From: Clostridiales bacterium
GTDB taxonomy: Bacteria > Bacillota > Clostridia > Christensenellales > Borkfalkiaceae
Assembly: GCA_022508285.1 (NCBI GenBank)
Contig: JAFLVN010000011.1
Location: forward strand, 1-40,691
Reading direction: 5' to 3'
DNA length: 40,691 bases
The position numbers and the translations under genes were made by a program. The notes under the pieces are model-generated. The model was not told the origin of the DNA. It ran no database searches and was given only the letters and a program-made list of their open reading frames with translations. Positions 1 through 40,691 of the stretch are shown piece after piece; positions within the stretch are counted from its first letter, which is position 1; each line of letters begins with the position of its first letter.

Positions 1-39
1 CTTTCGCCCTAAAAAGAACGGCATATTGCCGACTTTTTT
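1..39. repeat. Left copy of the hairpin repeat that precedes the DGR template
   Basis: This block matches 481-519 at 38 of 39 positions; the only difference is g/a at position 6 versus 486. It contains a strong hairpin (arms AAAAAG 11-16 plus CGGCA 19-23, and TGCCG 27-31 plus CTTTTT 33-38). In the right-hand copy, reading on the minus strand, the hairpin lies directly upstream of the template repeat. This copy runs to the window edge, so what follows it on the minus strand cannot be seen. It could lead into a second template, a target gene, or nothing. Confidence 0.85.
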
Positions 40-42
40 GTT

Positions 43-163
43 GTTGAGTTGTCATTCTGAGCGTAGGGCGTAGCCCGAAGTCGAAGAATCCCATAGTTTG
101 TATGCTTTATCGTGGGGATTCTTCACTGCGTTCAGAATGACATAGTTTTCAAAGGAACTCAAC
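43..163. repeat. MITE-like or REP-like inverted-repeat element
   Basis: The arms GTCATTCTGA (51-60) and TCAGAATGAC (132-141) are perfect inverted repeats. They continue inward through GAAGAATCCC (83-92) and GGGATTCTTC (115-124). The left arm carries its own small hairpin (GGGC 66-69, GCCC 73-76). The outer flanks GTTGAGTT (43-50) and AACTCAAC (156-163) are also inverted. There is no coding capacity. This gtcattctgagcg/gaagaatc type of hairpin resembles short non-autonomous repeats found dispersed in many bacterial genomes. It sits between the two copies of the DGR hairpin, suggesting insertion into or near the element. Confidence 0.7.
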
Positions 164-296
164 CACTGAAACAGTTCATGGCTTGAAAGGCAGAATTTAA
201 TCTGCTCCGTCAAGTCAAGGTTGAGTTGGTTTTACCGTTGCCGTATATGGCGCAGGCAGGACGAAAGTTCCCTTCAACTCAATCATATCTGCCCGG
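164..296. other. Non-coding DNA between the inverted-repeat element and the template
   Basis: No plausible gene is seen. Two small symmetries are visible: GCAGA/TCTGC around 191-205, and TTGAGTTG (221-228) facing CAACTCAA (275-282). The TTGAGTTG word also occurs at 44-51, so short related words recur through this non-coding stretch. On the minus strand this DNA lies directly 3' of the template repeat's stop codon, where DGR templates often carry sequence needed for priming. No such function can be shown here. Confidence 0.4.
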
Positions 297-489
297 TTAT
301 CCTTGAATGAACCGAGTACCGGAATCTACTTGCTCTTCTTTTGCAAGCGAGTGAAGCGCGGGCCGCACAGCGTACGAGACCGAGACGTTATTGTTAGCGT
401 TGACACCGGCAGGCGTCAAACCGTTTGCATTGTTAGCGTTATTGTTATTGCCGGAGCGCAGCCAGACCCTGTGATGCGAACTTTCACCC
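297..489 (-). other. DGR template repeat (TR)
   Basis: On the minus strand one frame reads RVWLRSG, then a stretch rich in Asn from about 453 down to 385 built on AAC and AAT codons separated by Ala and Gly, then VSVSYAVRPAL, and ends at TAA (297-299). Clustered AAC/AAT codons are the hallmark of DGR templates, because adenines are the positions randomised during mutagenic reverse transcription. The frame is closed by TAG about 12 codons before the Trp and has no start codon or ribosome site, so it is not itself a gene. WLRS...VRPAL resembles the C-terminal end of DUF6273-type/C-lectin-like targets (family recalled, not searched). The mutable core is probably about 361-480; exact TR ends need the matching variable repeat, which is not in the window. 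It lies 57 bases downstream of the avd stop, after a hairpin. Confidence 0.85.
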
Positions 490-519
490 TAAAAAGAACG
501 GCATATTGCCGACTTTTTT
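481..519 (-). terminator. Hairpin between avd and the TR (right copy of the repeat)
   Basis: The arms are AAAAAG 491-496 with CGGCA 499-503, and TGCCG 507-511 with CTTTTT 513-518. On either strand this forms a stem ending in a T-run, so it looks like a bidirectional intrinsic terminator. It sits between the end of avd (546) and the template, and its near-identical copy is at 1-39. It could end the RT-avd transcript, or set the boundary of a separately made template RNA. Confidence 0.7.
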
Positions 520-545
520 ATATTTGACCGTGGGATATGTGCGGA

Positions 546-1058
546 TTATTTCTTTTTGGTGCTTTTTACCCAGCCGTTCAAAAGTTTTTCCGTTTCCGCC
601 AATTGCCTTGCGATTATTGCCGTTTGACGGACGGTTATAGCCTGCTTTTTTCTTGCCGTTTCCGTATAGAAATCGATAAGCCTTAAACTGACCGCTGCGG
701 ACTTCTGATAGTTTAATCGCACGTCCTCCTCCCGCTCGAAATTGGCACGGTAGAGATTTTCGATGAGCTCGACCGAGGCGTTTTGCAGACGGGTAACTAT
801 ACTCCACCGCAATTTTTTGGGTGACTTTTCGGTTATTACGAAGATATATTCGCTCAGCTTTTTTGCGTGAGTAAATACCGCCATTTCCCTGTCGCGCGGG
901 GCGTTGAAGTCTTTAATCTGGAACGGCTTACGCGATGCGTTCTCCAAGCCCGCAAAGGCAGGTTCTTCTATGCCAGCCGACTCGGGCGTGTTAAGTTCCG
1001 CCTGTATTTCTTTTTCAATCATCTCGAGCGAGAGCTGTTCATTCGTTTTATTTTCCAT
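546..1058 (-). CDS. avd: Avd-like DGR accessory protein (four-helix bundle)
   Basis: The 170-residue protein has a variable N-terminal third (residues 1-55) and a helical remainder matching the Avd / 23S-intervening-sequence four-helix-bundle family. Recognisable segments are TRLQNASVELIENLYRANFE, a second helix with YQKSAAVSLRLIDF, and the C-terminal RQLAETEKLLNGWVKS. In studied DGRs, Avd forms a pentamer that binds the RT and the template RNA and is required for mutagenic retrohoming. Its ATG lies inside the end of the RT gene (11-base overlap), so the two are probably translationally coupled. The identification rests on recalled family pattern plus the RT and template neighbours. The N-terminal extension of about 50 residues is longer than typical Avd. 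Confidence 0.88.
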   Translation of the reverse strand: MENKTNEQLSLEMIEKEIQAELNTPESAGIEEPAFAGLENASRKPFQIKDFNAPRDREMAVFTHAKKLSEYIFVITEKSPKKLRWSIVTRLQNASVELIENLYRANFEREEDVRLNYQKSAAVSLRLIDFYTETARKKQAITVRQTAIIARQLAETEKLLNGWVKSTKKK

Positions 1059-2169
1059 TTGTTTTTACCACTACTACGTTATTTGAATATGCAAGGAGTT
1101 TTGCCCAAAGTTCTTTTTTTATTTTATAACTTTTTGCATGCTTTAAATGCCCGTTGAATGCGGCAAGCGATTGCGTTACTCTTTCGGAATCTATTAGTCC
1201 CTCTATACACGCCTTTTTTAAAAGACGGGCTCGCCAGCGCAGCCGGCGTTTGGTCTTTTTCTTTACGGTTTTTATGAGTTTGCCGCTCGGGGTGACGAAA
1301 TAGCGGAATCCGAGGTACGTTACGCCGTTTTTAAGCGGGAATATCTGAGTTTTGGAGTTGAACTTCAAACCGAGCTTATTCACCTCTTCGGTTATCAGTT
1401 TAAGCGCATCCTGAAGGAATTTTTTATCTTCGTGGACGAGCACAAAGTCGTCCATATAGCGTGAGTAAATTTTTACACGCAGTTTTTCCTTGACGAAGCG
1501 GTCAACCTCGTTGAGATAGAACATTCCGAAAATCTGGCTCGTTTGGTTGCCTATCGGAACGCCTCTGCCGCTCTTTGCAGGGTCGGGAACGTCTATTTCA
1601 AAGCCGTAGCTTTGGAGATATTCAGGGGCGGTGTGGTAACTGTCTATGATGTGCGAGATGAGATTTTTTAATTTTTGATCACGAAATTCCGAGCAGAAAA
1701 TACGCTTTAACTGCTCGTGCGGAATAGTCGGAAAATATTTTAAAATGTCGCACTTTAATATGTAACCGTTTACACCGTGCGTTCGCACAAATTTACGTAG
1801 TTTATCTTCAAACCGCCGCAGCGCAAAGTGACTGCCTTTTCCCTTTTGGCAGACTGCGTTATCCAAAATCGCACGTTCAGTGAAGTACGGCGCAAGAACG
1901 TCGTCGCAAATTACGTGCTGGACGACTCGGTCGGAATAGTGCAGGGTTTGAATTTCTCGCCTTTTGGGCTCACAGACCGTAAAATGGCTGTATCCGCTTA
2001 TTTTAAAAGAGCCATCGTTAAGGCGTCGGTATACGTTATATATGTTACCTAACATATCCGTTTCAAACTTAACGAGTGGCTTTTTGTCACGTTTTGCGGC
2101 ACGTCCGCGCATGTGCCCCTGGTACAGCGCCTCAAACGTGAAAACGTCTTCAAATTTTTGCTCAATCAT
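1048..2169 (-). CDS. DGR-type reverse transcriptase
   Basis: The 373-residue protein has the RT palm motifs in order: LKCDILKYFPTI with Asp141, VPIGNQTSQ at 205-212, YSRYMDDFVL with Asp240/Asp241, and VTYLGFRY near 285. The IGxxxSQ form of motif 4, rather than QGxxxSP of group II introns, is typical of DGR RTs. There is no maturase, X or endonuclease domain. In a DGR this enzyme copies the template RNA with errors at adenines, and the cDNA replaces the variable repeat of a target gene. It is followed by avd with an 11-base overlap. The start has no good Shine-Dalgarno. A sigma-A-like promoter lies at 2209-2237. Confidence 0.92.
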   Translation of the reverse strand: MIEQKFEDVFTFEALYQGHMRGRAAKRDKKPLVKFETDMLGNIYNVYRRLNDGSFKISGYSHFTVCEPKRREIQTLHYSDRVVQHVICDDVLAPYFTERAILDNAVCQKGKGSHFALRRFEDKLRKFVRTHGVNGYILKCDILKYFPTIPHEQLKRIFCSEFRDQKLKNLISHIIDSYHTAPEYLQSYGFEIDVPDPAKSGRGVPIGNQTSQIFGMFYLNEVDRFVKEKLRVKIYSRYMDDFVLVHEDKKFLQDALKLITEEVNKLGLKFNSKTQIFPLKNGVTYLGFRYFVTPSGKLIKTVKKKTKRRLRWRARLLKKACIEGLIDSERVTQSLAAFNGHLKHAKSYKIKKELWAKLLAYSNNVVVVKTNGK

Positions 2170-2208
2170 TCGTTAAAAAAGTCCGATTAAAATAATGTGG
2201 TAACAAAT

Positions 2209-2237
2209 ATTTTATCAATGCGCTTTGAAATTGTCAA
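2209..2237 (-). promoter_or_regulatory. Promoter of the RT-avd operon
   Basis: On the minus strand TTGACA (2237-2232) is followed after 17 bases by TAAAAT (2214-2209), preceded by an extended TGA. The -35 box overlaps the stop codon of the recombinase gene (2236-2234). RT and avd can therefore be transcribed independently of the recombinase. Confidence 0.6.
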
Positions 2238-3160
2238 TAAATTGCGGCGTCGGCAGTCAACATTTTACCGATACGGTTCATCATTGCGTTTTGGTGTTCC
2301 CAAAAGCTGTGTGCGTAGCGCTTCAGCGTTACTACGGGGGATTTGTGCCCGAGTATGCCGGAAAGAGATTTTACGTCCATTCCGCACTCCAGAGCGCGCG
2401 TGGCAAAGGTGTGTCGAAGCGCATGAAAACCACGATGTCCGATATCCAGCTTTTTTAAAATAACTGCAAAAGTCTTTTGATAGGAACGCACGGAAACGTC
2501 CTCGCCGTTGGTGCCACTGATTACAAAGTTGCTTTTACTTTGCTTTTTTATGACTTTAAGATACGGAACAAGCTGCGCCGGCAGCGGAATTATCCGCCTC
2601 GATGAGTTGGTTTTGGGCGTATCTATGACCTTTTTATATACGCCTCCGACCCATTTGTCGGTGCAGGTTTTGGTGACAGTTATGCGACGGTGGGTGAAAT
2701 CTATATCCCCCCATTCAAGCGCCAAAAGCTCGCCCACACGCAAGCCCGTATAAAGGCAAAGAACTAAACCGTAATTTTTGGGCTTATAGCTGTTAAAAAC
2801 GTATTGTTCTATTTTTTTCTGCTCTGCCCGAGTGAAACTTTCAACCGTCTTTTCGGTGGATTTGGGGTATTCTATAACGTCCGAATACTGCGTTGCCACC
2901 CGCTCCATTTTTTGTGCACGGGTAAGCGAGCTTTTTATCACGTTGATTATCCCCGTTACCGTGTTGCTTGAGTACTTTTCGGAAAGCTCCGCAGTGAATT
3001 TCTGCAACACGAATGGAGTTAATTCCGCCATGTCGTACCCTCCGATGCCCGGAACGATTTGCAAACGCACTATTGCCTTATATCGCTCCAACGTCCTCGA
3101 CTTTACCGCTGGCTTTACGCAAGTTGCGAGCCATTCGTTAAGCCATTGATGATATTTCAT
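2234..3160 (-). CDS. Tyrosine recombinase (phage/Tn916-type integrase)
   Basis: The 308-residue protein has an N-terminal SAM-like core-binding domain (about residues 1-100: QWLNEWLATCVKPAVKSRTL) and a C-terminal catalytic domain. The visible catalytic residues are Arg in TGLRVGE, the HALRH pair, a His in GILGHKS, and the nucleophile Tyr in LKRYAHS. It lacks the extra N-terminal arm-binding domain of many ICE integrases. The start codon follows a purine-rich GGGAGGGTAGG. It lies at the chromosomal side of the DGR, directly before the non-coding DNA bordering nadE, so it probably integrates or excises the element that carries the DGR. The element's other end is outside the window. Confidence 0.9.
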   Translation of the reverse strand: MKYHQWLNEWLATCVKPAVKSRTLERYKAIVRLQIVPGIGGYDMAELTPFVLQKFTAELSEKYSSNTVTGIINVIKSSLTRAQKMERVATQYSDVIEYPKSTEKTVESFTRAEQKKIEQYVFNSYKPKNYGLVLCLYTGLRVGELLALEWGDIDFTHRRITVTKTCTDKWVGGVYKKVIDTPKTNSSRRIIPLPAQLVPYLKVIKKQSKSNFVISGTNGEDVSVRSYQKTFAVILKKLDIGHRGFHALRHTFATRALECGMDVKSLSGILGHKSPVVTLKRYAHSFWEHQNAMMNRIGKMLTADAAIY

Positions 3161-3478
3161 AAAAACCTACCCTCCCAATTTGTATTTTTGACAAAAATAC
3201 CGTAGATATAATTTTTTGACACAAGTAAAGCACGTTCATATTAAAAAACAGGTTGCTGCCTAAGTTATTGCCTAAGTTGCCACCTGTTTTAAGTCTCTAT
3301 GAATCGGATTAAGTAAGTCAGATAAATTTATCTACTATTTACTTTGACGAATTTATCATCAATTCTGTTACAAAATTTTTCAAAATTCGACAGTCAAAAA
3401 TAACAAAAAACGGGAGAGCCTATCGGCGTCTCCCATTTACGGAATACATAATGTTTAATAATGAAATTTATAAATTAA
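3161..3478. other. Non-coding border between recombinase and nadE; possible attachment region
   Basis: About 320 bases hold no gene. Visible features are a direct repeat TGCCTAAGTT (3257-3266 and 3269-3278, 12-base period) held inside an inverted repeat AAAACAGGT (3245-3253) / ACCTGTTTT (3282-3290), and a second hairpin at 3412-3434. Recombinase attachment sites often lie beside the integrase, and spaced short direct repeats could be binding sites for it. That role is only inferred. No second copy of a core sequence is visible in the window. Confidence 0.4.
3412..3434 (-). terminator. Hairpin with T-run, second terminator downstream of nadE
   Basis: GGGAGAGCC (3412-3420), loop TATC, then GGC and TCTCCC (3425-3434, one bulged base). 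On the minus strand the hairpin is followed by six Ts (complement of 3405-3410). It lies just beyond the first nadE terminator, so it may back it up or insulate the mobile region. Confidence 0.6.
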
Positions 3479-3515
3479 AACCACCACGAAACGGCGTAAA
3501 CCTTTCGGGGTGGTT
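3479..3515 (-). terminator. Terminator of nadE
   Basis: AACCACC (3479-3485) pairs with GGTGGTT (3509-3515), with further pairing of CGAAA (3487-3491) and TTTCG (3503-3507). On the minus strand it begins five bases after the nadE stop and is followed by a T-rich tract. Confidence 0.75.
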
Positions 3516-3519
3516 ATTT

Positions 3520-4245
3520 TTACTTTGTGAACTTGGGCATGGGGAGGAGTTTGTGCAGATTGGCTTTGTGCAGGCGGTCTATTTTTTGCTTTATTGCCAA
3601 ATCCTCGATTTCGCCCGTTTCGATATAGCGGTCGAGAACGGCATAGGTGAAGCCCATGTTGTCTTCGTCGGTTTTGCCAGACAGACCGTCTTCAGGGGCT
3701 TTTTCGATAAACTTTGCGGGAAGCCCCAACTCGTAGCCGAGTGCCTTTACTTCCTTTACAAGCAGGTCGCTCAACGGACTGAAGTCGCCGGCCGCATCGC
3801 CGAACTTGGTTGAATAGCCCACATAATCTTCAGACCTGTTGCAAGTGTTTACCACTCTGCCGTTATGCAGTGCCGAAATGCCGTATAGCACAGTCATACG
3901 AAGCCTTGCAGGAGTGTTTGAATAAAATACGGAATTAGATTTTGTATCCTCTTCTTTTATTCCGCTTGCCGTTACGGCGGAAACAAGCTGATTGTACGTT
4001 TCGCCGATATTTACAACATAGTGCTTTATGCCGAGATGCTCCACAAGGGCGTGGGACACGTCGATATCGTGCTGGTTGCCCTGCGGCATGAGCACGCCTA
4101 TTACCCTGTCCTTACCTAACGCTTCCACAAGCAATGCGGCGCAGACGGAGGAATCTTTTCCTCCCGAAATACCTACTACGGCGTTACTGCCCTTGCCGTT
4201 TTCTTCAAAATAGTTTTTTATCCACTCTATAATTCTTTCTTTCAT
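3520..4245 (-). CDS. nadE: NH3-dependent NAD+ synthetase
   Basis: This enzyme adenylates nicotinic acid adenine dinucleotide (NaAD) and amidates it with ammonia, the last step of NAD synthesis. The ATP-pyrophosphatase P-loop VVGISGGKDSS is at about residues 23-33. The NaAD-binding segment TCNRSEDYVGYSTKFGDAAGDFSPLSDL is characteristic (cited here in parts: CNRSEDYVGY, GDAAGDFSPL), followed by the C-terminal KTDEDNMGF. The length of 241 is that of the short, ammonia-using form; no glutaminase domain is present. A 71-aa membrane protein gene lies 8 bases upstream on the same strand and is probably co-transcribed. Confidence 0.95.
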   Translation of the reverse strand: MKERIIEWIKNYFEENGKGSNAVVGISGGKDSSVCAALLVEALGKDRVIGVLMPQGNQHDIDVSHALVEHLGIKHYVVNIGETYNQLVSAVTASGIKEEDTKSNSVFYSNTPARLRMTVLYGISALHNGRVVNTCNRSEDYVGYSTKFGDAAGDFSPLSDLLVKEVKALGYELGLPAKFIEKAPEDGLSGKTDEDNMGFTYAVLDRYIETGEIEDLAIKQKIDRLHKANLHKLLPMPKFTK

Positions 4246-4253
4246 ACATGCCC

Positions 4254-4469
4254 CTACTTATTGTCTTCGTTATCGGAAGTTGTTTCGGTTACAGGTTCGT
4301 TAACTACTTTCTTTTCAACAATTTCCTCAGTGATTATAATTACGTTGTCAGCGGGTTTCTTTTCTTCGGGTTTTTCGGGCTTGCGTAGCAGTTGAATAAA
4401 AAAGTATACCGTTACAATTATAAGAACAATAATAATTATTATTATCAAAAACCAAATGAGCCAATCCAT
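4254..4469 (-). CDS. Small single-pass membrane protein, unknown function
   Basis: The 71-residue protein starts MDWLIWF and has one very hydrophobic Ile/Val-rich helix at about residues 3-27. A basic stretch (LLRKPEKPEEKK) and an acidic, Thr/Glu-rich tail follow. The positive charge after the helix predicts an outside N terminus and a cytoplasmic tail. I recognise no family. It stands 8 bases upstream of nadE and likely shares its transcript, but the content gives no link to NAD metabolism. Confidence 0.6.
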   Translation of the reverse strand: MDWLIWFLIIIIIIVLIIVTVYFFIQLLRKPEKPEEKKPADNVIIITEEIVEKKVVNEPVTETTSDNEDNK

Positions 4470-4523
4470 AAAAATATTTTAGCTCATTTTAACTACCGTG
4501 TCAATAAGATTTAAATAAACGGA

Positions 4524-4552
4524 TTGACAATACCAACTATTTATGTTATATT
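4524..4552 (+). promoter_or_regulatory. Promoter of tRNA-Gly
   Basis: TTGACA (4524-4529), 17-base spacer, TATATT (4547-4552) with an extended TGT. The mature tRNA begins 14 bases after the -10 box. Confidence 0.75.
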
Positions 4553-4566
4553 AATTTTACAAATTT

Positions 4567-4641
4567 GCAGGTGTCGCCTATCGGTATGGCGTCAGCTTCC
4601 CAAGCTGATTTCGGCGGGTCCGACTCCCGTCACCTGCTCCA
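4567..4641 (+). tRNA. tRNA-Gly (CCC)
   Basis: The acceptor arms GCAGGTG (4567-4573) and CACCTGC (4631-4637) pair fully; discriminator T and an encoded CCA (4639-4641) follow. The anticodon arm is TCAGC-TTCCCAA-GCTGA, giving anticodon CCC. The T-arm is GCGGG-TCCGACT-CCCGT. It has its own promoter and terminator and so is a single-gene unit. Confidence 0.93.
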
Positions 4642-4663
4642 CGTCGCAGCAAAGCGCTGTTTC

Positions 4664-4697
4664 GGCACAATCAAAATCATTTGGTTGTGCCCTTTTT
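4664..4697 (+). terminator. Terminator of tRNA-Gly
   Basis: GGCACAA (4664-4670) pairs with TTGTGCC (4685-4691), with an additional CAAA/TTTG inner pairing, followed by a T5 run. Confidence 0.85.
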
Positions 4698-4714
4698 GCG
4701 CTTGCCGCTCCTTT

Positions 4715-4744
4715 TCCCAAAAAGTTCTGCGATACTTTTTGGGA
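4715..4744. repeat. 11-bp perfect inverted repeat
   Basis: TCCCAAAAAGT (4715-4725) and ACTTTTTGGGA (4734-4744) are exact inverted copies with an 8-base loop. Neither side has a T-run outside the arms, though the arms hold A5/T5. It lies between the terminators of tRNA-Gly and gdhA. It may be an extra transcription stop or a dispersed repeat. Confidence 0.55.
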
Positions 4745-4765
4745 GCCCGATAGTAATTTAGCTAT

Positions 4766-4797
4766 AAAAAGTTGCGGCGAGCCAAACGGCTCGCCGC
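4766..4797 (-). terminator. Terminator of gdhA
   Basis: GCGGCGAGCC (4774-4783), loop AAAC, GGCTCGCCGC (4788-4797). On the minus strand the stem is followed by AACTTTTT. It lies 37 bases after the gdhA stop. Confidence 0.9.
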
Positions 4798-4834
4798 ATA
4801 ATTTATGCAAATTTAATTTTGCAGTCGGTATTAA

Positions 4835-6181
4835 TTAAACAATACCCTGCTCCATCATAGCGGTTGCAACCTTCTTGAAGCCTGCAAGGTTAGCGCCTAC
4901 TACAAGGTTGTAGCCAAGCTCATACTCTTCGCATGCATCAACGATCTGCTTGTGGATATTAGCCATGATGCCTTTAAGCTTTTCGTCAACTTCCTCTTTG
5001 GACCAGGAAAGTCTTTCGCTGTTCTGGCTCATTTCAAGACCGGAAACTGCTACGCCGCCTGCGTTAACTGCTTTGGAGGGGCAAACGATTATGCCGTTTT
5101 CCTGCATGTATGCAACAGCTTCGTTGGTGCAAGGCATGTTTGAAACTTCGTTAACGATTTTAACGCCCATTTCAACGATTGCTTTTGCATCTTCAAGCTT
5201 AACTTCGTTCTGGGTTGCGCAAGGCATATAAATTTCAGCCTTAACGTTGCCCCAAGGCTTCTTGCCTGCAACGAACTCAACACCTGAGAACTTGTCGGCA
5301 AGATCCTGAACCTTGTCACGGCCGGAGCTTCTCATAACGAGCATATAGTCGATCATCTCTTTGGTGATACCATTCTTGATATAAACATAGCCGTCGGGAC
5401 CGGAAATTGAAAGTACTTTGCCGCCAAGCTCGGTGATCTTGCTTGCAGCGCCCCAAGAAACGTTACCGAATCCGGAAAGTGCGAAGGTCTTACCCTTGAT
5501 ATCCTGACCGAGATGTTTAAGAACTTCAACAAGGAAGTACGTAGCGCCGTAGCCGGTAGCTTCGGGTCTGATAAGGCTTCCGCCGAAGGTGAGTCCCTTA
5601 CCGGTAAGAACGCCGTTTCTGTACTGTCCTACGATTCTCTTGTACTGACCGAACAGATAGCCGATCTCTCTGCCGCCTACGCCGATGTCACCGGCGGGAA
5701 CGTCGGTATCGGGACCGATATGTCTGTAAAGCTCGGTAATGAAGGACTGGCAGAAACGCATGATTTCGCCGTCGGACTTGCCTCTGGGGTCGAAGTCGGA
5801 ACCACCCTTACCACCGCCCATGGGAAGGCTTGTAAGGCTGTTCTTTAAGGTCTGCTCGAAACCGAGGAACTTAATGATTGAAAGGTTTACCGAGGGGTGG
5901 AATCTTAAGCCGCCCTTGTAAGGACCGATTGCGCTGTTGAACTGAACGCGGTAGCCCTTGTTTACCTGAACCTTGCCCTTGTCGTCTACCCAAGGAACAC
6001 GGAACATAACTACTCTTTCAGGCTCAACGAATCTTTCAAGAAGTCCTGCAGCTTCGTACTCGGGGTGCTTTTCAACAGCGAGTGCAAGGCTGTTCAGGAT
6101 CTCGGTTGCAGCCTGATGGAATTCAGGTTCGTTGGGGTTGTTCTTTTTGAGGTTCTTTAAAACTTTTTCTACGTACTTCAT
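4835..6181 (-). CDS. gdhA: NADP-type glutamate dehydrogenase
   Basis: This hexameric enzyme joins ammonia and 2-oxoglutarate to make glutamate with NADPH. At 448 residues it has the family length. The N-terminal substrate domain includes VNKGYRVQFNSAIGPYKGG and the catalytic lysine in LPMGGGKGGSDFDP, and PAGDIGVGGREIG follows. The dinucleotide fold begins at FALSGFGNVSWGAA, and the C-terminal end is GFKKVATAMMEQGIV. It is a single-gene unit: promoter at 6233-6261, ribosome site AAGGAG seven bases before the ATG, terminator at 4766-4797. A small hairpin ATGCC/GGCAT lies in the leader at 6202-6215. Confidence 0.96.
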   Translation of the reverse strand: MKYVEKVLKNLKKNNPNEPEFHQAATEILNSLALAVEKHPEYEAAGLLERFVEPERVVMFRVPWVDDKGKVQVNKGYRVQFNSAIGPYKGGLRFHPSVNLSIIKFLGFEQTLKNSLTSLPMGGGKGGSDFDPRGKSDGEIMRFCQSFITELYRHIGPDTDVPAGDIGVGGREIGYLFGQYKRIVGQYRNGVLTGKGLTFGGSLIRPEATGYGATYFLVEVLKHLGQDIKGKTFALSGFGNVSWGAASKITELGGKVLSISGPDGYVYIKNGITKEMIDYMLVMRSSGRDKVQDLADKFSGVEFVAGKKPWGNVKAEIYMPCATQNEVKLEDAKAIVEMGVKIVNEVSNMPCTNEAVAYMQENGIIVCPSKAVNAGGVAVSGLEMSQNSERLSWSKEEVDEKLKGIMANIHKQIVDACEEYELGYNLVVGANLAGFKKVATAMMEQGIV

Positions 6182-6232
6182 AAATACTCCTTATATTTTT
6201 AATGCCAAACGGCATAATTTTCTTTTATATAT

Positions 6233-6261
6233 ATTATAACATGCAGTTATTTATTTTTCAA
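6233..6261 (-). promoter_or_regulatory. Promoter of gdhA
   Basis: On the minus strand TTGAAA (6261-6256), 17 bases, TATAAT (6238-6233) with an extended TGT. The start codon is about 45 bases further on. Confidence 0.75.
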
Positions 6262-6446
6262 ATATTCCTATAAAACTAAATTATCATTTAAACTTATAGT
6301 TCATATAAGCAAAAGTTATATTATATTGATTGCACGCTTTTTAAAAGGAACTTTTGCAAAGCGTAAGAAGATTTTGCGCATGTGCGCAAAGCGTCGCACT
6401 ATGTGCTCGCGTGAACTGCATCATTTCAAGCGGCTACATGTCTGTG
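6262..6446. other. Non-coding DNA between gdhA promoter and tRNA-Ser terminator
   Basis: No credible gene. One symmetrical site is visible, TTTGCGCA (6373-6380) / TGCGCAAA (6383-6390) with a 2-base centre, which could be a regulator site or repeat. Open frames crossing this DNA into 6557 are antisense to the tRNA and are not genes. Confidence 0.4.
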
Positions 6447-6488
6447 CCACGCAAAAACGCCCCAAAATATTGGGGCGTTTTTGCGTGG
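6447..6488 (-). terminator. Long terminator hairpin of tRNA-Ser, overlapping its CCA end
   Basis: A 19-bp perfect inverted repeat (6447-6465 and 6470-6488) with loop AATA. Within it the GC block GCCCC/GGGGC is followed by GTTTTTG. The outermost arm begins with the CCA of tRNA-Ser, so the precursor's 3' end could be paired before processing. Confidence 0.85.
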
Positions 6489-6576
6489 CGCAGAGAAGAA
6501 GATTTGAACTTCCGGACGGGTATTAGCCGTCACACGATTTCCAATCGTGCGCCTTAAACCGCTCAGCCATCTCTGC
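6486..6576 (-). tRNA. tRNA-Ser (GGA)
   Basis: The acceptor GCAGAGA (6576-6570) pairs with the 3' strand ending at 6490. Discriminator G is at 6489 and CCA is encoded (6488-6486). The anticodon stem-loop ACGAT-TGGAAAT class gives anticodon GGA. The long variable arm (GACGGCTAATACCCGTC) is typical of class II serine tRNA. Confidence 0.93.
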
Positions 6577-6611
6577 ATCGCCGCCAAGCATGTTTCAGCT
6601 CGACAATCAAT

Positions 6612-6640
6612 ATAATAAAGAATTTCAATTAAAAAATCAA
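6612..6640 (-). promoter_or_regulatory. Likely promoter of tRNA-Ser
   Basis: On the minus strand TTGATT (6640-6635), 17 bases, TATTAT (6617-6612). The mature tRNA begins 35 bases after the -10 box, so a 5' leader of roughly 28 bases would be removed by RNase P. Confidence 0.5.
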
Positions 6641-6691
6641 GTGATTTTGCTTATATTAACAGTCTTAAAATAAATTTATTTTTAATTACCG

Positions 6692-6720
6692 TTGACAACG
6701 ATATTTTTCACCACTATAAT
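6692..6720 (+). promoter_or_regulatory. Consensus sigma-A promoter of the lipoprotein gene
   Basis: TTGACA (6692-6697), 17 bases, TATAAT (6715-6720). This is a full consensus match, predicting strong constitutive expression of the downstream lipoprotein. Confidence 0.85.
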
Positions 6721-6744
6721 AAATTAAAAAGGAGATGTAAATTT

Positions 6745-7179
6745 ATGAAAAAAATTGCTGTTTTTTTAATGCTCGTAGTTGTAACTCTCTGCTGTGCGTT
6801 TGCCTTTACCGCCTGCGGTAGCGACGGTAAGCTCGCTATGGATAAACGCTATATCTTCAGCAGTGAAGTTAAAAAAGACGCAGCCGAACAATCGTCCTTC
6901 GTCTTCCATTCTAACGGCACAGGCGAATATACTCTACATGATGATTATTCACACGCACATTATGTAATTCATTTTAAATATACATACGCTGACAGCGACA
7001 AGAGTGCAGTCGTATGCTTTTACGACAGCATAACAACACTTGACGGCGACGACGGTAGCTACACTTCAACAAATTGGTCGAGGCTTGTAACTATATCTAA
7101 AAACGTGCTCGTAACAGGCGCTTCCACTTTTTGGATAAATGAGGACTATCTGAAAACTATTCCGAACTACAGTAAATAG
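6745..7179 (+). CDS. Small secreted lipoprotein, unknown function
   Basis: The 144-residue protein has a type II signal peptide: MKK, a hydrophobic core, and lipobox FTAC with Cys at residue 23. The mature part has Tyr-, Asp- and Ser-rich beta-type segments and no domain I recognise. A good ribosome site (AAGGAG) and a full-consensus promoter precede it, and a terminator follows. It is probably a membrane-anchored surface protein made in quantity. Its role is unknown. Confidence 0.8.
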   Translation: MKKIAVFLMLVVVTLCCAFAFTACGSDGKLAMDKRYIFSSEVKKDAAEQSSFVFHSNGTGEYTLHDDYSHAHYVIHFKYTYADSDKSAVVCFYDSITTLDGDDGSYTSTNWSRLVTISKNVLVTGASTFWINEDYLKTIPNYSK

Positions 7180-7200
7180 ATTTAAACCTTATATAAAACG

Positions 7201-7232
7201 CCTCGGCTTATTGAAATAAGCCGAGGTGTTTA
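7201..7232. terminator. Bidirectional terminator between lipoprotein gene and coaX
   Basis: CCTCGGCTTAT (7201-7211), loop TGAA, ATAAGCCGAGG (7216-7226). T-rich DNA follows on the plus side and, less strongly, on the minus side. The flanking genes converge on it. Confidence 0.85.
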
Positions 7233-7243
7233 TTTTTAACATA

Positions 7244-8017
7244 TTATATATTACTGTTGAGGTCGTACAGATATTTTAAGCCGCTGAGGGTGAGCAGCTT
7301 GTCCACTTGGTCTATGCAGGAAATTTCGCCTGCGATAACTTCGGAAAAGCCGCCCGTTGCGATAACCTTGATATTATCCGCTTTCATCTCACGCTTGATT
7401 TTTTTGACTATGTACTCGACGAGTCCCGCAAAGCCGAAGAATATTCCCGACTGCATGTTGGTGACGGTGTTTTTGCCGATAACCGATTTCGGGCGTTCTA
7501 TCTCCACTCTCGGAAGCTTTGCCGTGCCGTTTACAAGACTGTCGAGCGAGCCCTTTATTCCGGGGGCGATGACGCCGCCGATAAACTGACTCTTTTCGTC
7601 GATAACGTTGAAAGTTGTTGCCGTGCCGAAATCTATTATTATAAGCGGGTAACCGTACTTTTTTACGGCGGCAACGTTGTTTACAACTCTGTCCGCCCCC
7701 ACCTCTTTGGCGTCGTCCACTTTGAGGTTGAGCCCTGTCTTTAACCCCGGTCCAAGCATTAAGGGCTGAATTTTAAGATAAGTGCGGCACATTCTCTCTA
7801 GTGTGTAATCGAGCTGAGGGACAACCGAAGAAATTATACCGCCCTCCATATCAGACGCCTTTATGCCGTTGTTGCCCAAAATCGATATAAGCTGACCGCC
7901 GTATTCGTCGGAGGTCTTTTTGTGTTCGGTTGCAACACGGAAGCTTATTTTAAGATTACCACCGTCAAATACGGCAAATTTAATATTGGTATTGCCTACG
8001 TCAAGACAAATTATCAT
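7244..8017 (-). CDS. coaX: Type III pantothenate kinase
   Basis: CoaX phosphorylates pantothenate, the first step of coenzyme A synthesis, and belongs to the ASKHA fold. The 257-residue protein begins with the phosphate-binding motif LDVGNTNIKFAVF, has GADRVVNNVAA (residues about 102-113), the IIIDFGTATTFNVID adenosine/phosphate loop, and GGVIAPGIKGSLDSL. The length fits the family. Its ATG shares its A with the TAA of the upstream membrane protein (TAATG), so translation is likely coupled. The upstream protein looks like an ECF S component and may import pantothenate for this enzyme. Confidence 0.95.
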   Translation of the reverse strand: MIICLDVGNTNIKFAVFDGGNLKISFRVATEHKKTSDEYGGQLISILGNNGIKASDMEGGIISSVVPQLDYTLERMCRTYLKIQPLMLGPGLKTGLNLKVDDAKEVGADRVVNNVAAVKKYGYPLIIIDFGTATTFNVIDEKSQFIGGVIAPGIKGSLDSLVNGTAKLPRVEIERPKSVIGKNTVTNMQSGIFFGFAGLVEYIVKKIKREMKADNIKVIATGGFSEVIAGEISCIDQVDKLLTLSGLKYLYDLNSNI

Positions 8018-8676
8018 TATTCACCTTTTATAGATTCCGAGTTTGCAATTGACGCTTCGTCATCTGAAGCGTTTGTGCAACTTTCAGCGGTTTTCTTTTT
8101 AAATATTTTTCCGCTTATTTTGCGGAGTACGGTAACGTAAGTAGGAACAAGTATCATGCAGGCAACAAGCTCAATGGGGAAATATATTGCAACCGCAACG
8201 TTTACAAACTGCGTTAGCGCACCCATAATATCACCTACCCAAATATTTACGGCAAGTAAATATAAAACGGTATTGGTCAAAGAGCCGACCACTCCCGCTA
8301 TTGCTGCGGGAAGCAAATCACTTACGAATTTATTTTTTACGTTCTTAAATAGGCGAGAAAGCCCGAAATACGTCCAATATGCGGTTATACCAATAAAGCA
8401 CCTCGGCAATACCGAAATTAAAGGATTGGCATAAAATATAAACAATGACGCTAAAATCAAACAAAATATACAGCTACAAACGCCGAGTATCGTACCGCCG
8501 ATAAAACTTTTTTTCCAATCGTCGTAAATACTCAAAGCTATAGCCACAGGCAGGGAAAGGACGCAAGCGGTCATGCCTACCCCCGAAAGTAAAGTGCCCT
8601 CCAACAAAAACAGTACGAATATCAGCGCAGACATAACGCCGATAAACGCAATCAAGTGAGCTCTGTCACTCTTCAT
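8017..8676 (-). CDS. ECF transporter S component, possibly for pantothenate
   Basis: The 219-residue protein has about six hydrophobic helices: near residues 8-30, 33-50, 57-82, 85-105, 122-145 and 155-185. It has a charged Ser/Glu-rich tail. Overall it resembles substrate-binding S components of energy-coupling-factor vitamin importers, which dock on a shared EcfA/EcfT module encoded elsewhere. Start-codon overlap with coaX suggests that pantothenate is the substrate. That is inferred from context only. The ribosome site is GGAGG six bases from the ATG. I see no riboswitch in the leader, only a weak CGGGT/ACCCG hairpin. Confidence 0.75.
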   Translation of the reverse strand: MKSDRAHLIAFIGVMSALIFVLFLLEGTLLSGVGMTACVLSLPVAIALSIYDDWKKSFIGGTILGVCSCIFCLILASLFIFYANPLISVLPRCFIGITAYWTYFGLSRLFKNVKNKFVSDLLPAAIAGVVGSLTNTVLYLLAVNIWVGDIMGALTQFVNVAVAIYFPIELVACMILVPTYVTVLRKISGKIFKKKTAESCTNASDDEASIANSESIKGE

Positions 8677-8934
8677 AGAAACCTCCGTCGGGTTCGCTTC
8701 GGATACCCGCAGTTAAAAAAATATTATACTTATAAACGGTCGGATTCAATTAAAATATCCGCCGAAAGTATCTGAAAAACGTTAATTATTATAACATTCG
8801 TATTTAAGATTTGCAAGCGATTGAAAGCGTTGTAACATTTTAACGAGAAAATAAATATTATTTAATATATACAATACTGCACGCAACTACAAACTATATT
8901 ACATATGCCGTGCAGCTCTATCAAAGGAGGAATT

Positions 8935-9150
8935 ATGAACATTTTTTCGCAGTTTGGCGGCAACAACTCATGCCTTTGGATTTTAATTCTTTTACTTCTT
9001 GCGGCATGCGCAAGCGGTAACGGAATCGAAAGCGTTCTTGCGGGAAGCTGTACTCCCATACTTATCGCACTCGTTTACAGCATGTGGAGAAACGGTTCGC
9101 TTGCTAACTTGCTCTACGGAAGCAATAACAGCTGCGGTTGCAACGGCTGA
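8935..9150 (+). CDS. Small hydrophobic protein with a Gly/Asn/Cys-rich tail
   Basis: The start at 8935 is chosen because AAAGGAGG (8924-8931) lies directly before it; an upstream in-frame ATG at 8905 has no such site. The 71-residue product has a Leu-rich helix (about residues 13-25), then Ala/Cys, a second weak hydrophobic segment, and a tail ending SNNSCGCNG. Short proteins of this look occur in clostridia and are sometimes linked with spores, but I cannot assign a function. A strong terminator follows. Confidence 0.7.
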   Translation: MNIFSQFGGNNSCLWILILLLLAACASGNGIESVLAGSCTPILIALVYSMWRNGSLANLLYGSNNSCGCNG

Positions 9151-9161
9151 GACGTATAATA

Positions 9162-9193
9162 AAGGGGTGCCCGAGGGCACCCCTTCTATTTTT
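9162..9193 (+). terminator. Terminator after the small hydrophobic protein gene
   Basis: AAGGGGTGCCC (9162-9172) pairs with GGGCACCCCTT (9175-9185), followed by CTATTTTTTT. It overlaps the 3' end of the converging Nudix gene, whose stop is at 9186. Confidence 0.88.
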
Positions 9194-9713
9194 TTATTAA
9201 AAGATATTTATATATCGCAACAACCGTTTTGGCGTCGGCTATCTCTCCGCTTTCAATCATTGAAAGAACCTTATCGAGCGGAATAAATTCGGCGTTTAAA
9301 AGCTCGCCCTCGTCAAGATTTTGTTGTGATTTCGTCGATTTTTCCGCAAAATATATGTGAATAATTTCATCCGTATATCCCGGTGAAGGATATATGTCCG
9401 CAAGGTGCTTAACCTCCGCTTTGTAGCCCGTTTCCTCTTCAAGCTCCCGTGCGGCGGCGGCTTGGGGAAGCTCGCCCTCGTTTATTATCCCAGCAGGGAT
9501 TTCATACATTTCCTTATTATAAGCATAACGGAATTGGCGGACAAGCAATACTTTATTATCGCAGACGAAAAGTACGGCAGCGCCGCCGGAATGTTTGACA
9601 ATTTCCCGCTTTGCGGTTTTTCCGTTTGAAAGTAGCACGTCGTCAACGGTCAGAGTCAGAATTTTCCCCTTATAAATTACTTTGCTGTCAAGCCTCTTTT
9701 CGCTGAATTTCAT
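9186..9713 (-). CDS. Nudix hydrolase, ADP-ribose pyrophosphatase type
   Basis: The 175-residue protein has a complete Nudix box beginning GIINEGELPQAAAARELEEE and ending TGY (Gx5Ex7RELxEExG), which binds the metal ions that drive diphosphate cleavage. The N-terminal VLLVRQFRYAYNKEMYEIPAG is typical of the ADP-ribose pyrophosphatase (NudF-like) branch, and PSPGYTDEIIHIYFA also fits. The likely role is removal of free ADP-ribose from NAD turnover. Its ATG overlaps the stop of the upstream unknown gene by 4 bases, so they form a coupled pair. Confidence 0.9.
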   Translation of the reverse strand: MKFSEKRLDSKVIYKGKILTLTVDDVLLSNGKTAKREIVKHSGGAAVLFVCDNKVLLVRQFRYAYNKEMYEIPAGIINEGELPQAAAARELEEETGYKAEVKHLADIYPSPGYTDEIIHIYFAEKSTKSQQNLDEGELLNAEFIPLDKVLSMIESGEIADAKTVVAIYKYLLIKK

Positions 9714-10453
9714 ATTAATTGTTCAAATTCCGTTATTTCCCTGATGAGAGCGGCAATACCGCCGCTGACGCATTTATTATATAGGATAAAGAAATTATAA
9801 CCGCACAAAAGGGCGTTTATAAGCTGAGCGTTACAATTTTTCACCGCTTCGAGAAGCTGAGTAAGTATAATCAGCCCGCCCTCTTTTTCGGCATCGGGAA
9901 TAGCAGTGTTGGTTGATATAAACTGCTTTTCTTCGGAGATGGCGAGATTAATTGCCGAAATAAACCCCGCCTTTGCGGTGCTTGCGCTATTCTCCCCGGA
10001 AGAACCCTGCGAAAGCTCGCCGAGCTCATCTTTAAAGACTTCTGCAACGGCGTCACGCATGCTTTTTATTATCGTATCGCAGAATGCGTGATAGCTTGCA
10101 AAATAGCTACCGTCCTCGGGGAAGTAGCGGCTTAAAAATTCGTTGAAGTCCAAAGTTTCGCTGTCAAACTCAACCATAAGGCAAAACGCAAAAGCAAGCC
10201 TTTGGGCAACGGTCTGCGGCATAACGCAATAGCTACGCTTGTACGCTCCGTCGTTCACAGTAATAAGGCACTTGGATTTGGCATAAGGATAGTTGAAATC
10301 CTTTGTGACGTCTTCAAACAGCCTGTAGATATCCGGACAGTTTACTATACACCTTAAAATATCCTTTATTTTGGTGGTCGCCATGATGAATTTACAGTTT
10401 TTAAGCTCGTCGCACTTTTCAAAAAAAGATAAAACCTGCTCTTTTGTATTCAT
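9710..10453 (-). CDS. Conserved-looking protein of unknown function
   Basis: The 247-residue, mainly helical and apparently soluble protein matches no family I recognise. A mid-protein Ser/Gly/Glu-rich stretch (about residues 146-165) looks like a linker between two helical halves. The C-terminal half has moderately hydrophobic helices (CNAQLINALLCGYNFFILYN) that could be buried or membrane-touching. The ribosome site AAGGAA precedes its ATG. It overlaps the ADP-ribose pyrophosphatase gene by 4 bases, so the two are expressed together. Confidence 0.75.
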   Translation of the reverse strand: MNTKEQVLSFFEKCDELKNCKFIMATTKIKDILRCIVNCPDIYRLFEDVTKDFNYPYAKSKCLITVNDGAYKRSYCVMPQTVAQRLAFAFCLMVEFDSETLDFNEFLSRYFPEDGSYFASYHAFCDTIIKSMRDAVAEVFKDELGELSQGSSGENSASTAKAGFISAINLAISEEKQFISTNTAIPDAEKEGGLIILTQLLEAVKNCNAQLINALLCGYNFFILYNKCVSGGIAALIREITEFEQLI

Positions 10454-10533
10454 AATCCATTCCTTTTGATACGGTTTGTTATATTATAACACACAATTAA
10501 TTAAATTTGAATTAATTTTTAAAATAAAATGTG

Positions 10534-10562
10534 TTGATTTTCACGAAAATATTATGTATAAT
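10534..10562 (+). promoter_or_regulatory. Promoter of the DUF4364 gene
   Basis: TTGATT (10534-10539), 17 bases, TATAAT (10557-10562). A leader of about 30 bases without a clear Shine-Dalgarno precedes the ATG at 10600. Confidence 0.6.
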
Positions 10563-10599
10563 GTTTTCACCTTTAATTTTTTAAGAAATTTGTAGAATT

Positions 10600-11124
10600 A
10601 TGTTGAATACAGGCGAAACGTCCACCAACAAATTAATAATTCTGTTTGTCTTTGACAAAATGGAAAGTGCGCTGTCCGAGCGCACGATTGTTGATATGTG
10701 CACGTCCTCTAACAGTTGGATGGGCTACATGGACTGTGTGAACGTAATTCACAAGCTGATTGACGACAACTTTATTTACGCCGTGAGCGAGGACGAGGAT
10801 ACTTTATATACCATTACCCCCGACGGCAGAGAGACGCTTGCAAACTTTTACATAAACATTCCCAAAAGCGTCAGGGAAGAGATTTCGATATTCGTAAAAA
10901 AGAACAGCGCAAGATACAGAACCCGTCAGGAATGCCGCAGCGACTACTATCAGAATATGGACGGCACTTACACCGTCGCCCTAAAAATACTTGCGGCTGT
11001 GCAGCCCATGCTTGAGCTCAAATTTGTAGTACCCGACAAAAAGACGGCAAAGACCATCTATAAAAAGTGGGAAGAAAAAGCCGCCGACCTGTACTCTGTT
11101 ATATACGAAAATTTATGCGATTAG
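10600..11124 (+). CDS. DUF4364 family protein (winged-helix-like)
   Basis: The 174-residue protein resembles the DUF4364 family of Bacillota. The N-terminal part (residues 10-85: KLIILFVFDKMESALSER, VIHKLIDDNFIYA, YTITPDGRETL) has the helix-helix-wing layout of a winged-helix DNA-binding fold with a C-terminal extension. A regulatory role is plausible but unproven. The TSCPD gene follows after 9 bases and is probably co-transcribed. No good ribosome site is visible before the ATG. Confidence 0.8.
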   Translation: MLNTGETSTNKLIILFVFDKMESALSERTIVDMCTSSNSWMGYMDCVNVIHKLIDDNFIYAVSEDEDTLYTITPDGRETLANFYINIPKSVREEISIFVKKNSARYRTRQECRSDYYQNMDGTYTVALKILAAVQPMLELKFVVPDKKTAKTIYKKWEEKAADLYSVIYENLCD

Positions 11125-11133
11125 GAGATAACA

Positions 11134-11385
11134 ATGTTTGTTTACACCACTTCGGGAACGTGTTCCAGACAAATCATATTCGAAGTTGAGAACAACAAGC
11201 TGCACGGCGTAAAATTTATAGGCGGGTGCAGCGGAAATTTGCAGGGAGTTTCAAAGCTCATTGAAGGCAAAGATATTGACGAAGCAGAAAAGCTGCTTGC
11301 GGGAATAAAGTGCCGCAACGACACGTCCTGCCCCGACCAGCTTTCAAAGGCGATAGCCGCTTATAAAAAATCTGTAGTGGGCTAA
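11134..11385 (+). CDS. TSCPD-domain protein (TIGR03905-like)
   Basis: The 83-residue protein has the small TSCPD domain, named for its C-terminal motif, present here as DTSCPDQL. Further cysteines in SGTCSRQI, GGCSGN and IKCRND (four in all counting the TSCPD one) could bind a metal or a cofactor. Related domains form the C terminus of B12-dependent ribonucleotide reductase (NrdJ). Stand-alone versions are common in clostridia with no settled function. Good ribosome site (AGGAG). A terminator follows. Confidence 0.88.
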   Translation: MFVYTTSGTCSRQIIFEVENNKLHGVKFIGGCSGNLQGVSKLIEGKDIDEAEKLLAGIKCRNDTSCPDQLSKAIAAYKKSVVG

Positions 11386-11401
11386 ACTTAATACACACAA
11401 A

Positions 11402-11426
11402 AAGCGGGCTTGATGCCCGCTTTTTT
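11402..11426 (+). terminator. Terminator of the DUF4364-TSCPD operon
   Basis: AAGCGGGC (11402-11409), 5-base loop, GCCCGCTT (11415-11422), with six Ts from 11421 to 11426. It is also positioned to stop the converging minus-strand gene at 11429. Confidence 0.88.
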
Positions 11427-11428
11427 GA

Positions 11429-11833
11429 TTAAACCGATTTTAAAATATCGTAAAAATTGCTCATATTTCCGTCAAGCGCAAAATAGTAACACCTGCCTTG
11501 ATAGCCCTCGTCTGCATTGTAGCGGATTATATTAAATCCCGAACAAGACGAAACAACCTGAACCAAAAGCTTTTCAAACGACATTTCGCTGTACCGGAGC
11601 TTTTTGCCGAAGTCGAACTCAACCCACAGCCCCTCTCTCATTGCCGCTCGGGTTTCGTTATCAAGGCTTACGCCGAAAGCCGGCATCTGACGCCCGCCCT
11701 CAAGCAGATTTTTAAAGGAGTTTATCACGAGCTTATAGCCCATCTGTGCGGGCAGAAGCTTTATATTTGAGCCGTTGTCGTAAATATCTATTTGCCGTAC
11801 TTCGTCGAAAATTTCCTGTACCGTCATTTCCAT
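11429..11833 (-). CDS. Hypothetical protein
   Basis: The 134-residue soluble alpha/beta protein starts MEMTVQEIFDEVRQI. I recognise no family. There are no signal peptide, membrane segments or cysteine motif. The mid-region FGVSLDNETRAAMREGLWVE and the conserved-looking aromatic residues near the C terminus (GRCYYFALDG) suggest a compact domain. It is followed closely upstream on the same strand by the 84-aa PriA-like gene (25 bases away), so the two may share a transcript. Confidence 0.7.
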   Translation of the reverse strand: MEMTVQEIFDEVRQIDIYDNGSNIKLLPAQMGYKLVINSFKNLLEGGRQMPAFGVSLDNETRAAMREGLWVEFDFGKKLRYSEMSFEKLLVQVVSSCSGFNIIRYNADEGYQGRCYYFALDGNMSNFYDILKSV

Positions 11834-11857
11834 ACTACCTATTTTCTGCCAAATAAA

Positions 11858-12112
11858 TTATTTTATTCTGTTGGTCTTCTTTAACTCTTTAATTTTTTTT
11901 ATAAATTCAAACGGATAAGGAGCATTGTCTTCCGTTCTGAACGTTACTGCTGTTATAATACCTTCCTGCAATTTATTGTGTTTGCCGATGGGTGCAACAA
12001 TCCAGTCGCCTACCTCCGCCTCTCTGAATTCGCTCCAATACCAAAACCCGTATCCGGAGACGTTGGGGTCGTCTATAAAATCAACTCTTACAAAACACAG
12101 TAGCCTTTCCAT
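11858..12112 (-). CDS. Small protein resembling the PriA N-terminal DNA-binding domain
   Basis: The 84-residue protein starts MERLLCFVRVDF. Its core EVGDWIVAPIGKHNKLQEGI closely recalls the start of the primosomal helicase PriA (VGD.V.VPFG..N...G.V), the 3'-end-binding barrel. No helicase domain follows, and the gene is complete with its own promoter. It could be a stand-alone nucleic-acid-binding barrel. The match is by eye only. The -10 box is 9 bases from the ATG and no Shine-Dalgarno is present, so its mRNA may be nearly leaderless. Confidence 0.7.
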   Translation of the reverse strand: MERLLCFVRVDFIDDPNVSGYGFWYWSEFREAEVGDWIVAPIGKHNKLQEGIITAVTFRTEDNAPYPFEFIKKIKELKKTNRIK

Positions 12113-12121
12113 AGTAATTGA

Positions 12122-12150
12122 ATTATATCAATATTTGCGCATAAATGCAA
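12122..12150 (-). promoter_or_regulatory. Promoter very close to the start of the PriA-like gene
   Basis: On the minus strand TTGCAT (12150-12145), 17 bases, TATAAT (12127-12122). Only nine bases separate the -10 box from the ATG at 12112, predicting a leader of about 3 bases. Confidence 0.65.
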
Positions 12151-12214
12151 GGAATTTACATAAAACGCCGTAATAAAAGGTGGTTGCACTTTTGTTTAAA
12201 ATTAAAAATCGCAC

Positions 12215-12243
12215 TTGCAAACGAGCTTTCGGGGGAGTATAAT
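12215..12243 (+). promoter_or_regulatory. Promoter of the flavin-reductase-like gene
   Basis: TTGCAA (12215-12220), 17 bases, TATAAT (12238-12243). A second TATAAT-like word follows at about 12249. A GAGGT ribosome site lies before the ATG at 12272. Confidence 0.6.
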
Positions 12244-12271
12244 AATTGTATAATTATTTTGAGGTAGAAAA

Positions 12272-13183
12272 ATGGATAAATTAAAAGAGCTCAGAATTGT
12301 AGATAACTTCTATCAGACTTCCGCCTTCTTCCCCATGCCCACAATTTTAGTTGGAACGGTGAGCGAAAACGGACAGACCAATCTCGGGGCGTACTCCCTC
12401 TGTTTCCCCTACTATATTGCGGGCAAGGATTACTACGCCATGATTTTGGAGTGCAGAAACAGCTCCAACACCGCACAGAATATTCTGCGCAACAAAAAGT
12501 GTTCTTTAAACTTTATAACCGACGACAGAAAATATTTTAAAGAAGCCGTACGCCTGGGCTTCCCCGGAGATACCACCGAGGAAAAGATGAAAAACTGCAT
12601 CTTCACTCTTTCAAACAGCACGATTGCCGCCGACAGACCTAAAATAGTAGAGGAAAGTTATCAGGTTTTCGAGTGTTCCTGGGACGATACGCTTGAAGAC
12701 GCTTTCAAAGATAAGGCGGGGAATCTGGACGGCTACGAGGCCCCTTACAGAAATTTCAACGGCATAACCAGCAAGTTCGGCGCACACTTTATTTTGAAGA
12801 TTGACAAAATTTTAATGAAAGAAAAATACCACAATTCTATTGTGAACGGCGTGAGCAAAGGGGGCTTCCCCAGCGTTCCCGTAGACTACGGTTATAGAGA
12901 CAGCACTAACTTCTGGTACACCAAATTCAAGCGCCCGATATCCGAAAAAATACAGGCGAAAGAGGGCGACGTAAAGTCGGTTATTTACGCCGCTTCGAGG
13001 ATTGACCCCGAAGTGAAATTTACCGAAGATGCGTGCGCAAAGCTGACTAAAATTCCCCGTATTTTCCTTAAAGCCGCACTTACTCAAATGGTGAATATAG
13101 CAAAGCAAGAAAATATTTCTTTGATAGACGAAGCCGCACTCGATATAATAAACGATAAACGCAGACAAGAAAAAAAGAAGTAA
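12272..13183 (+). CDS. Flavin-reductase-like (FMN split barrel) protein with C-terminal extension
   Basis: The 303-residue protein has an N-terminal FMN-binding split-barrel domain (residues 1-180). Typical elements are the TILVGTVSENGQTNLGAYS strand-loop, SSNTAQNILRNKKCSLNF and a later GITSKFGAHFILKIDKI strand. The last 50 residues (FTEDACAKLTKIPRIFLK onward) resemble the small PCP_red-type helical domain of protochlorophyllide-reductase-like proteins. A role as a flavin-dependent oxidoreductase is likely; the substrate is unknown. It is a single-gene unit with promoter and terminator. Confidence 0.8.
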   Translation: MDKLKELRIVDNFYQTSAFFPMPTILVGTVSENGQTNLGAYSLCFPYYIAGKDYYAMILECRNSSNTAQNILRNKKCSLNFITDDRKYFKEAVRLGFPGDTTEEKMKNCIFTLSNSTIAADRPKIVEESYQVFECSWDDTLEDAFKDKAGNLDGYEAPYRNFNGITSKFGAHFILKIDKILMKEKYHNSIVNGVSKGGFPSVPVDYGYRDSTNFWYTKFKRPISEKIQAKEGDVKSVIYAASRIDPEVKFTEDACAKLTKIPRIFLKAALTQMVNIAKQENISLIDEAALDIINDKRRQEKKK

Positions 13184-13202
13184 GTCACCGTTAAAATTAT
13201 TT

Positions 13203-13232
13203 AAGCCCGACTGCAACAGCAGTCGGGCTTTT
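13203..13232 (+). terminator. Terminator after the flavin-reductase-like gene
   Basis: AAGCCCGACTG (13203-13213), loop CAACAG, CAGTCGGGCTT (13220-13230), then TT. It also faces the converging APH-like gene. Confidence 0.85.
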
Positions 13233-13253
13233 GCTAAAAGTCTGTGTTTGCTT

Positions 13254-14003
13254 TTATTCGTAGTCCACTACGTTTATCCACTGTTTGAGAAGTTCTATCT
13301 CGTGCGGCTCGGCTTTTACGAGGCGGGAAGCCGCAACTATGGGAATCCAGCGCTGAACATACTGAATTGCCGTGTCGCTCTTTTTGCAGTAGAGATTTAA
13401 ATATTTATGTGCGAGCTCCACTCTTCCGCTCATATAAAACAGCATAAAGCTACGGGCGACGTCCGCCGAGGCGTTGCCCTGCGTGGCGTGCGACCAGTCG
13501 ATAATATATGGTGTGCCGTCTGCGGTAATTATAATATTTGTAGGGTTGAAGTCGCCGTGGCAAAGATTATCGTGCTTCGGCATGGAGTCGAGGCGGGTGT
13601 GCAGCTCGTAGCGGGTGGTTGCATCGATATCGGCTTTGGAGATTTTACCGTTGAATTTATCCCTCATCTTATTGAGCATGGGCACTTTATGCTTTAAAAC
13701 GCTCATCTGCAAATCCACAAAGAAATTCAGATATTCGTCCTCTTTTTCGGGGTAGGAGTCCATGAGCGACTGCAAGGTTGCGCCCTCGATAAAGTCGAGA
13801 ATTATCGCCCAATTTCCGTCAACCACTTCAACCGAGCGGAGTTTGGGGATATTGAGATCGGTCTCCTCCACACGGGCGTGGTTCAACGCTTCATTTAAAA
13901 CGTCGGCTTTGGAAAATTCGGAGTCGAACCGTTTTATAAGGCTATCACCCTTGCGGAATATCTGCTTGTGCTCGCGGGATAAAATTAAATTTTCTTTATT
14001 CAT
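13254..14003 (-). CDS. Aminoglycoside phosphotransferase-family small-molecule kinase
   Basis: The 249-residue protein has the protein-kinase-like APH fold. The catalytic loop LCHGDFNPTNII is at about residues 150-161 and the metal-binding YIIDWSHA at 170-177. The N-lobe is short. The substrate cannot be told; such proteins phosphorylate sugars, choline, ethanolamine or antibiotics. Its start lies 8 bases inside the 3' end of adhE, so it is translated from the adhE mRNA. There is no evidence for antibiotic resistance. Confidence 0.85.
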   Translation of the reverse strand: MNKENLILSREHKQIFRKGDSLIKRFDSEFSKADVLNEALNHARVEETDLNIPKLRSVEVVDGNWAIILDFIEGATLQSLMDSYPEKEDEYLNFFVDLQMSVLKHKVPMLNKMRDKFNGKISKADIDATTRYELHTRLDSMPKHDNLCHGDFNPTNIIITADGTPYIIDWSHATQGNASADVARSFMLFYMSGRVELAHKYLNLYCKKSDTAIQYVQRWIPIVAASRLVKAEPHEIELLKQWINVVDYE

Positions 14004-16620
14004 TGCGACCTCCCTGTTCGCCGTAGTATGCGTTGAGGTACATTTGCCGTATCTCGCTCATTAAAGGATACCTCGGGTTTGCACCCGTGCACTGGTCGTC
14101 AAATGCAAGCTCGACCATTTCGTCGAGTTTTTGCAAAAATTCACCTTCGGGAACACCGTAATCCATAATTGACTTCTTTATTTCGATTTTGTCTTTGAGA
14201 CTGTCGATTGCTTTAATCAGATTTTCAACCTTCTCATCGTCCGTATTTCCGCCGAGATTGAGCGTTTCGGCGATTTCTGCATATCTTCTACGGGTGTGCG
14301 GGTATGCATACTGGCTGAAAGTGCCCATTTTTGCGGGAGTTTCCGAGGAATTGAATTTAATTACTTCGTTTATTAACAGTGCGTTTGCAACGCCGTGGGG
14401 CAGATGAAAGAATGCGCCGAGCTTGTGCGCCATTGAGTGGCACACCCCGAGGAAGGCGTTGGCAAAAGCCATGCCAGCCATGGTTGCGGCGTTAGCCATT
14501 TTTTCGCGTGCAATTTCGTCAGAGCCGTTCTCGTAAGCTTTGGGCAGATACTCAAATATAATCTTGAGCGCCTGCAATGCGAGTCCGTCGGTGTAGTCGG
14601 TTGCCATTAATGAGGCATATGCCTCTATAGCGTGAGTTACCGCATCTATTCCCGAGGCGGCGGTCAGGCTCTTGGGTGCGGACATGTGCAGGTCGGTATC
14701 TATAATCGCCATATTCGGCAAAAGCTCGTAGTCTGCAAGCGGATATTTTATGCCCGTGGTTTCGTCCGTGATTACCGCAAAGGGCGTTACCTCCGAACCC
14801 GTTCCCGCCGAAGTGGGTATTGCTATAAAGTACGCCTTATCCCCCAATTTCGGGAAAGTATAAATACGCTTTCTTATATCGGAAAAGCGCATTGCCATGT
14901 CCGTGAAATCAACTTTCGGGTGCTCGTACAGTACCCACATAATTTTGGCGGCATCCATAGCCGAGCCGCCGCCGAGAGCGATTATGACGTCCGGCTTGAA
15001 AGCGTTCATAACTGATGCGCCTTCTTGCGCACTTTTAAGAGTAGGGTCGGGCATTATGTCTGAGAAAGTACTATGCATAATACCGATTTCGTTTAATTTT
15101 TCAGTTATATAGCGGGTAAAGCCGTTTTCACCGAGAAATTTATCGGTTACAATGAAAGCTCTCTTTTTATTTAAAACGGTCTTTAATTCGTCTAAAGCTA
15201 CGGGCAGACAGCCCTTTTTTATATATATTTTTTCGGGTGCACGGAACCACAGCATATTCTCTCTCCTTTCGGCTACGGTTTTAATATTGAGTAACTGCAT
15301 AACCCCTACGTTTTCCGAAGTGGAGTTACCGCCCCAGCTTCCGCAACCGAGGGTCAGCGACGGCGCAAGCTTGAAGTTGTATAAATCGCCTATGCCTCCG
15401 TGTGACGAGGGGGTGTTTATAAGGATACGGCAGGTCTTCATTCGTTCGGCTAATTGCTTAATCCTATCCTGCCCTGTAGCAGCGTTTATATACAGCGCAG
15501 AGGTGTGTCCGTAGCCGCCGTCCTCAATCATGCGCTCGGCTTTTTGCATTGCTTCGTCAAAGGTTTTCGCACGGTACATAGCAAGCACAGGCGAGAGCTT
15601 TTCGTGGGCAAACTCTTCGGCAAGCTCGGCGGACTCCACTTCTCCGATTAAAAGTTTGGTAGTTTCGGCAACTTCCACGCCAGCGAGGTCGGCGATTTTT
15701 TTTGCGCTCTGACCTACGATTTTCGCATTGAGCGAGCCGTTGATAATCATTGTTTTTCTTACCTTGTCGAGCTCCGAACCTTCAAGGAAATGGCAACCCC
15801 GCTCTTTAAATTCCTGTTTGACTTTGTCGTAGATTTTATCTGCAACGATAACCGATTGCTCGGAAGCGCAAATCATGCCGTTATCGAATGATTTTGAGTG
15901 AATTACCGAGTTTACGGCAAGCTGAATATCACAGCTTTCATCGAAGATAGCGGGCGTGTTACCTGCGCCTACGCCTATTGCCGGCTTGCCGCTCGAATAA
16001 GCCGCCCGAACAAGTCCCGGTCCACCTGTAGCTAAAATTGTGTCTGACTCCTTCATTAAAAGGTTAGTCATTTCAAGCGACGGTCCGTCTATCCAACTGA
16101 TAATGCCTTCGGGTGCGCCTGCTTCCACCGCCGCTTCATACACTACTTTAGCGGCGGCAATCGTGGAGTTTTTTGCCCTCGGGTGGGGGCTTAAAATACA
16201 GCCGTTGCGTGTTTTTAAGCATATTAACGTTTTGAAAATTGCGGTCGAAGTGGGATTTGTAGTCGGGATAACGGCAGCGATTACACCTATAGGGTCGGCA
16301 ACCTTTTTAACGCCGTAGGCAAAATCCTCGTCGATAATTCCGCACGTTTTTACGTTTTTGTAGAAATTATAGATATACTCCGAAGCATAGTGGTTTTTTA
16401 TGACCTTATCCTCGACTACTCCCATTCCCGTCTCTTCTACGGCGAGCTTTGCAAGCGGTATTCTTGCACGGTTTGCGGCGAGAGCGGCGGCTTTAAAGAT
16501 TTTATCCACCTGCTCCTGCGTGAACGTTGAAAATATCTTTTGCGCATTACGCACACGTTCAAGCTCTTTTTCGAGTTTTTCTATGCTGTCGCAAATGCCG
16601 TAAGTTTTTTTGAATTGCAT
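13996..16620 (-). CDS. adhE: Bifunctional acetaldehyde-CoA/alcohol dehydrogenase
   Basis: AdhE converts acetyl-CoA to acetaldehyde and then ethanol, using two NADH, and forms spirosomes. The 874-residue length is that of the fused enzyme. The N-terminal aldehyde dehydrogenase domain (1-440) has catalytic Cys251 in FDNGMICASEQ and the NAD loop PTTNPTSTAIFK. The C-terminal iron alcohol dehydrogenase (about 450-870) has DVIIALGGGSAMDAAK and the metal-binding His residues in DAVTHAIEAY, CHSMAHKLGA and HLPHGVANA. AGAGGT precedes the ATG. This points to fermentative metabolism. The APH-like gene overlaps its 3' end. Confidence 0.96.
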   Translation of the reverse strand: MQFKKTYGICDSIEKLEKELERVRNAQKIFSTFTQEQVDKIFKAAALAANRARIPLAKLAVEETGMGVVEDKVIKNHYASEYIYNFYKNVKTCGIIDEDFAYGVKKVADPIGVIAAVIPTTNPTSTAIFKTLICLKTRNGCILSPHPRAKNSTIAAAKVVYEAAVEAGAPEGIISWIDGPSLEMTNLLMKESDTILATGGPGLVRAAYSSGKPAIGVGAGNTPAIFDESCDIQLAVNSVIHSKSFDNGMICASEQSVIVADKIYDKVKQEFKERGCHFLEGSELDKVRKTMIINGSLNAKIVGQSAKKIADLAGVEVAETTKLLIGEVESAELAEEFAHEKLSPVLAMYRAKTFDEAMQKAERMIEDGGYGHTSALYINAATGQDRIKQLAERMKTCRILINTPSSHGGIGDLYNFKLAPSLTLGCGSWGGNSTSENVGVMQLLNIKTVAERRENMLWFRAPEKIYIKKGCLPVALDELKTVLNKKRAFIVTDKFLGENGFTRYITEKLNEIGIMHSTFSDIMPDPTLKSAQEGASVMNAFKPDVIIALGGGSAMDAAKIMWVLYEHPKVDFTDMAMRFSDIRKRIYTFPKLGDKAYFIAIPTSAGTGSEVTPFAVITDETTGIKYPLADYELLPNMAIIDTDLHMSAPKSLTAASGIDAVTHAIEAYASLMATDYTDGLALQALKIIFEYLPKAYENGSDEIAREKMANAATMAGMAFANAFLGVCHSMAHKLGAFFHLPHGVANALLINEVIKFNSSETPAKMGTFSQYAYPHTRRRYAEIAETLNLGGNTDDEKVENLIKAIDSLKDKIEIKKSIMDYGVPEGEFLQKLDEMVELAFDDQCTGANPRYPLMSEIRQMYLNAYYGEQGGRNE

Positions 16621-16708
16621 TATTTGATACCTCTAATTATTTCATATTACAGTATGCGTATTATGCAAAAATCATTGCATCAAAAATTCTTTTATATGGC
16701 GGTAACGC

Positions 16709-16737
16709 TTGACAAAGAATTTTTAATTTATTATAAT
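16709..16737 (+). promoter_or_regulatory. Consensus promoter of tRNA-Leu
   Basis: TTGACA (16709-16714), 17 bases, TATAAT (16732-16737), full consensus. The mature tRNA begins 12 bases after the -10 box. Confidence 0.88.
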
Positions 16738-16749
16738 TTGCTTGTTTTT

Positions 16750-16832
16750 GCGGACGTGGCGAAATTGGCAGACGCGCAGGTTTCAGGTTCCTGTGGGAGA
16801 CCATGGGGGTTCAAGTCCCTTCGTCCGCACCA
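16750..16832 (+). tRNA. tRNA-Leu (CAG)
   Basis: The acceptor GCGGACG (16750-16756) pairs with CGTCCGC (16822-16828); discriminator A and an encoded CCA follow. The D-arm GTGGCGAAATTGGCAGACGC and a long variable arm are typical of leucine tRNA. The anticodon loop reads TTCAGGT, giving CAG, with a T-T pair closing the anticodon stem. Confidence 0.9.
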
Positions 16833-16834
16833 CT

Positions 16835-16869
16835 CCCAATCTAACTTGAACAGTTGGGTTGGGATTTTT
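16835..16869 (+). terminator. First terminator after tRNA-Leu
   Basis: TCCCAATCTAACT and AGTTGGGTTGGGA form a 13-bp stem with two G-T pairs around loop TGAAC, followed by TTTTT. Confidence 0.8.
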
Positions 16870-16878
16870 CTATATTTG

Positions 16879-16908
16879 AAGGCGAGGACGGTAACGCCCT
16901 CGCCTTTT
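16879..16908. terminator. Second hairpin terminator between tRNA-Leu and the hydrolase gene
   Basis: AAGGCGAGG (16879-16887) pairs with CCTCGCCTT (16898-16906), then TT. It backs up the first terminator on the plus strand. Confidence 0.75.
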
Positions 16909-16961
16909 CAATGATTCACCGAATTAAAATTTGGTTTTCGCAATTTCAAAGATATAAAACT

Positions 16962-18032
16962 TTATAAGTAGGAGTTATAAAAACTTAGAATTCTATCAAA
17001 TAGTTCAGTATCCAATCTATTGCAAAATTTTTCCCTGTCAAGATATTCATTGCAGTAAGCAATGAATTCTTCCAGCGACGGAGCCTTTCCTTCAAAATAA
17101 TTCCGGTATTCCTCGTTAAATTCATCTAAATACGTCGTGTACGAATTAGAATATATTATGTTGTTATGCCCTTTGTTTTCGTATCGGATAAATTCAAAAC
17201 GCTCGTTACCGGCATATTGCTTATAATAGCGGTCATAGCCATATTCAATCGGCACAGTAGTGTCGTCGCTACTGTGGGCAATCAATACGCCGCACTCCGA
17301 GTTGGAAAACCCTCCGAGAGCAGTTGCTGACGAATATTTTCCGCACTTTATTCGCTCGATTGAGTTGACATAGGGCATCATAAAACCGATAAACCCGCCA
17401 ACCATCTGTTGACCCTGTGCTCTGATAAGGTCGCCCGAACGATTAAATCCCGCAATAGAGGCAACCGCTTTAACTTCCGGGTGATAATTCAATACCGCAC
17501 TTACGCAATAACCACCCCAACTATGCCCCCACAGCATTATAGGCAAATTCTTTAATTCGTTTATCTCTTGCAAGTAGTCAATCGCATAGCCTAAATCCGC
17601 AACGCCCTGCGGTATGCCGTTTACTCCTTTCCCTTCGCTTTCGTCATTTCCCGTTGCGTCATAGGCAAATACGTTATATCCATATTGCGCAAAGTAATAA
17701 GCAACGTCCATATAGGTATTATGACCGCCACCGCCCAATCCGTGGGCAATCACGACAACGCCTTGCGGCTCTACACTGCCGACATAATAGCGGTATCCAA
17801 CAAGTTTGTTTCCGTTATTTGAAGTAAACTCATATTTATCGGTTTTAAGTCCGTCAAAATCGTCGAGATATAATTTTACCCATTCCGCCGTTTCATATCT
17901 CACATTAAAAACGCTATCGTATAAGATTGCTCCTACTGTGAACGGCGCAACTAAAAATATAATTAAAAGCAATATTACTGATACGATTGATGCAATAATG
18001 ATTTTCTTTTTTGTTCTTTTCTGAATTGACAT
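16962..18032 (-). CDS. Membrane-anchored alpha/beta hydrolase
   Basis: The 356-residue protein has an N-terminal transmembrane helix (about residues 10-35), predicted to anchor an extracytoplasmic domain. The hydrolase fold shows the oxyanion segment VVVIAHGLGGGGHNTY, the nucleophile elbow LWGHSWGGYC (Ser near residue 171), an acid in SSDDTTVP and the catalytic His in ENKGHNNI. This is the serine-lipase or esterase type, related to the hydrolase_4 family. The substrate is unknown. It is a single gene; the promoter at 18080-18109 leaves a leader of about 40 bases without a good ribosome site. Confidence 0.88.
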   Translation of the reverse strand: MSIQKRTKKKIIIASIVSVILLLIIFLVAPFTVGAILYDSVFNVRYETAEWVKLYLDDFDGLKTDKYEFTSNNGNKLVGYRYYVGSVEPQGVVVIAHGLGGGGHNTYMDVAYYFAQYGYNVFAYDATGNDESEGKGVNGIPQGVADLGYAIDYLQEINELKNLPIMLWGHSWGGYCVSAVLNYHPEVKAVASIAGFNRSGDLIRAQGQQMVGGFIGFMMPYVNSIERIKCGKYSSATALGGFSNSECGVLIAHSSDDTTVPIEYGYDRYYKQYAGNERFEFIRYENKGHNNIIYSNSYTTYLDEFNEEYRNYFEGKAPSLEEFIAYCNEYLDREKFCNRLDTELFDRILSFYNSYL

Positions 18033-18079
18033 AATGCGAACTTATATTGCTCCCATAATTAACTATTTTTCGTATAGTC

Positions 18080-18109
18080 ATTTTATCATAACCGGCATAA
18101 AAACGTCAA
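18080..18109 (-). promoter_or_regulatory. Promoter of the alpha/beta hydrolase gene
   Basis: On the minus strand TTGACG (18109-18104), 18 bases, TAAAAT (18085-18080), with an extended TGA. Confidence 0.6.
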
Positions 18110-18226
18110 GCACTCAATATTATGGCATTGAGGCGTGTCACACCTAAACTGAAAAAACAAAGCAGTATGATTGCAACTGTTGGATATATAGTTTTTGCTT
18201 TATACTGTATTGACTATATAAGAAGC

Positions 18227-18259
18227 GAAGCGGGGCGGACAAAACGTCCGCCCCGCTTC
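18227..18259. terminator. Strong GC hairpin after spo0A
   Basis: GAAGCGGGGCGGAC (18227-18240), loop AAAAC, GTCCGCCCCGCTTC (18246-18259). The stem is very stable but the T-tract is weak on both sides. It lies 34 bases beyond the spo0A stop and probably terminates it. The rest of 18110-18292 has no gene; a GGAGGT-like word at 18277-18283 is followed by no open frame. Confidence 0.65.
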
Positions 18260-18292
18260 TTGTATTTATACACAAAGGAGGTGTGTGCCGTA

Positions 18293-19066
18293 TTATTCAA
18301 GTGATTCCAAAAGGAGCTTGTCCGCAACGAGTGCGATAAATTCGCTGTTTGTGGGGCGCTCGTTGCCGATATAGACTTTTGCGCCGAAAATGGAGCTTAT
18401 TGCGTCCGTTCTGCCCTTATTCCATGCCACTTCTATCGCATGACGGATTGCCCTTTCTACTTTGCTTGCCGAGGTCTGATACTTTTCGCCGATTTTGGGA
18501 TAGAGCTCCTTGGTAACTCTGTTTATAATGCTCTGGTCTTCCACCGTCATCTTTATGCCTTCACGGAGATACGTGTAGCCTTTTATATGCGGAGGTATGC
18601 CTATCGTAACGAAGATATTGCTTACCTTTTCGTCAATCGAGTTTATTTTGCGCCTGTCACGCACGTTCGTGCCGATTTTATAGTCGATTGCACGGTCGTT
18701 TGACAGATCTCTTATTCTGTCGATAACAGTTTCGGCATCCACGGGCTTTACAAGATAATACGCCGCTCCGCTTTCGATTGCCGAATTGATAATCTTATCC
18801 TCGATATAACTGCCCACGGCAATGGGAACGCACGGAAGATTATTATTTTTTATGTACTTTAAAACGCTCAATCCGTCTCTGCCGGAGAGAACAAGGTCCA
18901 CAATGGCGACGTCGGGCTTAGTTTGCTTTAAAAGGTCGATTGCCGTATTTCCGTTGGCGGTTGCCGCACATACAGAAAAACCCTCGACCCCTTCTATGTA
19001 TTTTGTTAATTCGTTCAAAAATTCCTCGTTATTTTCAAAAATTGCAATGTTCGCTGTTTTCATCAT
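18293..19066 (-). CDS. spo0A: Sporulation master regulator Spo0A
   Basis: The 257-residue response regulator turns on early sporulation genes when phosphorylated by the phosphorelay or kinases. The receiver domain (5-125) has phosphoacceptor Asp57 in AIVDLVLSG and Lys in YYLVKPVD. The Spo0A-specific C-terminal domain (about 145-257) is well kept, with HIKGYTYLREGI, YPKIGEKYQTSASKVERAIR and SNEFIALVADKL-type sequence. One oddity is that the acidic pair that normally holds Mg2+ (two Asp) reads Glu11-Asn12. The start is either of two adjacent ATGs after AGGCAGG. Promoter at 19098-19126. Confidence 0.95.
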   Translation of the reverse strand: MMKTANIAIFENNEEFLNELTKYIEGVEGFSVCAATANGNTAIDLLKQTKPDVAIVDLVLSGRDGLSVLKYIKNNNLPCVPIAVGSYIEDKIINSAIESGAAYYLVKPVDAETVIDRIRDLSNDRAIDYKIGTNVRDRRKINSIDEKVSNIFVTIGIPPHIKGYTYLREGIKMTVEDQSIINRVTKELYPKIGEKYQTSASKVERAIRHAIEVAWNKGRTDAISSIFGAKVYIGNERPTNSEFIALVADKLLLESLE

Positions 19067-19097
19067 TTTTACCTGCCTTTTTTTGATTTACAACAGC

Positions 19098-19126
19098 ATT
19101 ATACAGCATTATTTTGAGAATGTAAA
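19098..19126 (-). promoter_or_regulatory. Promoter of spo0A
   Basis: On the minus strand TTTACA (19126-19121), 17 bases, TATAAT (19103-19098). Confidence 0.7.
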
Positions 19127-19174
19127 GGAATTTTGTAAAATATTCAAAATTAATTTATGATTTTTTTACGGAAT

Positions 19175-19184
19175 TTTGTCTAAT
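19175..19184 (+). promoter_or_regulatory. Possible Spo0A-binding box upstream of spo0A
   Basis: TTTGTCTAAT differs at one position from the 0A-box TTTGTCGAAT. It lies about 50 bases upstream of the spo0A -35 box and 17 bases beyond the end of the ABC-F gene. Autoregulation of spo0A is known in Bacillus; here it is only suggested. Confidence 0.35.
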
Positions 19185-19200
19185 TTTGTACAAAAATGTC

Positions 19201-20781
19201 TTATTGCTGAGTTATGATATCGACGTACTCGTCGTAGGTAACCGTTTTATCGAAAGTTTTTGTGCCGTTAATTTCGATAATTCTGTTTGCAACCGTGTTC
19301 ATAAGCTCCTGGTCGTGCGACGTGAACAGCATACAGCCTTTAAAATTCTTCATTCCGTTGTTGAGCGCCGTTATTGACTCAAGGTCGAGGTGGTTAGTGG
19401 GCTCGTCAAATACAAGGAAATTGCTGCCTTCAAGCATCATTTTTGCAAGCATGCAGCGCACCTTTTCACCGCCGGAGAGAACTTTTGCCTGCTTGAGCGC
19501 CTCCTCTCCAGAGAATAACATTCTGCCCAGCCAACCACGGAGATATTCCTCGTAGTGGTCTTTGGAGTACTGCGACAGCCAGTCTACAAGAGTGTATTCG
19601 CAGCCTTGGAAATACTCGTTATTGTTTTCGGGGAAGTAGGAAACGGTGATCGTTTTGCCCCACTTGACAGTGCCCGCATCCGGCTGAACCTTGCCCGTGA
19701 GAATATCGTAGAGCATTGAAACGGTTGTACTCTTGTCGGAAACTATGCCGATTTTTTCGTCTTTCTGCACGGTGAAGGAAATATTTTCAAAATAGCCCTT
19801 TTTAGTGAGCCCCTCTACCATTAAAATATCGTTGCCGATATCCTTTTCGTACTTGAAGTCGATAAACGGATACTTGCGGAGCGAGGGTTTGAAGTCGGCA
19901 ATAGTGAGCTTTTCGAGTTCCTTTTTACGGGAAGTTGCCTGACGGGACTTTGAGGCGTTTGCCGCAAAGCGGGCGATAAACTCCTGCAACTCTTTTGCTC
20001 GCTGTTCGTTCTTTTTGTTCTGGTCACGCTGCTGACGGGCGAGAAGCTGGCTCGTTTCATACCAGAAGTCGTAGTTGCCGAGCATCATGTTTATTTTGCC
20101 GAAGTCAACGTCGCATATGTGCGTGCACACTTTATTTAAGAAATGGCGGTTGTGGGAAACTATGATTATGGTGTTTTCAAAGTCCATAAGATAGTTTTCC
20201 AGCCAACGGGCGGTCTTTATGTCGAGGTTGTTGGTGGGCTCGTCCAAAAGTAAAATGTCGGGGTTGCCGAAGAGCGCCTGCGCCAACAATACTTTTATTT
20301 TGAGTTTGGCGTCGAGGTCACGCATGAGTGTATAATGATATTCTTCGGTGATATCGAGGGCGTTTAAAAGGGTCTGAGCCTCGTACTCCGCCTCCCAGCC
20401 GCCGAGCTCGGCAAACTCGCTTTCAAGCTCGCTCGCACGGACGCCGTCCGCTTCGGAAAAGTCCTCTTTTGCGTAGAGGGCGTCCTTCTCGTCCATTATA
20501 TCGACAAGGCGCTTATGACCGAGCATGACCGCACGGAGCACCGTTACGCCGTCGAAAGCGTTTTGGTTCTGCTGTAAAACGGACATTCTTTCCGTCTTAT
20601 CCATTGTGACGTCGCCCTTGTTGGGTTCGATTTCGCCGCTCAATACCTTTAAAAAGGTGGATTTACCTGCGCCGTTTGCACCGATAATGCCGTAGCAGTT
20701 GCCCTTGGTGAATTTGAGATTTACGTCCTCGAACAGTTTTTTACTGCCGTACTGAAGTGATACGTTGTTAACTTGAAGCAT
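19201..20781 (-). CDS. ABC-F family ATPase (ribosome-associated)
   Basis: The 526-residue protein has two ABC ATPase domains in tandem and no membrane domain. Domain 1 has Walker A GANGAGKST (about residues 34-42) and DILLLDEPTNNLD. Domain 2 has the signature LSGGEKVR and FLVFDEPTNHLD, with a weaker Walker A. A charged linker (residues 250-310) holds the P-site tRNA-interaction motif region. The first signature is reduced (DLDAKLKIKVLLAQ), as in the YkpA/YbiT branch. Proteins of this class act on the ribosome in translation or in antibiotic protection. The gene lies 24 bases after the ABC exporter pair. Confidence 0.9.
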   Translation of the reverse strand: MLQVNNVSLQYGSKKLFEDVNLKFTKGNCYGIIGANGAGKSTFLKVLSGEIEPNKGDVTMDKTERMSVLQQNQNAFDGVTVLRAVMLGHKRLVDIMDEKDALYAKEDFSEADGVRASELESEFAELGGWEAEYEAQTLLNALDITEEYHYTLMRDLDAKLKIKVLLAQALFGNPDILLLDEPTNNLDIKTARWLENYLMDFENTIIIVSHNRHFLNKVCTHICDVDFGKINMMLGNYDFWYETSQLLARQQRDQNKKNEQRAKELQEFIARFAANASKSRQATSRKKELEKLTIADFKPSLRKYPFIDFKYEKDIGNDILMVEGLTKKGYFENISFTVQKDEKIGIVSDKSTTVSMLYDILTGKVQPDAGTVKWGKTITVSYFPENNNEYFQGCEYTLVDWLSQYSKDHYEEYLRGWLGRMLFSGEEALKQAKVLSGGEKVRCMLAKMMLEGSNFLVFDEPTNHLDLESITALNNGMKNFKGCMLFTSHDQELMNTVANRIIEINGTKTFDKTVTYDEYVDIITQQ

Positions 20782-20805
20782 CTATATATTCCTTATAAAT
20801 TATTT

Positions 20806-22563
20806 TTAATTTGCGAATTGCGAATTGTAGAGCTTATGATAAAATCCGTTAAGGGCTAAAAGCTCGCTGTGCGTGCCCTGCTCTATTATGTTGCCGTCCT
20901 TCATTACGAGAATTAAGTCGGCTTCCTGTATGGTGGAGAGCCTGTGGGCGACTATAAAGCTTGTTCTGCCCGACATAAGCTTTGCAAAAGCGTCCTGTAT
21001 GCGCCTTTCCGTGCGGGTGTCTATGGAAGAGGTTGCCTCGTCGAGAATGAGCATTGGCGGCAGCGAAAGCATTATGCGGGTTATGCACAGAAGCTGTTTT
21101 TGACCCTGCGAGAGATTGCCTCCGTCCTCGGCTATCACCGTATCGTAGCCGTCGGGAAGCTGCATTATGAAGTTATGCGAGTGCGCCGCCTTTGCCGCCT
21201 CTATCATTTCGGATTCGGTGGCTTCGGGCTTACCCATTAAAATATTTTCCCGCACGGTGCCGTTTTTCAACCAGGTGTCCTGCAAAACCATTCCGTAGTG
21301 ACTGCGGAGAGATTTGCGTGTGACGTTTAAAACGTCGTTGCCGTCAACGGAAATTGTACCCGAAACGGGGTCGTAGAAGCGCATTAAAAGATTTATTAAA
21401 GTAGTTTTGCCGCAACCGGTAGGTCCGACTATTGCAATTCTCTGCCCTGCTTTGACGTTTAAATTTAAATTTTCAATAAGTTTTTTGTCCGCCGTGTAGG
21501 AAAAATATACGTTTTCAAACGTAACTTCGCCCTCCACCTTTTCAAGATTTAAAGCTTGGGGACTGTCGGGCAATTCGGCGGGTTCGTCTATAATTTCATA
21601 TATTCTGCCTGCGCAGGCAATTGCGTTCTGCAATTCGGTGACAACGCCCGATATTTCGTTGAAGGGCTTGGTGTACTGATTTGCATACGCCAAAAGGCTT
21701 GTGAGTACGCCCACGGTAAACTCAAAGGGCAGCGGCGTGTTTAAAACGAGCATGAGTGCGCCCGCAAGGGCTACCGCCGCATAGACGATTGCGTTTATAA
21801 AACGTGTGGACGGATTGACGAGCGAAGAATAAAATATGGATTTAAGCGAGGCTTTAGTCAGGCGGTCGTTGACCTCGTCAAATTTTTCAAGGTTTTCGTC
21901 TTCGTGCGAGAATGCCTGCACTACCTTTAAGTTGCCTATCATTTCATCTATAAACGCCGTCTGCTCGCCACGGACTTCGGAAGTCTTTTTAAACATTGAA
22001 TAGGTGTGCGAAGCTATGAATTTTGCAACGAACAGCGACAGCGGTGTGATTACGACTACGACGAGCGCAATTATCCAGTTTATCACGAGCATTATCACAA
22101 GCGTGCCGACTATGGTGAGAATACCTGTAAACAGTTGGGTAAAGCCCATTAAAAGACCGTCTGCAAACTGGTCGACGTCGGCAATTGTGCGCCCGACGAT
22201 ATCGCCGTAGGAGTGTCCGTCTATAAATTTAAGCGGCAATCGCTGGATATTGCGGAAAGCCTCTTCCCTAATATCCTTGACAACGTTGTAGGTAATGCGG
22301 TTGTTGATTATGTTCATCAACCACTGCGCAATACACGTAACGGCAATGCTTACGCCGATTATTATGAATTTATCGTAAATTTTGCTAAAATTGATGCCGC
22401 TTTCAACAATTTCGTCTATTACCTGACCGAAGAAAATCGGCACTATGAGCGTGCCCGCAACCGAAATTAATGCTAAAAATATTGTTGCGGCAACCCAAAG
22501 TTTGTAGTGTTTAAGCTGTTTTAATATGCGCCCCAGTACGGCTTTTTGAGAGGTTTTTGCCAT
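20806..22563 (-). CDS. ABC exporter half-transporter, catalytically complete partner
   Basis: The 585-residue protein has six transmembrane helices (residues 1-320) followed by an ATPase domain (350-585). The nucleotide-binding motifs are canonical in part: Walker A GPTGCGKTT, signature LSQGQKQLL, Walker B MLILDEATSSID with catalytic Glu, and switch His in VAHRLST. The Ser-to-Gln-containing signature LSQGQ is common in this family. It starts immediately after the stop of the preceding half-transporter. The pair resembles heterodimeric drug or lipid exporters (BmrCD or TM287/288 type); the substrate is unknown. Confidence 0.92.
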   Translation of the reverse strand: MAKTSQKAVLGRILKQLKHYKLWVAATIFLALISVAGTLIVPIFFGQVIDEIVESGINFSKIYDKFIIIGVSIAVTCIAQWLMNIINNRITYNVVKDIREEAFRNIQRLPLKFIDGHSYGDIVGRTIADVDQFADGLLMGFTQLFTGILTIVGTLVIMLVINWIIALVVVVITPLSLFVAKFIASHTYSMFKKTSEVRGEQTAFIDEMIGNLKVVQAFSHEDENLEKFDEVNDRLTKASLKSIFYSSLVNPSTRFINAIVYAAVALAGALMLVLNTPLPFEFTVGVLTSLLAYANQYTKPFNEISGVVTELQNAIACAGRIYEIIDEPAELPDSPQALNLEKVEGEVTFENVYFSYTADKKLIENLNLNVKAGQRIAIVGPTGCGKTTLINLLMRFYDPVSGTISVDGNDVLNVTRKSLRSHYGMVLQDTWLKNGTVRENILMGKPEATESEMIEAAKAAHSHNFIMQLPDGYDTVIAEDGGNLSQGQKQLLCITRIMLSLPPMLILDEATSSIDTRTERRIQDAFAKLMSGRTSFIVAHRLSTIQEADLILVMKDGNIIEQGTHSELLALNGFYHKLYNSQFAN

Positions 22564-24285
22564 TTAAGCACCCTCCTTTGCGTACTGCGAGTAGTGTATT
22601 TCACGGTAGAGTTCGCAGGATTTTATCAGCTCGTCGTGCGTACCTATCCCCGCCATTTTTCCGCCGTCTAAAACTATTATTTTATCGGCGTGGCGGATTG
22701 ACGAGGTGCGCTGGGAAACTATGAAGACCGTGGGTTTATAGTCGAGATTTTTGAGCGCCGAGCGAAGATTTGCGTCGGTAGCGTAGTCGAGCGCAGAGGC
22801 GCTGTCGTCAAGAATCAATATTTCGGGCTTTTTTACGAGGGCTCGGGCGATAGTCAGTCTCTGCCGCTGTCCTCCCGAGAAATTTTTGCCGCCCTGCTCT
22901 ACCCTCTCGTTCAGTCCTTCTGCCTTGGATGCGACCACGTCAGCCGCTTGAGCGACTTCTACGGCTTTTAAAATCTCCTCATCGGAAGCGTCGTTGTTGC
23001 CCCACTGCATATTTTCACGGATTGTGCCCTCAAAGAGGACGGCTCGCTGCGGCACTATTCCGCATTCACTGCGCAAATTATCGTCGCCTATGGCGTTGAC
23101 GTTCACTCCGCCTATCAGCACTTCGCCCTCGGTTGCATCGTAAAAATGCGGCAAAAGATTTACAAGCGAAGTTTTGCCTGCGCCCGTTCCGCCTATTATA
23201 CCGATAGTCTGACCCTTTTCGGCGGTGAAAGATATATTGTCGAGCGCATTTACTGCGGCGTTGCCGTAGTTTAAGCACACGTTTTTAAACTGTATATACG
23301 CTCCCTCTGCGGGCTCGGAATTTTCGCCGTGTATAAGCGAGGGTTGCATCATAAGAATTTCGTTTATTCTGCCGGCGCTCGCAAAAGATTTTGTTACGGT
23401 AATTATAAGGTTAGCCATCTTTATAAGCTCGACTAAAATCTGTGACATATAGTTATAGAGAGCAACGACCTGTCCCTGAGTTAAAAAATCACCCTCAACC
23501 CGAATTGCGCCTACATGTAAAAGAATTATTATCGCAACGTTTATAACGGCGTATGTAAGCGGGTTCATCAACGCAGAAATTCTGCCCACGAAAAGCTGGG
23601 ATTTTTTGAGTTCGGCATTGCGCAAGTCAAACTCTTTAATCTCGTCCTCTTCCTTGCAGAAAGCTCTTAAAACCCTTGCACCCGTGAGAGTTTCACGCAT
23701 GGTGGTTGTTACTCTGTCGAGCTTAGCCTGCGACTTTTTGTACAGAGGAATACTGACAGTCATAATGGTGAGTACTATAACGAGCAGCACGGCAATGACT
23801 ATCGCAAATATTCCGCCGACGATGGTATCGATTATAAGCGCCATTATCATTGCGCCGAAAACTATAAACGGCGAGCGCAAAAGTATCCTTAAAACGAGAT
23901 TGACTCCCGTTTGAAGCTGGTTAATGTCGCTCGTCATGCGGGTAATCATGCGGGGTGTGCCCAGTCCGTCTATCTGACTGTACGAGAGCGACTGCATTTT
24001 TTTGAATAAATCGTGCCGAAGCTCCTTTGAAAAGCCCACGGCGGCACGTGCGGCAAAGTACTGTGCCGCTATGGCGGCAACTAAGCCCACTACTCCGAGC
24101 GCAAGCAGAATAAGGCAGGCGTAAACGATATAGCTTACTCCCGCACCCCCGCCTATGCCCGTATCGATTATAGCCGCAACTATAAAGGGCACAAACAGCT
24201 CGAAACATGCCTCGAGCAATTTAAAGAGGGGCGCAAGCACCGTAATTAATTTGTAGTTTTTTAAGTACTTCAAGAGTTTGCGCAT
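22564..24285 (-). CDS. ABC exporter half-transporter with degenerate ATPase site
   Basis: The 573-residue protein has six transmembrane helices (1-320) plus an ATPase domain. Walker A is GGTGAGKTS and the signature FSGGQRQRL, but Walker B reads EILILDDSASALD: Asp replaces the catalytic Glu, and the switch His is replaced by Gln in VSQRTSS. This is the usual sign of the non-hydrolysing member of a heterodimer whose partner is the next gene. It is first in an operon with that partner and the ABC-F gene, with no gap between the two exporter genes. Confidence 0.92.
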   Translation of the reverse strand: MRKLLKYLKNYKLITVLAPLFKLLEACFELFVPFIVAAIIDTGIGGGAGVSYIVYACLILLALGVVGLVAAIAAQYFAARAAVGFSKELRHDLFKKMQSLSYSQIDGLGTPRMITRMTSDINQLQTGVNLVLRILLRSPFIVFGAMIMALIIDTIVGGIFAIVIAVLLVIVLTIMTVSIPLYKKSQAKLDRVTTTMRETLTGARVLRAFCKEEDEIKEFDLRNAELKKSQLFVGRISALMNPLTYAVINVAIIILLHVGAIRVEGDFLTQGQVVALYNYMSQILVELIKMANLIITVTKSFASAGRINEILMMQPSLIHGENSEPAEGAYIQFKNVCLNYGNAAVNALDNISFTAEKGQTIGIIGGTGAGKTSLVNLLPHFYDATEGEVLIGGVNVNAIGDDNLRSECGIVPQRAVLFEGTIRENMQWGNNDASDEEILKAVEVAQAADVVASKAEGLNERVEQGGKNFSGGQRQRLTIARALVKKPEILILDDSASALDYATDANLRSALKNLDYKPTVFIVSQRTSSIRHADKIIVLDGGKMAGIGTHDELIKSCELYREIHYSQYAKEGA

Positions 24286-24329
24286 ACTTTAAAAGTATAA
24301 CATTTATAAAACTAAAAAGCAAATATTGT

Positions 24330-24358
24330 TTGCAATTATTACTATAATTTGGTAAAAT
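24330..24358 (+). promoter_or_regulatory. Promoter touching the start of the RlmI-type gene
   Basis: TTGCAA (24330-24335), 17 bases, TAAAAT (24353-24358). Only six bases separate it from the ATG at 24365, so transcription would begin at or next to the start codon. An alternative TATAAT at 24343-24348 has no good -35. Confidence 0.55.
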
Positions 24359-24364
24359 TCGAGT

Positions 24365-25528
24365 ATGGGCTATTCGGTATTTTTAAAAAAGAACGAGGAA
24401 AAACGGCTTTTGGGCGGTCATAGCTGGGTGTACGCCAACGAAGTCGCAAAAATCGAGGGCAAGGACAAAAACGGAAGTCTTGCCACAGTGTACTCCTCTG
24501 ACGGAAGATTTATAGGCAAAGGCTACATAAATCACGCATCCAAAATTCTTGTGCGGCTGTTTATCAGAAATGATGGTATCGACGATAAAAAGTTTTATCT
24601 TGACAGAATAAAGGCGGCAAACGACTACCGCCTGCGGCTCGGCTATAATAACTCATATAGAATGGTATTTGCCGAAGCCGACGGCCTGCCTGCACTCATT
24701 ATCGACAGATACGGCGATTATCTTGTTATGCAGTGCCTCTCACTCGGCATCGATATGCGCAAAAAGCTGATTTGCGAGTGTCTTGTAGATCTGTTCTCAC
24801 CCAAAGGTATTTTTGAGCGCAGCGACGTTGCCGTTCGCAAAAAAGAAGGTCTGCCCGAAGTTAAGGGAATTTTATACGGCGAGGTGCCCGACTACTGCGA
24901 AATCTCGGAGAACGGAATTAAGATGCTTGTTGACGTTAAAAACGGGCAAAAGACGGGCTACTTTTTAGACCAGAAGGAAAACAGATTTGCGGCGAGGCGG
25001 TATGCACACGGTGAAGTTTTGGATTGCTTTTGCAACAGCGGAGGATTTTCGCTGAACGCCGCCACCGTTGCAAACAAGGTTATCTCCTGCGACATATCCG
25101 AGCTTGCCTTAAAGAACGTCAGGGACAACGCCGAGCTCAACGGCTTTAACAATATCGAGACGCTGTGCGGCGACGTGTTTGAAGTGCTGCGCAATTTTAA
25201 AAGGGATAAGCGGCAGTTTGACACGGTGATATTAGACCCGCCCGCATTCTGCAAGACGGCGGACGAAGTTAAAGACGCATACCGAGGATACAAGGATATA
25301 AACCTTACGGCGATGAAAATTGTTAATAGCGGCGGCTTTCTTATAACCTGCTCCTGCTCGCACTACATGTCGAATACACTTTTTGAAAAAATGTTGCAGG
25401 AAGCCGCAAAAGAGAGCGGAAGACAAGTGCGCTGCGTTGAAATAAAATCGCAGGCGCCCGACCACCCCGCGGCTCTCGGCGCCGAGGAAACGAGTTATCT
25501 GAAATTTTACGTATTGAACGTGATTTAA
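24365..25528 (+). CDS. rlmI: RlmI-type 23S rRNA (cytosine-C5) methyltransferase
   Basis: The 387-residue protein begins with a PUA RNA-binding domain (residues 1-80; GGHSWVYANEV), followed by a linker domain and a Rossmann methyltransferase. AdoMet motif I is VLDCFCNSGGFSLNAA (about 217-232), motif IV is ILDPPAFCK with the cysteine, and CSCSHYM follows with the second cysteine. It is related to E. coli RlmI, which modifies C1962 of 23S rRNA. It diverges from the ABC operon. No ribosome site is present and the promoter abuts the ATG, so the mRNA may be leaderless. Confidence 0.9.
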   Translation: MGYSVFLKKNEEKRLLGGHSWVYANEVAKIEGKDKNGSLATVYSSDGRFIGKGYINHASKILVRLFIRNDGIDDKKFYLDRIKAANDYRLRLGYNNSYRMVFAEADGLPALIIDRYGDYLVMQCLSLGIDMRKKLICECLVDLFSPKGIFERSDVAVRKKEGLPEVKGILYGEVPDYCEISENGIKMLVDVKNGQKTGYFLDQKENRFAARRYAHGEVLDCFCNSGGFSLNAATVANKVISCDISELALKNVRDNAELNGFNNIETLCGDVFEVLRNFKRDKRQFDTVILDPPAFCKTADEVKDAYRGYKDINLTAMKIVNSGGFLITCSCSHYMSNTLFEKMLQEAAKESGRQVRCVEIKSQAPDHPAALGAEETSYLKFYVLNVI

Positions 25529-25598
25529 GGCAAAATCGGCTCAAAATCAGCCGTTTATGCGTGACATAGTACTTTGTAAAGTTATAAAAATAAACAAA

Positions 25599-25624
25599 AA
25601 ACCGCAGCGTTTGCTGCGGTTTTA
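25599..25624. terminator. Bidirectional terminator between rlmI-like gene and serS
   Basis: AAACCGCAGC (25599-25608), loop GTTT, GCTGCGGTTT (25613-25622). A-run before and T-run after the stem serve both converging genes. Confidence 0.88.
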
Positions 25625-25641
25625 CTTGTTTTTATGAAAGA

Positions 25642-26934
25642 TTATTTGTTTACGGATATTTTGTCCTTGCCGCCCATGTACTTGCGCAAAGGCTCGGGAA
25701 TATATATACTTCCGTCCGCTTGCAGGTGATTTTCAAGGAAGGCTATAAGCATTCTGGGAGGCGCTACCACCGTGTTGTTGAGGGTGTGCGCAAACTCGTT
25801 TCTGCCCGTCTTTGAGTTCTTGTAGCGGATACCCAAGCGGCGTGCCTGAGCGTCGGTCAGGTTGGAGCAACTGCCCACTTCGAAGTACTTGCCCTGACGG
25901 GGACTCCACGCCTCTATGTCGCAGCTCATATACTTCAGGTCTGCCAAATCTCCCGAGCAGCAGATAAGCTGACGGACGGGTATTTCGAGAGATACGAAAA
26001 GCTCGACGGTATAACGCCACATTTTTTCGTACCACTCCTCGCTTTCCTCGGGTTTGCAGATTACAATCATCTCCTGCTTTTCAAACTGGTGAATACGGTA
26101 GATGCCACGCTCCTCAAGACCGTGAGCTCCTTTCTCCTTTCTGAAACAGGGGGAATACGAGGTGAGTGTTTGGGGGAGCGAATTTTCCGGCAAAGTCTGT
26201 CCCATAAATCTGCCTATCATGGAGTGCTCGGATGTGCCTATAAGGTATAAATCCTCACCCTCGATTTTATACATCATTCCCTCCATTTCCTCAAAGGACA
26301 TGACGCCCGATACGACGTCGCTCCTTATCATGAATGGCGGTATGCAGTAGGTGAAACCCTTGTCAATCATGAAGTCTCGGGCATAGGTTAAAACTGCCGA
26401 GTGAAGGCGGGCGATGTCGCCCGTAAGATAATAAAAGCCGTTTCCGCTTGTGCGCCTTGCGCTGTCGAGATCGATGCCGTTGAGCTTTTCGAGGATATCA
26501 ACGTGGTATGGAACGTCGAACGCCTTGGGTTTTGCTTGCAAGAATACCTCACCTTGAACGTTCTGACTGTCATCCTTGCCGAGAGGGACGTCGTCTGCAA
26601 TTATATTGGGGATTGCGCAAAGCGCCTTTTTGAGTGCGGCTTCAACCTCCACGCACTCCTTTTCAATCTCGGTCACACGGTCGTTGTTTGCCTTTGATGC
26701 GGATTTAGCTTCTTCAGCCTCCTCCTTTTTGCCCTCACGCATAAGCGTGCCGATGAGTTTTGCGAGCCTGTTGCGGTCGGCACGGCGGGAATCCCCCTCC
26801 TGCTGCAACTCTCGGCGCTTTTTATCGAGAGATAAAACCTCGTCCACGAGTGGCAATTTGTGGTGCTGGAACTTTTTTTTGATATTTTCCCGAACGGCTT
26901 CGGGGTTTTCACGTATAAAATTGATATCAAGCAT
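25642..26934 (-). CDS. serS: Seryl-tRNA synthetase
   Basis: The 430-residue class II synthetase charges tRNA-Ser. An N-terminal antiparallel coiled coil (about residues 30-105) binds the long variable arm of tRNA-Ser. The catalytic core has motif 2 (SPCFRKEKGAHGLEERGIYR) and motif 3 (NNTVVAPPRMLIAFLENH). There is no editing domain and no T-box leader. The -10 box is only 6 bases from the ATG, and no ribosome site is visible. A serine tRNA gene is also in this window (6486-6576). Confidence 0.96.
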   Translation of the reverse strand: MLDINFIRENPEAVRENIKKKFQHHKLPLVDEVLSLDKKRRELQQEGDSRRADRNRLAKLIGTLMREGKKEEAEEAKSASKANNDRVTEIEKECVEVEAALKKALCAIPNIIADDVPLGKDDSQNVQGEVFLQAKPKAFDVPYHVDILEKLNGIDLDSARRTSGNGFYYLTGDIARLHSAVLTYARDFMIDKGFTYCIPPFMIRSDVVSGVMSFEEMEGMMYKIEGEDLYLIGTSEHSMIGRFMGQTLPENSLPQTLTSYSPCFRKEKGAHGLEERGIYRIHQFEKQEMIVICKPEESEEWYEKMWRYTVELFVSLEIPVRQLICCSGDLADLKYMSCDIEAWSPRQGKYFEVGSCSNLTDAQARRLGIRYKNSKTGRNEFAHTLNNTVVAPPRMLIAFLENHLQADGSIYIPEPLRKYMGGKDKISVNK

Positions 26935-26940
26935 AGATTA

Positions 26941-26969
26941 ATTATAATGCAAAAATTTACCAAATGCAA
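26941..26969 (-). promoter_or_regulatory. Promoter abutting the serS start codon
   Basis: On the minus strand TTGCAT (26969-26964), 17 bases, TATAAT (26946-26941), then six bases to the ATG at 26934. This predicts a leaderless serS mRNA. Confidence 0.7.
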
Positions 26970-26988
26970 TTAAATTGCCCGTAATATC

Positions 26989-27017
26989 TTGAAAAACGGT
27001 TTTTTTTGTGGTAAAAT
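26989..27017 (+). promoter_or_regulatory. Promoter of the P-type ATPase gene
   Basis: TTGAAA (26989-26994), 17 bases, TAAAAT (27012-27017) with an extended TGG. It leaves a leader of about 30 bases. Confidence 0.65.
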
Positions 27018-27054
27018 ATATTTTAGGTAATTATCTAATTAATGTAAAACTACT

Positions 27055-29715
27055 ATGAGTAAGATTTTTTTCAGAAGTTCGGATAAAACCGAAAATAAAA
27101 AACAAACTCCTGCGACTGAGGAAGCTGCCGTAACTACCGACAAGAGCGTTCAGATGACTCTGTTCCCTGCCGACGATAGCTCTGCCGAAGCGGCGAAGAC
27201 GGAAGCGTTTGATAAGAATAAGCTTTTAAAGCACTTTAAACGGCATTCCAACAAGGAAATCGTCACCAAAGTAGACAGATTTTCTCCCAAGCTCAATTAC
27301 GGACTTACCTCCGCTCAGGTGGAAACGAGGTTCAAGCAATTTTTGTTTAATACCTCCAACAAGCAATATTCCCGTTCATATGCGAGTATATTCATTGGCA
27401 ATATCTGCACGTTCTTTAACCTCCTCTGTCTTTTGGCGGGCATTGCGCTGATTCTTGCGAACACTCAGGGTATTTCAAACTACCTCGTGCTTGTGATAAC
27501 CACCGCCAATATAGCGATAGGAATTATACAGGAAATACGCTCAAAAATCTCCATCGACAAGCTCGCAATCCTCGCTTCAAACACCGTTAAAGTAATGCGG
27601 GACGGAGAAATTGTTGAAATTCCGTCAAAGGAAATAGTTTTAGACGACGTAATTATTTTGGAGACAGGTAATCAGATTCCCGCAGACTGCATACTTGCCG
27701 AGGGTTCGGTTGAGGTAAACGAGAGCTTGCTTACCGGCGAGAGTATACCCATAAAAAAGGCGGTTGGCGATATTTTATATGCCGGTAGTTTTATATCAAG
27801 CGGCAGCGGCAAATTCAGAGTTGAAAAGGTCGGCAAAGACACCTACCTTGAAAAGCTGACCGCAAAGGCGAAGAAATATAAGCGCCCCAACTCCGAGCTT
27901 ATGAACTCCACAAAGCTCATAATCAAGTTCATATCCATACTTATAATCCCCGTTGCGATAGGAAGCTTTTTAATAGCTTACCACTATTCGCACAATGATT
28001 TGGCAGGGCTTTCTAAAGTAATCCCCGGGCTCTTGAATCAGGAAACAAGCTACGCCATTCAGCGAACGTGTACGGTTGTGATAGGTATGATTCCTTCGGG
28101 AATGCTTCTACTCACTTCCGTTGCGCTTGCCGTCGGTATTTTGCGGCTTGCAAAGAGTCAAACGCTTGTGCAGGATATGTATTCCCTGGAGATGCTCGCC
28201 CGAGTGAACGTTTTATGCCTTGACAAGACGGGCACAATTACGGACGGCAGAATGAGGATTAACGACAGCGTAATACTCAATACCGTTGGCGACCTATCGT
28301 TGACCGATATTATGGGTAGCATGCTTGCGAGCTTACAGGACAACAATCAAACTGCTATTGCGCTCTATAATCATTTCGGGTACAGCGACAGGCTGACACC
28401 CGTAACGAAAATACCCTTCTCTTCAAAGAGAAAGCTTTCGGCTGTAACATTTGAAGACGTTGGAACGTTCGTTATGGGAGCGCCTGAATTCGTACTCAAG
28501 CCCTATCCCGCCAAAGTGGAAAGAATTGTGAAGCAGTATGCGCAGATGGGATTGAGAGTTATCGTGGTGGCGCACTCCACAGCGGCAATCGTTTCAGACA
28601 AACTGCCCGCCGTTTTAAAGCCTATTGCGATTATTTCGCTTGCAGACAATATCCGCGAGGACGCGATTAATACTATAAATTGGTTTAAAGAAAATGACGT
28701 TGCCGTAAAGGTTATTTCGGGCGACAATCCCGTTACGGTTGCCGAAGTGGCAAGGCGGGCCGGAATCGAAGGTGCGGATAAGTTTATTTCGCTTGACGGA
28801 CTGAACGATCAGGAAGTTGAAAACGTTGCAAATAAATATACCGTATTCGGCAGAGTTTCGCCCGAACAGAAGGCGATTTTAGTGCGTTCGATTAAATCTG
28901 CGGGCAATACGGTTGCCATGACCGGCGACGGCGTAAACGATATTCTGGCACTGAAAGAGGCCGACTGCGCCGTTTCGGTTGCTTCGGGTAGCGAGGCGGC
29001 GAGAAACGTAAGCCACCTTGTGCTGATGGACAACAACTTTAATTCCATGCCCAAAGTTGTTGCAGAGGGCAGACGGGTTATAAATAACATTAAAAACTCC
29101 TCCTCTCTGTACCTGATGAAAACGCTGTTTACGGCTATTCTTGCAATCATTTGTATCGCCATGGGTCAGCCGTACCTCTTCATGCCGTCGAATATGTTGC
29201 TCTTGGAGACGGCTATTATCGCAATTCCCTCCTTCTTCCTGTCGCTTCAACCCAATAAGGACAGAGTGCAGGGCAAGTTTATAACTCACGTTATGAGCGG
29301 CGCTATTACAGGTGCGCTGGTTATGATTATATGCGTTATGTCAATGTATCTGACAAGAGTGTTTGCGCCGTCGGAATTTAACCTGTATTACAAGCCGATG
29401 TGCATGATTGCACTGACATTCTCGGGATACGTGATGGTTTACAGAATATGTAAGCCGCTGAACGTATATCGAGCCGTGCTGTGCGCCGCAGTGCTGTCTG
29501 TATGTATTTTAGGCTTTGCAATTCCGATTGTTACCGACAAAATGTTCTACGAAGGTTGGAAAAATCTGCATTGGAACTATCCATACATACTGATTGTAGT
29601 AGTTGTGATAGAGGCGGCTTTCCCGATTTCGGGCTGGCTTATGAGCCTGATGCATATCATTATGCCGTCGGCAAAAAGCGCCAAGTTGCATTTTAAGGCC
29701 CAACCTAAAAATTAG
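27055..29715 (+). CDS. Cation-transporting P-type ATPase (CtpE-like)
   Basis: The 886-residue integral membrane pump has the P-type ATPase layout: N-terminal cytoplasmic region rich in Lys/Ala/Glu (1-75), helices near 100-150, an actuator domain with LLTGES, phosphorylated Asp390 in CLDKTGTITDG, and TGDGVNDILALKEADCAV in the P domain. Six C-terminal helices follow. The hinge sequence and the GSEAARNVSHLVLMDNNF segment resemble the CtpE branch, shown in mycobacteria to handle Ca2+. The ion here is an inference. Its N terminus is long and of low complexity. No Shine-Dalgarno precedes the ATG. Confidence 0.88.
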   Translation: MSKIFFRSSDKTENKKQTPATEEAAVTTDKSVQMTLFPADDSSAEAAKTEAFDKNKLLKHFKRHSNKEIVTKVDRFSPKLNYGLTSAQVETRFKQFLFNTSNKQYSRSYASIFIGNICTFFNLLCLLAGIALILANTQGISNYLVLVITTANIAIGIIQEIRSKISIDKLAILASNTVKVMRDGEIVEIPSKEIVLDDVIILETGNQIPADCILAEGSVEVNESLLTGESIPIKKAVGDILYAGSFISSGSGKFRVEKVGKDTYLEKLTAKAKKYKRPNSELMNSTKLIIKFISILIIPVAIGSFLIAYHYSHNDLAGLSKVIPGLLNQETSYAIQRTCTVVIGMIPSGMLLLTSVALAVGILRLAKSQTLVQDMYSLEMLARVNVLCLDKTGTITDGRMRINDSVILNTVGDLSLTDIMGSMLASLQDNNQTAIALYNHFGYSDRLTPVTKIPFSSKRKLSAVTFEDVGTFVMGAPEFVLKPYPAKVERIVKQYAQMGLRVIVVAHSTAAIVSDKLPAVLKPIAIISLADNIREDAINTINWFKENDVAVKVISGDNPVTVAEVARRAGIEGADKFISLDGLNDQEVENVANKYTVFGRVSPEQKAILVRSIKSAGNTVAMTGDGVNDILALKEADCAVSVASGSEAARNVSHLVLMDNNFNSMPKVVAEGRRVINNIKNSSSLYLMKTLFTAILAIICIAMGQPYLFMPSNMLLLETAIIAIPSFFLSLQPNKDRVQGKFITHVMSGAITGALVMIICVMSMYLTRVFAPSEFNLYYKPMCMIALTFSGYVMVYRICKPLNVYRAVLCAAVLSVCILGFAIPIVTDKMFYEGWKNLHWNYPYILIVVVVIEAAFPISGWLMSLMHIIMPSAKSAKLHFKAQPKN

Positions 29716-29727
29716 AATTGTAAAGAA

Positions 29728-29762
29728 AAGTGCGGCTACCTTGTAGGTAGCCGCACTTATTA
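29728..29762. terminator. Bidirectional terminator between the ATPase and aminopeptidase genes
   Basis: AAGTGCGGCTACC (29728-29740), loop TTGTA, GGTAGCCGCACTT (29746-29758), a 13-bp perfect stem between converging genes. Confidence 0.88.
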
Positions 29763-29768
29763 TATAAT

Positions 29769-30995
29769 TTAAATTGCCCAGTTGCCGTTTTTGAATATCT
29801 GTATGCGCTTTCCGTCTTCGGTAACGCCTACAATCGACATATCTTTGCTTCCAATCATGAAGTCAACGTGAATCATGGATTCGTTTATTCCCGCCTTTTT
29901 GCACTCTTCGGACGTCATCTTTTCAAAGCCCTGAATGGTTTCGTTGAAGCCTCTGCCGACTGCCAGATGGCAGCTTGCGTTCTCGTCGAATAAGGTGTTG
30001 TAGAAAAGGATACCCGTGTTGTTTATGGGGCTGTCGTAAGCGATTAACGCAACCTCGCCAAGATATGCCGCACCCTCGTCCATAGCTACCATCTTTTCGA
30101 GAACGTCCTGATTCTTTTCTGCGCCAACTTCAACTACCTTGCCGTTTTCAAAGCGCATCCAGAAGTTTTCGATGAGCTTGCCCTGATAGGATAAAGGCTT
30201 TGTTGAAACGACTTTGCCCTCCGCCTTGCCGCGCATGGGCGAGGTGAACACTTCTTCGCTGGGAATGTTGGGGTTGAAATAAATTTTAGTTCCGAGAGTG
30301 GTCTCTCCGCCGCCGACAAATCTGCCGATAGGGTTCAAGCCGACTTTGAAGTCGGTGCCGTTTGAACTCTTATATTCAAGGCTTGCAAGTTTGTAATCGT
30401 TAAGAATTTTGCAGTGCTTTGCAAGCTCGGCATTGTGCTTTCTCCATTCTTCGATGGGATCTTCGTATACTCTCGAAGTGGAAAGTATTGCCTCCCACAG
30501 CTTTTCAACCGCATTGTCAACAGGGAGCTTGGGGAAAATTTTGTGCGCCCACTCTTTGCCGGGAACTGCGCAAATGCACCACTGATACTTGCTTTCGAGA
30601 GCGTCGCGGTAGGGCTTTATAATGGGGAAGCGGGCCATACCGGACTTGGCTATTTTTTCGCTGTCCGTGCCGTTCAAGCCGTCGGGGTCGTCGGAATCAA
30701 GCCACAACAGGCAAGGGAGTTTATCTACCTTGTGCTGCCACTCAGCCTTTTCGATATCCGTTACTTCGGAGAGCGTTTCAAGCGTTCTGTAGTTATAGTT
30801 AAGCTTGTCAATGGGCATATAGTCCCATTCCATCTTAACTTTGGAAGCGCCCGCCTTGTAGCACTCCTCAACTACCATAGCGGCAAACTCGGGCTGGTCG
30901 AGCCCTGCTTTAACTATTACTTCCTGTCCTTCGTGCACGTTCAAGCCGCACTTAACTATGAGTTCGGCGTATTTTTGTAATCTTTCCTTTTGCAT
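29769..30995 (-). CDS. M29-family aminopeptidase
   Basis: I place the start at 30995 (MQKERLQKYAEL) because AAGGAA lies just upstream; an in-frame codon further up at 31043 has no such site. The product has 408 residues. It matches clan M29 (AmpS, PepS) metallo-aminopeptidases: EGQEVIVKAGL near the N terminus, NPNIPSEEVFTSP, the metal-binding E of GEVALI followed by NNTGILFYNTLFDENASCHLA, and HVDFMIGSKDMSIVGV at the C terminus. It removes N-terminal residues from peptides in the cytoplasm. It stands as a single gene. Confidence 0.93.
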   Translation of the reverse strand: MQKERLQKYAELIVKCGLNVHEGQEVIVKAGLDQPEFAAMVVEECYKAGASKVKMEWDYMPIDKLNYNYRTLETLSEVTDIEKAEWQHKVDKLPCLLWLDSDDPDGLNGTDSEKIAKSGMARFPIIKPYRDALESKYQWCICAVPGKEWAHKIFPKLPVDNAVEKLWEAILSTSRVYEDPIEEWRKHNAELAKHCKILNDYKLASLEYKSSNGTDFKVGLNPIGRFVGGGETTLGTKIYFNPNIPSEEVFTSPMRGKAEGKVVSTKPLSYQGKLIENFWMRFENGKVVEVGAEKNQDVLEKMVAMDEGAAYLGEVALIAYDSPINNTGILFYNTLFDENASCHLAVGRGFNETIQGFEKMTSEECKKAGINESMIHVDFMIGSKDMSIVGVTEDGKRIQIFKNGNWAI

Positions 30996-31088
30996 AAAAA
31001 ATTCCTTTTTATTTTTATTGTAAACATAAAATTTACAACTCAACCAAAGATATGCAAAAATTTTAGTTAAAATTTTTAGATATATAAA

Positions 31089-31117
31089 AAAAGACAGCCG
31101 CTTTGCGGCTGTCTTTT
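31089..31117 (-). terminator. Terminator of the QVVAG-motif gene
   Basis: AAAAGACAGCCGC (31089-31101), loop TTT, GCGGCTGTCTTTT (31105-31117). On the minus strand a T-run follows. Confidence 0.85.
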
Positions 31118-31124
31118 GTTATAT

Positions 31125-31394
31125 TCAGTTTTCAATGTCATTGAGTTTGATAATGTTGCCGCGTTGTATTTCTCCGTTGGGTTTAACCCAAACGTTAACA
31201 ATCACGCCGTACTTTTCAGGATTCGGAACTACGGGCGACGCATTGCAGATATATCTTAAGTTTGTGCCTGCTACTACCTGCGACTGTACCAAAAGCGGTT
31301 CATAGTGAACACCCAATAAGTCTTTAAATGCCTCGTCGAAAATCCTTGTTGCCTCTACATCCAACTGCTTGAGTTCGCTGTAAGATCCTACCAT
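31125..31394 (-). CDS. Small cystatin-like protein with a QVVAG motif
   Basis: The start at 31394 (MVGSYSELKQLD) is favoured because AGAGGA precedes it; the longer frame to 31490 lacks a ribosome site. The 89-residue product has no signal peptide. It contains SQVVAGTNLRYIC, matching the QxVxG loop of cystatins, after a helix and before two likely beta strands (YGVIVNVWVKPNG). Similar small proteins are found in bacteria as cystatin-fold proteins. Protease inhibition is only suggested by the motif. It is a single gene with its own terminator. Confidence 0.75.
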   Translation of the reverse strand: MVGSYSELKQLDVEATRIFDEAFKDLLGVHYEPLLVQSQVVAGTNLRYICNASPVVPNPEKYGVIVNVWVKPNGEIQRGNIIKLNDIEN

Positions 31395-31545
31395 TTTTAT
31401 TTCCTCTTTGATTTTATTCAGACTATTTTTCGTCTGTAGTTTCATTCTAACATCCGAAAATTTCTTAGTCAATAGAAACAAAAATTTCACAAAATTTCAC
31501 AGAAAAATACGTAACTTTTAATGACTTTTAATCGTCTTTATTATA

Positions 31546-32466
31546 TTATCTCTTCTTTTTATCCTTAAGAAGTACAATTGCAATGTAAGCGCCAAGCAGA
31601 ATTGCGCAAGTACCTAGAAGGATAACGTACATTGCCCAGAGCGGAATCTGCGTGCCGCCGACGTAAAGGTTGTTGTCGAAACCGTCCATTAGCGCTTTTT
31701 GTCCTTCTGCCGCCAAGCTGAGTTCACCCAGTTTTTCAACGTAGCCCGACATTACGTGATTTCTCAATATACCCACGCCGTACGTGCCGGGGAGAACGCA
31801 TATGAAATTGCGCATACTTTCTGCGAACTGCGAAAGCGGCATATATGCGCCGCAGATAAATCCGTACATAGACGAAACAAGGGTTGAAACGGCGGAAAGC
31901 CCTCCCTGCGAGGAAATAAAACTTTCTATTACTCCCGCAAGCAAAGTGCCGAACAGAACGCAACAAATCAAATCCACAAATATCAAGAATACGTTGCCAA
32001 CGGTAATATACCAGCCGACTGCGGCGAGATATATAAAACCTATAACCGTTACTACAAGCATAACTATCATCGTTACTATAAAGTTTGCAATAAAGTAGCT
32101 TACGGATACGGTTGTGCCCTTGACGCAGGAAATGCGCAAATCATTTATGCTACCGTCTATTTTATCGCTCACCATGACGGCGTTCGAGCAGATTGCGACT
32201 GTTACGGAGCATACTGCAAGCAACGAGGATAACAGCCATGAGCCGGCAAGTCCTTCCACCACTCTTTTACCGCTTTCGGGCACGGTAAAGCCTACTTCTT
32301 TAAAAATACCGTCAAAGGAGTCAATATATACGCTACGCAAAAAGGTTACAAAAAGTACAAGTAAAATAAGCGGAGTTATGAGCGATACAAAAAATAAAAA
32401 TTTATCTTTAAAATAGCACTTAATATTGCGTTGAACAAGCGCACCGAGTTTTTTCAGTTCGGACAT
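31546..32466 (-). CDS. ABC-2 type exporter permease
   Basis: The 306-residue protein has about six transmembrane segments in the ABC-2 arrangement: one near residues 25-48, a large extracytoplasmic loop, then helices near 78-100, 118-150, 160-185, 190-215 and 275-298. The segment YMPLSQFAESMRNFICVLPGTYGVGILR is the typical permease-exit region (two shorter parts: YMPLSQFAESM, LPGTYGVGILR). It lies one base after the ATPase gene and pairs with it. Substrate unknown; TetR-linked pumps of this class often export drugs or lipids. Confidence 0.88.
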   Translation of the reverse strand: MSELKKLGALVQRNIKCYFKDKFLFFVSLITPLILLVLFVTFLRSVYIDSFDGIFKEVGFTVPESGKRVVEGLAGSWLLSSLLAVCSVTVAICSNAVMVSDKIDGSINDLRISCVKGTTVSVSYFIANFIVTMIVMLVVTVIGFIYLAAVGWYITVGNVFLIFVDLICCVLFGTLLAGVIESFISSQGGLSAVSTLVSSMYGFICGAYMPLSQFAESMRNFICVLPGTYGVGILRNHVMSGYVEKLGELSLAAEGQKALMDGFDNNLYVGGTQIPLWAMYVILLGTCAILLGAYIAIVLLKDKKKR

Positions 32467-32467
32467 A

Positions 32468-33376
32468 TTACACCTCCTTTAAATCCTTGCCCGTGACTTT
32501 AAGGAAAACGTTGTCCATATTTCCCTTAAGAACCTCGAAGTCCTCGAAAATTTCGGGATTTTTACTGATAAATTTTGCAATTTCCTCAGTACCCTTTATT
32601 TCGACTTCGAGGAAGTCTCGCTCACGCCTTATGGCGTAGCCGAGGGGCACAAACAGCTTTTCCGCCTCGTCAAGATGCTTATAGAATCGAATAAAGTCGA
32701 TGGCGTACTTGGTTTTAAGGTCGTGAGGCGTGCCCTCGGCGACCTTTTTGCCGCCGTCGAGAATTACTACGTAGTCCGCAACGGCTGCCTCCTCCATGTA
32801 GTGAGTTGTTAAAAATACCGTAAGTCCTCGCTCTTTGCGGAGTTTTTCGATTGCGCTCCAAACGGTTATTCTGGTTTTGGGGTCAAGACCGGTGGTCGGT
32901 TCGTCCAGAATGAGCAGGTCGGGATTATGTATGAGCGCACGGGCGATATCCACCCTTCTCTTTTGTCCGCCCGAAAGCTTTGTGAGAGGGCGTTTTAAAA
33001 TTTCATTTACTTCAAGTAGTTTGTCAAGCTCGGCAAGTCGAGCTTTAAAGTCGTTTCCGAAAATTCCGTACAGGGCAGCTCGGCTCTTTAAGTTATCGTA
33101 GGCGGAAAGCCGCTTGTCGAGTACGGAATTCTGAAATACTATGCCTATTTTGCTCTTGATTTTTTCGGGGTGCTCGTCGATGCTTTCACCGCACACTTTA
33201 ACAGTGCCGCCGTCTTTGCCGAGAATGCCGCTTATAATATTGATTGTAGTGGACTTTCCCGCACCGTTTACGCCGAGAAAGGCAAATAACTCGCCCTCAC
33301 GGACAGAAAAGGATACGTCGTCCACAGCTTTTACGTCCTTAAAATACTTTTTAAGGTGTTCGATTTCTATTATCAT
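32468..33376 (-). CDS. ABC-2 exporter ATPase (DrrA-like)
   Basis: The 302-residue ATPase has Walker A GVNGAGKST (about residues 35-43), Q-loop FQNSV, signature LSGGQKRRVDIARAL, Walker B LLILDEPTTGLD and switch His in LTTHYMEEA. A C-terminal extension of about 80 residues is typical of the DrrA-type drug-export ATPases. It is second in an operon: TetR regulator, this ATPase, the permease. Confidence 0.93.
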   Translation of the reverse strand: MIIEIEHLKKYFKDVKAVDDVSFSVREGELFAFLGVNGAGKSTTINIISGILGKDGGTVKVCGESIDEHPEKIKSKIGIVFQNSVLDKRLSAYDNLKSRAALYGIFGNDFKARLAELDKLLEVNEILKRPLTKLSGGQKRRVDIARALIHNPDLLILDEPTTGLDPKTRITVWSAIEKLRKERGLTVFLTTHYMEEAAVADYVVILDGGKKVAEGTPHDLKTKYAIDFIRFYKHLDEAEKLFVPLGYAIRRERDFLEVEIKGTEEIAKFISKNPEIFEDFEVLKGNMDNVFLKVTGKDLKEV

Positions 33377-33388
33377 ATTCTCTCCTTT

Positions 33389-33946
33389 TTATTTTTCTAA
33401 GTGACTTTTGATACCCATAAACGCATCGGTTAGCATATCACTGACGGTTTGCCATTCCCAATTCAGATAGCCCGTTGCATACATCGTTGCAATACCGTGT
33501 ACCCACACCCACATATGGATATGAAGCTGATTTGCCAAATTACCTTTAATATTATAAAGATTTGTTAAAACCGACGTTTCGGTTTGGAATTCGGACTCCA
33601 TTTCGTCGTATTTTTCTTCTGAACGGTTGCGCATAAACAGGTATTTGAAAAATTGGCTTTCTTCTTTTGCAAACCGAATATAACTCATTCCGACAGCTTT
33701 GAATTCGGGGTACGCGTTAAGAGCAATTTCTCTTTTGCGGTAATCACGGTAAATTTCTATAATACGCTTTTTTACTTCCGATTTGAGCTCGTCTGCGCCG
33801 TTGAAAGATAAATAAATGGGTTGAGTAGAACAGTTGCAAGCCTTGGCGAGAGTGCGCATATTCAGCCCTTCTATTCCCTCTTTGCGGACGATTCCAAGCG
33901 CCGCTTCGATGATGCTCTCTTTTGAAACTACTTTTTTTGCAGGCAA
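33389..33946 (-). CDS. TetR-family repressor of the ABC-2 operon
   Basis: The 185-residue regulator has an N-terminal helix-turn-helix (residues 10-50: SIIEAALGIVRKEG, MRTLAKACNCSTQPIY) and a helical ligand-binding C-terminal domain with Trp-rich segments (HMWVWVHGIA). The start is a TTG codon five bases after GAGGTG. It lies 12 bases upstream of the exporter ATPase. A palindrome at 33963-33990 overlaps its -10 box, so autoregulation and control of the whole operon are likely. The inducer is unknown. Confidence 0.9.
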   Translation of the reverse strand: MPAKKVVSKESIIEAALGIVRKEGIEGLNMRTLAKACNCSTQPIYLSFNGADELKSEVKKRIIEIYRDYRKREIALNAYPEFKAVGMSYIRFAKEESQFFKYLFMRNRSEEKYDEMESEFQTETSVLTNLYNIKGNLANQLHIHMWVWVHGIATMYATGYLNWEWQTVSDMLTDAFMGIKSHLEK

Positions 33947-33962
33947 ATTGACACCTCATAAA

Positions 33963-33990
33963 TAACAACAGTTATTAATAACGATTGTTA
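33963..33990 (-). promoter_or_regulatory. Palindromic operator over the tetR promoter
   Basis: A 28-base symmetrical site: TAACAA, 2 bases, GTTATT directly joined to AATAAC, 2 bases, TTGTTA. All 12 symmetric pairs match. It overlaps the -10 box and the start region of the tetR transcript, as expected for a repressor site. Confidence 0.85.
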
Positions 33991-34018
33991 TATTATCATA
34001 TAAAATTTATGCTGTCAA
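33990..34018 (-). promoter_or_regulatory. Promoter of the tetR-ABC operon
   Basis: On the minus strand TTGACA (34018-34013), 17 bases, TAATAT (33995-33990), with an extended TGA. Confidence 0.8.
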
Positions 34019-34030
34019 GCGGCTGAAAAC

Positions 34031-34067
34031 AAAAGTTAAGCGGCGGCGCATAAATTTGCGCCGCCGC
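34031..34067 (-). terminator. Terminator of rnpB
   Basis: GCGGCGGCGCA (34040-34050), 6-base loop, TGCGCCGCCGC (34057-34067). On the minus strand the stem is followed by TTAACTTTTG. Confidence 0.85.
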
Positions 34068-34079
34068 CTATAATAATTT

Positions 34080-34432
34080 GAGATTAATCTGTAAGCCGAG
34101 TTCTGTCGTGTACGGTCATCTATCTACGCTCGCAGTCGCCTGCGAGCTCAAGCGATATTAACGGACGTAAACGGGCGGGCAGCCCCTGCATTTAAACAAG
34201 CTTACGCCCCAATCTTGCATCGGGTGGGGTTTAATTGGCTTGCTCCGTTACCGGAGCAACGGTGAGCTCTTACCTCGCCATTCCAACCTTACCGCACGAT
34301 ACGATGTGCGGCGGTATATTTCTGTTCACTTTCCTTGAAGTCGCCTCCACCTGCCGTTAACAGGCACCCTTGCCCTGAGATGCTCGGACTTTCCTCACGC
34401 TGCATTGCAGCCCGCGACCGTATAATTAACTC
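34080..34432 (-). ncRNA. rnpB: RNase P RNA
   Basis: This RNA is the catalytic part of RNase P, which trims tRNA 5' ends. On the minus strand the hallmark blocks occur in order: GAGGAAAGTCCGAGC (CRI), AGGGTGCC, CAGAAATACCGCC, GGTAAGAGCTCACCG, and GACAGAACTCGGCTTACAG near the 3' end. The 5' GAGTTAATT can pair with the 3' ATTAATCTC as helix P1, which sets the ends. The length of about 353 and these blocks indicate the common bacterial A type. A promoter is at 34444-34473. Confidence 0.95.
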
Positions 34433-34443
34433 AAATTACAGCT

Positions 34444-34473
34444 ATTTTAACACCTTTTTTTAATTTTAGCCAA
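34444..34473 (-). promoter_or_regulatory. Promoter of rnpB
   Basis: On the minus strand TTGGCT (34473-34468), 18 bases, TAAAAT (34449-34444) with an extended TGT. Transcription would start a few bases before 34432. Confidence 0.6.
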
Positions 34474-34481
34474 CTATTTTT

Positions 34482-34510
34482 TTGATTTTTTAAAAATTTT
34501 ATTTTAAAAT
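34482..34510 (+). promoter_or_regulatory. Promoter overlapping the pyk start region
   Basis: TTGATT (34482-34487), 17 bases, TAAAAT (34505-34510). Transcription would start near 34517, after the first possible ATG (34512) and about 3 bases before the second (34521). Confidence 0.55.
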
Positions 34511-34520
34511 AATGATTACT

Positions 34521-35543
34521 ATGAAAACCGAAATTGTTTGCACTATCGGTCCGGCATGTGAAAATGAAGCCGTGATTTCAAAAATGATTGACGCAGGAAT
34601 GGACGCCGTGAGGTTAAACCTTTCGCACGGGACTTACGCCGACCATGCGAAAAAGATTGCTATGATTAAAAAAATCAGGGAGCAAAAAGGCGTACCACTT
34701 CCCATTATGCTTGACACAAAGGGGCCGGAGTTCAGAATTAAGACCTTTGCCGACGGCAAAATTTATTTGAACGACGGCGATATATTCACCTTTACAACCG
34801 AAGATATAATCGGCGACAAAAACCGTGTTTCCGTAACCTTTGATGGTTTGTGCGAACAGATGCTCCCCGGCGATAAAATTCTTTTAAATACCGGACTTTT
34901 GGAGTTTGAAGTTGTGCGTGTGGAAAAGCCGGACGTTATATGCAAGACTGTTATCGGCGGCGAGCTTTCTGACAGAAAGAGCATGTACTTCCCAGACAAA
35001 GCGTTAAATTTGGTATACCTCTCCGAACAAGACAAGGAAGATATTAAATTCGGCGTTCGGCAGGGTGTGGAAATTTTTGCACTCTCGTTCGTATCGAAGG
35101 CGCAGGACGTATTAGACGTTAGAAATTGGATTAAAACGTGCGGTTCACCCGAAGGTGATATTGATCTTATTGCAAAGATTGAAAACCGAGAGGGCATAAA
35201 AAATATCGAAGAAATACTTGAAGTTGCCGACGGAATTATCGTTGCCCGAGGAGATTTGGGAGTTGAAGTGCCGTACGAGGAGCTGCCCGGTATACAGAAG
35301 AAGCTTATAAACATCTGCCGCAAACACGGCAAGCGCAGTTATATTGCAACGGAAATGCTGGAATCTATGATTTATAAGCCACGCCCCACCCGTGCGGAGG
35401 TTTCCGACGTGGCTAACGCCGTTTACGACGGTGCTTCGGCAATTATGCTAACCGGCGAGACCGCCGAGGGGGCGCACCCCGTGGAGGCTGTAAGGGCTAT
35501 GGCTAAAATTGCACGGCAAGCAGAACGGGATATATGTACATAG
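34521..35543 (+). CDS. pyk: Pyruvate kinase lacking the C-terminal domain
   Basis: Pyruvate kinase makes ATP and pyruvate from phosphoenolpyruvate. I favour the ATG at 34521 (MKTEIVCTIGPA) over 34512, because the likely transcript starts between them. At 340 residues it is about 130 short of the usual 470 or more. The A and B domains are complete: RLNLSHG, MLDTKGPEFRI, SFVSKAQDV, LIAKIENREG with the catalytic Lys, and VARGDLGVEVP, ending after MLTGETAEGAHPVEAV. The C-terminal domain, which gives allosteric control and part of the tetramer, is absent. A terminator follows within 15 bases, so no remnant is present. Confidence 0.92.
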   Translation: MKTEIVCTIGPACENEAVISKMIDAGMDAVRLNLSHGTYADHAKKIAMIKKIREQKGVPLPIMLDTKGPEFRIKTFADGKIYLNDGDIFTFTTEDIIGDKNRVSVTFDGLCEQMLPGDKILLNTGLLEFEVVRVEKPDVICKTVIGGELSDRKSMYFPDKALNLVYLSEQDKEDIKFGVRQGVEIFALSFVSKAQDVLDVRNWIKTCGSPEGDIDLIAKIENREGIKNIEEILEVADGIIVARGDLGVEVPYEELPGIQKKLINICRKHGKRSYIATEMLESMIYKPRPTRAEVSDVANAVYDGASAIMLTGETAEGAHPVEAVRAMAKIARQAERDICT

Positions 35544-35557
35544 AGCAAAATAATATT

Positions 35558-35592
35558 AAGCCCGAGCGACTTTAAGTCGCTCGGGCTTTTTA
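35558..35592 (+). terminator. Terminator of pyk
   Basis: AAGCCCGAGCGACT (35558-35571), loop TTA, AGTCGCTCGGGCTT (35575-35588), then TTT. It also faces the end of clpC. Confidence 0.9.
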
Positions 35593-35603
35593 ATTGCTAA
35601 AGT

Positions 35604-38135
35604 TTAAATTTTTTCCGAACGGAATACGAGTTCGCCGTCCTTCACTTCCACCGTTACCGTTTCGCCGTGAAGAATGTGACCTGCGAGGATTTCATCGGAC
35701 AGCCTATCCTCAATGCGCTTTTGAATTGTACGCTTTAAGGGGCGGGCGCCGAACACTTCGGAGTAGCCCTCGTCTAAAATTTTATCCATTGCCTCATCGG
35801 AAATTACAAGCTTAATATTCCTGTCGGAAAGGCGGGCTGAGAGCCCTTCGATAATTTTATGGCATATTTTGCCCGCTTCCTCTTTGGTGAGCTTGCGGAA
35901 GATGATAATATCGTCTATTCTGTTCAAAAATTCGGGCTTGAACTGCTCACGCAGGGCTTCGTTAATGTTCTCTTTCATATTTTCGTAGCCGCCCTCTTCC
36001 TCTGTGGACGAGCTGAAACCGAAGTTTGACATCTTCTTAATCTGGCTTGCGCCCACGTTGGAGGTCATTATAATTATTGTGTTTTTGAAGTTGACCACCC
36101 TGCCCTTACTGTCGGTAAGTCTGCCGTCATCGAGAATTTGCAAGAGCATGTTGAACACGTCGGGATGAGCCTTTTCAACTTCGTCAAAAAGGACTACGCT
36201 GTAGGGCTTTCTTCTTACCCTTTCGGAGAGCTGCCCGCCGCTGTTATCGTCGTAGCCGATATATCCCGGAGGCGCACCGATGAGCTTGGATATCGAGTGC
36301 TTCTCCATAAACTCGGACATATCGAGCCTTATCATTAAACGCTCGTCGCCGAACATTGCTTCGGCAAGCGCTTTGGCGAGGTCGGTTTTACCTACGCCCG
36401 TAGGACCTACGAATATGAACGAGCCGATTGGTTTGTTGGGTTCGTTTAAACCTGCCCTTGCACGGCGGATTGCCTTTGAAACGGCGGAAACCGCCTCGTC
36501 CTGACCGATTATTCTCTTATGGAGATTTTCTTCGAGGTGCAGGAGTTTTTCGCTCTCCTGCTCGGTGAGCTTTACTACGGGTACACCCGTCCAGCCGCTG
36601 ACTATATCGGCAATTTCGTTTGAACCGATTGTGGGGGAAGCCGTCTGCTTTTCGCCCTTCCACTCCGTTTTTAACTTGTTTATCTGCTCCTGAACGGAGT
36701 TGATTTCGTCTACTAATTTCTGAGCCTGCGAATAATTTTCGCCCTTTGCCGCCTTGTTCTTCTCTAAGTTCAGCCTCTTCAACTTTTCCTCCAGCTCCTT
36801 CACTTCGTCGGGGCTGTTGAGACTGTTTAGGCGGGCACGGGAAGCGGCTTCGTCAATGAGGTCGATTGCCTTGTCGGGCAAAAATCTGTCGGTTATATAC
36901 CTGTCGGAAAGGGTTGCGGCGGCAATTATCGCCTCGTCGGTTATTACCACTTTGTGGTGCGCTTCGTACTTGTCGCGAAGCCCTCTTAGAATTGAAACGG
37001 TGTCCTCAACCGTGGGCTCGTTGACCTGCACGGGGGTGAAACGACGCTCGAGTGCGGAGTCCTTTTCGATATACTTTCTGTATTCCTCGATAGTCGTTGC
37101 GCCGATTGTTTGAAGTTCGCCGCGGGCGAGCATGGGCTTTAAAATGTTAGCCGCATCCATACTGCCCTCTGACGACGCACCTGCGCCGACAATCTGATGG
37201 ATTTCGTCTATAAATAAAATTACGTTGCCGTTGCGCTTTATCGACTCGATTGCGTTTTTGAGCCTTTCCTCGAAGTCGCCACGGTACTTTGCTCCCGCAA
37301 CCATGCCCGCAAGGTCGAGCGAGAATACAATTTTGTCTTTCAGAAGGTCTGGCACGGCGTTTTTGATTATTGCCTGAGCAAGTCCCTCCACCACCGCCGA
37401 CTTACCCACGCCGGGCTCGCCGATTAATACGGGGTTGTTTTTTGTACGGCGGGAGAGAACCTGTATTATTTTGTCTATCTCCTCTTTTCTGCCGATTACG
37501 GGGTCGACTTTGCCCTCTCTTGCCTTTTGCGTGAGGTCGGTGCCGTAGCTCAACACCGATTTATCGAGGGCGGGCGATTGACGCTTTGCCTCGCTCTGCT
37601 TAGGGCTTTGGGGTTGAGGCATGCCGTTTGATTTATAGAGATTGCCGAATGAAGAGAACGGGTCGTTATGTTCCTCGGGATATACCTCGGAGAGATTACC
37701 CGTTATCGCAAGCTCGATTTTGCTTGCGAGGTTGGATATGTTGACGCCGAGGGCACGCAAAATGCGCATAGCAAGGCAGTCGGTTGAAGACATTATCGCA
37801 AGTAGCATATGCTCGGTGCCTGCGAGGGAGTCCTCGCCGTTGATATCTACGGAAAGCTCGAGGGCACGCTCTATCATGTGCTTGGTGCGGGGCGTGTAGC
37901 CCTGTATGTTTGATTGAGTATCTATGGAGCGTGCGAAGTACGCCCTGTAGTCTGCTTCCGTTATGTTGCAGGATGAAAGGACTTTATACGCCGTGCAATC
38001 GGGGCAGTTGAGCATAGCAAACACAAGGTGCTCGCTGCCGATATAGCTTGAATTATAGACTTTAGCCGCCTCCTCCGCTACGGAGATAACCTGCTGTAAG
38101 TTGTCGGTGAAATGGTTCATGTAAGGATAATCCAC
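35604..38135 (-). CDS. clpC: Clp protease ATPase ClpC
   Basis: ClpC unfolds proteins and feeds them to ClpP. The 843-residue protein has N-terminal Clp_N repeats (1-150), AAA+ domain 1 with [10 protein letters not shown], a UVR motif inside the middle coiled coil ([18 protein letters not shown]), and AAA+ domain 2 with [10 protein letters not shown]. It starts with GTG: GGAGG in the end of mcsB lies 11 bases before it, and the next ATG (38120) is too far from that site. It is last in mcsA-mcsB-clpC, where McsB marks proteins with phospho-arginine for ClpC. Confidence 0.95.
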
Positions 38136-38139
38136 TGTT

Positions 38140-39171
38140 TTATTTTCCTCCTTCCGTTATTTGTTTGAGGTGTTTTGAAACGTATTCCGCTCTGTAGATA
38201 TCACGCTCAACAGGGGTGAGTTGTCTGCTTGCGGCTGCCGTTATGTTGGCGGGGCGCATTTTTACGACGAGGTCGTCGATTTCGGATACGTCCTGTATAT
38301 CAATATAGCCGAGGCAAGCGCCCAGTTTTACGTTTGCGGAAAGCTTTATAAGTTCGCTTGTTGTGAGCTTAAAGCAGTTGGTAAGTATGCCGTAGGCACG
38401 CATACAGTTGTCTTTGATATCAATCGCCGAGCTGCTCTTTCTTAAATTCAGCCTTTCGGCTTCCTCGAGCTCGGCAACCTTTTTTACCACGTCGCCGACC
38501 TGCTTTAAAATCTCTTCTTCGGTGACTCCCAAAGTCACTTCGTTACTTATCTGATACATATAGCCTTCGGCTTCGCTGCCCTCGCCGTATACCCCACGCA
38601 CAGTGAGCCCTAAGCGGGATATTGAGCGGTAAACCTTGGGCATTACGCCGTTTATGGTGAGCGCAGGCAAAAACGCCATTACCGAAGCCCTAAGCCCCGT
38701 ACCGAGGTTTGTGGGGCATGCGGTGAGATAGCCGAGCTGCTCATCGTAGGCAAACTTCATGGAGTTGGAAATTCTGGAATCGATTCTCGACATTGTATCG
38801 TATGCCTTTTCCAGCTCAAATCCCTTTAAGATGCACTGTTCCCTTAAATGGTCTTCCTCGTTTATCATTACCGAAACGCTTTCGTCGGTGTTTATTATCG
38901 CCGCAGAACAGCGGCTGTTTTTAATAAGATTGGGTGATATTAAATGGTTTTCCTTTAAAATCTGCGCTTCTTCTTCGGAGATGCTGTGCATGTAGTACAC
39001 GTTGAACTGGTCGCTCTTAAAGCCTTCAAGGCGGGAAAGTCCGCTTGTGACAAGGCGGATTATTTCCCTTGCCTGCTTTTCGTCCTTAAGGTGCGAAGGA
39101 AACGGATATCCCTCTATATTTCGAGCGAGGCGTATGCGGGTGGAAACGACGGTCTTTGATAAATCAGTCAT
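38140..39171 (-). CDS. mcsB: Protein arginine kinase McsB
   Basis: McsB phosphorylates arginines and thereby tags proteins for ClpCP. At 343 residues it has the phosphagen-kinase catalytic fold: STRIRLARNIEGYPFP at the start, the nucleotide-binding arginines, VMINEEDHLREQCI with the conserved Glu, CPTNLGTGLRASV and RGVYGEGSEA. The start at 39171 has GGAGG five bases before; the GTG 12 bases upstream is not preferred. It overlaps the end of mcsA by 8 bases and is 4 bases before clpC. Confidence 0.95.
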   Translation of the reverse strand: MTDLSKTVVSTRIRLARNIEGYPFPSHLKDEKQAREIIRLVTSGLSRLEGFKSDQFNVYYMHSISEEEAQILKENHLISPNLIKNSRCSAAIINTDESVSVMINEEDHLREQCILKGFELEKAYDTMSRIDSRISNSMKFAYDEQLGYLTACPTNLGTGLRASVMAFLPALTINGVMPKVYRSISRLGLTVRGVYGEGSEAEGYMYQISNEVTLGVTEEEILKQVGDVVKKVAELEEAERLNLRKSSSAIDIKDNCMRAYGILTNCFKLTTSELIKLSANVKLGACLGYIDIQDVSEIDDLVVKMRPANITAAASRQLTPVERDIYRAEYVSKHLKQITEGGK

Positions 39172-39652
39172 TACTACCTCCACCGTAGAGAGTTTTTGTT
39201 ATTTCTTTAATCTGTTTATTGAGGCGGTTTGCTTCGGCGTAGCGGCGTTCTTTAATCGCCTGTTCAAGCTGCTCCTGCAAAGTTTTCAACCGCCTGTGCA
39301 AGCCGAAATCGTCGTGATTGTTCGTTGCCTTGCCGACGTGGTCAACTTTGCCCTGTATACGCTGAATTACGGGCATAAGCTCCTCTTTAAACATATCGTA
39401 ACAGCTTGCGCAGCCCAAGAGCCCAGTGCGCTCGTAGTCTGAAAACTTTGTGCCGCACACGGAGCAGACCTTTTGTGCGGTAGTATTTACGCCGAACAAG
39501 TCCGCCCAGGCATCGTTATTTGACTTTGAATTGAGCTCGCCGCAGAGAACGGCATAGCACATTTCGCAGAGGTGACTTTCGAACCTGTCACCGTTAATTA
39601 TTTCAACGTAGTTTACCGTTGCGGTATTTTTTTTACAGTGTTGACAAAGCAT
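39164..39652 (-). CDS. mcsA: McsA, activator of McsB
   Basis: McsA is a zinc-binding partner that activates McsB. The 162-residue protein starts MLCQHCKK with a GAGGAG site upstream; an open frame reaching 39898 lacks a start signal and overlaps the divergent gene. It has four CxxC pairs (CQHC, CEMC, CSVC, CASC), as in B. subtilis McsA, and a C-terminal UVR motif (LEQAIKERRYAEANRLNKQI). It heads mcsA-mcsB-clpC. The repressor gene ctsR, usual at the head of this operon, is not present. Confidence 0.95.
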   Translation of the reverse strand: MLCQHCKKNTATVNYVEIINGDRFESHLCEMCYAVLCGELNSKSNNDAWADLFGVNTTAQKVCSVCGTKFSDYERTGLLGCASCYDMFKEELMPVIQRIQGKVDHVGKATNNHDDFGLHRRLKTLQEQLEQAIKERRYAEANRLNKQIKEITKTLYGGGSND

Positions 39653-39671
39653 TAACCTACTCCTCACTTTA

Positions 39672-39677
39672 ATTATA
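39672..39677 (-). promoter_or_regulatory. -10 box upstream of mcsA
   Basis: TATAAT on the minus strand (39677-39672), 19 bases before the mcsA ATG. A -35 match is poor (GTTTAT at 17 bases). No CtsR heptad repeat (GGTCAAA) and no CIRCE element are visible in 39653-39815. Confidence 0.5.
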
Positions 39678-39752
39678 CTACTTTTCTGCTCCCGATAAAC
39701 AAAAATATTGATTAGGTAACAAAAAATTTTTCTGAAAAATAAAGCTTTCGTG

Positions 39753-39781
39753 TTGAAATGAATTTTAGGGTATGTTATAAT
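39753..39781 (+). promoter_or_regulatory. Promoter of the NifU-like gene
   Basis: TTGAAA (39753-39758), 17 bases, TATAAT (39776-39781) with an extended TGT. It overlaps an upstream in-frame ATG at 39780, which therefore cannot be the start. Confidence 0.8.
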
Positions 39782-39815
39782 GATTGATGGTAAAAATATA
39801 ATCGGAGGAATTGTG

Positions 39816-40544
39816 ATGCAATATTCAAAAGACGTTGAAAATATGATTTGCATTGCCAAGGGTGTTTCCGGCAGATTCGAGCACGGTCCCGCTCCCATTC
39901 CCGAGGAAGGTCAATGGGTTCAGGCAAAGGAAATCAAAGATATCAAAGGTTTTACACACGGTATCGGCTGGTGCGCACCTCAGCAGGGTGCATGCAAGCT
40001 GTCGCTTAACGTAAAGGACGGTATAATCGAGGAAGCTTTGATTGAAACGATAGGCTGTTCGGGTATGACCCACTCCGCCGCTATGGCTGCGGAAATTCTG
40101 CCCGGGAAGACCATTCTCGAAGCACTGAATACCGACCTTGTGTGCGATGCAATAAACACCGCTATGCGTGAGCTGTTTTTGCAGATAGTTTACGGCAGAA
40201 CGCAGTCGGCGTTCTCCGAGGACGGACTTTCGGTTGGCGCAGGACTTGAAGACCTCGGCAAGGGACTTCGCTCTCAAGTGGGTACGATGTACGGCACTAA
40301 GCTCAAGGGCGTAAGATATCTTGAAATGGCCGAAGGCTACGTCGTGACTCTCGCTCTCGACAAGCACAACGAGGTTTGCGGCTATAAGTTCGTATCCCTC
40401 GGCAAGATGACCGACTTTATAAAGAAAGGTCTTTCACCCAACGAAGCGTACGAAAAGGCGCTCGGCACTTACGGAAGATATTCAAAGGAAGCCGGTGCGG
40501 TTAAGCATATTGACCCCAGAACGGATAAGGAGGTTGAAGCATAA
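39816..40544 (+). CDS. NifU-like iron-sulfur cluster scaffold protein
   Basis: The start at 39816 (MQYSKDVENMIC) has GGAGGA seven bases upstream and lies after the promoter. The 242-residue protein resembles the NifU/IscU scaffold domain: IGWCAPQQGACKLSL, LIETIGCSGMTHSAAMAAEI and a C-terminal region (KHNEVCGYKFVSLGK) carry cysteines that could hold a cluster. It is longer than IscU (about 130) because of a C-terminal half of unknown fold. The stop overlaps the ATG of a GGGtGRT-type gene (TAATG), a pairing recalled from other clostridia. Confidence 0.88.
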   Translation: MQYSKDVENMICIAKGVSGRFEHGPAPIPEEGQWVQAKEIKDIKGFTHGIGWCAPQQGACKLSLNVKDGIIEEALIETIGCSGMTHSAAMAAEILPGKTILEALNTDLVCDAINTAMRELFLQIVYGRTQSAFSEDGLSVGAGLEDLGKGLRSQVGTMYGTKLKGVRYLEMAEGYVVTLALDKHNEVCGYKFVSLGKMTDFIKKGLSPNEAYEKALGTYGRYSKEAGAVKHIDPRTDKEVEA

Positions 40545-40691
40545 TGGCTCTTTTTGAAAGTTATGACAGACGCGAAGCCAAAATTTTGGGCGTTCTGAAG
40601 GAATACGGCATTAAATCTATAGAAGAATGCAAAGAAATCACACTTAAAAAGGGTATTGACGTAGATAAAATTGTGCGCGGCACACAGCCTA
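40544..40691 (+). CDS. GGGtGRT protein, N-terminal part (cut by the window)
   Basis: The first 49 residues are present: MALFESYDRREAKILGVLKE, then a Glu/Lys-rich stretch ending GIDVDKIVRGTQP. This start matches the clostridial family named GGGtGRT after a motif further on, outside this window. AAGGAGG lies before the ATG, whose A is also the last base of the preceding stop. Function is unknown; the constant pairing with a NifU-like scaffold suggests a link to iron-sulfur cluster assembly or an iron-sulfur enzyme. Confidence 0.85.
   Translation, partial: MALFESYDRREAKILGVLKEYGIKSIEECKEITLKKGIDVDKIVRGTQP

Follow-up and report, generated by a model that had tools for sequence, protein, structure and literature searches.

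A chromosomal diversity-generating retroelement with a multiplied template, and a putative store of cassettes in two congeners

Genes and elements of the retroelement

The stretch of DNA analyzed here (the window, 40,691 nt) is the whole of contig C3 of its source genome, that of a gut-type bacterium. Near its start, the minus strand carries a reverse transcriptase (RT) gene, an overlapping Avd gene and an adenine-rich, non-coding template repeat (TR), which together, judged from their sequences, are a diversity-generating retroelement (DGR). The features are:

1-39, minus strand: second copy of the hairpin with AGGGCGAAAG, 97% identical to the sequence preceding the TR
156-359, minus strand: structured RNA "Sp", directly 3′ of the TR, ending in the stem AACTCAACC/GGTTGAGTT
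351-464, minus strand: core of the template repeat TR1, 114 nt, WLRSGNNNNANNANGLTPAGVNANNNVSVSYAVRPALH, the part matching the variable region (VR)
481-511, minus strand: hairpin CGGCAATATGCCG (499-511) and element AGGGTGAAAG (481-490), just upstream of the TR
546-1058, minus strand: Avd ORF, 170 aa, overlapping the end of the RT gene
1048-2169, minus strand: RT ORF, 373 aa, with IGNQTSQ at residue 206 and YMDD at residue 238
2234-3160, minus strand: tyrosine recombinase (integrase) ORF, 308 aa, adjoining the RT gene (Pfam Phage_integrase, 2e-26)

This layout agrees with the original prediction of a minus-strand RT bearing both motifs, an overlapping Avd-like gene and the order int-RT-avd-TR, unlike the order in Bordetella phage (target-avd-TR-RT). 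YMDD is an instance of YxDD, the catalytic motif of RTs. The best match of the RT in a PDB sequence search was chain 8ub7_A, "Reverse transcriptase" (E 5e-33), which we take to be the RT of the Bordetella phage DGR; the RT of a group II intron ranked below it (E 9e-9). All seven NCBIfam group II, retron and Drt models that matched the RT scored far under their cut-offs, and the best of the 69 RT-type PADLOC models that matched, used without cut-offs, was a general RT. On these three results we rejected an assignment to group II introns, retrons or defence RTs, as had been predicted for the first two. IGNQTSQ also fits the pattern (I/V/L)GxxxSQ given for DGR RTs in the available part of PMC3521204. 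A phage origin was rejected as well: six peptide patterns found no relative of the RT in viral_contigs, and the nearest named phage RT, that of nd12, is 39% identical.

The accessory protein matches Pfam bAvd at 44.2 bits (cut-off 40) from residue 65 onward, which leaves an N-terminal extension, and PHROG 3206 (Avd) at E 9e-16; its score with the NCBIfam Avd model (51.8 bits) lies under that model's cut-off of 80. A homologue accompanies the RT in 30 of 31 related loci, the exception being L047, where the contig stops 22 nt past the RT match. The integrase has a homologue in only four of the 31 (L041, L042, L043 and L045), some of the loci being short contigs; we rejected it as an essential part, and it is probably a passenger.

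The TR1 core is 23% A, rich in AAY codons and without a stop, yet it lies in an open stretch of just 63 codons. A non-coding, adenine-coded template beyond a hairpin had been predicted at 361-480 on the minus strand; the template is there, and the core that matches the VR is shifted to 351-464. Elements of the AGGG/GGGC type precede most TR units of relatives. By their sequence, bases 1-39 begin a second TR unit that is truncated where the contig stops. Contig C7 starts within a homologous unit, so that C3 and C7 both end inside a second unit. The genome holds at least two TR units; searches of it returned one RT match, three VR/TR-like units and two Sp RNAs.

A covarying RNA of ~200 nt, which we call Sp on a presumed analogy with the Bordetella phage DGR, comes after complete TR units. 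Its structure was derived from an alignment (A1) of 25 of 38 unit ends, leaving out six truncated units, four further L046 units, a near-identical L052 unit, the contig-cut L065 and the divergent L070. It has 37 pairs, 26 of them changed on both sides. Covariation is 0.537 against 0.250 in shuffled alignments and 94.6% of cells are paired against 79.6% (0 of 500 shuffles), one of these shuffle controls being favourable by construction since structure and test share A1. The Sp of the window scores 164 bits with the resulting model R1, its sequence being among the 25 used to build it. Rfam at gathering scores reported nothing over the TR/Sp stretch, and R1 found no Sp RNA around the nd12 RT. We dropped the idea that Sp is confined to the genus, as 16 further genomes of unstated genus carry it. 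An RNA that covaries this strongly after the TR gives a means of detecting DGR templates away from any RT gene.

Target gene, variable region and donor template

The absence of a target from the window, as originally predicted, holds for the entire contig C3; the target gene is on C7. A genome search for a sequence whose differences from the TR fall mostly on adenines, which the prediction had called for, found C7:1825-1938, where TR1 and VR differ at 16 of 26 A and 11 of 88 non-A positions (Fisher p=1.7e-6). The VR thus shows the adenine-directed change that marks a DGR, with 11 non-A changes unexplained by TR1. Short TR-like matches also occur on C34, C1, C78, C16 and C67. Judging from homology and the gene order of relatives, the target gene probably lies just past the end of C3.

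The target is 2640 aa long and has a hydrophobic anchor at its C-terminus, a DUF6273 domain (26.8 bits; Pfam cut-off 23.5) and MBG domains. DUF6273 is under the cut-off or not found in several related targets (L040, L097, L111, L088), and a PDB sequence search with the target-domain profile found nothing. The VR covers aa ~402-439, and those of relatives lie at aa ~294-469; it is therefore not at the C-terminus, a placement typical of DGRs though not defining. The consulted part of PMC8144416 describes VRs as near-universally C-terminal, probably because coding would constrain the return signals. Here, in a group of related loci, the coding frame of giant proteins retains a hairpin. In our target, GCCGC-GCAA-GCGGC follows the VR directly and in frame, and 14 of 15 targets have such a hairpin in the reading frame; shuffling these stretches yields 0.27 on average and 3 at most. 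It may act as the return signal. The stems scored here have 5-7 bp, compared with 7-10 bp in phage DGR hairpins as far as PMC3240598 could be consulted, and only some of the loops here fit GRNA.

Neither template unit read in this genome could have written the VR directly. TR1 was rejected for its 11 non-A mismatches and TR2 is worse, with 21 of 77 over the 92 nt present. Two relatives show what such numbers look like: non-A mismatches between VR and the right unit are 1/90 and 3/84 (L040 and L044), and against a wrong unit they rise to 13/90 and 10/87 (L040) and 12/85 (L044). Our own TR1-VR pair has the wobble of the wrong-unit comparisons, not that of the right-unit ones. Its non-A mismatches suggest that the donor was another template unit, probably a further, unassembled one lost between C3 and C7. 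Counting our own and those of relatives, for 15 of 25 VRs the same genome contains a unit from which the VR differs at no more than three non-A bases; examples, as A against non-A mismatches, are L042 (18/37 and 1/80), L045 (20/32 and 1/82) and L055 (12/33 and 0/84). The other 10 have more than three to every unit compared, including L051, with a one-codon gap or register shift, and L127, which gave no usable alignment. Each species is represented by one draft genome, and VRs were compared with units of their own genome.

Silent cassettes in two congeners

Two congeners, G021 and G068, hold many protein-silent cassettes homologous to the VR: 59 in G021, in 19 clusters with a spacing of mostly ~192 nt, and 53 in G068, both counts being minima since they were read from 16 and 21 stretches, respectively, chosen around matches. 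The assembly of the window has none, only TR1, the partial second unit and the VR. The cassettes carry the mark of the DGR. Within AAY codons the mismatch at positions 1/2/3 is 0.68/0.58/0.22 in G021 and 0.64/0.51/0.27 in G068, and the ratio of A to non-A mismatch with the real TRs is 2.64 and 2.46; random cassettes taken as "templates" also raise A mismatch, though to lower values (1.88 and 1.59).

Such units could be decaying by-products of an ordinary DGR, with the extra TR-like units at our locus likewise duplicated or misplaced and without a role. TR duplication is a simple outcome of recombination, DGRs with several TRs have been noted earlier (PMC6642488, in part), a VR outside any coding region appears in the portion of PMC3521204 consulted, and the genome G037 has cassettes with no RT match. 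We consider this explanation improbable. All units found by nucleotide anchor (63 of 63 in G021, 57 of 57 in G068) keep an intact frame (length a multiple of three) free of stops, though 40 of the 59 G021 cassettes have no in-frame ATG, GTG or TTG upstream. A −10-like TATAAT stands at a fixed distance from 50 of 59 cassettes in G021 (shuffled mean 11.9, maximum 20) and 35 of 53 in G068 (10.2, maximum 17); sites of this kind were not found upstream of our own TR. By-products would also hardly account for target VRs that are exact copies of a cassette in two species.

These exact copies span 114 nt in G021 and 116 nt in G068, each in a long target gene; a second G021 target had no cassette match. 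An assembly artefact has to be weighed here, since a hypervariable VR is difficult to assemble, every genome is a draft, the repeat is of 114 nt and the matched G021 cassette lies ~220 nt from a contig end. We find this even less probable than the by-product reading, as the identity occurs in two species, both contigs continue through the match into unrelated flanks, and the next-best units score only 62 and 70 against 111 and 114.

Two routes from cassette to target can be compared. In the first, RecA-type gene conversion like that of vls would move a silent cassette into the expression site, and the DGR would be only the original writer. The exact pairs have no change at 18 (G021) and 14 (G068) adenines. 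At ~0.48 changes per A (136 of 282 in nine TR-VR pairs), the chance of this is ~8e-6 and 1e-4. The VRs of G021 (on C175) and G068 have at least 14 and at least 10 non-A mismatches, respectively, to every TR read, so neither VR is newly made from these templates. One cassette pair in G068 is a mosaic, exact over 91 nt and then altered at its 3′ end. Gene conversion needs neither the −10 boxes of most cassettes nor the template RNA (Sp) in which many arrays end, and we give it slightly less than an even chance. In the second, the cassettes would themselves be RNA templates, copied into the VR by the RT almost faithfully because they are poor in A. Besides Sp at array ends, the L077 array speaks for this, with a promoter-like site before each of its six cassettes (13 sites against 2.9 expected, some being one site in two registers). 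So do L040 and L044, where an upstream unit lacking a complete Sp of its own is the clean donor, as array RNAs may share one. Adenines left unchanged throughout both exact pairs speak against it, and we hold it to be possible but rather doubtful. Whichever enzymes do the copying, its direction would be from cassette to VR, as argued from the non-A distance of these VRs to the TRs.

Proposed mechanism and relation to known systems

The best overall explanation, which we hold with good confidence, is a chromosomal DGR with a multiplied template and, in congeners, a cassette store. In this model, RT and Avd would copy the RNA of the adenine-rich template (TR and the structured RNA that follows) into cDNA with randomized adenines. 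The cDNA would replace the VR of the giant surface-anchored protein, within its N-terminal, C-type-lectin-like DUF6273 domain, a GCCGC-N4-GCGGC DNA hairpin built into the frame just after the VR serving as return signal. The template would have been multiplied, the present VR having been written by a further unassembled TR unit, and in two congeners DGR-mutated units would also be kept as protein-silent arrays, so that variants are stored and re-used. The element is presumably active in this genome. That the scheme is genus-wide, the DGR writing an archive from which cassettes are copied back unmutated into a giant surface protein, and that the window genome is a family member with a small TR array, we favour by a little. 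The adenine-specific cassettes together with the exact VR-cassette pairs suggest a DGR-written archive that is re-expressed by copying, a combination that the literature we searched does not appear to contain. Should the archive exist, hypermutation that makes new variants through reverse transcription would be combined with the storage of variants and their re-expression by copying, strategies otherwise known separately; one bacterial system would both invent variants and remember them, and whether successful DGR products are retained and re-used by bacteria would become testable.

The locus shares with the DGR of Bordetella phage BPP-1 a DGR-type RT, Avd, an adenine-rich TR, adenine-specific change in the VR and a hairpin-forming repeat after it. 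It differs in its order (RT-avd-TR-target), its several TR units, the internal position of the VR in a 2640-aa chromosomal surface protein and the hairpin within the coding frame. Tentaclin DGRs of the gut phages nd4 and nd12, as covered in the accessible part of PMC10743442, likewise have the VR within a DUF6273/C-lec domain at the N-terminus, with further beta domains after it. Those proteins are phage-encoded and carry one to four Ig domains; despite its DUF6273 and MBG domains, our target, on a chromosomal contig and with a hydrophobic C-terminal anchor, falls outside that family.

As far as our partial sources on vls of Lyme Borrelia go, G021 and G068 resemble it in having few targets, many homologous silent cassettes and an exact copy in the target gene. 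They depart from it in that the cassettes bear an adenine-specific DGR signature, that the genomes also encode a DGR RT and contain TRs, and that the arrays are scattered across the genome, many ending in structured RNA. Silent cassettes, a mark of such antigenic variation, were read in these congeners and were not seen in the window's own genome. More than one TR per element is shared with the multi-TR/multi-VR DGRs treated in the consulted part of PMC6642488. The part of PMC4891356 available to us reports a 4623-aa LapA-type adhesin as a DGR target, in which 21 VRs are merged and most changes are at non-A positions; the present system has one internal VR, tandem TR units and a repeated structured RNA, and two relatives hold an unlinked, non-coding library of cassettes.

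The window locus and its target

The window is the whole of contig C3, from a draft genome of 1.47 Mb, and carries the following features of the locus:

2234-3160, minus strand, tyrosine recombinase
1048-2169, minus strand, reverse transcriptase (RT) with IGNQTSQ and YMDD motifs, matching PHROG and Pfam RT families
546-1058, minus strand, Avd, overlapping the RT
351-464, minus strand, template repeat TR1, in a non-coding A-rich stretch

The RT, Avd and A-rich template of the original prediction were borne out by the motifs, the Pfam and PHROG matches and the non-coding A-rich stretch; Avd passed the Pfam bAvd cut-off and did not reach that of the NCBIfam Avd family. The reading as a diversity-generating retroelement (DGR) also stands, since the solved structure closest to the RT in sequence is 8ub7_A ('Reverse transcriptase', E 5e-33), presumably the Bordetella phage DGR RT, with a group II intron RT behind it (9e-9), and since an A-biased variable region (VR) lies on contig C7. 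The DGR is real and its kind is known; what is unusual is how target and template are laid out.

The VR matching TR1 (C7:1825-1938) sits within a 2640-aa ORF (C7:622-8544), the only target found in the assembly. Mismatches fall at 16/26 template A positions and 11/88 other positions (p=1.7e-6). The VR occupies aa ~402-439, in the first sixth of a protein with MBG domains and hydrophobic segments that are N-terminal and C-terminal (the latter near aa 2590). DUF6273 covers aa 358-441 (26.8 bits, cut-off 23.5); among relatives, the targets of loci L044 and L051 exceed the cut-off and those of L040 and L097 fall short of it, and no match was reported for the targets of congeners G021 (C175) and G068. 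Published work describes a C-terminal VR as near-universal in DGR targets (Roux et al., PMC8144416), phage-borne tentaclins as an earlier example of an N-terminal DUF6273 VR (PMC10743442) and a giant adhesin as a DGR target (PMC4891356).

Elsewhere in the window are an intergenic repeat-like stretch between TR1 and the contig end (51-142, CATTCTGA...TCAGAATG) and two Rfam matches, bacterial RNase P RNA (34075-34433) and the pan motif (8681-8764).

Template units and the donor of the variable region

RT matches at E<=1e-20 were found in 25 of 150 related genomes, our own counted, and 14 of those 25, every one within the genus, reach at least 63% RT identity. A genome collection gave 31 RT loci, titled mostly as Clostridia or Clostridiales MAGs, with Avd near the RT in 30 and an integrase resembling that of the window in four. 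Across 12 target loci the VR lies at aa ~294-469, and the target ORFs measure 564 to >2690 aa except in L046, where the contig end cuts the ORF, and L054, where a stop in the VR splits it.

We compared 25 VRs (own included) with template units by A-aware repeat search and direct comparison. Fifteen have at most three non-A mismatches to some unit of the same genome, with many A's lost, and the L051 VR also fits once a one-codon gap is respected (19 A vs 1 non-A over 98 nt). The remaining nine are our own (11/88 non-A), two in G020 (32/94 and 37/94), one each in G089 L125 (17/86), G040 (14/91) and G068 (10/89), two in G021 (14/87 and 19/87) and that of G050 L127, whose alignment to units gave nothing usable.

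Several template units accompany one RT in L046 (six, ~345-bp spacing), L053 (four), L040 (three), L052 (at least three) and L044 (two), and R1, a model of the RNA that follows the template, adds L056 and L063 (three each) and L057, L061 and L070 (two each). The VR donor is unit 2 in L046 (13/23 A, 1/65 non-A) and unit 1 in L040 and L044. Earlier papers mention DGRs with several templates and a single VR located outside coding sequence (PMC6642488 and PMC3521204).

C3 stops 39 bases into a second unit, and C7 starts inside a unit. As donor of our own VR, TR2 fitted worse than TR1. Because both contigs end inside units, and because RT-avd-TR-target is the order on single contigs in relatives (e.g. 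L040, L042, L044, L060 and L067), we infer that C3 (minus) continues into C7 (plus). Against TR1, wobble bases of AAC/AAT (AAY) codons make up 6 of the 11 non-A changes in our own VR; wobble changes against a wrong unit number 5 and 3 in L040 and 4 in L044, and 0 against the right one. The simplest reading of these comparisons is that the donor would be a further unit, collapsed during assembly.

In-frame TAA codons occur in the templates of L054 (6300-6413 and 7787-7900), L067 (11669), L065 (8171) and L053 (8030). The TAA is retained in the L054 VR, splitting the target ORF, and is TAT in the L067 VR; a template-coded stop could turn the target on or off with each rewriting. The VR of L124 (G089:C94) carries an in-frame TAG within a long target frame and otherwise differs from its template at 16/26 A and 2/88 non-A positions. 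In L061, template units at 9601 (-) and 11769 (+) flank one RT on opposite strands. In L055 (7782 and 11981) the template orientation is inverted relative to RT and target, and upstream of that RT there is another long ORF containing a VR-like segment.

The RNA after the template and the hairpin after the variable region

Downstream of the template lies a structured RNA of ~200 nt (Sp RNA), which we take to be the positional counterpart of the Bordetella phage DGR spacer RNA. It is complete after every unit in L046 and L052 and after the last unit only in L040, L044 and L053; in L061 it follows both units, and that genome (G335) has two additional matches far away. The alignment, from which R1 was made, took in 25 of 38 unit ends, and RNAalifold gave 37 pairs, with both sides changed in 26. 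Pairing holds in 94.6% of cells vs 79.6% in shuffled alignments and falls to 34-51% when the structure is slid by 1-3 columns; covariation is 0.537 vs 0.250 shuffled, a value reached in 0/500 shuffles.

R1 matches in our own genome are confined to the window and C7, and 26 of the 31 collection RT loci have at least one. Whole-genome searches found the RNA in 16/93 genomes of the genus and in none from the other genera drawn (150 genomes in 53 genera; 201 genomes in 18 genera; both with stricter filters). Restriction to the genus was considered and withdrawn, since all 16 genomes reached via collection loci, their genus not given, are positive (1 to 4 copies each); we therefore make no claim of confinement.

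As a probable return signal, 14/15 targets have an in-frame stem of at least 5 bp that begins 16-19 nt past the first base of the final VR codon (shuffled same stretches: mean 0.27, max 3), the G021 C154 target having no such hairpin after its VR. The stems vary compensatorily (GCCGC/GCGGC; GCCGTGC/GCACGGC in L060; GCCGCGC/GCGCGGC in L070). Phage homing requires this kind of hairpin, with stems of 7-10 bp and GRNA loops in phage DGRs (PMC3240598); stems here are 5-7 bp, and GRNA fits only some loops, not our own GCAA.

Silent cassettes and a possible archive

A peptide profile gave 65 matches in G021, 60 in G068 and only three in the window's own genome, where cassettes were not seen. Within the stretches read, the 64 G021 units comprise three A-rich templates by the RT, two VRs in long ORFs and 59 protein-silent cassettes in 19 clusters, typically spaced ~192 nt apart. 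Against their best template, these cassettes differ at 68%, 58% and 22% of AAY codon positions 1, 2 and 3, and at 20, 11 and 30% of non-A positions in other codons; the 53 silent cassettes of G068 give 64, 51 and 27% and 18, 14 and 26%. This third-position control argues that A-specific writing, rather than general codon change, made the cassettes, with the caveat that random cassettes used as templates likewise give raised A mismatch, less than real templates do. Some look freshly written, such as L102:4608 in G068 (14/29 A and 2/85 non-A vs a template).

Nucleotide anchors blind to frame, with templates and VRs counted in, recovered 63 units in G021 and 57 in G068, all of a length divisible by three and none with an in-frame stop. 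Among the 59 G021 cassettes, 40 lack an in-frame ATG, GTG or TTG upstream, 16 have GTG or TTG only and three have ATG. A TATAAT-like box stands at a fixed distance upstream of 50/59 cassettes in G021 (shuffled mean 11.9, max 20) and 35/53 in G068 (mean 10.2, max 17). Four A-rich units of G068 sit on a different contig from its RT (L048), and searching to 10 kb from that RT gave neither template nor Sp RNA, so this RT seems to act in trans.

Two target VRs match cassettes exactly. The G021 C175 VR shares 114 nt without a mismatch with a C94 cassette that lies ~220 nt from its contig end, the flanks of the two being unrelated, and the G068 C46 VR shares 116 nt in the same way with the first of six compact C16 cassettes; no cassette matches the VR of the other G021 target (C154) like this. 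Since both VRs are distant from the templates at non-A positions (at least 14 mismatches in G021, at least 10 in G068), we favor copying from cassette to gene as their probable origin. An archive of DGR-written cassettes copied back into the target would be the novel part, on sequence evidence from these two relatives; among the titles and abstract beginnings listed from open-licence literature, none combined a DGR with a silent-cassette archive.

Genome G037 holds cassettes (nine profile matches; loci L089-L092 and L129) and five Sp RNAs. The seven units read have A fractions of 0.11-0.20 and no template-type AAY runs (0/7), and the RT search gave no hit; G037 looks like a relic archive.
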